Assembly: GCA_030622545.1 (NCBI GenBank) | Contig: JAUXGA010000018.1 | Span: 1-36,354, forward strand | Origin: a bacterium | Lineage (GTDB): Bacteria > Electryoneota > RPQS01 > DYHQ01 | DNA: 36,354 bases | Direction: 5' to 3' | Shown: positions 1 to 36,354 of the stretch, in pieces | Layout of the letters: each line of letters begins with the position of its first letter | Numbering within the stretch: the first letter of the stretch is position 1 | Position numbers and translations under genes: made by a program | The notes under the pieces: model-generated | What the model was told of the DNA's origin: nothing | The model's input: the letters and a program-made list of their open reading frames with translations, nothing else | Database searches by the model: none

Positions 1-703
1 ACAGAACGACATGGCTACGATCCGACTTTCTGAACACGCAAGGGAAGTAGTCAATCTTCGTGGTGGGAGAGAACATTAACTCCCACCACGGCCCCTTCAA
101 CTCTCCATCCTCGACGCTATACACTCGTCTTAAGGCATTAACCACTTCCTTTCCATACCTCCAGTGTTCTAATTTCAGACAAGATCTATCCTTTTCAACT
201 ATCTCTATTATGATGTTTTATAAAGAAGAGGGGCATGACTCATTTACTTTGTGAACATTTTCTCAATATTGATCCGAATGTTGTTGTGTTGTATGGATTT
301 CCAAATCCCAAAAAGAAAGAGTAAAATTATCAATAGGTTACGAGTGCAGAATACATCAAGCTCTTGATTTCAATTAGAATGAGAAAAAGGAAACTTTTTA
401 AGATATTCCTTGATTAAGTAATCTGAGTCCCTTATATTAGGCTTGCGTTTGATGACCACAATATCCTGTGGATAGATTTTTAGTAGACCATATCTGTCGT
501 AGTTCGCTTGGATGTTTTAGGAGCCGAAGGCAAGTCACTCATATTATAGAATTTCCTGCGCAAGCAGCCCGATAGATACGCCGTTACTCATTTTTAGACG
601 ATTTATGAAGTATTCAAACTTGAGTAGCGGTTTTCTCGCTCATTTTGGGCAGTATTCATAAATTCTATGTCCGTTCACTTTACTTTAGTTAGGGGAAAAG
701 CCA
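1..703. other. AT-rich gene-poor region before nrdJ
   Basis: No intact gene is recognisable. From base 2 an open plus-strand frame runs to a TAA at 77-79 (ending ...LRGGREH) and could be the tail of a gene that starts outside the window. Its end lies inside a perfect 11-bp hairpin: arms 59-69 and 80-90, loop 70-79. No T-run follows the hairpin, so it is not a standard terminator. The 64-residue frame at 60-254 has no recognisable feature and I do not call it. A decayed minus-strand frame at 370-678 is listed separately. I saw no cobalamin riboswitch or NrdR-type box upstream of nrdJ, but I could only check by eye. Confidence 0.5.
370..678 (-). pseudogene. Possible decayed protein-coding relic
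   Basis: One minus-strand frame from a GTG at 678 to a TGA at 370-372 reads like protein but is broken by four in-frame stops: TGA at 640-642, TAA at 544-546, TGA at 535-537 and TAA at 517-519. Protein-like stretches include GHRIYEYCPK, then LLKFEYFINRLKMSNGVSIG, and near the end GLLKIYPQDIVVIKRKPN and SDYLIKEYLKKFPFSHSN. All pieces stay in the same frame, which favours point decay over chance, but an AT-rich region can produce such stretches. The family is not recognised. Confidence 0.3.
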
Positions 704-3700
704 TTGCATTTTGAACGCCGCTATACTTCTGAGGGTCTCGATCCTTTTGAAAAACTAGACTTTATCACCCATGACTCGAAACTGACCGACTTGGATGGAA
801 CGGTTATTTTCGAGGCGGGTGATGTCGTAGCCCCGGATTTCTGGTCACAGGTAGCTGTAGATATTTTAGCTCAGAAGTATTTCCGGAAAACAGGTATTCC
901 TGCGCGAATGCAGCCAGTGGAGGAGGATGGAGTGCCCGTCTGGCTTCAACGCCGGGAGCCCGACGAGGATGCCCTGAAGGAATTACCTGAAGAACAGCGG
1001 TTTAGCGACGAAAAAGATGCCCGGCAGGTTTTCATTCGTCTTGCCGGATGCTGGACTTACTGGGGTTGGAAGCATCATTACTTTGACGAGGAATCCGACG
1101 CGCGTACATTCTTCGATGAACTTTGCTATATGCTGGCGACGCAAATGGTCGCGCCGAACTCGCCGCAATGGTTTAATACCGGTCTTTATTGGGCTTATGG
1201 CATCAGTGGTCATGCGCAAGGTCACTATTTCTGTGCTCCGGATACCGGAGAATTGTGCGAGTCATCCAGCGCGTATGAACGTCCTCAGCCACACGCCTGT
1301 TTTATTCAGTCTGTCAAGGATGATTTGATTAAGTCCGGCGGTATCATGGACTTGTGGGTGCGCGAGGCCCGGTTGTTCAAATACGGTTCCGGAACTGGGA
1401 CGAATTTTTCCAAAGTACGTGGAGAGGGAGAGGTGCTTTCCGGCGGCGGAAAATCGTCGGGACTGATGAGTTTTCTGAAAATCGGCGACAGAGCGGCGGG
1501 TGCGATTAAGTCCGGAGGCACGACACGCCGCGCCGCGAAGATGGTGACACTGGATGTCGATCATCCTGATATCGAACAATATATTAATTGGAAAGCTGCT
1601 GAAGAACATAAGGTCGCGGCTCTTATCGCGGGTTCCAAATCTTGTGAAAAGCATCTGAAAGCTGTAATGAAGGCTTGCTATTCCAGCGAAGCGCTGGCGG
1701 ATGATTTTCGCTTTGATGGCCGAAAAAATTCCCGGTTGGGAGAGGCGATTCGGGCAGCGCGCTCAGCCTTTATTCCGGAGAATTATATCCATCGCGTTAT
1801 TCAGCTCGCGCGTCAGGGATTTCGGGATTTTGAATTTGAGTCTTACAACAGCGACTGGAATTCGCAGGCGTACATGACGGTTTCCGGCCAGAATTCGAAT
1901 AACTCCGTGCGCGTGTCGGATCAGTTTTTGGAGGCGGTTAAGAGCGACGGCCAATGGGATTTGATTCGACGGACGGACGGCAGGATTCATAAGACGATTG
2001 ACGCGCGCGACCTCTGGCGACAAATGGCGGAGGCGGCGTGGGCTTGCGCGGATCCGGGCGTGCAATATAACACGACAATTAATGAATGGAATACATGCGC
2101 CGCTGACGGATCGATTACCGCTTCGAATCCCTGCTCGGAATATATGTTCCTCGATGATACGGCGTGCAATCTGGCGTCGTTGAACCTGATGAAATTCCTC
2201 GATATCCGTAAGGGAGAATTCGATATCGAGAGTTTTCAGCATGCGACACGACTCTGGACAGTCGTGCTGGACATTTCCGTTCTTATGGCGCAATTCCCGA
2301 GCAAGGAAATCGCGATGCGCTCCTATGACTATCGAACTCTGGGATTGGGCTACGCGAATTTAGGTGCGGTTTTCATGGTACTGGGAATTCCCTACGACAG
2401 CAAAGAAGCGTTCGGAATTTGCAGCACGCTCACGGCTTTAATGACCGGACATGGCTACCGCGTGTCGGCGGAGATGGCCGGTGAACTTGGCTCTTTCCCG
2501 GCGTACAAACGAAACGCGGCTTCTATGCTGCGTGTTATTCGGAACCACCGGCAAGCCGCTTATCATGCGTCGTCGAATGCGTATGACGGGCTTTCGACAC
2601 TTCCGAATTTGCCGGAGCCATCGTCTTGCCCATCTTATTTGCAGCAGGCCGCAAAGCAAGCATGGGATTCTGCGCTCGCACAGGGGGAAAGATACGGCTA
2701 TCGGAACGCGCAGCTTTCCGCCATCGCTCCGACCGGAACTATCGGGCTATTGATGGATTGCGACACGACTGGAATTGAACCGGACTTCGCGCTTGTGAAA
2801 TTTAAGAAGCTCGCGGGGGGAGGATATTTCCGGATTATCAATGGTTCGGTGCCGCTGGCGCTGGAAAGACTGGGCTATCCGGAAGATCAGATGCGGCAGA
2901 TTGTCCGCTACTGCGTTGGCTCAGGGACTCTGAAGGGCGCGCCTTATGTCAATCCCACGACTCTGCGCTCGAAAGGCTTCGACGATGCAACTATCGAGAA
3001 GGTGGAACAGGGACTGAAATCCGCTTTTGATTTAAGCTTTGCGTTCATGCCGCGAGTTTTGGGCAAAGAGTTTGTCGAGAAGAAATTAGGAATAGATTCC
3101 GAGAAGCTCCTAAAGGCCGAAGGAGACCTTCTGCGAGCGCTAGGCTTCAGTCGGGAGCAGTGCCGGGAAGCCAGCGACTATATCTGCGGGCGGATGACTC
3201 TCGAAGGCGCGCCTCATCTATCGCCGGAACACCTGCCGGTGTTCGACTGCGCGAGTAAATGCGGAGCGTACGGGCAGCGCTATATTGCGTCGTCGGCTCA
3301 CTTGCGCATGTTGGCCGCCGCTCAACCTTTTGTTTCCGGCGGCATTTCCAAGACCATCAATTTGCCCAACGACGCAACCATCGAAGCCATCGAAGATATC
3401 TATTTCGACAGTTGGAAGATGATGTTGAAATCGGTGGCGATTTACCGGGACGGCTCGAAACTCAGTCAGCCGCTGAGTCATCTGGTCGAAAGCGATTTAA
3501 CTGTCTCCGCAGAAGCGGAAACGCCGCGCGTCATAGAAGCCGCCGAAAAAATTACGCGGCACGTTTTCGCTCAGCGTCGCCGCCTGCCTGACCGGCGGGG
3601 CGGCTATACACAGAAGGCGAGTATCGGCTCACATAAAATTTATCTACGGACGGGTGAATACGACAGCGGTGGTCTGGGAGAAATCTTCCTCGATATGCAC

Positions 3701-4210
3701 AAAGAGGGAGCGGCGTTCCGCAGCATGATGAATTGCTTTGCGATAGCGATTTCTCTTGGGCTGCAACATGGTGTACCGCTTGAAGAATTTGTGGACGCGT
3801 TCGTGTTCACGCGGTTTGAGCCGAACGGTTTTGTGGTGGGGAATCAGCATATCAAACATGCGACGTCCGTGATAGATTATATCTTCCGCGAGCTCGCCAT
3901 CACCTATCTCGGGCGCCATGATTTAGCTCAGCTCAATACCAGTTCCGAAGATATGCGCCACGACACCGTCAGCGACACTCCGAAACGCTCGCCGCATTCG
4001 AGTCATCTCCATCTCTCGATTGAAGGCTCTAATGGCGATGGGGGAAACGGTGGCAACGGTAATAAAGAACATTTGGCGGAGCTTGTGAAGCTGGCGCGGC
4101 TGCAGGGCTATGAAGGAGATCCCTGCATCGAATGCGGCCAGTTCACGATGGTGCGCAACGGAACCTGCACGCGCTGCGTCTCCTGCGGCGCAACGAACGG
4201 GTGTAGTTAA
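704..4210 (+). CDS. nrdJ: Adenosylcobalamin-dependent (class II) ribonucleotide reductase
   Basis: This enzyme reduces ribonucleotides to deoxyribonucleotides using a cobalamin-generated thiyl radical, so it needs no oxygen. The protein has 1168 residues, in the range of the long NrdJ family. Visible signatures are the glycine-rich [10 protein letters not shown] segment, the radical-transfer motif NPCSE (C477, E479), the APTGTIG loop with DTTGIEPDF after it, the TSCPD-type domain beginning near [16 protein letters not shown], and a C-terminal cysteine cluster (CIECGQF...CTRCVSCG...CS) that probably acts as redox or zinc cysteines. The start is a TTG at 704 preceded by an AGGGG ribosome-binding site at 691-695. 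No ATG in this frame lies close to a comparable site. It appears to be monocistronic, with a GC-rich hairpin just after the stop. The identification is secure. Confidence 0.97.
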
Positions 4211-4215
4211 ATTGC

Positions 4216-4238
4216 AGCCGGGTTCAGGCGACCCGGCT
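4216..4238 (+). terminator. GC-rich hairpin after nrdJ
   Basis: An 8-bp perfect stem (AGCCGGGT / ACCCGGCT) with a 7-base loop starts 6 bases after the nrdJ stop. It lacks a downstream T-run, so it may act as a 3' stabilising hairpin or a weak terminator. The flanking CGCCGAGCCGGGT word (on the opposite strand here) recurs at 22079-22090, which hints at a dispersed repeat. Confidence 0.4.
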
Positions 4239-4278
4239 CGGCGAGTTATTTGATGCCATTAGATATAGCATTTAATCA

Positions 4279-4356
4279 ATGAAAAACTCTATGCTCCTCT
4301 TCTACATCCTCATATTTATATTGATTGCAGGTGGTGTTTGGTTTTTTGATTGGTAA
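4279..4356 (+). CDS. Possible 25-residue membrane peptide
   Basis: An ATG at 4279 opens a 25-codon frame ending in TAA. It encodes MKNSM followed by an almost unbroken hydrophobic helix (LLFYILIFILIAGGVWFF) and a short DW tail. The layout of a short charged start, a single transmembrane helix and a short tail is typical of small membrane proteins. No clear Shine-Dalgarno sequence precedes it, and the AT-rich context could make such a frame by chance. It sits between nrdJ and the secreted protein at 4422. Confidence 0.25.
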   Translation: MKNSMLLFYILIFILIAGGVWFFDW

Positions 4357-4421
4357 ACCTGAGTACCGGGGATACGAACCGAGTCTTTTTGCAATCTAAT
4401 TAACCAAAGGAGACAATTACT

Positions 4422-4952
4422 ATGTCGATGCTTACACCGAAACACTCGATGACACTATTGATTAGTGTTGTCTTGGTCTTCGCTATTGGCATTTCATCTT
4501 TGATGGCACAGCAAAATATCAAAGTTGCGGGAAAGTTCACGTCTTCTCAGACTAGAATGGACTCCAGCGCTATCGGAGATGCCGAAGGCCATGTCTTTTC
4601 CTTGACTGAATACAAGGGGACGAATGTCAGTACTGGCGAGTACAAGTTCATGGATGGTGCCCAAATTTTCAATGTATCATTCGCAGATCTTCTGAAGGGA
4701 AATGGGCCTCAGCAAGGCTATATAGAGTTTTCCCAAAAGGACGATAGAACTTATGCCAAATGGGAAGGCAGAGTCACCACCACTCTTTCAGCCGAAGATA
4801 CCCCAATCATCGCATTTGAAGGAACCTTTTCTTGGATAAAAGGGACAGGTCAGTTTGAGAACATCCAGGGAAATGGCACCTATTCGGGACAGTTTACTTC
4901 AAAGACGACCTATACTTGCGACTGGGCAGGCGAATACACCATCAAAAAATGA
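4422..4952 (+). CDS. Small exported beta-rich protein of unknown function
   Basis: The 176-residue protein starts with a clear signal peptide: a lysine-containing n-region, a hydrophobic core (LLISVVLVFAIGISSLMA) and a likely cleavage after SLMA near residue 29. The mature part has alternating polar/hydrophobic strands, many Gly/Thr/Ser residues and few helices. The C-terminal pattern GTFSWIKGTGQFENIQGNGTYSG resembles lipocalin-like or allene-oxide-cyclase-like beta barrels, but I cannot assign a family. An AAAGGAG site at 4405-4411 sits well for the ATG. No type IX C-terminal sorting domain is evident. The likely destination is the periplasm or cell surface. Confidence 0.75.
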   Translation: MSMLTPKHSMTLLISVVLVFAIGISSLMAQQNIKVAGKFTSSQTRMDSSAIGDAEGHVFSLTEYKGTNVSTGEYKFMDGAQIFNVSFADLLKGNGPQQGYIEFSQKDDRTYAKWEGRVTTTLSAEDTPIIAFEGTFSWIKGTGQFENIQGNGTYSGQFTSKTTYTCDWAGEYTIKK

Positions 4953-5400
4953 GGAAGTAATCTGAACACTGGAGTCTCTTCGAAACTACTTTTGAGATTC
5001 ACGGGTTGACTCAAATATGAGACTTTGATACTCTTTATCTTCATGATGATTGTCGGAGCGGTTGGATTTTGTGTTGTGCTGGCATGGATGAGCACGATTT
5101 GCCAAGGAGTTTACATCACAGCCGTCATCACCATCATAGCAAAGATGACAACAGTCGCTGGAACGGACCACTGCCGCCAAGCGGCCCTCAGAGCCCTTGG
5201 AGCCAGCACCCATCGCCACCTTCATCATTATCATTCGCCAGGATGATAGTGGGCGCAGCTGAGCTTCATCAAATTCTCCCCATTGAATGTGAAGATCATT
5301 TTCACGTGGGGGGTGAAGATGCGGCGTTGGGACACAGGATTCGGGACTTACACTGTGACTACTATGCCTATCCGCAATCGGGCTTAACAAGGAGATAACT
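4953..5400. other. Region without a convincing gene
   Basis: A plus-strand frame from a TTG at 5025 encodes a good transmembrane helix (ILFIFMMIVGAVGFCVVLAW) and then low-quality sequence to a stop at 5246. A second overlapping frame is open from 5021 to 5398 and becomes His/Pro-rich (SRHHHHSKDDNSRWNGPLPP). The two together could be one small membrane protein broken by a frameshift near 5100, ending 2 bases before the next start at 5401. I cannot support either as an intact gene. Confidence 0.35.
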
Positions 5401-5805
5401 ATGTTCATCTTGCTGCTGGCTGTGACTTTCGTGGTATCGGTGATCGCGTGTATCGTACTGGCGCGAGTCTTTCGCAAACCACTGGATCGGATTCTGAACC
5501 GGTTGGTCGGCGAAGACATCTATCTTGCATGGACGCGCTACCTGCTCTTCGCCTTGTATGTTGTGGGAATCTCCGGTGGTGTGCGGGTCTGGGATCTGGA
5601 ACGCTATATTACGCCCGCCAAGGCGGGTGAAGCGATTCTGGAATTGAACAGTGACCGCTGGATTCTCGAGATCTACCGCACGATCATCGGCACGCTCCAG
5701 AGTGTCGCTTGGATGCTGCTGGTGTTTTTCGTCGTGGCGCTGCTGGCATTCGTCATGGTGAAGGGTCGGGAAATGAAGCACCCTGCCCAATCGGATAAGC
5801 CGTAG
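5401..5805 (+). CDS. Three-helix inner-membrane protein, unknown function
   Basis: The 134-residue protein has three predicted membrane helices: residues 2-22 (FILLLAVTFVVSVIACIVLA), about 44-60 (YLLFALYVVGISGGVRV) and about 98-118 (VAWMLLVFFVVALLAFVMV). A polar linker of about 35 residues containing ITPAKAGEAI separates helices 2 and 3. The tail is basic and short. AAGGAG at 5390-5395 fits the ATG. The family is not recognised. The stop is followed, in the same reading frame, by a relic of a Rossmann-fold epimerase. Confidence 0.7.
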   Translation: MFILLLAVTFVVSVIACIVLARVFRKPLDRILNRLVGEDIYLAWTRYLLFALYVVGISGGVRVWDLERYITPAKAGEAILELNSDRWILEIYRTIIGTLQSVAWMLLVFFVVALLAFVMVKGREMKHPAQSDKP

Positions 5806-5826
5806 GAATCCCGTGGCGCAGACGGG

Positions 5827-5919
5827 CGAATCCTCCTTTCCGGTTCCACGGGGCTTATCGGGTCCGCTCTGGTGCGTCAACTGAGGACGGGTGGCGAGCG
5901 CGTGGTGCGTCTTACCAAG
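5827..5919 (+). pseudogene. N-terminal relic of an SDR39U1/TIGR01777-type epimerase
   Basis: Read in the frame continuing past the stop at 5803-5805, this segment gives RILLSGSTGLIGSALVRQL and then RTGGERVVRLTK. That is the first beta strand, the glycine-rich NAD(P)-binding loop (GSTGLIG), the first helix and the second strand of the SDR39U1 (YfcH-like) family. There is no usable start codon and the similarity stops after about 31 residues, where a terminator hairpin begins at 5935. The rest of the normally ~300-residue protein is missing. Confidence 0.6.
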
Positions 5920-5934
5920 CAATACGCAGAATTA

Positions 5935-5970
5935 AAAGCCCGGCTCATTCGAGTCGGGCTTTCGTTTTTT
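5935..5970 (+). terminator. Intrinsic terminator
   Basis: A 12-bp stem (AAAGCCCGGCTC / GAGTCGGGCTTT, one G-T wobble) with loop ATTC is followed by CGTTTTTT. It ends the 5401 transcription unit and removes what would be the continuation of the epimerase relic. Confidence 0.85.
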
Positions 5971-5989
5971 CATGGAGAAGGTAATGAAG

Positions 5990-6340
5990 TTACTCGGGTG
6001 ATGCTTCTCGCATTTTCATGGGTGCTTTGAAGACGAAGGTGGTGAAGAGTTCGATCAGGAAGCCCCATATAATTCCGAAGATAACTATGAAGAGAAAATC
6101 TTCATTCATAGCTATAGGTAGCGAACCCAGAAAGCCAATGATGATTCCGTGAAAGAACCAGCCAAGCTTCCAAATCGAGATGCCGATAATCAAACCAATT
6201 AGTGCTCGATCAAAGATAGCCGACCACATCATGGCGGTCGTCATTTCATCGCCCATTTTTGTCTTTCCGGCAACAGCGCATATCAATCCGCAGATGATGC
6301 CAAGGACAACGGCGATTCCCAAACGTTTTGCATAGACCAT
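5990..6340 (-). CDS. Four-helix membrane protein, unknown function
   Basis: The 116-residue protein starts MVYAKRLG and contains about four hydrophobic helices: LGIAVVLGIICGLICAVA, IFDRALIGLIIGISIW, WFFHGIIIGFLGSLPIAM and FLFIVIFGIIWGFLIELF. The tail is short and charged (KAPMKMREASPE). The frame is open upstream to 6355, but a GGAGG site lies directly in front of the ATG at 6340, so I place the start there. The family is not assigned. It is transcribed on the same strand as the rhamnose operon, 54 bases downstream of rfbB. Confidence 0.65.
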   Translation of the reverse strand: MVYAKRLGIAVVLGIICGLICAVAGKTKMGDEMTTAMMWSAIFDRALIGLIIGISIWKLGWFFHGIIIGFLGSLPIAMNEDFLFIVIFGIIWGFLIELFTTFVFKAPMKMREASPE

Positions 6341-6394
6341 AGTAGTTTCCTCCACTTGTTAATTGGCGATTTTGGTGAAGCTACAACGCCAGCG

Positions 6395-7396
6395 CTATCC
6401 GTACTGCTTTTTATACCATTCCTGATAAGCCGCCTGCTTTTCTTTCAGCGCGCGCCACCAAGATTCGTTTTTCACGTACCATTCAACGGTTTTTTTCATT
6501 CCCTCTTCAAAATCATGCAGGGGCTTCCATCCGAGGGCTTGGATTTTATCTATCGTCACGCTGTAACGGCGGTCATGACCCAACCGGTCTTTGACGGGAT
6601 GAATCAGACTTTCAGGTTTGCCCAAGAGCTTCAGGATGCTTTTCGTAACTGTGATGTTCATCTCTTCGTTGCCGGCTCCGATGTTGTAGATTTCTCCCGC
6701 CGTTCCTTTTTGCAGCACAAGGTCGAGAGCTTCCGCTTGATCCTCGACATAGAGCCAGTCGCGCACGTTCTTGCCGTCGCCGTAAATCGGCAGAGGTTTA
6801 TCGTCAATGGCGTTCGTGATAAACAGAGGAATCAGCTTTTCCGGATACTGGTACGGCCCGAAATTGTTCGACGAACGCGTAATCAGCACCGGCAATCCAT
6901 ACGTAATGAAATAACTGCGCGCCAAAAGTTCGCCGCCGGATTTCGACGCTGAATAAGGCGACGACGGATTCAGTATATCCTTTTCGGTGAATGAACCTTC
7001 ATCAATCGAACCGTAAACTTCGTCGGTGGAGATGTGCAGGAAGCGGGAGATGTTGTGCTCCCGTGCGGCTTCCAAAAGAACGAACGCTCCGTGCACATCC
7101 GTCTCCACGAAAGCGCCCGCTTCATGGATGGAACGGTCCACGTGAGTTTCCGCAGCGAAATTGACGACCGCATCCACATTGGACATCCAACGTTCGACTG
7201 TGTCCGGGTCGCAGATGTCGCCGTGCCAGAACGTGTAGCGCGGATTTCCGTCAAGGTCGCGCAGGTTTTCACGATTGCCGGCATAGGTCAGCGCGTCGAG
7301 GTTGACGATGTGCAAATCGGGATGCTTCTTCAGCATATAACGAATAAAGTTGGAGCCGATAAAACCGGCCCCACCGGTGACAAGCAGACGTTTCAT
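6395..7396 (-). CDS. rfbB: dTDP-glucose 4,6-dehydratase
   Basis: This is the second step of dTDP-L-rhamnose synthesis, converting dTDP-glucose to dTDP-4-keto-6-deoxyglucose. The 333-residue protein is an extended short-chain dehydrogenase. It has the NAD loop GGAGFIGSN at residues 8-16, the STDEVYGS active-site segment with the catalytic Asp-Glu pair after Thr, the YSASK motif (catalytic Tyr and Lys), and the family's RSSNNFGPYQYPEKLIPL segment. Length matches the family (330-360). Its ATG overlaps the stop of the gene at 7393 by 4 bases (ATGA), so translation is coupled in the operon. It is the last recognised gene of the rhamnose operon. Confidence 0.97.
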   Translation of the reverse strand: MKRLLVTGGAGFIGSNFIRYMLKKHPDLHIVNLDALTYAGNRENLRDLDGNPRYTFWHGDICDPDTVERWMSNVDAVVNFAAETHVDRSIHEAGAFVETDVHGAFVLLEAAREHNISRFLHISTDEVYGSIDEGSFTEKDILNPSSPYSASKSGGELLARSYFITYGLPVLITRSSNNFGPYQYPEKLIPLFITNAIDDKPLPIYGDGKNVRDWLYVEDQAEALDLVLQKGTAGEIYNIGAGNEEMNITVTKSILKLLGKPESLIHPVKDRLGHDRRYSVTIDKIQALGWKPLHDFEEGMKKTVEWYVKNESWWRALKEKQAAYQEWYKKQYG

Positions 7397-7992
7397 AGAA
7401 AATCCGTTCGTGTATTTTTGGTGATAGCGGACTTAACTTGTTCGGATTGAATCGCGTCAAGTTCCGGGAAGATGCGTTTCCATTTTGAGCCGGGGCGACG
7501 CCAGAGTAGCTGAGAGTTTTCGCCCGGACCGACGAGATAGATAGCGTCAAAAGGTTGTTCCAATTCCTGTGCGAGTGACTCCCGCAATTCTTCGGCGATT
7601 CCCGGCAGAAACGTATTGCCGCGAGTCAGACGCAGCGTTGCGGGATGAGCCAGCGTAATGAGCAGCGCTATCGGTTCCGCGATGGCGCGCGCACCGTAAC
7701 GCTCGATTTTGCGAGCGGTCGCTTCCAAGATACGCTGATGCAGCAGAAAAGGCTGCTCGTCATCGTTTGTCTTGTGAGAATTGACGTCGTCAGGGCGAAG
7801 CGGCGATGTGATTTCGAAGCAGATGGTCGCCTTCGCTCGCTTAGCGATAATATCCGGCCAATTCTCGCTAACCGGATGGTGCGCGCTCGCGTAGTATGCC
7901 GGGCCGAAACGGCGTGACACGGCTCCCATGAACCATTGCCACGTGCGTTCTTCAACGTCGGCGTTGGATAGTTTGCTTCGAGAAGGTTTCAT
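7393..7992 (-). CDS. Hypothetical protein with PD-(D/E)XK-nuclease-like core
   Basis: The protein has about 199 residues if it starts at the ATG at 7992, or 202 from the GTG at 8001. Neither start has a strong ribosome-binding site. The N-terminal half contains ENWPDIIAKRAKATICFEIT, a strand-loop-strand with an acidic residue followed by a Glu in a hydrophobic strand. That is reminiscent of PD-(D/E)XK nucleases, but the canonical lysine after the Glu is absent (FEIT). The centre is helical and basic (HQRILEATARKIERYGARA). The C-terminal part contains DAIYLVGPGENSQLLWRR. It sits inside the rhamnose operon between the epimerase and rfbB, overlapping rfbB by 4 bases. The function is unknown and the nuclease link is an inference. 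Confidence 0.6.
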   Translation of the reverse strand: MKPSRSKLSNADVEERTWQWFMGAVSRRFGPAYYASAHHPVSENWPDIIAKRAKATICFEITSPLRPDDVNSHKTNDDEQPFLLHQRILEATARKIERYGARAIAEPIALLITLAHPATLRLTRGNTFLPGIAEELRESLAQELEQPFDAIYLVGPGENSQLLWRRPGSKWKRIFPELDAIQSEQVKSAITKNTRTDFL

Positions 7993-8020
7993 TGCACTCA
8001 CTTATAGTGGTGTGCATGTT

Positions 8021-8476
8021 CTATTTGAAAACGATGTCCCAGTTATAGGGAATATTCGGGTCATCGTGAGGTGCGCGGTGCTCGTCGGGATTGTCATAGT
8101 CAAAAAGTTCATCCGGACAATTCACGACAATAGATTCTGTTTCGGAAATACATTTCCACCCATGATAAACTCCCGGCGGAATGACAATCAGTTTCGGATT
8201 ATGCTCGCCGATAAAAAACTCGTTAACCTCGCGGTGGGTTGGCGAGCCCTCGCGACCATCAAAAAGAACAAGCTTCACCATCCCCTTGACGCACGCGACC
8301 ATATCCGTCTGTTTCGTGTGATAGTGCCACGCTTTGACGACGCCCGGATAATTCGTCGTCATATAGACCTGCCCGAATTTTTTAAAAATCGGCCAGTCGC
8401 AGCGCATAATTTCCATCAACCTGCCCCGTTCATCGGGAATCAGGCGTAATGTATTTGCAGATACTCCATCAATCAC
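8021..8476 (-). CDS. rfbC: dTDP-4-dehydrorhamnose 3,5-epimerase-family protein (short cupin form)
   Basis: The 151-residue protein is a single cupin domain related to RmlC, which epimerises C3 and C5 of dTDP-4-keto-6-deoxyglucose. Visible family features are DERGRLMEI at the start, AWHYHTKQTDM (catalytic and binding histidines), KLVLFDGREGSPT, KLIVIPPGVYHGWKC and the C-terminal PDEHR. It is shorter than the usual 180-residue RmlC and has lost parts of the standard N- and C-terminal arms. It could therefore be the pathway's epimerase or a related sugar-nucleotide cupin. Placement between rfbD and rfbB with rfbA in the same operon, and no other epimerase in view, favours the RmlC role. Confidence 0.85.
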   Translation of the reverse strand: MIDGVSANTLRLIPDERGRLMEIMRCDWPIFKKFGQVYMTTNYPGVVKAWHYHTKQTDMVACVKGMVKLVLFDGREGSPTHREVNEFFIGEHNPKLIVIPPGVYHGWKCISETESIVVNCPDELFDYDNPDEHRAPHDDPNIPYNWDIVFK

Positions 8477-8501
8477 TTGGTTGTTGCTCCTTTATTGAAA
8501 A

Positions 8502-9344
8502 TCATTTTTTGAGATATCTTTGTAATCCTTCTTCCCACGTTGGCATTTTATTGCCGATAGTCTCATCATAGAGGCGGTGCGATAGGCGCGAATTTTTCGG
8601 GCGCGGAGCCGGGCGAGGGAAGTCTTCAGTTTTGCACGGGGTCACGCGCATTTTCAAACCCGCCAACTCGACAATCTTTTTGGCGAAATCGTACCAAGTC
8701 GTATAGCCTTGATTGGTGATGTGATAGATACCGTACGATTCCGATTCGATAAGGCGATAAACTTCCGGCACTAAATCCGTAACGAATGTCGGGCTACCGC
8801 GCTGGTCAGCGACAACGTTGATTTCATCTTTGTCGGCGGCGAGTTTCAAAATCGTTTCCACGAAGTTCTGACCACCATGCCCGCACAGCCACGAAATGCG
8901 CGCGATATAGTGTTTGGGGCAGAGCTCGCGGACGAATTCCTCGCCCTCATATTTGGATTTGCCGTAAACCGATTGCGGATTCGGCGCGTCATCTTCGTCG
9001 TAGGGTTCCTTTTTTTCGCCGTCGAAAATATAGTCAGTCGAGAAATAAACAATCGGAATCGATAATTCCTTCGCGGCGAGGCAAACGTTCTGTGTGCCAT
9101 TGGCATTGACACGGTAAGCGGTATCGGCTTCACTTTCGCATTTATCCACAGCGGTAAATGCAGCGGCGTGAATGATGATGTCGGGCTGCGCTTTTTTTAT
9201 GACAGCCGACGTTTCGTCGCGCTTCGTGATGTCATGCTCAGGCAGATCCATTCCGCTGACCTGCATACCTGAATTCTCAGCGAAGGAAAAAAGTTCGTTG
9301 CCGAGCATGCCCTTATGGCCGGTGATGAGGATGTGTGAAGCCAT
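8502..9344 (-). CDS. rfbD: dTDP-4-dehydrorhamnose reductase
   Basis: This is the last step of dTDP-L-rhamnose synthesis, an NAD(P)H-dependent reduction of the 4-keto group. The 280-residue protein is a short-chain dehydrogenase with the loop GHKGMLGNEL near residue 9, DIIIHAAAFTAVDKCE, YFSTDYIFDG, and the catalytic YGKSKYEGE (Tyr, Lys). The RGSPTFVTDL segment is typical of RfbD. Length matches the family. It lies 6 bases after the Smr-domain gene and 25 bases before the epimerase gene. Confidence 0.95.
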   Translation of the reverse strand: MASHILITGHKGMLGNELFSFAENSGMQVSGMDLPEHDITKRDETSAVIKKAQPDIIIHAAAFTAVDKCESEADTAYRVNANGTQNVCLAAKELSIPIVYFSTDYIFDGEKKEPYDEDDAPNPQSVYGKSKYEGEEFVRELCPKHYIARISWLCGHGGQNFVETILKLAADKDEINVVADQRGSPTFVTDLVPEVYRLIESESYGIYHITNQGYTTWYDFAKKIVELAGLKMRVTPCKTEDFPRPAPRPKNSRLSHRLYDETIGNKMPTWEEGLQRYLKK

Positions 9345-9350
9345 ATTTTA

Positions 9351-9698
9351 TTAGAGAATGACGATGGTGATGCCTTCATTGTGCCGATTGTAGTCCGAGT
9401 CGCGATTCAGCGCGGGACACATATCAATCGCTTCGCGGGCGACAAGTTCGTCGAAACTGAAACGCTCGCCATGGACGAAATGTTGAATCTGGTTTTTGTT
9501 TCGCATACCGGTCAAACTTCGGCGAAGCGCATCCCGCAGTGTTCCTCCGACGCCTTTCGAGCCGTAACCATGAATAATCTTAACAGCGACATGCCCTTTT
9601 TGTCTCGCTTTATCCAATTCCTCCCGCAGCCGTTTGCGAGCTTCTTTGACGTCGGGCATATCGGATTTGATATTGATTTCAGTGACGGTCTGACTCAT
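9351..9698 (-). CDS. Stand-alone Smr-domain protein
   Basis: The 115-residue protein begins MSQTVTEINIK. The Smr (small MutS-related) core is recognisable from DMPDVKEARKRL, through the loop VKIIHGYGSKGVGGTLRDALRR, which matches the H-G-x-G...G-x-L-R pattern of Smr nicking endonucleases (usually IIHGKG.G.LR). The frame is open farther upstream, but the ATG at 9698 forms a 4-base ATGA overlap with the rfbA stop and the residues before it show no domain, so I start it here. Smr domains act on DNA or RNA, for example as ribosome-collision endonucleases or in MutS2. Its place between rfbA and rfbD is unexpected. Confidence 0.85.
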   Translation of the reverse strand: MSQTVTEINIKSDMPDVKEARKRLREELDKARQKGHVAVKIIHGYGSKGVGGTLRDALRRSLTGMRNKNQIQHFVHGERFSFDELVAREAIDMCPALNRDSDYNRHNEGITIVIL

Positions 9699-10414
9699 CG
9701 TTGTTCTTTTTCGGCGACGAGGCGCGTGGCGCGGTAGAGGGATTCGAAGGTCCCGGCGTCCGTCCATGCGCCCTTGATGACGTCATAGGTCAGTTTGCCT
9801 TCGTGAAGATACGCGTTGTTGACGTCGGTGATTTCGAGTTCGCCGCGGTCGGACGGCTTCAGCGTCCGGATAATTTCGAAGACATGAGCATCATACATAT
9901 AGACGCCGATGACCGCTAAATTCGATTTCGGCTGCTTGGGCTTTTCAACGATGCGAGCGATTTTTCCGTTCTCGATTTCCGCCACACCAAACCGCTGAGG
10001 ATCCGGCACTTCTTTCAGAAGGATTTTTGCGCCGAGTTCTTTGCGGAAATTCTGGACGAAAGGCGTGATGTCGTCTTCGATAATGTTATCTCCAAGAATC
10101 ACGATCATCGGTTCATCCTTGGTGAACACGTGCGCCAGCCGGAGAGCGGCGGCTATTCCTCCCTCGCCTTCCTGATAGGCGTAGTTGATGACGTCGAGGC
10201 CGAGGTCTTTTCCGTTGCTCAGGAGATTCAGGAAATGTCCCGCGAAGTGCCCGCCGGTGACGAGAACGAGTTCGCGGATTCCGGCCTGCACCAGCGTTTG
10301 GATGGGATAATAAATCATCGGCTGGTTATAGACCGGCAGAAGATGTTTGTTCGTGATTTTCGTAAGGGGATGGAGGCGAGTTCCAAGACCGCCTGCCAGC
10401 ACGACGCCTTTCAT
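9695..10414 (-). CDS. rfbA: Sugar-1-phosphate nucleotidylyltransferase (glucose-1-phosphate thymidylyltransferase type)
   Basis: This catalyses the first step of the rhamnose pathway, joining dTTP and glucose-1-phosphate to dTDP-glucose. The 239-residue protein has the nucleotide-binding start GVVLAGGLGTRLHPLT, KHLLPVYNQPMIYYPI, VILGDN with the metal-binding Asp, GVAEIENGKIARIVEKPKQP and GVYMYD. WTDAGT near the end is the typical product-site motif. It is shorter than the ~290-residue RmlA and lacks the C-terminal dimer helices, as in the short RmlA-like group common outside Proteobacteria. First gene of the minus-strand operon. The other rhamnose genes follow. Confidence 0.92.
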   Translation of the reverse strand: MKGVVLAGGLGTRLHPLTKITNKHLLPVYNQPMIYYPIQTLVQAGIRELVLVTGGHFAGHFLNLLSNGKDLGLDVINYAYQEGEGGIAAALRLAHVFTKDEPMIVILGDNIIEDDITPFVQNFRKELGAKILLKEVPDPQRFGVAEIENGKIARIVEKPKQPKSNLAVIGVYMYDAHVFEIIRTLKPSDRGELEITDVNNAYLHEGKLTYDVIKGAWTDAGTFESLYRATRLVAEKEQR

Positions 10415-10427
10415 ATTTCGAGCTCCG

Positions 10428-10456
10428 ATTTTATCGAGATGGATTTTACTTGTCTA
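10428..10456 (-). promoter_or_regulatory. Predicted promoter of the rhamnose operon
   Basis: On the minus strand TAGACA (10456-10451) and TAAAAT (10433-10428) are separated by exactly 17 bases. The -10 ends only 13 bases before the rfbA ATG, so the transcript would have a very short leader that excludes most of the upstream GGAG. It is therefore either near-leaderless or a chance match. Confidence 0.35.
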
Positions 10457-10464
10457 TGGTAGTT

Positions 10465-10487
10465 CAACAAGGGGCTTCAGCCCCTTG
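10465..10487. repeat. 23-bp palindromic repeat, left copy
   Basis: The 23 bases CAACAAGGGGCTTCAGCCCCTTG are an exact reverse complement of the copy at 10513-10535. The core (AAGGGGCT...AGCCCCTT) is itself a palindrome. The copy lies between UXS and rfbA, and the pair resembles REP-type paired elements. Confidence 0.9.
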
Positions 10488-10495
10488 CCTGTATG

Positions 10496-11458
10496 CTATC
10501 TACGGGATTGGACAAGGGGCTGAAGCCCCTTGTTGGACCCCTTCTTGAACCAGTTCACTGTCTTTGTTAGACCTTCTTCGATGGAAATTTTGGGTTCCCA
10601 GTTCAAGACTCTGCGAGCTTTTTTTATGTCCGGCCTGCGGACTTTCGGGTCATCCACAGGAAGCGGCTTGTGAATAATCGGCACATCCGAATCGGTGAGT
10701 CTGCGTATCATTTCGGCAATCGCATTCACCGATAACTCTTCCGGGTTGCCGATATTCACGGGTTCGATTTCGTTCGACATCGCCAGCCGGTACAGCCCGT
10801 CCACCTGATCAGTGATGTAGCAGAGCGAACGTGTCTGGCTGCCATCGCCGAAAACCGTGAGTGCTTCGCCTCGCAACGCCTGATTAATCAGTGTCGGAAC
10901 AAGCCGTCCATCATTAGCGCGCATGCGCGGCCCGAAGGTGTTAAAGATGCGGGCGATGCGCGTGTTCATGTTGTGATAGCGATGATACGCCATCGTCAGC
11001 GCTTCGGCGAAACGTTTAGCTTCGTCATAAACGCCTCGCGGCCCGACCGGACTGACATTCCCCCAGTAATCTTCCGGCTGAGGATTCACCAATGGGTCGC
11101 CATAAACCTCGGAAGTCGATGCCAGCAGAAAACCCGCTCCCTTAGCTTTGGACAAACCCAACGCCTTGTGAGTTCCCAAAGAGCCGACTTTCAACGTTTG
11201 AATCGGCATCTGCATGTAGTCTATAGGCGAAGCGGGGCTGGCGAAATGCAGAACGAAATCCACCGACCCATCCACATACAGATAATTCGTGACGTCGTAG
11301 TGGATGAATTGAAACCGCGGATTTTTGATGTGGGCGATGTTGGAGGCGTGGCCGGTGGAAAGATTGTCGATCACGATAACGTCGTGACCTTCGGTCAGGA
11401 ATTTGTCGGCCAGATGGGAGCCCAAAAAGCCCGCGCCGCCTGTTAAAATGATTCTCAT
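10496..11458 (-). CDS. uxs: UDP-glucuronate decarboxylase (UDP-xylose synthase)
   Basis: This enzyme makes UDP-xylose from UDP-glucuronate for surface glycans. The 320-residue protein is an extended SDR with the NAD loop [10 protein letters not shown] at residues 7-16, the UXS hallmark [25 protein letters not shown], the catalytic YDEAKR and [17 protein letters not shown]. These separate it from UDP-glucose 4-epimerases. The last residues ([12 protein letters not shown]) are encoded by the palindromic repeat at 10513-10535, so the natural C-terminus probably ended near the WFKKGS segment. The ATG at 11458 has only a weak ribosome-binding site (TGAG). A good promoter lies about 35 bases upstream. 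Confidence 0.93.
10513..10535. repeat. 23-bp palindromic repeat, right copy, inside the uxs reading frame
   Basis: Exact inverted copy of 10465-10487, separated from it by 25 bases. It overlaps the 3' end of uxs and is translated (on the minus strand) as NKGLQPLV before the stop at 10496-10498. Confidence 0.9.
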
Positions 11459-11490
11459 CGAAATCTCAAGTGAATTGTCTTAAGTCTTAA

Positions 11491-11519
11491 AATTTAACCA
11501 ATTCTATGCGGAATGTCAA
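11491..11519 (-). promoter_or_regulatory. Predicted uxs promoter
   Basis: On the minus strand TTGACA (11519-11514), 17 bases, then TAAATT (11496-11491). The expected start is near 11484, giving a leader of about 25 bases to the ATG at 11458. Confidence 0.65.
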
Positions 11520-11553
11520 GGCAATTTACTCTATGCAAGAATTGCCGCCGGGC

Positions 11554-11582
11554 TTGCATTTTGTGGAAAGTCAATGTATCTT
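11554..11582 (+). promoter_or_regulatory. Predicted promoter of the PUA-nuclease gene
   Basis: TTGCAT (11554-11559), 17 bases, then TATCTT (11577-11582). It would give a leader of about 90 bases before the ATG at 11680. It is divergent from the uxs promoter, with about 35 bases between the two -35 boxes. Confidence 0.4.
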
Positions 11583-11679
11583 GAAGGGTTGCGATTTTCC
11601 GTTCCGGGCACGCGAGGACGCATGCCGCGGCGGATAGAAATGAATCAGGCTCGCGCGAAACCTAAATAGGAGATAAATA

Positions 11680-12684
11680 ATGAACTATTGGCAAATCGCA
11701 TCAGGATCTCGCGGAAGAGAGTATACGGATCAATTCATCCGTTTCGGTATGGCCTTTGTAGGCGGAGATGACAATGTAGCCGCAATGTCCAAAGTGAAAG
11801 AAGGAGACCGCGTCTTATTAAAGCGGGGCATGTACAAAATTGTAGCTGCTGGTGAGGTCATTAATCGTGACGGAAGATGTCGAGGTCAAGATGATAAAGA
11901 ATGGCTGCGTGATTTCGATGGTTGGGACTTGCGAGCATATTGCTTTGTGGATTGGCACGAACCGGATAAGCCGTTTGAAACCGAGGGACTTACACGCGCT
12001 ACAATCCAGCGCGTAAAAAAGAAGAATTTGAAAGAAATTTGTGATAGCATCATTAAGACAGTACCTGCAAAAGAAAACTATGATCCTGAACCGGAAACGC
12101 CTGAGCCTGTGGAAGATGCGGAGATTTTAAGTTTTCTCATTCAAGAGGGACTTCGCCCTGCATCCGCTGAAGACCTAACAGCTGCATTCAACCGAATTCG
12201 ACTATTAGCGAAATACTATTACGATGAACATACGTGGGAAAATATTCGAGAACATGAGACGCGTACATTCTTGATAATCCCTCTTCTACTTGCTCTCGGT
12301 TGGGCAGAACAGCAGATAAAAATTGAACTACCTGTTGCTGAACGCCAAAGGGCGGATATCGCCTGTTTTTCAAAACCTTACCAAGGGAATAATGATGATT
12401 GCACCTTGCTCATTGAGACCAAAGGTTTCGTTAAGGGCTTAGACTATGCCCAGGCTCAGGCAAGGGAATATGCCAAGCATTTCCCCAATTGTCAGGTAGT
12501 TCTTGTTTCGAATGGCTATTGCTATAAGGCATTTCGCCGCAATGAAAGTGGATCCTTTTCGCGAGCACCTTCGGCTTACCTAAACTTACTGAAACCAAGG
12601 AAACGGTACCCTCTTGATCCTAAAAACGTTGATGGCAGTTTGGAGGCACTTCGACTTCTCTTGCCTTATCATTTTGCACGTTAG
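11680..12684 (+). CDS. Fusion of a PUA/EVE-like domain with a PD-(D/E)XK nuclease domain
   Basis: The 334-residue protein has two parts. Residues 1-~115 (MNYWQIASGSRGREYTDQF..., MSKVKEGDRVLLKRGMYKIVAAGEVI) look like the PUA/EVE-type fold that in modification-dependent restriction proteins reads modified bases. The aromatic N-terminus and the KEGDRV turn are typical. Residues ~145-334 match the nuclease core of HsdR-N / type I R-subunit-like proteins: a helical stretch ending TRTFLIIPLLLALGW, then the catalytic pattern D226 (RADIACF), E246-x-K248 (LLIETKG). There is no helicase or ATPase partner and no methylase next to it. TAGGAG at 11668-11673 fixes the start. A role in defence against modified foreign DNA is an inference. 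Confidence 0.75.
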   Translation: MNYWQIASGSRGREYTDQFIRFGMAFVGGDDNVAAMSKVKEGDRVLLKRGMYKIVAAGEVINRDGRCRGQDDKEWLRDFDGWDLRAYCFVDWHEPDKPFETEGLTRATIQRVKKKNLKEICDSIIKTVPAKENYDPEPETPEPVEDAEILSFLIQEGLRPASAEDLTAAFNRIRLLAKYYYDEHTWENIREHETRTFLIIPLLLALGWAEQQIKIELPVAERQRADIACFSKPYQGNNDDCTLLIETKGFVKGLDYAQAQAREYAKHFPNCQVVLVSNGYCYKAFRRNESGSFSRAPSAYLNLLKPRKRYPLDPKNVDGSLEALRLLLPYHFAR

Positions 12685-12741
12685 AGAACCGTTACGGAAT
12701 CCCTCTAAGCAAACATATTGGAAAAACGCTGAGGAACAAGA

Positions 12742-13584
12742 TTGATTCACTCAGGAGACAAGACAAATAGCTTCACACTAATTGGCCTGGGGGCGGTGGG
12801 GCGAGCGCTGGCGCCGGCGCTTGTCCGAGCTGGCTACGACTGTCGAGGTCTTATCGGTCGCGGAGACGAAAAGTCTCTGGCGAGCCTGTGCAAAGCGCCG
12901 CTGATGATGTCTTTGGATTCGTTGCCGGATGATTTTGATTTGTTGTTTCTTTGCGTGCGGGATAATCAGATTGCGTCGCTCGCCGAAGAACTATCTCAGA
13001 ATATTCGGAGACCCCCCCTATCCTCCCCGCAAGCAGGGGGGAATTTAATTGTTTTTCACACAGCGGGTGCGTTATCGTCGGATGTGCTTGCGCCGCTGCG
13101 TGAAAAGGGAGCGGATGTCGCGTCGTTTCATCCTTTCGGAAGTTTTCCGCGGACGGGGAAAGCCGTCTCGTCTTTCAAAGGATTCACTTTCGGGATTGAA
13201 GGTACGCCTGAAGCTCAAGCTCGCGCCGAACAAATCGCCCGCGACCTCGGCGGCAGTCCTCTCATCGTTCCCGCGGACAGCCGTGCGATTTATCATTTAG
13301 CGGCGGTTTTTGCATCGAATTTTTTCGTTGGGGATTTGGCTTTAGCTGTGAAAATGCTCGGGCAAATAGGTCTGGATGAAGCGCAGGCTTTGCAGGTTAT
13401 TTCACCGATAGTGGAGGGAACTTTCAGGAATGTCAAGGAGTTAGGAGTGAAGGGTGCTTTGACCGGCCCGGCGGCGCGAGGCGACAACGAAACGCTTGCC
13501 CGGCATGAAGAAGCCCTGCGAAAAATCGACCCGGAGCTGGCGGAGCTTTATCGGAAGTTCTCTGAATATCTGAAAAAGGTTTAG
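12742..13584 (+). CDS. Rossmann-fold protein with DUF2520 domain
   Basis: The 280-residue protein combines an N-terminal NAD(P)-binding Rossmann domain (FTLIGLGAVGRALAPALVRAG, residues ~11-31) with a helical DUF2520 C-terminal domain (HLAAVFASNFFVGDLALA, then LTGPAARGDNETLARHEEAL). This is the architecture of the reductase-like family often found near pantothenate genes, whose substrate is uncertain. The start is TTG at 12742. There is no better in-frame start before the glycine-rich loop. Residues ~91-101 (RRPPLSSPQAGGN) come from a C-rich/G-rich palindromic repeat inserted in frame between the QNI helix end and the LIVFHTAGALS strand, an unusual extra loop. Confidence 0.85.
   Translation: MIHSGDKTNSFTLIGLGAVGRALAPALVRAGYDCRGLIGRGDEKSLASLCKAPLMMSLDSLPDDFDLLFLCVRDNQIASLAEELSQNIRRPPLSSPQAGGNLIVFHTAGALSSDVLAPLREKGADVASFHPFGSFPRTGKAVSSFKGFTFGIEGTPEAQARAEQIARDLGGSPLIVPADSRAIYHLAAVFASNFFVGDLALAVKMLGQIGLDEAQALQVISPIVEGTFRNVKELGVKGALTGPAARGDNETLARHEEALRKIDPELAELYRKFSEYLKKV
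13012..13045. repeat. Palindromic repeat inserted in frame in the DUF2520 gene
   Basis: A run of seven C (13012-13018) and a run of six G (13036-13041) enclose TATCCTCCCCGCAAGCA. The left flank GACCCCCCTA resembles the hairpin near 18312-18329 read on the minus strand (GACCCCCCTAAT). The element keeps the reading frame and adds about 12 residues. Confidence 0.65.
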
Positions 13585-13647
13585 CGAGCTTACCGAATTT
13601 TATTATCAATTCCCGAAAAACCCTATTAGTAAATAGATGGACATATC

Positions 13648-14310
13648 GTGGTGAATCGCTTTTCAGAAGAAGATAAAGGGGTGACCAGATTATTGGAAAA
13701 AGTAAAGCGACTTTTTAAAATAGAGCAATGTAGCTACGAGTGGAATCAAGTGGAGAGCATAGTTGTACGAGATCCGGAACTATTCGAGTCAGGCCTTAAG
13801 AGAGCATCACAACGACTTTATGTAAAAGATACACCGAAAAATGAGCGTTTAACATTATGGATGGCATGCAATATTTGTGAAACCTTAGAAAAGGCTCCAC
13901 GCTGCTATTTCTGTTCGCGTCAATTGACACGTGATAACTTTATTAACGACGGCGTCTGTGTTCCTTTGGAGCATTTTATTCCAAGAGATGATGGTGGAAG
14001 CCATACACCCGCAAATCTAACACTGGCTTGCAGAATCTGCAATTCGATAAAAAGCAATCTTACTGATGATGATTTTCGTCTAATTCTGAAAAGTCCAGAC
14101 AACTTTTTTGCTCTAAAGAGACAGAGAGTTACACCCGAAAAGAAGCAAGAATTAATCGATTTTGCTGAAATATATTACCCAAGAATAAGTAATCTTCGTG
14201 ACTATGCGGTTCGCCATGGTATTGATCCTATAGATGCAAGAAAACACTGGGAGAACAAGCAGTCAGAGTTTCGAGACAAGTATCCAATGGATGCACAAGC
14301 TGTTCGATAG
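13648..14310 (+). CDS. HNH-endonuclease-domain protein
   Basis: The 220-residue protein carries a zinc-binding HNH domain: C86-x2-C89 (CYFC), E108-H109 in PLEHFIPRDDGG, N123 in ANLTLAC, and C128-x2-C131 (CRIC). Two CxxC pairs coordinate structural zinc, and H109 and N123 fit the catalytic ββα-metal core. The N-terminal ~80 residues are helical with no known domain, and the C-terminal ~70 are charged and helical. Start is GTG at 13648 or the adjacent GTG at 13651, and the ribosome-binding site is poor. The gene is clearly more AT-rich than its neighbours and sits alone between the DUF2520 gene and porX, which suggests transfer. A homing-type, phage or defence nuclease are all possible. Confidence 0.85.
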   Translation: MVNRFSEEDKGVTRLLEKVKRLFKIEQCSYEWNQVESIVVRDPELFESGLKRASQRLYVKDTPKNERLTLWMACNICETLEKAPRCYFCSRQLTRDNFINDGVCVPLEHFIPRDDGGSHTPANLTLACRICNSIKSNLTDDDFRLILKSPDNFFALKRQRVTPEKKQELIDFAEIYYPRISNLRDYAVRHGIDPIDARKHWENKQSEFRDKYPMDAQAVR

Positions 14311-14336
14311 TTTGGTTTTACTTAAACGGAGTAAAG

Positions 14337-15899
14337 ATGCCGGATAACCGCAGAATTTTATGGGCGGATGACGAAATCGAGATGCTTGAAGCTCATATTC
14401 TTTTTTTGAATCAGCGCGGCTACGACGTGGTGGGTGTGACGAATGGAGATGATGCGATTCATCGGGTGAGCGAAGAAGCTTTCGACGTGGTTTTTCTTGA
14501 CGAGCACATGCCGGGTCGTGATGGTCTCGAAACTCTCGCGGTTATTAAGGACATGCGGCCAGATTTACCGGTGATTATGATTACCAAGAGTGAAGAAGAA
14601 ACGCTGATGGAAGAAGCCATTGGCGCAAAAATCAGCGATTACCTGACCAAGCCGGTGAATCCGACACAAATCTTGAGCGCATTGAAGAAAGTAACGCAGC
14701 GGCAGGAATTCGAGCGACGAAGCGCCACGCGAGATTATCTTGCGGAATTCCGTCAGATTTCCGAGAAGGTTTCCGAAGGCCCGACGTGGAAAGACTGGAT
14801 GGATATTCATGCGAAGCTGTCTGCGTGGGAAGTGGAACTGGACTCGATGCCGGATACAGGTTTGCGCCAGTCCCTCGAAGGTCAGCGGGCGGAATGCAAT
14901 ACGGAGTTCGGGAAGTTCATCGAAGAGAATTACGAGGATTGGCTCTGGGACCGCGCTGACAAACCACCGCTTTCGGCAAGCTTTGTGGAACATTTCGTTG
15001 CGCCGAAACTGAAAGAAGGGCGTAATGTTCTCTTTCTGGTGATCGACTGTTTGCGCTTTGACCAGTGGTTGGCTTTGGAGCCGATGCTCTACGATTACTA
15101 TACGGTGACGCGAGACAGTTATTATTCCATTCTTCCGTCGGCAACTCCCTATGCGCGCAATGCTCTTTTCGCTGGTATTTTTCCGGGAGACATTGAGGCG
15201 GAATTTCCGGACTTGTGGAAGCGGAGTGAGGACGACGAGTTTTCATCGAACCGTTTCGAACGGCAATTTCTCGACCGACAGCTTGATCGGCTTCAGTTGA
15301 AGATCGAGCCTGAGCCGAAATATGTTAAGATTTTGGATATCGATGAAGCCAACGCCACCGCTCGGAAAGTGCAGCGTTATTTCAACAACCGGCTGGTGTC
15401 GATGGTTTTCAATTTTGTGGATATTTTGGCTCACAGTCGCGCGCAAAGCGATGTCATCAAAGAGATAACGCGCAATGAAGCGGCTTACCGCAGTGTGGTT
15501 CGCGCATGGTTCGAACATTCGTCGTTATTCCAAATCCTGAAAGCTTTTGCTCAGCGGGATTTTTTGGTCATCGTCACTACGGATCATGGTTCTATTCGTG
15601 GTTTGAAAGGTGCGCGGGTTGTTTCGGATAAGGAAGCGTCCACAAATTTGCGCTATAAACACGGACGCAATCTTCGCGTGGACAGCAAACATGCGCTTAT
15701 TTGCCGGCGTCCGGAGAAATTCCGACTGCCTCGACGCGGTCTCAACGCCAATTATATCTTCGCCAAGGAAGCCTACTATTTTATTTATCCCACGAACTTC
15801 CACAAATACGCGAATCTCTATAAAGACTCGTTCCAGCATGGCGGGATTTCTTTGGAAGAGATGATTCTGCCGGTGGCATTTTTGGAGCCGAAGAGATAG
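14337..15899 (+). CDS. porX: PorX-type response regulator with PglZ domain
   Basis: In Bacteroidetes PorX controls the type IX secretion system together with the kinase PorY. Residues 1-~120 form a complete receiver: acidic pair D11/D12, phospho-acceptor D55 (VFLDEHMPG), T83 and K105 (YLTKPV). A helical linker follows (~120-225). Residues ~230-520 form the PglZ/alkaline-phosphatase-superfamily domain with the metal-binding D237 (LVIDCLRFDQW), probable nucleophile T270 in LPSATPYARN, D416-H417 (TTDHG) and H501 (FQHGG). The 520-residue length matches PorX. No DNA-binding domain is present. A ribosome-binding GGAG precedes the ATG. No porY, por structural gene or sigma factor gene is adjacent, although porX is also scattered in other T9SS genomes. 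It implies that this lineage secretes proteins by T9SS. Confidence 0.93.
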   Translation: MPDNRRILWADDEIEMLEAHILFLNQRGYDVVGVTNGDDAIHRVSEEAFDVVFLDEHMPGRDGLETLAVIKDMRPDLPVIMITKSEEETLMEEAIGAKISDYLTKPVNPTQILSALKKVTQRQEFERRSATRDYLAEFRQISEKVSEGPTWKDWMDIHAKLSAWEVELDSMPDTGLRQSLEGQRAECNTEFGKFIEENYEDWLWDRADKPPLSASFVEHFVAPKLKEGRNVLFLVIDCLRFDQWLALEPMLYDYYTVTRDSYYSILPSATPYARNALFAGIFPGDIEAEFPDLWKRSEDDEFSSNRFERQFLDRQLDRLQLKIEPEPKYVKILDIDEANATARKVQRYFNNRLVSMVFNFVDILAHSRAQSDVIKEITRNEAAYRSVVRAWFEHSSLFQILKAFAQRDFLVIVTTDHGSIRGLKGARVVSDKEASTNLRYKHGRNLRVDSKHALICRRPEKFRLPRRGLNANYIFAKEAYYFIYPTNFHKYANLYKDSFQHGGISLEEMILPVAFLEPKR

Positions 15900-15927
15900 T
15901 CACTTTCCTGAAATGGGATGGACATAA

Positions 15928-15953
15928 AAAGCCCCGACGATTGCCGGGGCTTT
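15928..15953. terminator. Bidirectional intrinsic terminator
   Basis: A 9-bp stem AAAGCCCCG / CGGGGCTTT has an 8-base loop. On the plus strand it follows porX, with TTTCAATTTT after it. On the minus strand it follows the AAA+ gene and reads into CTTTTTA, which is the stronger U-tract. Confidence 0.85.
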
Positions 15954-15977
15954 CAATTTTCAAGATATTCTTATCGC

Positions 15978-16979
15978 TTACGATTTACCTCGCTCGCGTT
16001 TTAATTTCAAGCCGTGTTTCGTCATGACGCGGCGAATCTTTTGCTCGTTCAAGCCGACGATTTTAGCGGCGCGGGATTGATTTCCGTCCGTCACTTCCAG
16101 AGATTTTTTCACCAGCGCAAATTCGATTTCGCCCAAGACGGAATCCAACCGGACCGGCTCGCCTCGGAAGATTTTTTCGTAGAGACCCTTGAGGAAACTG
16201 CTGGGGTCCCCCGCCCGTTCCACCTGAAACTGCGAATGGATAATCTCCGGATCGAATTCCCCATCCGAAAGCACCATGACACTTTCGACATGGTTGCGCA
16301 TTTGTCGCGCATTTCCCTGCCAGTTCACTTTCATGAGCAATTCCATGTAGTGATAGGGAATCACCGGTTTTGCGATCTGTTCGCGCTCACAGAATTCTTC
16401 CAAGAAGATGCTCGCAAGGAAGGGGACATCTTCCATGCGTTTCCGCAGCGCCGGTATGCTGATGGGCAGGGTATTCAAATGATAGAAGAGATCCTGGTGG
16501 AACGCGGGTCTCTCACCATCCTCCTGCAATCCCGATGAGGTGGAGATAATGCGAAAATCATTGGGGATCCGCCGACCGCCCGAGCGCCGTTCCACGTAAC
16601 CTTCTTCGAGAATCTGCAGCAATTTATGCTGTGCGATTGGAGTAAGCTCATCGACTTCTTCAAGAAAGACTGTTCCTCCGGCCGCTTCTTCGAATTTACC
16701 GGGGCGGTTATAGAAATCGTCTCCATAGAAAACGTATTCGACCTGGTCCGGAGTCACCGCTGCGCAATTGATGCTGACGAACGGCTTATCCTTTCGCGGG
16801 CTGTTATGGTGAATCACACGAGCCACGAGGGACTTGCCTGTCCCTGTTTCCCCGGTGATAAAAACAGCACTGTCCGAGCCGGCACACTTTCTGATCTTAT
16901 CCATCAAGCTCTGCATCGCACGGCTGTGAGCAATCAGGGTGCTATAAGCGTAGCGATGTTTCTTGTCAATTTTCGCCAT
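15978..16979 (-). CDS. Sigma54-activator-like AAA+ regulator lacking the GAFTGA loop
   Basis: The 333-residue protein is the AAA+ plus Fis-type helix-turn-helix part of the NtrC family, with no sensory domain. Walker A is GETGTGKS (43-50). Walker B reads GGTVFLEEV, with Glu in place of the usual first Asp. Between VFYG and GKFEEA only seven residues (DDFYNRP) replace about fourteen, so the sigma54-contacting GAFTGA loop is gone. In the segment usually FRxDLYYRLN both arginines are His (FHQDLFYHLN), removing the usual arginine finger. The C-terminal helix-turn-helix (DGNQSRAAKIVGLNEQKIRR) looks intact. I start at the ATG at 16979 because AGAGG lies just upstream. The ATG at 17000 is possible. 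It is probably a DNA-binding regulator independent of sigma54, as with TyrR. It is the last gene of a four-gene minus-strand unit. Confidence 0.88.
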   Translation of the reverse strand: MAKIDKKHRYAYSTLIAHSRAMQSLMDKIRKCAGSDSAVFITGETGTGKSLVARVIHHNSPRKDKPFVSINCAAVTPDQVEYVFYGDDFYNRPGKFEEAAGGTVFLEEVDELTPIAQHKLLQILEEGYVERRSGGRRIPNDFRIISTSSGLQEDGERPAFHQDLFYHLNTLPISIPALRKRMEDVPFLASIFLEEFCEREQIAKPVIPYHYMELLMKVNWQGNARQMRNHVESVMVLSDGEFDPEIIHSQFQVERAGDPSSFLKGLYEKIFRGEPVRLDSVLGEIEFALVKKSLEVTDGNQSRAAKIVGLNEQKIRRVMTKHGLKLKRERGKS

Positions 16980-18015
16980 TTTCAGAACCTCTTTGCGCAT
17001 GAGCTAGATTGTTGTTAAGGGTTGTATTTCTTATGTCTCTTCTTCGAGAGACTGTTCGATAGGAGTCTGTTTTTCCGGAACCGCCTCGAGGATTTCGGAG
17101 GGAGACTTTTCCTTGCGGTGCGTCAAGGAATATCCGCTTCGCAATCGCTTTCGAATTAAAGAAATTCCCGCGAATAAAGCGATCAAAAAAACCAGCGCGA
17201 CGGCCAATAAATGGAACAGCAGAAAGAATTTGGGATTCATAAAATGCTCCTGCAGCTTGTGATAGGAAGCGTAGTCTCATGACAAACGTTCCTGCAATCA
17301 AAAGGAGTGTGCCCATTGCCGCATACTGCGAAATCGTGAAGATCGAAAAATTCGTCGCATTTGCAAAGTTATAAAGAATCTCAAAAATCACGAACAGGCT
17401 AAACCAAAACATTAACGTGTCCACATAGACCGCGGTTGCTTTATCAGAACTGAGTTTTATTACAAAAAAGGTGCCGACCGCGGATAAGGATAAGAAGTTG
17501 ACATAAGCGGCACGTATAAACAACGGTTGGTAGTAGAGCGCGGGATCGCTCGCTTGAGATGCAAGTGCCAACGCTCGCGGGTCGATGTAATACGGGTAAA
17601 AAGCGACAAGCCAGACCGGTAAAACAATCGCCAGTGTCAGCATCATTCGCCGTAATAGAGACCAATCCGCGAAGATATACTCCATGAGGACATAAACGAC
17701 TGTCCAGCAGACAAGGAGTGGAAGCAACATCGTCGAATAGACGTAAAAATCAGACTGTAAGTAAGGATTTGAAAAAAGACCCGAAAATACCTGCAGTGAA
17801 ATGATAATCGTGAAACCCGTGAACAGCAACCACATTTGATAAAAAACGCTCCTGAAATGCTGTTCTCGTCGCAAAACCAGAACAGCCAGGAGCGATAACA
17901 AACCGTACAGCATGTTGTTAACTAAAGACTCAGTCGAAAAACCGAATTTCCCTGCAACAAATACTGCTGAAAGGGTTAGGGCTGCAATAAAAAAGATGTA
18001 GATCCGAGCAAACAT
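16966..18015 (-). CDS. Eight-helix membrane protein, reading frame probably extended by a frameshift
   Basis: Residues 1-~255 contain eight hydrophobic helices, including FARIYIFFIAALTLSAVFVA, LLPLLVCWTVVYVLMEYIF, LTLAIVLPVWLVAFYPYYI and MGTLLLIAGTFVM, ending in RLRFLSQAAGAFYE. This resembles membrane sensory modules with 7-8 helices that sit in front of kinases, but no kinase domain follows. From about residue 259 (base 17240) the frame overlaps the 69-residue gene in another frame and then the start of the AAA+ gene. The tail is basic and patternless, with GGSGKTDSYRTVSRRR. Either an indel near 17240 removed the natural stop, or the overlap is genuine. I trust the protein only up to about residue 258. 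Confidence 0.7.
   Translation of the reverse strand: MFARIYIFFIAALTLSAVFVAGKFGFSTESLVNNMLYGLLSLLAVLVLRREQHFRSVFYQMWLLFTGFTIIISLQVFSGLFSNPYLQSDFYVYSTMLLPLLVCWTVVYVLMEYIFADWSLLRRMMLTLAIVLPVWLVAFYPYYIDPRALALASQASDPALYYQPLFIRAAYVNFLSLSAVGTFFVIKLSSDKATAVYVDTLMFWFSLFVIFEILYNFANATNFSIFTISQYAAMGTLLLIAGTFVMRLRFLSQAAGAFYESQILSAVPFIGRRAGFFDRFIRGNFFNSKAIAKRIFLDAPQGKVSLRNPRGGSGKTDSYRTVSRRRDIRNTTLNNNLAHAQRGSENGEN
17031..17240 (-). CDS. Single-helix membrane protein with acidic tail
   Basis: The 69-residue protein has one strong transmembrane helix (FFLLFHLLAVALVFLIALFAGI, residues 5-26), then a basic cytoplasmic flank (RKRLRSGYSLTHRKEK) and an acidic tail (EAVPEKQTPIEQSLEEET). An AGGAG site sits 6 bases before the ATG at 17240. 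The pattern is so regular that I take this frame as real, although the upstream 8-TM frame remains open across it. Function unknown. It lies between the 8-TM protein gene and the AAA+ regulator gene. Confidence 0.7.
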   Translation of the reverse strand: MNPKFFLLFHLLAVALVFLIALFAGISLIRKRLRSGYSLTHRKEKSPSEILEAVPEKQTPIEQSLEEET

Positions 18016-18071
18016 ACGAGGACAGTCTTTCTCATTTCCACCGTCCTCTTAAGTGCCCGAGATATAGCGAG

Positions 18072-18266
18072 TTACTTCCTCGGGGGAGGAGGTGGTGGCG
18101 GAGGATACGGGTTAAAAGCCGAAATCCCCTGCTGAACAACTTGTTGTTCAGCAGCAATCGGTGGATTCGATCCGTCCGCTAATGCCTGTGTCGTCAGCGC
18201 CCAGCCGACGCAAAATAGTACAAAAAGTCCTGCAAAAACAAGCAGCAAGGTGCCTCTCCGCAACAT
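18072..18266 (-). CDS. Tiny exported protein with polyproline tail
   Basis: The 64-residue protein starts at the ATG at 18266, which has GGAGG about 8 bases upstream. An in-frame TTG at 18281 is less likely. It begins MLRRG, followed by a hydrophobic stretch (TLLLVFAGLFVLFCVGWAL) and a possible cleavage or anchor boundary at TQALADG. The C-terminus is NPYPPPPPPPPRK. It could be a processed exported peptide or an anchored protein with a proline-rich extracytoplasmic tail. First gene of the unit that continues with the 8-TM, 1-TM and AAA+ genes. Function not recognised. Confidence 0.6.
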   Translation of the reverse strand: MLRRGTLLLVFAGLFVLFCVGWALTTQALADGSNPPIAAEQQVVQQGISAFNPYPPPPPPPPRK

Positions 18267-18311
18267 CGCTTGTTCCTCCAATTAAATGGATGAAGAAATC
18301 TCTTGATTTTC

Positions 18312-18329
18312 ACCCCCGATTAGGGGGGT
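18312..18329. repeat. C/G-run hairpin in the leader of the minus-strand unit
   Basis: ACCCCC (18312-18317), loop GATTA, GGGGGGT (18323-18329). Read on the minus strand the left flank is AGACCCCCCTA, the same word as at 13010-13020, so the two may be members of one repeat family. Its position in a ~180-base leader could affect expression. Confidence 0.5.
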
Positions 18330-18445
18330 CTGTTTTCGTGCAAATGAAAGATAATAAATATCTTTTCGAAATGCAAGAGAAATCGAGAAATATTCGAGAC
18401 CCATTTGTCGGAACAGAGTATGTTGAGAGGCAACTCTGCAACGAA

Positions 18446-18474
18446 AATATAGCACATAAACCTCCGAAAAGCAA
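18446..18474 (-). promoter_or_regulatory. Predicted promoter of the membrane/AAA+ unit
   Basis: On the minus strand TTGCTT (18474-18469), 17 bases, TATATT (18451-18446). The transcript would carry a leader of about 170 bases to the start at 18266, including the 18312-18329 hairpin. Confidence 0.5.
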
Positions 18475-18560
18475 GAGATTTGTTTTGCCTCTTGAAGATT
18501 AAAACGCAAATTTAGAGACCCAAGAGCTACTTAACCTACCGAATCGGGGGAAAAATGTCC

Positions 18561-18589
18561 TTGAATTCGGCGAAAGAAATCACTATATT
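18561..18589 (+). promoter_or_regulatory. Predicted promoter giving a leaderless kinase mRNA
   Basis: TTGAAT (18561-18566), 17 bases, TATATT (18584-18589). The ATG of the kinase begins at 18599, 9 bases after the -10, so transcription should begin at or within a few bases of the start codon. No ribosome-binding site precedes the ATG. Confidence 0.6.
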
Positions 18590-18598
18590 GAATCTAAC

Positions 18599-19744
18599 AT
18601 GACTCCATCAAAGAAGTTATCGACTCGAGCTTCATCGAGAGGCATCAAGGAGAGGCACATTCTGCTCGTTCGAGCGGCGCCTGATCTTGTTGCCCATGCC
18701 TCCTCTCTGAATCATCTTGAATGGAAGATTAAAGAAATCAAAGCGTTACCTGAGAAGGAACAGGCCTTCATGGCAGTGGTGGATGGCCAGAATATTGAGC
18801 TTAAAGAGTTTGAAAACAAGATATTGAACCATCTAACCGTCTACCTGAACCCCCGAAAAACATCCCCAAAGAGCTTGCCCTCAGATCCGCACTTCATCTA
18901 TTCGGAACGGGAGCAATTTCTTAAAACAGATTTTCAGTCTTTACTAAGTCTTTTCGGCGGCATCAATGAAAAGCTCATGCTTTTAGGGGGAATCGAAGAG
19001 AAATACCGTCTTCTGATGCGTCAAGCGCAACTTGGCAAAGCACTCCAGAGTATTGTCCACAACGTCAACAATCAGCTTGCGCCAGTTTTGGCTGTTTTGG
19101 AAACTCTGCAGAAAGAAAATGTGCATTTGCGAGACCTCGCCATGATTTACGAGCAGTGTCAGCGGATTCATTCTGATTTTGCGAATCTGCTTCGGGTTTC
19201 GCGGCGCGGCCTCGCTAAGGAAGTTTCTGGTTTTGATTTGAACGCGCTGATTCGTGAAGAATTGCGATTGATGATGGGAGCGGATCCGGTTCTGCAGTTG
19301 CGGGTGGTTTGCCATACGCAATTGGATACAGAGCTGCCGCCGCTCTATGGAATTTACAATGATTTCAGCCATAGTTTTATCAATTTGCTTCGGAATGCGG
19401 CCAGCGCGATGGCTCATACAGAGAATCCTGAACTGACGATACGAACAGGTCAAAATGCGAAGAACATCTGGCTTGAGGTGGAAGACCGGGGCATCGGAAT
19501 TCCCGAGCAATTCCTCAAAGATATTTTCAAGCCGTATGTCAGTTCGCGCGAACGTCGTGAGGGTCAAGAAGATTCCGGCCTTGGTTTGGGGCTTTCCTCA
19601 TCGAAGGAACTACTTGATAAATACAAAGTAAAATGGGAGGTTAAGAGCCGCGTGGGAGTCGGAACCCGATTTGTGCTGAAATTCCCGCGCGAAAAGATAT
19701 GCATCCCGCCGGAAGATACTCAACCGGGGGATAGACGAGAATGA
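18599..19744 (+). CDS. Soluble sensor histidine kinase
   Basis: The 381-residue protein has no membrane helix. Residues ~20-85 ([11 protein letters not shown]...[11 protein letters not shown]) may be a degenerate receiver-like domain without the acidic pocket. The phospho-acceptor H154 is in [17 protein letters not shown], the HNVNNQL form of the H-box. The ATPase domain shows the N-box ([14 protein letters not shown]), G1 ([10 protein letters not shown]), F-box-like IFKPYVSS and G2 ([13 protein letters not shown]). The gene overlaps prfA by 4 bases (ATGA), an unusual partner for a kinase. No response regulator is adjacent. porX at 14337 is the only receiver protein in the window, and a functional link is possible but unproven. 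Confidence 0.9.
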
Positions 19745-20808
19745 TAGAAAAGCTCAAAGAAATACAAGCGCATTATGCGGAGCTTGAGCAGCGGCTGGTC
19801 AACCCGCAAATTGCTTCCAATCCCGAGCTCTCCACACCGCTTCTGAAGGAACTCAAGGAGCTAACTCCGGTGGTGCAATCCGCACAGCGGCTGATGGATC
19901 TGAAAAAGCGCGCCGAAGAAGCAACCACTATGCTCAAAGAGCCGGATGAGGATATACAGGAACTTGCCCGACAGGAGCTCTTGGAAACACAGTCGCAGAT
20001 TGCTGAGGTAGAAGACGAGATTAAGGGATTGCTCCTGCCGCGAGACCCGGATGATGATCGAAATGCGATTCTCGAAATTCGCGCCGGGACCGGCGGTGAC
20101 GAAGCGGCTCTTTTTGCGGCGGATTTGCTGCGAATGTACACTCGTTTTATCGAGCGGCATAAATGGAAACAGGAATACCTGACGGTGAACCCCAGTGAAG
20201 CCGGCGGCTTCAAAGAGATTGCGCTGCTGGTGAGCGGTGACGGGGCTTTTGGAACGCTCAAATGGGAAAGCGGAGTGCATCGCGTTCAGCGAGTGCCTGC
20301 GACCGAAAGTCAGGGACGCATTCACACATCCGCGGCGACGGTCGCGGTATTGCCTGAAGCCAAAGATGTCGATGTGAACATCAACACAGATGACCTTCGC
20401 ATTGATGTGTATCGTTCGCAGGGCGCCGGCGGCCAGCATGTGAACACGACCGATTCGGCGGTGCGCATCACCCATCTGCCATCCGGGATTGTCGTCAGCT
20501 GTCAGGATGAACGCTCGCAATATAAAAATAAATCAAAGGCGATGAAGCTGCTGCGCGCCCGGCTTCTGGATCAGGCCAGGCAAGAGGAAGCGGCGAAAGT
20601 CGCCGCTGACCGCCGAGCTCAAGTCAAAACAGGGGATCGCAGCGAGAAGATTCGCACCTATAACTTTCCTCAAAATCGTGTCACGGATCACCGAATCAAC
20701 CTGACCCTCCACCGCTTAGAAAGCATTTTAGGGGGGAATTTGGGTGAACTGATTGAAAATTTAAAACTTCATGACCGCGCCGAGAAATTGAAAGTCGGCG
20801 CAAATTGA
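19741..20808 (+). CDS. prfA: Peptide chain release factor 1
   Basis: RF1 recognises UAA and UAG at the ribosomal A site and triggers peptide release. The 355-residue protein has the stop-codon-recognition region [18 protein letters not shown], with the PxT-type motif of RF1 (RF2 has SPF), and the catalytic GGQ at residues 230-232 in [18 protein letters not shown]. The start overlaps the kinase stop and the stop overlaps the possible TTG start of the next gene, so the three genes are probably co-transcribed. No frameshift site is present, as expected for RF1. The methyltransferase gene prmC, often the neighbour, is absent. Confidence 0.97.
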
Positions 20809-21800
20809 CCCTCCCTATGACCCACTCCTCGCCACTTGGCGTCGTCATCGTATCCTACAATACCTGCGAGTTCCTTCGCGGGAGCCTTTTAGCTTTAAAG
20901 CGTCTTTCGGATGAAGGCCCTTTTGATATTGTCGTTGTGGATAATGGTTCCTCCGACGGCAGTGTTCAGATGGTAGCCAATGATTTTCCTGAGGTGCGGC
21001 TGATTGCGTTGGAAGAGAATTTGGGCTTCGCTCAAGCCAACAACCGCGCGGTTGAAAAGTTATCCAACCCGGAAATCCTTTTCTTGAATCCGGATACCGT
21101 GCTCACGCGGGGAGCCATAGAAAAGCTGCGCAAGCTTCTGGACACTCATCCCGCCGCCGCTGTTGCCGGGGGACAGCTCGTCATCGAGAATGGCGATCCC
21201 CAGCCTTCCAGCTTCGCTTTTCCGACGCTCTGGCGCGAGTTCTGGAGCTATTTACCGGAGCTAAAAGGATTTTTTCACGTTCGCGCGCTCGCGTCTCGGC
21301 TCTCGCGAATATTGCCGAAACTCTGGCGTGGAAGCTATCGCTGGGATCCCGAAATACGGCAAGTGGATTCTGTTGCGGGAGCCTGCATGATTATTCGCGC
21401 GGATGCCTTTCGCAAGTTGGGCGGATTTCGCAAGGAATTCTTCCTGTATCACGAAGAATTGGAATTGTGTTACCGTCTGCGTCAGCAGGGTTGGGAGGTG
21501 TGGCTGGAACCTCGCGCCCGGGTTCTCCACTATGAAGGCCAAGCCAGCGGCACGCGCCGCTTTCGCCTCGCCCCGACGCACATTCTCAGGTATCGCCTTA
21601 AGGGGATGGATTATTTCTGGTCGGAGCATGGTTCGCGCTTTTCTTATACTGTCTGGGGTCTGATGGTGCGTTCTATTCTGCGTTTCAGAGCCATTCTGTG
21701 TTGGAGCTTGGGCTTACTGACAAGCCGGGACAAACGGAAACGACTGCGGCAGCGAAGCGCGGATCTCTGGCAAATCGCCGGGGAGTTGAAAAGCAAATAG
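20805..21800 (+). CDS. Family 2 glycosyltransferase (rhamnosyltransferase-like)
   Basis: The protein has 331 residues from the TTG at 20805. The ATG at 20817 is an equally plausible start. The GT-A fold is seen in [44 protein letters not shown] (the DxD-type metal site), [17 protein letters not shown] and [20 protein letters not shown], followed by [10 protein letters not shown]. This matches the dTDP-rhamnosyl/GT2 group of surface-glycan enzymes and fits the rhamnose operon upstream. Its last 137 bases up to 21794 are duplicated at 23671-23807. The present 3' end (stop at 21798-21800) therefore appears to have been supplied by, or exchanged with, the inserted DNA. Confidence 0.93.
21658..21794 (+). 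repeat. 137-bp direct repeat, copy 1 (current 3' end of the glycosyltransferase gene)
   Basis: Matches 23671-23807 with no gaps at a constant offset of 2013 bases, with 8 mismatches by my alignment (about 94% identity). Six of the eight are silent in the glycosyltransferase frame. Confidence 0.95.
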
Positions 21801-22400
21801 GGTAGTGGGCTAATTTGAAACAAAAAATTGTCTGGTTTATCAAACAAGTTTTCGCGTATCTTTGTGGATGGAACAACGGGAGATTGATCTGCGTAAATGG
21901 GTTTATTTGAATTGAATAGAGAGGCATTAAACGACACAATCAATAAGTGGAACTTATTTTGCACGAAATTCGGGTAGAGGGCTAATTAGACTAGAATTTC
22001 AGTCAATCTATCTTGAAAGGAACAAAATTATACTAGAGCGTATCCCAAAAATATCATAGGGGAGTTCGAGAGTTCTTCGCCGAGCCGGGTTAAGCTGTCT
22101 TACCGTTTTCATAGTACCGAGATCGTATTCCAGCGCAACCCGGCCGGAATTTGAACTATCATCATCGCTCGCTCATCATTTCGTAAATAGAGCATGAACA
22201 ATGGCTTATCAATGCCGCTGTTTTTGAGATATGTTCTAGTCTAGTTTCACTAACTGCTAGTCTTGGAGTAGTTTTTGTAGCTGTTTAACCTTGTTTTAAT
22301 TTTGCACCTGACAAAGATTTGACTTGACTTTGGCTACTTCCAACAGTATATTAGGTCTAGTAGAATAACTTTTCCTAAATAAAGGCAAGATAATCTGGAA
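21801..22400. other. AT-rich non-coding left part of the inserted segment
   Basis: No gene is recognisable in these 600 bases. A 19-base word GGGTAGtGGGCTAATTtGA at 21800-21818 recurs as GGGTAGaGGGCTAATTaGA at 21972-21990. An 8-bp inverted pair (GCCGGGTT 22084-22091, AACCCGGC 22137-22144) encloses 45 bases and may fold. The GC-richer patch around 22070-22150 differs from its surroundings. The protease promoter sits at the right end. I found no integrase or transposase. Confidence 0.5.
22324..22352 (+). promoter_or_regulatory. Predicted promoter of the protease gene
   Basis: TTGACT (22324-22329), 17 bases, TATATT (22347-22352), a near-consensus match. It gives a leader of about 42 bases to the ATG at 22401. 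Confidence 0.7.
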
Positions 22401-23312
22401 ATGAATACAAAATACTCAAATCCAATAATAACAAAAGTATTGGATGAACAAAACCAAGGAAGCGAAACTAGACATAAGCTTTTCCAAGAATTGGAAAAGC
22501 GACTCAAAAGACCAATTGTTACATTTTATACAAGTTTCACTCATCCTGTACTAATTGAAGATAGAGATGCTGATATACTGGAAGGAATATTGCAAAAGCT
22601 AGACTTATCCAATGGCTTAGTGTTGGTCGTGAGTTCACCGGGCGGATTAGGTCTCTCAGCAGAAAGAATAGCGAATATTTGTAGGAATTACAGTAAAACT
22701 AATGAATATTGGGCAGTGGTGCCTAGTAAGGCAAAATCTGCTGCCACTATTATTTGTATGGGAGCTAGTAAAATACTTATGGGTCCGACATCTGAGTTAG
22801 GACCGATTGACCCACAAATAGGTGTGGAGAAAAGAGAAAGGGGTTTACTAAATGTTCTATCAGTATATAATATCGTACAGAGCTATGATGACCTCTTTGC
22901 AAGAGCAGTAAGTGAAAAGGGTAATTTACAGCCATATATGCTTCAATTATCTAATTATGATGATAAAGAAATAGCAGAATTAAGAGCGGGTTTAGAATTA
23001 TCGAAAGATATTGCGGTAAAACTCCTTCGATCTGGAATGATGAAAGGTAAATCAGAAACACAAATCAAAGAGAAGATTAAGATATTTCTAATACCCGAAG
23101 AAGTGAAAACACATGGTAGACCCATATATAGAGCTCGCGCTAAACGTTGTGGATTGATTGTGGAGTCCAAACGCTTAAATGAAACATCATGGAAATTATT
23201 CTATGAGTTGCATGTTCGAACGAACAATTTCGTGTCAACACAAGGCGCAAAATGTATTGAAAGTAAAGACCATTCGTTCTATGTGCCACTACCAAAGGAG
23301 TACAAGAAATGA
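22401..23312 (+). CDS. SDH-family Clp-fold serine protease (serine dehydrogenase proteinase type)
   Basis: The 303-residue protein belongs to the ClpP/crotonase-fold serine protease superfamily (SDH_sah group). It has the oxyanion region SSPGG at 78-82, the presumed nucleophile S113 in AKSAATIICMGA and the following MGPTSELGPIDPQI typical of the group, plus an acidic, helical C-terminal half that ends basic. No signal peptide or membrane helix is seen, unlike SppA. The gene is strongly AT-rich with A-ending codons compared with prfA and EF-G2 on either side. Its own promoter and the terminator after the next gene make it a self-contained cassette. Such proteases are frequent in islands, and a stress or defence role is only inferred. 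Confidence 0.88.
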   Translation: MNTKYSNPIITKVLDEQNQGSETRHKLFQELEKRLKRPIVTFYTSFTHPVLIEDRDADILEGILQKLDLSNGLVLVVSSPGGLGLSAERIANICRNYSKTNEYWAVVPSKAKSAATIICMGASKILMGPTSELGPIDPQIGVEKRERGLLNVLSVYNIVQSYDDLFARAVSEKGNLQPYMLQLSNYDDKEIAELRAGLELSKDIAVKLLRSGMMKGKSETQIKEKIKIFLIPEEVKTHGRPIYRARAKRCGLIVESKRLNETSWKLFYELHVRTNNFVSTQGAKCIESKDHSFYVPLPKEYKK

Positions 23313-23494
23313 AAGAGAAGAGAACAACTAAATTAAACAGAGAATATAAAGACGAATATCAAAAGCGATTAAATGCAACTAGGAAGAGCTTCTCAGAAAT
23401 GCTAGAAGAGATTAGACCGTTCATGAGACGACACAAATCTAAGGTTATATCAGTACCAAATGAATGGAAGCAAACGTCTCCATGTGATTCCTAG
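23309..23494 (+). CDS. Small basic helical protein, partner of the protease gene
   Basis: The 61-residue protein starts with an ATG that overlaps the protease stop by 4 bases (ATGA), so translation is coupled. It is very basic and helical (KEKRTTKLNREYKDEYQKRL, RRHKSKVISV) with no recognised domain. It might be a substrate adaptor, a toxin-like peptide or simply a small accessory protein. The coupled start and a GGAG just upstream (23296-23299) support it being expressed. Confidence 0.6.
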   Translation: MKEKRTTKLNREYKDEYQKRLNATRKSFSEMLEEIRPFMRRHKSKVISVPNEWKQTSPCDS

Positions 23495-23522
23495 AGCAGA
23501 TTATCTATTCTCTGATAAGAAT

Positions 23523-23556
23523 AAAGAACCTCGAATAATCGGGGTTCTTTATTTTT
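23523..23556 (+). terminator. Intrinsic terminator of the protease cassette
   Basis: A 12-bp stem AAAGAACCTCGA / TCGGGGTTCTTT (one T-G wobble) with loop ATAA is followed by ATTTTT. Confidence 0.9.
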
Positions 23557-23670
23557 GAAATGGATTGATAGCTATCTTATACTTCATACACCTGTTCCAA
23601 TCCAAGTAAATCATCTAAATTCCATAGTCTCCGTGTAACACCTGCCTCCACTGCAGGCGTACATCTTAGC

Positions 23671-23831
23671 GTCTGATGGTGCGTTCTATTCTGCGTTTCA
23701 GAGCAATCCTGTGTTGGAGCTTGGGCTTGCTGACAAGCCGGGACAAACGGAAACGACTGCGGCAGAGAAGCGCGGAGCTCTGGAAAATCGCCGGAGAGCT
23801 GAAAAGCGAAGAGCGCAGGCTTGACTCTTAG
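23671..23831 (+). pseudogene. Displaced 3' end of the glycosyltransferase gene (direct repeat copy 2)
   Basis: Bases 23671-23807 repeat 21658-21794. The frame is intact and encodes [20 protein letters not shown], then a basic segment and GELKSEERRLDS, ending in TAG at 23829-23831. It has no 5' part or start codon. It continues a few residues beyond the current gene's end (SEERRLDS against SK), so this is probably the original 3' end, now cut off by the inserted DNA. Its last codons contain the -35 box of the next promoter. Confidence 0.9.
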
Positions 23832-23849
23832 AGACAATCTCTGTATATT
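23821..23849 (+). promoter_or_regulatory. Predicted EF-G2 promoter
   Basis: TTGACT (23821-23826), 17 bases, TATATT (23844-23849). The -35 overlaps the last codons of the displaced glycosyltransferase end. The leader of about 80 bases contains the hairpin at 23869-23898. Confidence 0.7.
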
Positions 23850-23868
23850 TAAAATCTTAAACTTGCCT

Positions 23869-23898
23869 GAAAACGCGGCGCTTCTTGCGCGCGTTTTC
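23869..23898 (+). promoter_or_regulatory. Hairpin in the EF-G2 leader
   Basis: GAAAACGCG (23869-23877) pairs with CGCGTTTTC (23890-23898), with an inner short stem in the loop. The T-run lies partly in the stem, and TTCC follows. It is placed between the promoter and the start codon, where it could act as an attenuator. Confidence 0.45.
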
Positions 23899-23935
23899 TT
23901 CCATTGCCCCCCGTTTTAGCCTTGGAGGTTCCCCT

Positions 23936-26023
23936 GTGACAGCTCATGCTATTGATCACTTTCGTAATATTGGGATTTTTGGCCATGGCGACGCCGGAAA
24001 AACGACCCTTGCCGAAGCGCTGCTCTTCTCGATGGGAGAAGGGACACGTTTGGGGTCAATTGATGACGGCACCACGCATTCTGATTATACCAAAGCCGAA
24101 ATCGAACGTAAGATATCCATTCAAGCCAGCGTCCTGAGAGGTGATTGGAAAGACCATACCATCACGCTTTTTGATACGCCCGGTTTCTTTGATTTCGTGG
24201 GTGAAGTCGTCAGCAGCCTGCGCGTTGTGGATTTAGCTCTGTTTTCTATCAACGGTTCTTCTGGAGCGGATGTGGGAACGGACCGCATCTGGGATATGGC
24301 GGGCAATCTCGACTTACCGCGCATGTTCTTCGTTTCGAAGCTGAACCGGGATCATATCAACTGGGATAATATCATCGAAGGAATTCAGGAGCGTTTCACC
24401 GACCGTGCCTGTCTGGTACAATTCCCCCTCGAAACCGGTGAAGGTTTTACGTCGGTTGCGGATGTTCTATTGATGAAGAAACTGAAGTTTGCAATGGATG
24501 GCTCTGGGAAGTTCGAAATGTCCGAGCTTGATGGGGATACGAAAAGTCGCGCGGAAGATTTGCGTAATAAGCTGGTGGAACTCGTCGCGGAAGCCGATGA
24601 CGAACTCATGGAAGCTTTCTTCGATAAGGGAGACCTGACGCCGGAACAGTTCGAAAAGGGTTTGAAGCTCGGTTTAAATACCGGCAAAGTTTTTCCGATT
24701 CTTTGCGGCGCTGGTGACAGCAATATAGGGATTCGCAGGCTCCTCGATTTTTTGGTTCAATACGCGCCCTCGCCGCTCAACCGTCCCGCAGTTGTTGGAA
24801 CATCTCCCAATGATGGAAAAGAGTTGACACGCGCCCCATCCGAGAGTGATCCTGCGGCGGCGCTTGTTTTCAAAACAATTTCGGAAGCTCATTTAGGTGA
24901 GCTGTCCTTTTTCCGTATTTTCTCCGGAACGGTCACTCCCGGAATGGAACTAAAAAATCCCAACACGAACAGCAGTGAAAAGATTGGCCAGATTTTCTGG
25001 ATGAGCGGCAAGAAGCGAACGCAAGCCGACAAACTTGTCGCGGGCGAAATCGGTGCGACGGTTAAGCTGAAGAATACGCGCACCGGCGATACACTCTGCG
25101 ACCCGCGCAATCCCTTTCAGTTTCCGGCGATTGAATTTCCGGCTCCGGTTCTGGAGACGGGAATTGTCCCGAAGGCCAAGGGCGATGAGGAAAAGATTTC
25201 GGGAGGAATGCACGCTCTGAAGGCGGAAGATCCGAGTTTTACGCTGACCATGGACGCTGAACTTTCTCAAATCGTTCTCGCCGGGCAGGGTGATTTGCAC
25301 CTGACGATTTTAGTGGACAAACTGAAAGAAAAATCGGGCGTGGAAGTCGATTTCGTAGAACCCAAGATTCCCTACAGGGAAACCATCCGCGGCTCGGCTG
25401 AAGCTGAAGGAAAGCATAAAAAACAGAGCGGCGGCCGGGGGCAGTTCGGCGTGACGTTTGTGAAATTGGAACCGCAGCCTCGCGGGGAAGGTTACGAATT
25501 CGTCAATCAAATCACGGGTGGTGCCATTCCTACGAAGTTTATCCCCGCCGTGGATAAGGGAATCAAGGAAACGCTGCTGCGAGGCGTTATTGCCGGTTAT
25601 CCTGTGGTGGATGTTAAAGTAAGTCTCTATGACGGGAAGTTTCACGATGTGGACTCGTCGGAACTCGCGTTTAAAATCGCGGGATCTCTGGCATTCCGTA
25701 GCGCCTTCAAAAAATGCAAGCCGATTATGCTGGAACCGATTTATGACCTTGAAGTCCGCGTGCCGGAAGAATTCATGGGCGACATCATGGGAGACCTTTC
25801 GAGTCGCCGGGGCAAGATTCAGGGGATGGACGCCGAGGGACGCATGCAGGTGATTCGAGCGAAGATTCCTTTGAAGGAACTCTATCGCTATTCGACGGCC
25901 TTGCGGTCGATGACGCAGGGGCGCGGCATCCATACACAGAGCTTTTCTCACTATGAGGAAGTGCCGCCGGATATTCAGCAGAAGCTCGTGGCGGCTCACA
26001 CCGAAGAGAAGGAAGAGGATTAG
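23936..26023 (+). CDS. fusA2: EF-G2-like translational GTPase
   Basis: The 695-residue protein has the EF-G domain order. The start is GTG at 23936, with GGAGG at 23924-23928. The in-frame upstream residues from 23885 are probably untranslated. The GTPase loop is GHGDAGKTT (residues 16-24), where canonical EF-G has AHIDAGKT. G3 is DTPGFFDF. The G4 region reads SKLNRDH rather than NKMD. GHG, RLGSIDDGTT and SDYTKAE are typical of the EF-G2/EF-G-like subfamily, not the housekeeping factor. Domain IV (SGGRGQFGVTFVKLEP) and domain V (MGDIMGDLSSRRGKIQGMD) are present. The precise role of this subfamily is uncertain. It is followed by, and overlaps by one base, the HIT gene. Confidence 0.93.
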   Translation: MTAHAIDHFRNIGIFGHGDAGKTTLAEALLFSMGEGTRLGSIDDGTTHSDYTKAEIERKISIQASVLRGDWKDHTITLFDTPGFFDFVGEVVSSLRVVDLALFSINGSSGADVGTDRIWDMAGNLDLPRMFFVSKLNRDHINWDNIIEGIQERFTDRACLVQFPLETGEGFTSVADVLLMKKLKFAMDGSGKFEMSELDGDTKSRAEDLRNKLVELVAEADDELMEAFFDKGDLTPEQFEKGLKLGLNTGKVFPILCGAGDSNIGIRRLLDFLVQYAPSPLNRPAVVGTSPNDGKELTRAPSESDPAAALVFKTISEAHLGELSFFRIFSGTVTPGMELKNPNTNSSEKIGQIFWMSGKKRTQADKLVAGEIGATVKLKNTRTGDTLCDPRNPFQFPAIEFPAPVLETGIVPKAKGDEEKISGGMHALKAEDPSFTLTMDAELSQIVLAGQGDLHLTILVDKLKEKSGVEVDFVEPKIPYRETIRGSAEAEGKHKKQSGGRGQFGVTFVKLEPQPRGEGYEFVNQITGGAIPTKFIPAVDKGIKETLLRGVIAGYPVVDVKVSLYDGKFHDVDSSELAFKIAGSLAFRSAFKKCKPIMLEPIYDLEVRVPEEFMGDIMGDLSSRRGKIQGMDAEGRMQVIRAKIPLKELYRYSTALRSMTQGRGIHTQSFSHYEEVPPDIQQKLVAAHTEEKEED

Positions 26024-26517
26024 TGGAGATACTCTGGGCTCCGTGGCGGATGGAGTATTTACGCGGGACAGCCGTGGAAGACGAAAAGAAAGACTGTATT
26101 TTTTGCAGGATGCTCAAAGAGAATCGGGACAGAGAGAATCTGATTCTCTATCGCGGCTCGTCGGCGTTTGTCGTGATGAATCTCTATCCGTATAATTCCG
26201 GGCATCTGATGGTTGTCCCGAACCGGCATATCGGTCAGCTTTCGGATTTGCAGCCTGAGGAAATGCTCGAGCTCGGGAAACTGCTTCAGCAAACCGTACG
26301 CGTCTTAGAACGCACGATGCAGCCGCAGGGTTTTAACATCGGCATGAACTTGGGGCGAATTGCCGGTGCGGGAATCGCTGATCATATTCATTATCACTTG
26401 GTGCCGCGTTGGGGCGGCGATACGAATTTCATGCCGGTCGTCGGGCAAACGAAAGTCCTCTCGGAATCGTTGCAGGAAGGCTGGGAGAGACTGAGCGAGG
26501 CGTTCCGCGAGAGGTGA
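26023..26517 (+). CDS. HIT-family nucleotide hydrolase/phosphorylase
   Basis: The 164-residue protein has WAPWRMEYL at the start and CIFC as half of a Zn site, then SGHLMVVPNRHIG and the histidine triad HIHYHLVPRW. This matches the Ap4A-phosphorylase-like HIT group of Bacteria, which cleave dinucleoside polyphosphates or AMP esters. The start is GTG at 26023, sharing one base with the EF-G2 stop (TAGTG), so the genes are coupled. Function on a particular substrate cannot be read from sequence. With the macrodomain gene next, a role in removal of nucleotide derivatives is plausible. Confidence 0.9.
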   Translation: MEILWAPWRMEYLRGTAVEDEKKDCIFCRMLKENRDRENLILYRGSSAFVVMNLYPYNSGHLMVVPNRHIGQLSDLQPEEMLELGKLLQQTVRVLERTMQPQGFNIGMNLGRIAGAGIADHIHYHLVPRWGGDTNFMPVVGQTKVLSESLQEGWERLSEAFRER

Positions 26518-26544
26518 GGGCACCCACTCGCGGCGATTTTTATA

Positions 26545-27063
26545 ATGAAATGCGGCAAGGGCGAACTCGAAATTCTTCAGGGGGACATCACCGACCAGAC
26601 AACCGATGCGATTGTCAATGCGGCGAACAACCGTTTAGTATTGGGCGCGGGTGTCGCCGGAGCAATTGCTCGCAAAGGTGGGCCGACGATTCAGGAAGAA
26701 TGCAACCGGCATGGGCCTATCAACGTCGGTGAGGCTGCCATCACCAAAGCGGGAAATCTGCCGTGCAAGTGGGTGATTCATGCGGCGGGGATGGCGCCCG
26801 GCGGTCCGGTTACTACGAACGCTCTTGAAAACTGCACACGCGCCAGCCTCGACATCTGCCGCAAACATAACATTTCTTCCATTTCCTTTCCAGCGATTGG
26901 CGCGGGCATCGGCGGGCTTGATATTAATGTATGCGCCGAGACGATGCTGAAAATTGCCAAGCAGCATCTCGAACAATTCAACATCCCTCAAAAAGTTATC
27001 TTTGTCCTCTATGATAAACCCTCCTGTGAAATCTTCCGAAATATCTGGGAAACAGTTCAGTGA
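26545..27063 (+). CDS. Macrodomain (ADP-ribose-binding) protein
   Basis: The 172-residue protein is a single macrodomain of the O-acetyl-ADP-ribose deacetylase type. It has LEILQGDITDQTTDAIVNAANN, with the D and N that contact adenine and the distal ribose, the GAGVAGAIARKGG loop, and FPAIGAGIGG binding the diphosphate. It probably hydrolyses ADP-ribose adducts. It follows the HIT gene by 27 bases in the same direction. No ribosome-binding site is obvious before the ATG at 26545. Confidence 0.93.
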   Translation: MKCGKGELEILQGDITDQTTDAIVNAANNRLVLGAGVAGAIARKGGPTIQEECNRHGPINVGEAAITKAGNLPCKWVIHAAGMAPGGPVTTNALENCTRASLDICRKHNISSISFPAIGAGIGGLDINVCAETMLKIAKQHLEQFNIPQKVIFVLYDKPSCEIFRNIWETVQ

Positions 27064-27132
27064 AATTGCGTTTTGTATTATACCTTCATCCCTTCAAATC
27101 AATTAATAGTTATCTAAGTGAAGAATGTAGTT

Positions 27133-27768
27133 ATGGATTGGACGACAGTTCTTAGTAATTTAAGTATCAGTGGAGTAGTAGTACTCGGATCAGTCTTCTT
27201 GATTAAACGCTTCTTTGAACATTCTTTTAGTGCTGCTTTGGAGAAGTACAAATCACAACTAAATATAGACCTTGAAAAGCACAAGGCTGATCTGCAACGG
27301 GCAGCGATACAATACCAGATTACATATTCAAAGTTGCACACCGATAGAGCTGCCGTTATCGTAGAGTTAAATACAAAAATGGTAAAGATGTACTGGTCCC
27401 TAGAGTCTTTTACACTTCATCAATCTGGTGATGTATCTGTTGAGAAAAAAGCTGAAACAGCATATACGGACATCAAAGATTTTGAATTCTATTATAAATG
27501 CAATATGATTTATTTTGGTAAGAATATCTGTGCTTTGATTGATTCAATGTTGCCCAAAGCATATAAAGCACAGACTGCTGCCAAAATATCATGGGAATCT
27601 AATGTGGACAGAAGTAATTTGGATATTCGAAAAGAGAAAGCCCAAGCATGGAAAGAATCGTGGAAGATTATAGAAAAAGAACTTCCCAAAATTCAGGAGA
27701 ACTTGCAGGAAGAATTTAGGGAGCTTTTAGATGTGGGGGGGCCGATTTCATCTGAAGGCAAGAACTAG
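27133..27768 (+). CDS. Membrane-anchored coiled-coil hypothetical protein
   Basis: The protein has about 211 residues from the ATG at 27133. A GTG at 27118 is an alternative, and neither has a clear ribosome-binding site. An N-terminal helix (LSISGVVVLGSVFLIKRFF) anchors it, followed by a long charged helix (AALEKYKSQLNIDLEKHKAD) predicted to be coiled coil, then a mixed helical domain (residues ~70-200). The layout of one anchor plus coiled coil plus helical body is seen in many accessory proteins, for example phage-resistance effectors, but I recognise no family. Codon use is AT-rich compared with the macrodomain and sdh genes, suggesting acquisition. Confidence 0.7.
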   Translation: MDWTTVLSNLSISGVVVLGSVFLIKRFFEHSFSAALEKYKSQLNIDLEKHKADLQRAAIQYQITYSKLHTDRAAVIVELNTKMVKMYWSLESFTLHQSGDVSVEKKAETAYTDIKDFEFYYKCNMIYFGKNICALIDSMLPKAYKAQTAAKISWESNVDRSNLDIRKEKAQAWKESWKIIEKELPKIQENLQEEFRELLDVGGPISSEGKN

Positions 27769-27839
27769 TGCCATTTGATAAAAATATGGTGTGTGTTTGA
27801 CGAATTACGGTGATAACGGTTTAGAAGAACATTTTCATC

Positions 27840-27888
27840 AATAAAGGTATCCCCCCACCGGGGACGGTGGGGGCTAGTGTTCTTTATT
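27840..27888. repeat. Long hairpin between the hypothetical gene and the sdh operon
   Basis: An outer stem AATAAAG / CTTTATT (27840-27846, 27882-27888) and an inner perfect stem CCCCCACC / GGTGGGGG (27852-27859, 27866-27873) with loop GGGGAC. The outer arms match those of the terminator at 23523. It may end the upstream transcript or act in the sdh leader. No T-run follows beyond TTC. Confidence 0.6.
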
Positions 27889-27929
27889 TCAAAGCAATTT
27901 TGTACATATATTGATTGAAGGAGGTACCC

Positions 27930-28337
27930 TTGCGTTATCGAATTCGTACGGGGGCACTCGCATTTATTTTGCACCGGGCCACAGGGTTGGCTCTGGTGCT
28001 CTATCTTTTCGTGCATATCTTCTCGGTGTCGAGGCTGGCCAATCCGGCGAGCTTCAACGAGGAGATGGCCCTCTATTCATCGGCGCTGTTTAAATTCGTC
28101 GAGCTCGGATTGCTTGGTGTCGTGGTCGCGCATGTCCTGAATGGAGCGCGCATTATCGCGGTGGATTTCTGGGGCGCGTCTCGCAAACAGGCCACTGTTT
28201 TCTATGTTGCGGTCGGTGTCGGCACGCTGGTTGTACTCTATGGCGCGATTCATTTGCTGCCTGCGGTCTTCGACGGCATCTCCAGTGGGCAATTGCTGTC
28301 CCCAAGTTATGAAGTTATTCACGGAGGGGGGCACTGA
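27930..28337 (+). CDS. sdhC: Succinate dehydrogenase cytochrome b556 subunit
   Basis: The 135-residue protein starts at TTG 27930, placed 5 bases after AAGGAGG. The in-frame TTG at 27915 lies before this site. It has LHRATGLALVLYLFVHIFSV (HR...H, heme and quinone-side residues), then VAHVLNGARIIAVDFW with the second heme-ligand-type His, and a third helix ATVFYVAVGVGTLVVLYGA. First gene of a tight sdhCDAB operon. sdhD begins inside the stop codon (TGATG). Together they anchor SdhAB in the membrane. Confidence 0.93.
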   Translation: MRYRIRTGALAFILHRATGLALVLYLFVHIFSVSRLANPASFNEEMALYSSALFKFVELGLLGVVVAHVLNGARIIAVDFWGASRKQATVFYVAVGVGTLVVLYGAIHLLPAVFDGISSGQLLSPSYEVIHGGGH

Positions 28338-28807
28338 TGCTGAGAGAAAAAGGATTTGAACCGGGAGGCCAGTTTATCTGGTTTTTCCACAGGGTTTCGG
28401 GATTTGCTCTGGTGATATTGCTGATTCTGCATTTCGCCTGGGTGCATTTTTCGACGGATGTCACCAGCGACGGACTGCTGACATTCAATGATGTCATGAA
28501 CCGCCTTTCCAGTCCGTTTTTTAAAGCGATTGATTTGAGCTTTTTGGTGCTCGCGCTGGCGCATGGACTCATGGGCGTCATGCTTTCGATTCAAGACTAC
28601 ATCAAGCGGCAAGGCTTGCGCATGATTGCGGTCGGAACCGTGTGGATATTAGCGATTGTGTTCGGTGTGTGGGGAAGTGTGACGATTCTGACGTTGAAAC
28701 CGCACGAGCCCGGCACGACGCCGGAGCCTGTTCGGAAAGTCACCGGCGTGCCTCAGCCCGCTGAAGAAAATCAAGCCCTGTGGCAGATTGTGGAGGATGG
28801 GCAATGA
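28337..28807 (+). CDS. sdhD: Succinate dehydrogenase hydrophobic membrane anchor subunit
   Basis: The 156-residue protein has helices [40 protein letters not shown] and [20 protein letters not shown], each with histidines placed as in SdhC-like anchors. The C-terminus is an extra polar tail rich in Pro and Glu ([21 protein letters not shown]) of about 40 residues that is not common in SdhD. It overlaps sdhC by one base and sdhA by 4 bases. Confidence 0.9.
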
Positions 28808-30537
28808 CGCATAAACATGATGTAATTATTATTGGCTCAGGTTTGGCGGGGTTGCGCGCGGCGCTTGAAGTCGGTAAAGTCGCCGATGTCGCCGTCCTGA
28901 CGAAGCTCTATCCTTCACGCTCACACTCCGGCGCGGCGCAGGGCGGTATTGCCGCGACGCTCAAGAACGTTGATTCTGACGACTGCGTCGAATTCCATAT
29001 ATTTGATACGGTGAAGGGTTCGGACTATCTCGGGGATCAGGATGCTATCGAGAATATGTGCAATGAGGCACCCGAAGTCGTCTATGAAACCGAACACATG
29101 GGTGTGCCTTACAGCCGAACTGAAGATGGTAAAATCCATCAGCGCAAGTTCGGTGGTCACAGTTTGAACCATGGGAAGGTGGCCGTGCGTCGTTCGTGTT
29201 ACGCGGCAGATTACACAGGCCATGTCCTGCTGCACACGTTTTACGAACAGTGCATCAAAAATCAGGTGCGTTTCTATAACGAATTTCAGGCGATGTCGCT
29301 GCTTGTTAAGGACAACGTCTGTCAGGGTTTCGTTGCGTGGGATATTATCAATGGCGGGCTGCACGTTTTCCATGCAAAAGCGGTGATGTTCGCGACCGGC
29401 GGCTATGGACGAGCGTTCAAGATTACATCGAACGCTCACTCGTCCACCGGCGACGGTCTCTCGCTTTGCACGCGCGTCGGTTTGCCGATTGAAGATATGG
29501 AATTCGTGCAGTTTCATCCGACGGGACTTTACAAACAGGGGATTTTAGTTTCCGAAGGCGCTCGCGGTGAAGGAGCGTATCTTTTAAATGGTCAAAATGA
29601 GCGATTCATGGAACGCTATGCGCCGACGCTGATGGAACTCGCGCCGCGTGATATGATTGCTCGCGCCATTCAAACTGAACTTTTAGAAGGGCGCGGTTGC
29701 GGCCCGAACAAAGATCATGTCTATCTGGACATCCGGCACCTCGGTGAAGCAAAAATCACCGCCGTTATTCCACAAATCAAGGGATTGTGTCTCGACTTCG
29801 CGGCGATTGATCCCATCAAGGAGCCGATTCCGATTCAACCGACGGCGCACTATTCGATGGGCGGTATTCCGGTCACGGTTGACGGGCGTGTGATATACGA
29901 TGCGAAGAATTCCATCGTTGAAGGACTTTATGCCGCCGGAGAATGCGCGTGCGTTTCGGTTCATGGAGCCAATCGTCTGGGGACGAATTCGCTGTTGGAT
30001 GCTGCCGCCAACGGACGCCGCACGGGGAAGGCGATTTGCGCGGACGTCGGCAAACTGAAACACAGTGAGCTGCCCGACAATCCAATGAAAGCCGCGCAGG
30101 ATGAAATGAATCGTGTGCTTGGCGGCACTGGAAAAGAGAAAGTCATCCGCATTCGCCATGACCTTCGCGATTCGATGGAAGAGAACTGCGGCGTGTTCCG
30201 AACGTCTGAAAAACTGACGAAGCAGAAGCAGATTTTGAAAGACCTGCATGAGCGATTCCGTCATATCAAGATTGACGATAAGGCGAAGATTTTTAATTCC
30301 GACCTCATGGAGGCCATCGAACTCGAACACATGCTTGAATTCTGCGAGGTCATTGTCGAAGGAGCTTTGAATCGAAACGAGAGCCGCGGAGGGCATTCGC
30401 GCACCGATTTTCCCAAGCGTGATGACGACAATTGGCTGAAACACACCATGGCGTGGCGCGGTGAAGACGGTAAAATCACCTTCGACTACAAACCGGTGAT
30501 CATCAAAAATTACCAGCCGATGGAGAGGAAATACTAA
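28804..30537 (+). CDS. sdhA: Succinate dehydrogenase flavoprotein subunit
   Basis: This subunit oxidises succinate to fumarate with covalently bound FAD. The 577-residue protein shows [12 protein letters not shown] (FAD Rossmann), [13 protein letters not shown] with H41 as the flavin-linked histidine, [37 protein letters not shown] and [11 protein letters not shown]. The start is the ATG at 28804, overlapping the sdhD stop (ATGA). An upstream in-frame ATG at 28780 would lie wholly inside sdhD. Length fits the family. Confidence 0.96.
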
Positions 30538-31239
30538 ATGGAACGCACATTCAAAATATTCCGCTATGATCCCGAAAAGAATGGAAAGCCCCATTTCCAG
30601 ACCTACAAGCTGGACTGTCCATCGGGTTGTACGGTGCTGGACGCGCTGTATAATATCAAGGGCGAGCTGGACGGCACGCTCACCTATCGTCGTTCCTGCC
30701 GCAGCGGTATTTGCGGTTCATGCGGCATGAAAATCAACGGCATCAACTGCCTCGCGTGCAAGACACAAGTGGAATTTCTTAAGGGCAAAGTGATTTATGT
30801 CGAACCTCTGCCGGGATTTCCTATCCTGCGAGATTTGGTGATTGATTTGGAACCGTTCTGGGAGAAATTCGAAGCGATTAAGCCGTATCTGATTAATAAC
30901 AGCAAACCTCCGACGACGGAGCGTTATCAAAGCGAAGAGGATCAGCTAAAAATCGAAGAAGCCTCATGGTGTATTTTATGCAACTGCTGTACCTCATCGT
31001 GCCCGTCGTTCTGGGCAAACAAAGAATACCTCGGACCGGCGGCGCTGCTGAAAGCGTATCGCTTCGTTTTCGATTCGCGTGACCAAGGCGCTGAGGAGCG
31101 CTACCGGATGCTGAACACGAGATCAGGTTTGTGGCGCTGCCATACGATTTTTAACTGCATGGATGCGTGCCCGCAGGACATCAACATCACCGATTACATT
31201 TCGCAGTTGAAAACGAGAATCGTGTCGGAACGGTATTAA
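30538..31239 (+). CDS. sdhB: Succinate dehydrogenase iron-sulfur subunit
   Basis: The 233-residue subunit transfers electrons from FAD to quinone. The [2Fe-2S] ligands are in [21 protein letters not shown]. The [4Fe-4S] site is [12 protein letters not shown] (CxxCxxCxxxCP). The [3Fe-4S] site is [12 protein letters not shown] (Cx5Cx3CP). It starts directly at the stop of sdhA (TAAATG). It completes the C-D-A-B order and ends the operon. Confidence 0.96.
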
Positions 31240-31252
31240 GATCTGTAGGGTG

Positions 31253-31267
31253 TGGGTCTGTGACCCA
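31253..31267. repeat. Small palindrome upstream of yjbQ
   Basis: TGGGTC-TGT-GACCCA at 31253-31267, in the 91-base gap between sdhB and yjbQ, preceded by GTAGGG. It resembles the GTAGGGGC-type arms at 34843 and may be a fragment of the same class of palindromic repeat. Confidence 0.45.
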
Positions 31268-31330
31268 TCCTTTGCAAGTTCCCACCTATGGGCTGGCTCC
31301 GCCTGTCCGATAGAAAACAGGAAGCTCAAA

Positions 31331-31741
31331 ATGAAATCACACACGGAATACTTGACCTTCAACACGCGCAAGCGGCGAGAGTATATCAATATCACGGACA
31401 AAGTCGCGGATGCGGTTTCGAAATCGTCTGTGCAGGAAGGCATGGCGCTCGTATCGGCGATGCACATCACCGCGGGTGTTTGGGTGAATGATGCCGAAGA
31501 CGGACTGCTTGCTGATATTGATGAATGGTTGGAAAAGCTTGCGCCGTATGGAGATTACCGGCACCATCGCACCGGCGAGGATAACGGCGACGCTCATCTG
31601 AAATCATTGCTGGTTCACCATGAAATCATCCTGCCGATTACGAATGGCGCGCTTGATCTCGGCCCGTGGCAGCAGGTTTATTACGCTGAGTTCGACGGGA
31701 AACGCCGCAAACGCGTCATCATCAAGGTCATGGGCGAGTAG
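31331..31741 (+). CDS. yjbQ: YjbQ-family protein (secondary thiamine-phosphate synthase type)
   Basis: The 136-residue protein has the UPF0047/YjbQ signature: [12 protein letters not shown], then [46 protein letters not shown] and [19 protein letters not shown]. The clustered His and Asp/Asn residues are conserved in the family. YjbQ was shown to have weak thiamine-phosphate synthase activity. The physiological role remains open. The start at 31331 follows AGGAAG. The in-frame residues upstream to 31250 come from the repeat-bearing gap and are excluded. Confidence 0.93.
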
Positions 31742-31774
31742 GCGGGAATTCCGGTGGAAATTTAGTTTCTTGAT

Positions 31775-31804
31775 GAGCGCGAATCCTCGCGCTCGTCTTG
31801 TCTT
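31775..31804 (+). terminator. Terminator-like hairpin
   Basis: A perfect 8-bp stem GAGCGCGA / TCGCGCTC with loop ATCC, then GTCTTGTCTT. It lies between yjbQ and the transketolase genes, whose first start is 12 bases on. Confidence 0.65.
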
Positions 31805-31815
31805 TGGGAAGATTC

Positions 31816-32721
31816 ATGAATGCAAACAATGAATTGAACGTTTTGAAAGCCACAGCGCAGCAGATTCGCCGCGATGTGCTTCTGATGATTAACAATGCGC
31901 AATCCGGTCATCCGGGAGGGCCGTTGTCGGCGGCGGATTATTTAACCGTGCTTTGGTTCAAGTATCTGCGCTGTGATGTGAAGAATCCGTTCTGGGAACA
32001 GCGTGATCGGTTTGTGATGTCGAATGGTCATTGCTCGGCGCTCAATTATGCGCTGTTGGCAAGGCGAGGTTTTTTCGATCCGGGTTATTTGCTCACGTTC
32101 CGCACCTTGGAATCGCGGCTTGTCGGTCATCCTTCACGGGTAAAATTGCCGTTTATCGAAGTTTCCACGGGTTCGCTCGGGCAGGGGCTTTCGGTGGCGC
32201 ATGGGATGGCGTTGGGCGCGAAACTTCGCGGGTGGGATGATGCGACGATTTATTGTAACTGCGGCGACGGTGAATTGCAGGAAGGCAGTTGCTGGGAAGC
32301 GATTACTTCCGCAGGGCACCGAAAGTCCGAGAACCTCGTTCTCATGGTGGACTACAACAACGCGCAGATTGACGGCTTCGTTCCGGATGTGAAAGAACTG
32401 GCTCCGTTAGCGGAGAAGCTGCGCGCTTTTCATTGGCGTGTCATCGAAGCCGACGGTCATGATTTCGAGCAGATTGATCGCGCATTTGCCGAAGCGAAGC
32501 AGCGCGCAGGAAAACCGACCGCGCTTCTTTTTCGCACGGTGATGATGAAGGGTTGTCCGAGTTTTGAAAATATTCCGGGCTGGCATGGACGCCCTCCGAC
32601 AGATGACGAAGCGCGCGTGATGTTGCGCGAGTTAGGTTTCGATGATGATTTGGAAAAGGCGCGGGCAAGTATGGGAAATCGCGATTTTCATCCGGCAGTG
32701 CCGATGGAGGAACAGCTATGA
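31816..32721 (+). CDS. tktN: Transketolase, N-terminal subunit
   Basis: The 301-residue protein is the thiamine-diphosphate and phosphate-binding half of a split transketolase, as in many Archaea and FCB bacteria. It has SGHPGGPLSAADYLT, SNGHCSALNYALLA, STGSLGQGLSVAHGMALG and the ThDP motif GDGELQEGSCWEA ending in NN (DYNNAQIDG). GGGAAG precedes the ATG at 31816. The in-frame ATG-less extension to 31798 is not needed. Its 4-base overlap with the next gene (ATGA) couples the two subunits. Pentose-phosphate and Calvin-type carbon flux. Confidence 0.95.
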   Translation: MNANNELNVLKATAQQIRRDVLLMINNAQSGHPGGPLSAADYLTVLWFKYLRCDVKNPFWEQRDRFVMSNGHCSALNYALLARRGFFDPGYLLTFRTLESRLVGHPSRVKLPFIEVSTGSLGQGLSVAHGMALGAKLRGWDDATIYCNCGDGELQEGSCWEAITSAGHRKSENLVLMVDYNNAQIDGFVPDVKELAPLAEKLRAFHWRVIEADGHDFEQIDRAFAEAKQRAGKPTALLFRTVMMKGCPSFENIPGWHGRPPTDDEARVMLRELGFDDDLEKARASMGNRDFHPAVPMEEQL

Positions 32722-33698
32722 AAACTCCTCAGCTTCAGAGTGTTCTGCCGTCGAAATTCTGGAAGATGGAACTCACGCGCGAGGGGTATGGCCGCACACT
32801 CGTGGAACTCGGGCACGAGAATTCGCGTGTCGTTGTTTTAGATGCCGACCTGTCGCAGTCCACATTAACAAAATATTTCGCTGCTGAATTTCCTGACCGC
32901 TTTTTCGAGATGGGAATTTCGGAACAGGATATGATGAACACCGCGGCGGGATTGTCGCTAACGGGATACATCCCGTTTCTTTCGAGCTATGCGGTTTTCC
33001 TGACGAGCCGCTCTCTTGATCAATTGCGCAACACGGTGGACTATACGCGATTGAATGTCAAAGTCGCCGCGGCGCACGGCGGCATCAGCGTCGGGCGGGA
33101 CGGGCCGTCGCATCAGTCTATGGAGGATTTGTCGAACACGCTCGTGTTGCCGAACATGACCGTTGTTGTGCCTGCCGATGAACCGCAAGCGGAAGCTGTC
33201 ACGCGCTGGGCGGCGGATTATGTGGGGCCGGTTTATTTTCGCCTTGGCCGCGAAAAAGTGCCGACAATTACGGACGGCGAAAGCTCTTTCGAACATGGAA
33301 AGGCGCAAGTCGTTATAGAGGGAGAAGACGGGACGATTATCGCGTGCGGTTTGATGGTTTCGGAAGCGATTAAGGCGGCGGAGCTATTGGCCACAGAAGG
33401 CATTTTCCCGCGTGTGATTAATGTGGCGACGTTGAAACCACTCGATACAAACGCGATTGACGCGGCGGCACAACAGACCGGCGCGATTGTCACCGCCGAA
33501 GAACACAGCATCTATGGCGGTCTTGGAAGCGTTGTCGCGAGGCATATTGCAGAGAGTAGCCATCGCGTCCCCATGCGCATCGTCGGCATTCCTGATATTT
33601 ACCTGACGAGCGGTTCACCTGAAGAGCTGCTTGAAGTCGCAGGTTTGACGGCGAAGAATATTGCAATGAAATTGAAAGAAGTCATTAAGGCTAAGTAA
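32718..33698 (+). CDS. tktC: Transketolase, C-terminal subunit
   Basis: The 326-residue protein carries the pyrimidine-binding half. It has VVLDADLSQST, MGISEQDMMNTAAGLSLTG with the catalytic Glu that activates thiamine, FLTSRSLDQLRNTV, HGGISVGRDGPSHQ and the C-terminal HSIYGGLGSVVARHIAE, which closes the substrate site. It starts 4 bases inside tktN. Together they form a heteromeric transketolase. Confidence 0.95.
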   Translation: MKTPQLQSVLPSKFWKMELTREGYGRTLVELGHENSRVVVLDADLSQSTLTKYFAAEFPDRFFEMGISEQDMMNTAAGLSLTGYIPFLSSYAVFLTSRSLDQLRNTVDYTRLNVKVAAAHGGISVGRDGPSHQSMEDLSNTLVLPNMTVVVPADEPQAEAVTRWAADYVGPVYFRLGREKVPTITDGESSFEHGKAQVVIEGEDGTIIACGLMVSEAIKAAELLATEGIFPRVINVATLKPLDTNAIDAAAQQTGAIVTAEEHSIYGGLGSVVARHIAESSHRVPMRIVGIPDIYLTSGSPEELLEVAGLTAKNIAMKLKEVIKAK

Positions 33699-33718
33699 TG
33701 TAATAGGAGATAAAAATC

Positions 33719-34363
33719 ATGGACGAACGTTACCTGAAATATTCAGCGCTGCCGCAGGTGGATGAGTATCTTTTAAACATTCTGCCGGAGCGGGATGCGG
33801 TATTGATGGAGATGGAAGCGCTTGCCATCGAGCGCGGCTTCGCGTTTATCGGGCCGCTTGTAGGAGAATATTTGGGGCTCATGGCACGTGCGATTGGCGC
33901 AAAAACATGCTTCGAACTCGGCTCGGGTTTCGGATTCAGCGCGTTGCATCTGGCGCGAGCGCTGCCAGAGGATGGGAAAGTCATTTGCACCGACAGCGAA
34001 GAAGAGAACGCCGAGCTCGCCAAGGGAATCTTTACAAGAGCCGGACAGATTTCGAAGCTCGAGTTTCGCACCGGCGATGCATTGGAAATCTTCGGCGAAT
34101 ATCCGGGCCCCTTCGATATTATTTTGATGGACATTCATAAGGAGGATTATCCGCGGGCTTTCGAGCAGGCTTGGCCGAAAATCGCGCCGGGTGGACTATT
34201 CATCGCGGACAATCTGCTCTGGAAAGGCCGCGTCTGGGAAGATAATCACGAACCTTCGACCGTCGCCATCCGCCACTTTACCGAGATGCTCTATGAACTG
34301 CCCGACGCCAAAACCAGTATCCTTCCCCTGCGCGATGGGATTTCTGTGACGATGAAGCTGTAG
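33719..34363 (+). CDS. SAM-dependent O-methyltransferase (caffeoyl-CoA type fold)
   Basis: The 214-residue protein belongs to the class I, metal-dependent O-methyltransferase family. It has the SAM-binding FELGSGFGFSALHLARALP (motif I), VICTDSEEENAELAKGIF, the metal-binding segment FDIILMDIHKEDYP and the motif GGLFIADNLLWKGRV. Substrate is unknown, and no neighbouring pathway indicates it. An AGGAG site precedes the ATG. It lies 20 bases downstream of tktC and may share its transcript. A hairpin that also holds the next promoter follows. Confidence 0.88.
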   Translation: MDERYLKYSALPQVDEYLLNILPERDAVLMEMEALAIERGFAFIGPLVGEYLGLMARAIGAKTCFELGSGFGFSALHLARALPEDGKVICTDSEEENAELAKGIFTRAGQISKLEFRTGDALEIFGEYPGPFDIILMDIHKEDYPRAFEQAWPKIAPGGLFIADNLLWKGRVWEDNHEPSTVAIRHFTEMLYELPDAKTSILPLRDGISVTMKL

Positions 34364-34395
34364 TGAGCTTTGTCACAAAAATGAATATTCTAAAG

Positions 34396-34419
34396 GATGC
34401 CTTGCAAACGCAGGGCATC
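34396..34419 (+). terminator. Hairpin overlapping the -35 of the next promoter
   Basis: A 10-bp stem (GATGCCTTGC / GCAGGGCATC, one T-G wobble) with loop AAAC follows the methyltransferase gene. The -35 box TTGCAA (34402-34407) lies in the left arm and loop, so the same DNA may terminate the upstream unit and form part of the downstream promoter. Confidence 0.55.
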
Positions 34420-34430
34420 TTCATTATATT
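34402..34430 (+). promoter_or_regulatory. Predicted promoter of the 34498 gene
   Basis: TTGCAA (34402-34407), 17 bases, TATATT (34425-34430). The leader to the ATG at 34498 is about 61 bases. Confidence 0.6.
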
Positions 34431-34497
34431 TCAAGGTGGAGACATTCCGGGCGGATTTGCTAATTTATCTTGTCAATAAATTGATTTGGAGGAAATC

Positions 34498-34812
34498 ATG
34501 GCGAAGAAGAGTCTGGCGCCGTTTGGGGCGATTGTTTTCTGGCGACCGCGGGACACATGGTATGGTTTAACAGAAAAGGAACGCGCGGATTACCGCGAGA
34601 AGCAGCACGCGATTTTAGAGAAATGGACGTCCAATGGTGTGAAGTGGCTCGGCACGTATGACTGTCATTTCTCGTCGGGTTGGTCGATGATGGCGGCCAT
34701 GGAATATCCGGATTTGGATACGCTGCAGGAATTTGTGCACGAGCTGAACCAAATCGGCCGCAATAAATATTTCCTGACCGAATCGCATATCGGATTGCGC
34801 GTCGCGCCGTAG
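34498..34812 (+). CDS. Small protein with probable ferredoxin-like (dimeric alpha-beta-barrel) fold
   Basis: The 104-residue protein has alternating beta and alpha elements: FGAIVFWRPRDTW, KERADYREKQHAILEKWTSN, VKWLGTYDCHFSSGWSMMAAMEYP, LDTLQEFVHELNQIG and YFLTESHIGLRV. The order beta-alpha-beta-beta-alpha-beta fits dimeric alpha-beta-barrel proteins, in the way darcynin-like or antibiotic-biosynthesis monooxygenase relatives do. I do not claim a family. The start is the ATG at 34498 behind GGAGG at 34488-34492, and the in-frame ATG-less run from 34486 is leader. Confidence 0.75.
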   Translation: MAKKSLAPFGAIVFWRPRDTWYGLTEKERADYREKQHAILEKWTSNGVKWLGTYDCHFSSGWSMMAAMEYPDLDTLQEFVHELNQIGRNKYFLTESHIGLRVAP

Positions 34813-34822
34813 GATGTGTTTT

Positions 34823-34840
34823 CGCCTCGGCGAGGTTTTT
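34823..34840 (+). terminator. Short terminator candidate
   Basis: CCTC-GGC-GAGG with TTTTT directly after it, 12 bases beyond the 34812 stop. The stem is short (4-5 bp), so it is weak. Confidence 0.5.
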
Positions 34841-35210
34841 GTGTAGGGGCTGCCCCGTGTGTCAGCCCGCGATACGCGCACGAATGCAAACACGGGCGCA
34901 CACATGGGAGCGCCCCTACGAGTTCCCGCAGGCGGGGGGGGGACGAAAATATCGACACCTTTCGTTGCCAGTGTAAGTACCTTCGGAGAGGTGTCGGTGC
35001 GGTCTCGTAAACTCATAACAAAGAGAGGCTGAGGAGGCATAAGTATAAGAAAATTTGGTTTTGGTTTTGGGATTTTCAGGAGACGCTGAGGATTTGAGAT
35101 GGAATTCACATGCGTATGAACTTGTAAATAAAGAAGATATTAGGTAAAACGCCCATACAAATGTTACGAAGTCCGTCGGGTCGGCATCGGTGGAATTCGC
35201 TTCATAGCTC
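34841..35210. other. Repeat-bearing spacer before the rRNA promoter
   Basis: No gene is supported. It contains the 27-bp inverted arms listed separately, then a G-run (a C-rich/G-rich patch at 34924-34943), and about 240 bases without recognisable structure before the rRNA promoter. Confidence 0.55.
34843..34919. repeat. Imperfect 27-bp inverted repeat, MITE/REP-like
   Basis: Arm 1 is 34843-34869 (GTAGGGGC...CAGCCCG) and arm 2 is 34893-34919 (CGGGCGC...GCCCCTAC), with 23 bases between. Arms match except at six or so positions, several of which change together. GTAGGGGC/GCCCCTAC ends are common to palindromic repeats seen widely in environmental bacterial genomes. No coding capacity. Confidence 0.8.
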
Positions 35211-35239
35211 TTGACAAAGACCTTTCTTCTATATATATT
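35211..35239 (+). promoter_or_regulatory. rRNA operon promoter
   Basis: TTGACA (35211-35216), 17 bases, TATATT (35234-35239), with an exact -35 consensus and AT-rich discriminator flank. The mature 16S begins about 175 bases downstream, leaving a leader of normal length. Confidence 0.8.
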
Positions 35240-35306
35240 AGGGTTCGCCTGAAACGAGGGGGATGGGGGAATGGATTTCTTTGTGTCCGAACTCTCGTTA
35301 CAGGAT

Positions 35307-35358
35307 TGTTCTTTGACAAAAGGCGTGTGCCCTGCCTGAGCTTGACGAGCTTGGCAGG
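35307..35358 (+). promoter_or_regulatory. rRNA leader antitermination signals (boxA-like plus hairpin)
   Basis: TGTTCTTTGACA at 35307-35318 resembles boxA (TGCTCTTTAACA), the NusB/S10 site in rRNA leaders. It is followed by a hairpin at 35331-35358 (CCTGCC / GGCAGG, with an inner AGCT pair) in the usual boxB or processing-stem position. Confidence 0.6.
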
Positions 35359-35414
35359 TGAACTACAAGTACCCTTAATTAGTACAAGAGCGAGAAACAA
35401 ATTCGCATATTTTT

Positions 35415-36354
<940 letters not shown>

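Follow-up and report, generated by a model that had tools for sequence, protein, structure and literature searches.

A set of four genes has been retained throughout most of an order of uncultured bacteria and may constitute an undescribed peptide-signalling system. The window, which is the whole contig of 36,354 nucleotides analysed here, belongs to the genome G000 and carries one copy of the set (Table 1). The genes follow in the order precursor peptide, eight-helix membrane protein with a small transmembrane (TM) gene inside it in the +1 frame, and a sigma54-activator-like protein (pseudo-bEBP). The original prediction concerned the last of these; the repeat-peptide precursor, the overlapping small gene and the lid as the most conserved part of the pseudo-bEBP go beyond it. 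Comparative sequence analysis documents the gene set, the anatomy of the precursor, and the motif losses of the pseudo-bEBP, and it shows that the repeats and the two overlapping frames are under selection.

We compared 39 genomes of the phylum, 13 from the order of the window and 26 others. The order comprises the family of the window, f1 (G000 and G001), and one other family, f2 (G002-G012). A profile of the membrane protein matched 12 of the 39 genomes, all within the order. In all 12 loci the precursor gene lies directly upstream of the membrane-protein gene, at a distance of 44-79 nt (starts were chosen by us). The pseudo-bEBP gene follows the membrane-protein gene in 11 loci; in G007 and G011 the contig stops before the gene is complete. 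The contig of G009 ends inside the membrane-protein gene, and the lid pieces of G009 and G007 are found on other contigs. Searched as a DNA pattern, the lid motif has exactly one match in 12 of the 13 order genomes and none in the 26 others. The order genome G008 (80% complete) has neither the membrane protein nor the lid motif. A homologue of one and the same divergent gene, assigned to the RF-1 family by Pfam in the window, is found upstream of the cassette in 12/12 loci. A pattern scan of one genome per species in 84,980 species returned six loci, corresponding to six members of the order, and was not exhaustive, as 12 loci are known. A search of viral contigs found no relatives, leaving viral carriage unsupported. 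The cassette looks like an old, vertically kept locus, present once per genome. Because of this vertical inheritance, co-variation of the peptide and the membrane protein is not separable from phylogeny.

Table 1. Features of the cassette in the window.
Feature	Position	Strand	Basis
Precursor peptide; hydrophobic leader and C-terminal ISAFNPYPPPPPPPPRK; single copy in the window, 1-6 copies in relatives	18072..18266	-	ORF comparison; leader by eye
Orphan membrane protein of 349 aa with eight long helices by prediction; inner loops and tail are conserved	16966..18015	-	Pfam, profile, AF2, conservation
Predicted small protein with one TM segment (69 aa in the window); read in the +1 frame within the 3' end of the membrane-protein gene	17031..17240	-	Synonymous resampling
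Pseudo-bEBP; AAA+ domain, lid, Fis-type HTH; 333 aa from ATG 16979	15978..16979	-	ORF, Pfam, alignment, AF2, Foldseek
Candidate palindrome AAGATA-N5-TATCTT, upstream of the cassette	18348..18364	.	Genome-wide occurrence in G000 and G001

Several neighbouring genes were observed. In the f1 loci a histidine-kinase gene lies between the cassette and the RF-1-family gene; in the window it occupies 18599-19744 (+) and has a HATPase_c domain, and G001 has a homologue at the corresponding position, whereas none of the f2 loci does. On the other side, convergent with the pseudo-bEBP gene, 14337-15899 (+) encodes a response regulator fused to a PglZ domain, which we take to be a PorX-like architecture. 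Also near the cassette are an HNH endonuclease (13648-14310, +) and an ORF with a weak HSDR_N_2 match below its cut-off (11680-12684, +).

The pseudo-bEBP frame is open over 15978-17000, with the likely start at 16979 and a product of 333-340 aa. Pfam assigns Sigma54_activat (133.7 bits), AAA_lid_14 (50.6) and HTH_8 (27.7). There is no N-terminal sensor, receiver or ligand domain. Motifs were aligned with those of ten canonical activators from the window's own genome. Walker A is intact (GETGTGKS). Walker B is FLEE, whereas all ten canonical proteins have DE. In the loop, YGDD-------FYNRP (7 gap columns) stands where the ten have GAFTGA, GSFTGA or GAFTDA. The arginine-finger segment is FHQDLFYHL against the canonical FRxDL(Y/F)(Y/F)R; the second His is absent even from the nearest relative, G001, which has FQRDLFFRL. 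The original prediction had described the intact Walker A, FLEE, a loop shorter by about 7 residues and His at both finger positions, so that the parts needed for sigma54 remodelling (GAFTGA loop, Walker B DE, arginine finger) are missing or altered. It was also right that the protein has no sensor domain and is associated with membrane proteins: its gene lies 3' of the membrane-protein genes on the same strand, and these belong to the same unit. RpoN is encoded in the genome, and an AF2 model built from six sequences (pLDDT 74.1) has its best Foldseek matches in AAA+ proteins of the NtrX, ZraR and PspF type, namely NtrX, ZraR, DmpR, FlrC, FleQ, NtrC1 and PspF. Two of the canonical activators of this genome, L002 and L008, have GAFTDA in place of GAFTGA.

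The same losses are shared by a clade. A search of 61 genomes found the nearest homologues of the pseudo-bEBP in f1 (G001, 77% identity) and in f2 (35-42%). When ten cassette members and 30 canonical proteins were placed in a tree, the former grouped as a single clade with support 100/100 (G007 was omitted as too short, and the bootstrap is not fully settled). The GAFTGA-loop deletion, of 7-9 residues, is present in 11/11 aligned members. The first arginine-finger Arg is lost in 10/10 members, and the second is kept in 5/10, the window not among these. Walker B is EE in G000 and G001, and the acidic pair is lost in all eight f2 members with this region. The P-loop Lys is replaced by Arg in 2/11 members. 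A nucleotide-gated switch, one of two roles originally proposed, is thus doubtful for the clade; for the protein of the window it is possible. Between G000 and G001, dN of the pseudo-bEBP is 0.15 with dS saturated; dN/dS of the HTH part is 0.03, that is, strong purifying selection. A single decayed pseudogene is ruled out by the clade and by purifying selection.

The HTH is present in the window, where it had been judged to look fine, and in G001. It is absent from all nine readable f2 C-termini, seven from genes whose C-terminal end is complete and two from C-terminal fragments (G007 and G009); the gene of G011, cut by the contig end, is outside this count. Downstream of the seven f2 loci searched, the only match of the HTH profile was antisense and no better than chance (E 0.27); G010 has little downstream sequence. 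The lid is hyper-conserved and is the most conserved part of the protein: in ten cassette sequences, 32 of its 70 columns are invariant, whereas the ATPase core has 18 such columns out of 158. In the ten canonical activators of the genome the figures are 9/70 for the lid and 25/159 for the core.

The other role originally proposed was that of a DNA-binding regulator. In its fuller form, a bEBP would have become a regulator of the sigma70 type, like NtrC of Rhodobacter and Caulobacter, VpsR and TyrR, the latter being a further GAFTGA-less bEBP that acts at sigma70 promoters. The purifying selection on the f1 HTH and the palindrome at the operon, unique in the genome, agree with this. However, f2 keeps the cassette without the HTH (9/9), and therefore DNA-binding regulation is at most an added role in the family of the window. 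Given this absence from f2, DNA binding is not what the clade as a whole has conserved. As an account of the cassette we consider this model improbable, while its DNA-binding part fits G000 and G001. Precedents exist: excerpts of PMC10274813 describe GAFTGA-less bEBPs acting at sigma70 promoters (NtrC of R. capsulatus and Caulobacter, VpsR), and an eight-residue loop-1 deletion in Caulobacter NtrC. The pseudo-bEBP resembles these, as far as the excerpts describe them, in the AAA+ fold, the similar size of the loop-1 deletion and, in the window's family, the HTH. Unlike them, it has no receiver or ligand domain, its Walker B and arginine finger are changed as well, the HTH is absent in f2, and it is fixed together with a peptide and membrane proteins.

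The palindrome starts 96-98 nt before the precursor in both f1 genomes, and neither genome has a second copy. The ten f2 upstream regions contain at best sites with 2 (G004) to 4 mismatches. It is likely that the f1 pseudo-bEBP autoregulates its operon at this candidate site; with two related genomes, the evidence is thin. Nine of the ten f2 operons are preceded by a sigma70-like promoter, TTGAC[AT]-N17/18-TAT[AT]TT, and 0-8 of 100 shuffles score as high. The promoter score is not above shuffles in G000 (73 of 100), G001 and G005 (16 of 100 each). The candidate f2 promoters suggest steady expression rather than a switch. A search with a narrow consensus found no sigma54 site within 230 nt upstream in any of the 12 loci; sigma54 control of the operon was rejected on this ground and on that of the sigma70-like f2 promoters. 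Two other elements were observed. At about 18310-18335 (-) the f1 leader may form a G+C hairpin whose arms differ between the two genomes but match, CCCCC/GGGGG in G000 (by eye) and CCCGCCT/AGGCGGG in G001. Seven of the ten f2 upstream regions (L060, L061, L063, L064, L065, L067, L068) share a block AATATAGCCA, at most 1 mismatch being allowed, some 300-320 nt ahead of the start of the precursor. The divergent RF-1-family gene perhaps has its -10 region here.

The membrane protein is an orphan. Ten members had no Pfam match better than E 0.07, and two had no NCBIfam match at E 1. The AF2 model from seven sequences (pLDDT 73.8) has eight long helices. Among the first 50 Foldseek matches, almost every entry is a GPCR or a designed GPCR-like fold, with the best E only 8.5e-3 and TM about 0.4-0.5. 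VIA gave Z of about 13-14 over 214-242 residues, covering helices 2-8, a value that helical bundles can reach by chance. Thus the modelled likeness to GPCRs is weak; the matches are not proof of the fold, because they may reflect helix bundles in general and the many GPCR entries. The ORF has no kinase domain. HisKA_7TM (PF16927) is absent from the Pfam matches of the 10 members up to E 10 and has 0 matches in G000; an origin from this family has no support from the Pfam searches, although a remote kinship is conceivable. The topology was assigned by us from positive charges, with loops 2, 4, 6 and the tail inside. With this assignment, conservation in ten sequences is 0.70 for inner segments, 0.55 for the membrane and 0.41 for outer loops, and 18/91 inner columns are invariant versus 3/38 outer ones. 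A variable outer face and a fixed inner side would be expected of a receptor, and are no proof of one.

The 3' end of the membrane-protein gene contains an ATG-started ORF in the +1 frame in 11/11 loci (the gene of G009 is cut). It has 45 aa in eight loci and 47, 69 or 88 aa in the others. The f2 core of the small protein is M(N/S)PNAYL...ALFYGVFLIR(K/R)RLAxGYSL; Pfam had no match at E 0.001. At third codon positions of the long frame there are 0.62 differences per site upstream of the overlap and 0.31 within it. The synonymous-codon difference is 0.33-0.40 in the overlap; ahead of the overlap it is 0.43-0.68, and beyond it the values, from few pairs, are 0.79 and 0.56. In synonymous resampling of the long frame, all 11 small ORFs were open in 0/5000 trials, with a maximum of 8; this null takes the 11 related genomes as independent and is therefore generous. 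The observed similarity of the small proteins is 2.83 versus at most 0.84 in 5000 resamples, and their hydropathy is 2.43 versus at most 1.51. The internal ATG is weak evidence, as YE codons yield it in a mean of 6.2/11 loci per resample and in 11/11 in 3/5000. In the reverse test, where the small protein was kept, the long-frame similarity of 3.33 was reached in 0/5000 trials (maximum 0.65) and openness in 1. Chance or by-product origin of the small ORF is ruled out by resampling in both directions, and both frames look coding.

The precursor ORF encodes 55-107 aa in 12/12 loci and consists of a hydrophobic leader, assigned by eye, and 1-6 proline-rich units. The last residue is Lys in 11/12 loci; the precursor of G006 ends in KT. 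There are six units in G005, four in G002, G004 and G010, and three in G003 and G006. The other six loci, the window included, have a single unit and no repeat. The unit peptides differ among species, including inside each of three genera. In the repeat cores of the six genomes, synonymous divergence is 0.27-0.80 per site versus 0-0.046 non-synonymous, the latter being biased to zero as units were picked by an exact or near-exact regular expression. By genome, synonymous divergence among the copies is 0.68-0.80 per site in G002, G003, G004, G005 and G010, and 0.27 in G006. For whole periods in five genomes (G004 omitted, as its spacers vary) the values are 0.31-0.77 synonymous and 0-0.077 non-synonymous. 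A parallel change of the repeat copies in G002 and G005 was considered, but synonymous differences are as large within these genomes as between them and do not decide for or against it. The core is kept despite diverged synonymous sites, and comparison of the copies demonstrates selection on the units. A genome-wide DNA pattern, which covers the unit type of four genomes only and does not include the poly-Pro types, matched cassette units in those 4/12 genomes and 11 other places; the backwards control matched 16.

The leader ends in ...SHA|ALSPVL in G002 and ...SYA|ALTPVV in G005. By the cleavage rule of signal peptidase, the cut would fall after ...SHA and ...SYA, and the first unit would therefore have the same N-terminus as each later unit. 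One alternative is that the proline-rich ORF is a ribosome-stalling leader peptide which controls the downstream genes. Some members do have runs of 7-8 prolines, and the next gene is 44-79 nt away. On the other hand, several members have only PP pairs (VIPIIPPR in G004, GIIPIIPPVPGGK in G012), the hydrophobic leader is present in 12/12 loci, and as many as six copies preserve the core. We regard stalling as very improbable.

A different role for the whole set is conceivable: the peptide might be an envelope component or an antimicrobial, the eight-helix protein might serve export, processing or immunity, and the pseudo-bEBP might be an assembly or regulatory factor. Proline-rich repeat precursors do exist for antimicrobial peptides such as apidaecins, and an orphan membrane protein is equally compatible with a transporter or a protease. 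However, bacteriocins are patchy in distribution, whereas this cassette looks vertically kept, with one locus per genome beside the RF-1-family gene in 12/12. Conservation of the membrane protein that is highest on the inner side and the lack of Pfam and NCBIfam matches in the members scanned also speak against such a role. This explanation seems to us unlikely.

The cassette could instead be a dedicated peptide-signalling module, with a peptide signal, a kinase-less receptor and the pseudo-bEBP as relay; we put the chances of this at about even. For secretion, processing, binding of the peptide to the receptor, contact of the receptor with the lid, and output, we infer the following from sequence. 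The precursor would be exported by Sec and its leader removed by signal peptidase, in G002 and G005 likely exactly at the start of a repeat unit. There is no protease gene in the cassette; proteases would free one to six short, proline-rich, Lys-ending peptides of the ALTPVVPPQPGK type. The eight-helix protein and the small TM protein, made from its own gene, would sense the peptide on the outer face, and the conserved inner loops and tail of the former would relay the state inward. The pseudo-bEBP would take the signal through its lid and act by partner binding, with no remodelling of sigma54. In f1, where it has the HTH, a further probable role is the tuning of its own operon through the palindrome.

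This plan has partial parallels. The alpha-factor precursor of yeast consists of a leader and tandem proline-containing units with basic residues, and Ste2 is a many-helix receptor. The plan of precursor and many-helix receptor is similar, by analogy only; the cassette is bacterial and has no G protein, and the GPCR likeness of the bundle is below significance. Peptide-sensing membrane histidine kinases of the AgrC, ComD and ComP type share with the cassette a multi-helix membrane protein beside a precursor gene, but the membrane ORF here lacks a kinase domain and has no HisKA_7TM match. The RRNPPA systems of Firmicutes (Rap, NprR, PlcR, AimR) use secreted propeptides, and in some of these the mature peptide is present up to six times, according to excerpts of PMC9765709 and PMC11343458. 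The predicted secreted propeptide of the cassette, with its up to six copies, is similar to those in the excerpts. In contrast to the cytosolic TPR receptor described there, a membrane protein and a pseudo-bEBP are found here, in another phylum and with Lys-ending proline-rich units. The Pfam matches listed for the proteins of the cassette include no TPR family.

A search of titles and beginnings of abstracts of open-licence papers found no description of such a cassette. What appears to be new is the combination of a repeat propeptide with a GAFTGA-less bEBP, which did not appear in that search; in the excerpts cited, each is known separately (PMC9765709 and PMC11343458 for the former, PMC10274813 for the latter). 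Going further, the cassette might represent a new class of cell-cell signalling, ancestral to the order: species-specific pheromones, often in tandem, a kinase-less receptor of heptahelical type whose own gene also encodes a subunit in a second, overlapping frame, and a pseudo-bEBP relay in place of a histidine kinase or G protein. This broader proposal is tentative, and we put it at somewhat less than even chances.

The repeated propeptides that we found described, in the same excerpts, are those of Firmicutes with cytosolic receptors, and a version with a kinase-less membrane receptor would be a new route from peptide to gene control. The overlapping small gene offers a clean, testable case of dual coding. 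If the proposal is true, the cassette shows what may become of a bEBP after loss of the parts that remodel sigma54, with the lid as its working surface.

Follow-up and report, generated by a model that had tools for sequence, protein, structure and literature searches.

The window, that is, the whole stretch of 36,354 nucleotides analysed here, carries an insert of 1,876 bp (positions 21795–23670) between a glycosyltransferase family 2 gene (GT) and an EF-G gene (EF-G2). The insert is bounded by a direct repeat of 137 bp (21658–21794 and 23671–23807), the copies of which align without a gap at 94% identity, with eight mismatches and longest identical runs of 36 and 34 nt. Recomparison of both copies reproduced exactly the repeat pair, coordinates and mismatch count given in a preliminary description of this DNA, and chance is ruled out for a repeat of this length. 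The insert starts where the left copy stops, at 21794, and the right copy starts where the insert stops, at 23670; a direct target duplication of the order of 100 bp (here 137 bp) is present at both insert ends. The 40 nt preceding the left copy and the 40 nt preceding the right copy bear no resemblance to each other. A search of the same genome with positions 21640–21820 returned, besides the query itself and the right copy, a single 21-bp match (C13:170496). With a GC content of 0.369 (36.9%), against 0.503 (50.3%) in the remaining contig, the insert is indeed the AT-rich island that it had been called. The locus comprises the following features.

19741–20808, + strand: peptide chain release factor gene (PCRF and RF-1 domains, Pfam PF03462/PF00472), the upstream neighbour, which adjoins GT in genome G001 too
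20817–21800, + strand: GT (Pfam PF00535, E 4.7e-21), with an ATG start
21658–21794, + strand: left copy of the 137-bp repeat, the GT 3′ end in use (repeat comparison)
21801–21820, + strand: left-end box GGTAGTGGGCTAATTTGAAA, with a stop in each of the three frames; an identical copy lies at C13:170497
21973–21992, + strand: second left-end box, degenerate and in the same orientation (box comparison)
22033–22243, no strand assigned: non-coding dispersed repeat, MITE-like and bounded by inverted ends CTAGARCRTATCYCAAAAA; it lies within the insert and recurs, whole or in part, on contigs C20, C2, C9 and C16
22324–22352, + strand: sigma-70-like putative cargo promoter, TTGACT-N17-TATATT (pattern match only)
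22401–23312, + strand: cargo gene 1, SDH-type Clp-fold serine protease of 303 aa (PF01972, E 3.3e-11, above cut-off)
23309–23494, + strand: cargo gene 2, a 61-aa protein outside known families (weak Pfam matches, all under their cut-offs)
23516–23557, + strand: intrinsic terminator-like hairpin 3′ of the cargo (inverted repeat; −22.7 kcal/mol, z −6.26)
23671–23807, + strand: right copy of the 137-bp repeat, the displaced native GT 3′ end (repeat comparison)
23808–23831, + strand: native GT final codons EERRLDS and stop TAG (tail comparison; ...GLDS-stop in G001)
23821–23849, + strand: EF-G2 promoter pattern TTGACT-N17-TATATT, across the native GT stop; the G001 GT stop has the same pattern
23936–26023, + strand: EF-G2 (Pfam PF03764, PF00009 and PF00679; synteny), the downstream neighbour, with a GTG start

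Cargo of the insert and searches for its source

Cargo gene 1 is assigned to the SDH-type Clp-fold proteases on a profile match and conserved Ser, Asp and His, both of which are present. It further matches phrog_11747 (E 4.3e-38) and, under the cut-off of that equivalog model, NF047768 (E 7.2e-15), and its Ser, Asp and His columns, which we take to be the catalytic residues, are conserved in 16 of 16 aligned proteins. The start of cargo gene 2 and the stop of gene 1 overlap by 4 nt. Most likely, the cargo makes an active Clp-fold protease with a small, translationally coupled partner; what it does in the cell is a guess, the candidates being stress, the response to phages and regulated proteolysis. 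The 61-aa protein was rejected as a conserved partner, since small ORFs follow several related proteases and their sequences differ, and a known defence system was rejected because the window cargo had no match in PADLOC.

No recombinase gene was recognised in the insert, both plausible genes (22401–23312 and 23309–23494) encoding other proteins. Pfam matches up to E 1 were absent from four further insert-overlapping ORFs (at least 60 aa) and from six of the nine non-coding open fragments (all but those of 63, 48 and 40 aa), and a recombinase remnant was accordingly rejected within this set; the earlier remark that no integrase is visible holds for the genes, ORFs and six fragments searched. 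A tRNA-type attachment site was also rejected, the window being without tRNA. The nested dispersed repeat is internal and 211 bp long, and was rejected as the mobilising element; because it recurs on other contigs, the insert belongs to its own genome. Relatives of the protease protein occur in 7 phage and 29 plasmid records, all at <60% identity. The idea that the insert as a whole came from a phage or plasmid was rejected, as no DNA match was obtained at distant-blastn sensitivity, and no relative of the protease or of GT was confirmed in viral contigs by a search that reaches close relatives only. Across the phage, plasmid and viral-contig searches, no donor or close relative of the insert was found.

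The displaced gene end and the locus in relatives

GT now ends in ...LKSK-TAG, replacing the native ...LKSEERRLDS-TAG, so that the left copy supplies a protein gene with a replacement 3′ end. Inside the repeat, the right copy is free of indels and stops, and its frame is open through to its own TAG (23829–23831). The locus was compared with nine others, from G001, the one same-family genome in the comparison, and from 8 of the 11 genomes of a sister family. Across its stop, the G001 gene reads KKQGLDS-TAG with TTGACTCTTAGCGGGGATATGAGTATATT, and the right copy in the window reads EERRLDS-TAG with TTGACTCTTAGAGACAATCTCTGTATATT. GT directly precedes EF-G2, with a gap of 99–143 bp, in all eight sister-family genomes examined, which is the uninterrupted gene order that the preliminary description had proposed to seek; the insert is absent from these otherwise collinear relatives. 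By this comparison of sequences, the displaced right copy, previously described as probably the native 3′ end, is the native GT end, as supported by the ...LDS-stop and promoter pattern in G001 and by the sister-family gene order. Both copies with the spacer between them were seen at none of the nine loci.

The gap between GT and EF-G2 in G001 measures 2,131 bp and contains genes for a Type II methyltransferase (E 8.2e-65) and a restriction enzyme (E 1.8e-58). This insert lies downstream of the EF-G2 promoter and outside the GT end, and no long repeats flank it. Because the G001 gap holds a different cargo, a restriction–modification pair, the gap before EF-G2 is a recurrent insertion spot, as judged from two genomes with two cargoes in one family. 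Restriction–modification genes are absent from the window insert, which has the SDH protease and the 61-aa protein instead.

The repeat copies differ at eight codons (GCC/GCA, ATT/ATC, TTA/TTG, CGA/AGA, GAT/GAG, CAA/AAA, GGG/GGA and TTG/CTG), of which six differ silently and two encode D/E and Q/K; the recount agrees exactly with the earlier one. The probability of six silent differences in eight is 0.004–0.013 with neither copy selected, 0.036–0.068 under duplication in situ and selection of the left copy, and 0.25–0.95 with both copies selected. The proposal that the copies evolved under selection in different genomes thus has less support than was asserted: unselected copies are unlikely, but an in-situ duplication is only marginally so. 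When the differences are polarised by reading the codons of G001, three informative codons match the right copy (GCA, AGA and Glu in G001) and one matches the left (TTG/CTG, TTA in G001). This favours the left copy as the derived one, on a small sample of four codons and with a distant outgroup.

Origin of the duplication

The locus as a whole is best explained by the import of a cassette that carried a GT end, integrated by homology and was kept in the duplicated form, a reading to which we give an even chance. The cassette would have brought the left GT copy along from a close relative, as the 94% identity of the copies suggests, and RecA-type pairing of the cassette's GT end with the resident GT would have anchored integration. 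The route may have been one crossover with a circular molecule, or homology-facilitated illegitimate recombination. The latter, as published, involves one illegitimate joint and often leaves a deletion, so the duplication here would have to be an uncommon result of it. Because the EF-G2 promoter overlaps the last codons of GT, the duplication spares both neighbours, and this overlap may be why the duplicated form survived: a plain insertion there would truncate GT or separate EF-G2 from its promoter; with two copies, the GT reading frame would be complete and the EF-G2 promoter retained. The excess of silent differences fits selection on both copies, and the three G001 codons that side with the right copy also speak for import, as does the low GC content, a sign of foreign DNA. 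Against it stand the lack of a donor or close relative in the searches, the TTG/CTG codon, which polarises the other way, the G001 insert without long flanking repeats, the eight other loci of the left-end box, none with a displaced gene end (two of them fair tests), and the only marginal disfavour of a duplication in situ.

Such an in-situ event, in which 137 bp at the end of the resident GT were duplicated through staggered breakage or replication repair and the two copies diverged afterwards, the left one under selection, is a possible but distinctly less probable origin. In its geometry the locus matches exactly a target duplication, for which the available part of a report on restriction–modification systems provides precedent at the order of 100 bp (PMC3874152). 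However, a free right copy should take 67–76% of the changes, most of them amino-acid changing, whereas six of the eight differences are silent (P 0.036–0.068), three of the four polarisable codons changed on the left, and the right copy contains no indel or stop.

It is improbable that an integrase inserted an island with a homologous GT end in its attachment site, the integrase gene being later lost or acting in trans. The e14 prophage in icd follows the same logic, with a separated end of 163 bp and an Asp/Glu replacement in the portion of the account available (PMC6379469). Yet the insert has no integrase gene or recognisable remnant (among the genes, the further ORFs and six of the nine open fragments), the G001 insert lies downstream of the promoter and not in the GT end, and a duplicated gene end is present at none of the eight other loci of the left-end box, only two of which are fair tests. 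An assembly chimera of two strains, one with the cassette and one without, is very unlikely: the draft has 20 contigs (completeness 96.26%, contamination 0.27%) and the copies differ as two strains would, but both the left-end box and the nested repeat have copies in other parts of the genome, and no shared stretch was seen that could mislead an assembler at the right junction, because the 40 nt before the copies differ.

The left-end box and known modes of insertion

Within the phylum, the left 20 bp of the insert, GGTAGTGGGCTAATTTGAAW, recur 10 times across three genomes, and several of these copies lie at the edges of AT-rich cassettes whose cargo is HicA-type, an aspartyl protease or an SDH protease. 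The eight other box loci examined (seven regions and C13) show no displaced gene end, and the duplication is therefore not a rule of the box. At four of the eight, the contig ends 112–612 bp past the box, and at G018:C349 and C13 the gene before the box is on the other strand; only G018:C71 and G029:C230 are fair tests, having both a gene on the same strand that ends shortly before the box and several kb of DNA beyond it. No common right end emerged, in that no 9-mer is present in at least three of six right intervals.

A box widespread in bacteria was rejected, as the exact 18-mer occurs at 8 genome-contig loci against an estimated ~7.5 by chance, three of the eight being the G018 and G029 loci. 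The exact 17-mer occurs at four loci in viral contigs. Seven box-like matches lie outside the phylum, in 4 of 347 genomes; among the six such loci examined, only that in G283 resembles a cassette edge, and the box-like pair in G107 is part of a longer 320-bp repeat. The ends of IS21, together with an inverted pair of box-like sequences in L159, suggested an IS21-family origin of the box. In G000, G018 and G029 the IstB profile matched only frames of 468–880 aa (two scoring above the cut-off) and a single frame of 330 aa that fell below it, and none of the three IstB loci examined in G261 and G380 contains the box. The idea was dropped because these frames are not the size of the IS21 ATPase and the IstB loci lack the box. 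The 17-mer, as that text string only, was not found in the literature searched.

Tentatively, and with a good deal more doubt than confidence, the insert may be one of a family of transposase-less cassettes of this candidate phylum, with a sharply bounded 20-bp left end and moved in trans by a one-ended mobility. On this joint reading, the left end would usually have three-frame stops, would often sit at the 3′ terminus of a host gene and would lack a matching right end. Several cassettes would be two-gene and toxin–antitoxin-like (a HicA-type pair; a DUF5678-like protein with a retropepsin-like protease; an SDH protease with a small protein), and the window copy would additionally show a long target duplication.

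In a candidate phylum that has received little study, the locus is a clear example of a small gene pair that arrived without a recognisable recombinase, both neighbours being spared by duplication of the stretch where a gene end and the next promoter overlap. It also identifies the gap upstream of EF-G2 as a repeatedly used landing site, with two cargoes in two genomes of one family. If the shared left end is a true terminus, it offers a handle on the movement of transposase-less toxin–antitoxin-like cassettes, which in our judgement is poorly understood. The style of insertion is already known, and the less familiar element is the shared left 20 bp.

Insertion with long target duplication was reportedly described for restriction–modification genes, in Helicobacter pylori among others, by Nobusato et al. 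in 2000 and Furuta et al. in 2010. In the accessible parts of the published accounts, the insertion of restriction–modification systems duplicates some 100 bp of target DNA, as an order of magnitude (PMC3874152), and small gene sets of this kind apparently move without a linked mobile element (PMC3874152, PMC1643837, PMC3031569, PMC4978471). As in those sections, the window insert is a small gene set that apparently moved without a linked mobile element and is flanked by a direct duplication of that order of length. Its cargo, in contrast, is a protease pair, the repeat copies differ by 6%, mostly silently, and its left-end box is common to other loci; the restriction–modification pair sits in the G001 gap, there without long repeats.

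The e14 element is a prophage with its own recombinase, whereas none was recognised in the window insert. In the part of the e14 report available, it targets the 3′ end of a protein-coding gene, Escherichia coli icd, with 163 bp duplicated and an Asp/Glu change (PMC6379469), so the suggestion that a protein-coding target sets the present locus apart is not borne out. To that extent the two systems share the type of target, an element that supplies the replacement end, a similar length and a conservative Asp/Glu change; in the window, the supplied end (LKSK) is shorter than the native end (LKSEERRLDS). Homology-facilitated illegitimate recombination has been modelled for Vibrio type VI effector modules (PMC5361080, PMC2884548). 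In the excerpts available, one homologous stretch likewise anchors the incoming DNA and the old 3′ part is displaced downstream, but there the result is arrays of displaced effector ends with immunity genes, whereas here it is a single displaced gene end that still carries its neighbour's promoter.

The duplicated glycosyltransferase end

Twenty contigs totalling 2,662,432 bases make up the host genome (96.26% complete, 0.27% contaminated), and the window is the entire contig C8. The kinship data from the search for glycosyltransferase relatives assign the genome to the same phylum as genomes G018 and G029; PMC10439189 equates Electryoneota with the AABM5-125-24 phylum. Direct comparison of positions 21658–21794 and 23671–23807 reproduces the ungapped 137-base repeat with 8 mismatches of the preliminary description, whose list of six silent and two conservative differences is exact at the codon level. 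The longest identical runs within the repeat measure 36 and 34 nt. The insert between the copies spans 1,876 bp and has a GC content of 36.9%, against 50.3% in the remaining contig. A further AT-rich stretch (27000–27800, GC about 0.36–0.37) contains a 216-aa ORF (27118–27768) that lies shortly past a macro-domain gene (26545–27063) and has no match in Pfam, PADLOC or PHROG.

Relatives of the glycosyltransferase were sought in 61 genomes, the host's included, and matched in 59. The best locus was fetched from nine: G001, the sole genome of the same family, and eight of the 11 in the sister family (G002–G008 and G011). The uninterrupted gene order, proposed earlier as a check, is present in all eight sister-family genomes, with 99–143 bp between the glycosyltransferase stop and the EF-G start. 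The G001 protein ends in KKQGLDS before a TAG stop spanned by the promoter pattern TTGACTCTTAGCGGGGATATGAGTATATT, and the displaced right copy in the window ends in EERRLDS-TAG, with TTGACTCTTAGAGACAATCTCTGTATATT spanning the stop. Because G001 shares both the LDS-TAG ending and a promoter pattern across the stop, the displaced copy is the native 3′ end, as had been supposed. The gene in use terminates in LKSK-TAG, its native counterpart in LKSEERRLDS-TAG. By pattern match, the EF-G2 promoter overlaps the last codons of the glycosyltransferase gene; the same pattern precedes EF-G in three of the eight sister-family genomes.

Anatomy of the insert and its left-end box

From the left copy, the insert carries a 20-bp box, a degenerate box, a dispersed repeat, a promoter pattern, a protease gene, a gene for a 61-aa protein and a hairpin.

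Features of the insert and related loci
21801–21820: left-end box, in the insert after the left copy
21973–21992: second, degenerate box, in the insert
22033–22243: dispersed non-coding repeat, 211 bp, with inverted ends, in the insert
22324: cargo promoter pattern, upstream of the protease gene
Other box copies: host genome (G000) C13:170497; G018 contigs C188, C16, C71 and C349; G029 contigs C83, C241 and C230
L043 (fetched locus, G001:C18) 6095–8106: Type II restriction-modification pair, downstream of the EF-G2 promoter pattern and upstream of EF-G2 itself

A near-full second copy of the 211-bp repeat occupies C20:66782–66992 (85%), and C2, C9 and C16 carry shorter matches. The protease matches PF01972 above the cut-off and phrog_11747 with an E-value of 4.3e-38 (residues 21–290 of 303), and all 16 aligned proteins (the window's and 15 relatives picked from the 30 loci L102–L131) conserve the columns of its Ser, Asp and His. 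The 61-aa gene overlaps it by 4 nt; family searches with its product gave no significant match, the weak Pfam matches falling below the cut-off. A strong terminator-like hairpin (z −6.26) lies downstream. The host genome encodes another SDH-type protease (L114, C7:35318–36151), and a 59-aa ORF follows that gene at −4.

Copies of the box, GGTAGTGGGCTAATTTGAAW, a candidate terminus, mark the left margin of AT-rich cassettes, of which several are toxin–antitoxin-like. An exact match to the junction 21-mer occurs at C13:170496, next to a repressor gene resembling hrcA by inspection. Across 39 genomes of the phylum, a 19-base pattern with at most 2 mismatches gave 12 matches in 6 genomes and its reversed control none. 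With 20 bases and at most 3 mismatches there were 14 matches in 7 genomes; the control gave 10 in 10 genomes, so single hits at this setting are meaningless, but the clusters in G000 (3), G018 (4) and G029 (3) stand out because the control never exceeds one match per genome. Over 386 genomes at up to 2 mismatches, 15 matches were found, eight in these three genomes and seven in four genomes outside the phylum, against 3 for the control.

Alignment of the 10 copies in G000, G018 and G029 shows conservation rising abruptly at the first G and declining past position 20; eight of the copies contain stops in all three frames, as read from the alignment rows. GC content downstream of the box is 0.37–0.42 at the five loci computed, with surroundings of 0.50–0.58 at four of these. 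At all three G018 loci with an abutting same-strand gene, the TAG within the box is that gene's stop. Two G029 loci are 99% alike over 130 bp from the box onward and unlike before it, and both contigs end there, as would be expected of a multi-copy element. A search for displaced gene ends at eight box loci, only two of them fair tests, was negative. Outside the phylum, a box-like sequence in G283 lies 68 bp upstream of a gene taken by inspection to encode DUF3800, where GC falls from 0.47 to 0.32; none of the other outside loci inspected looks like a cassette edge. At L159 (G261:C23, 1413–1520), two inverted box-like sequences about 90 bp apart resemble terminal inverted repeats.

Cargo varies between box loci. 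G018:C71 encodes a HicA-type protein and a partner in the HicB position, a pair to which that of G029:C230 is 66% similar in DNA; HicB itself has no match above the cut-off. G018:C349 encodes a DUF5678-like protein (just under the cut-off) and a retroviral-type aspartyl protease (RVP, above it), G018:C16 a small protein that is DUF5678-like by inspection alone, with no Pfam match above the cut-off, and the C13 locus a 121-aa protein without an assigned family; the window carries the SDH-type protease and its 61-aa neighbour. In the window and at three of five other loci scanned, a sigma-70-like promoter pattern separates the box from the cargo. On C13, a cassette-like stretch (L004, 7498–8868) between genes named by inspection as hrcA-like and ftsX-like holds, besides the 121-aa protein, tRNA-Leu(taa) and a short ORF whose GIY-YIG matches are weak and below the cut-off.

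Origin and persistence of the duplication

At least six silent differences among eight have a probability of 0.004–0.013 if neither copy was selected, and of 0.25–0.95, depending on selection strength, if selection acted on each in a separate genome. Against G001 as outgroup, read manually, GCA, AGA and the Glu codon side with the right copy and TTA sides with the left TTG, the remaining four differing codons being uninformative. Import of the left copy is thereby favoured, and with it, less firmly than first stated, the earlier proposal that the copies evolved in different genomes; the sample is small and the outgroup 60% identical in protein. We give about an even chance to a glycosyltransferase end having travelled, linked to the cassette, out of a close relative and having integrated through the homology of that end. 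A long target duplication formed in situ, with the left copy alone under selection, would yield at least six silent differences in eight with a probability of 0.036–0.068, and we consider it unlikely. More doubtful still is an island that has lost its integrase: profile searches of the two cargo genes, four further ORFs and six of nine open fragments recognised neither a recombinase nor a remnant, in keeping with the initial impression that no integrase is visible. An assembly chimera is the least probable origin, and a very improbable one.

The duplicated stretch would serve twice, as the glycosyltransferase end and, just past the repeat, as the EF-G2 −35 region. With one copy on each side, the glycosyltransferase would retain an end and EF-G2 a promoter, and we infer that the duplication persists by sparing both.

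A recurrent insertion spot and known systems

The gap before EF-G2 is 2,131 bp in G001 and contains two Type II genes, one for a methyltransferase (best PADLOC E-value 8.2e-65) and one for a restriction enzyme (1.8e-58). This insert lies after the promoter, and the pair therefore probably shares it with EF-G2. No long repeats flank it; the region's sole reported direct repeat spans 18 nt (83%). The gap is thus occupied in both family members compared, with different cargo and at a different exact position in each, and in none of the eight fetched sister-family genomes; it is a recurrent insertion spot.

The protein-coding target had been regarded as a distinguishing trait, which does not hold: e14 in icd is a precedent with such a target (PMC6379469). 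Duplications of target DNA on the order of 100 bp are reported around restriction-modification genes (PMC3874152, PMC1643837, PMC3031569, PMC4978471), and for Vibrio type VI modules a model of homology-facilitated illegitimate recombination has been put forward in which 3′ parts are displaced (PMC5361080; see also PMC2884548). Because these kinds of insertion are already published, that in the window is a variant on them.
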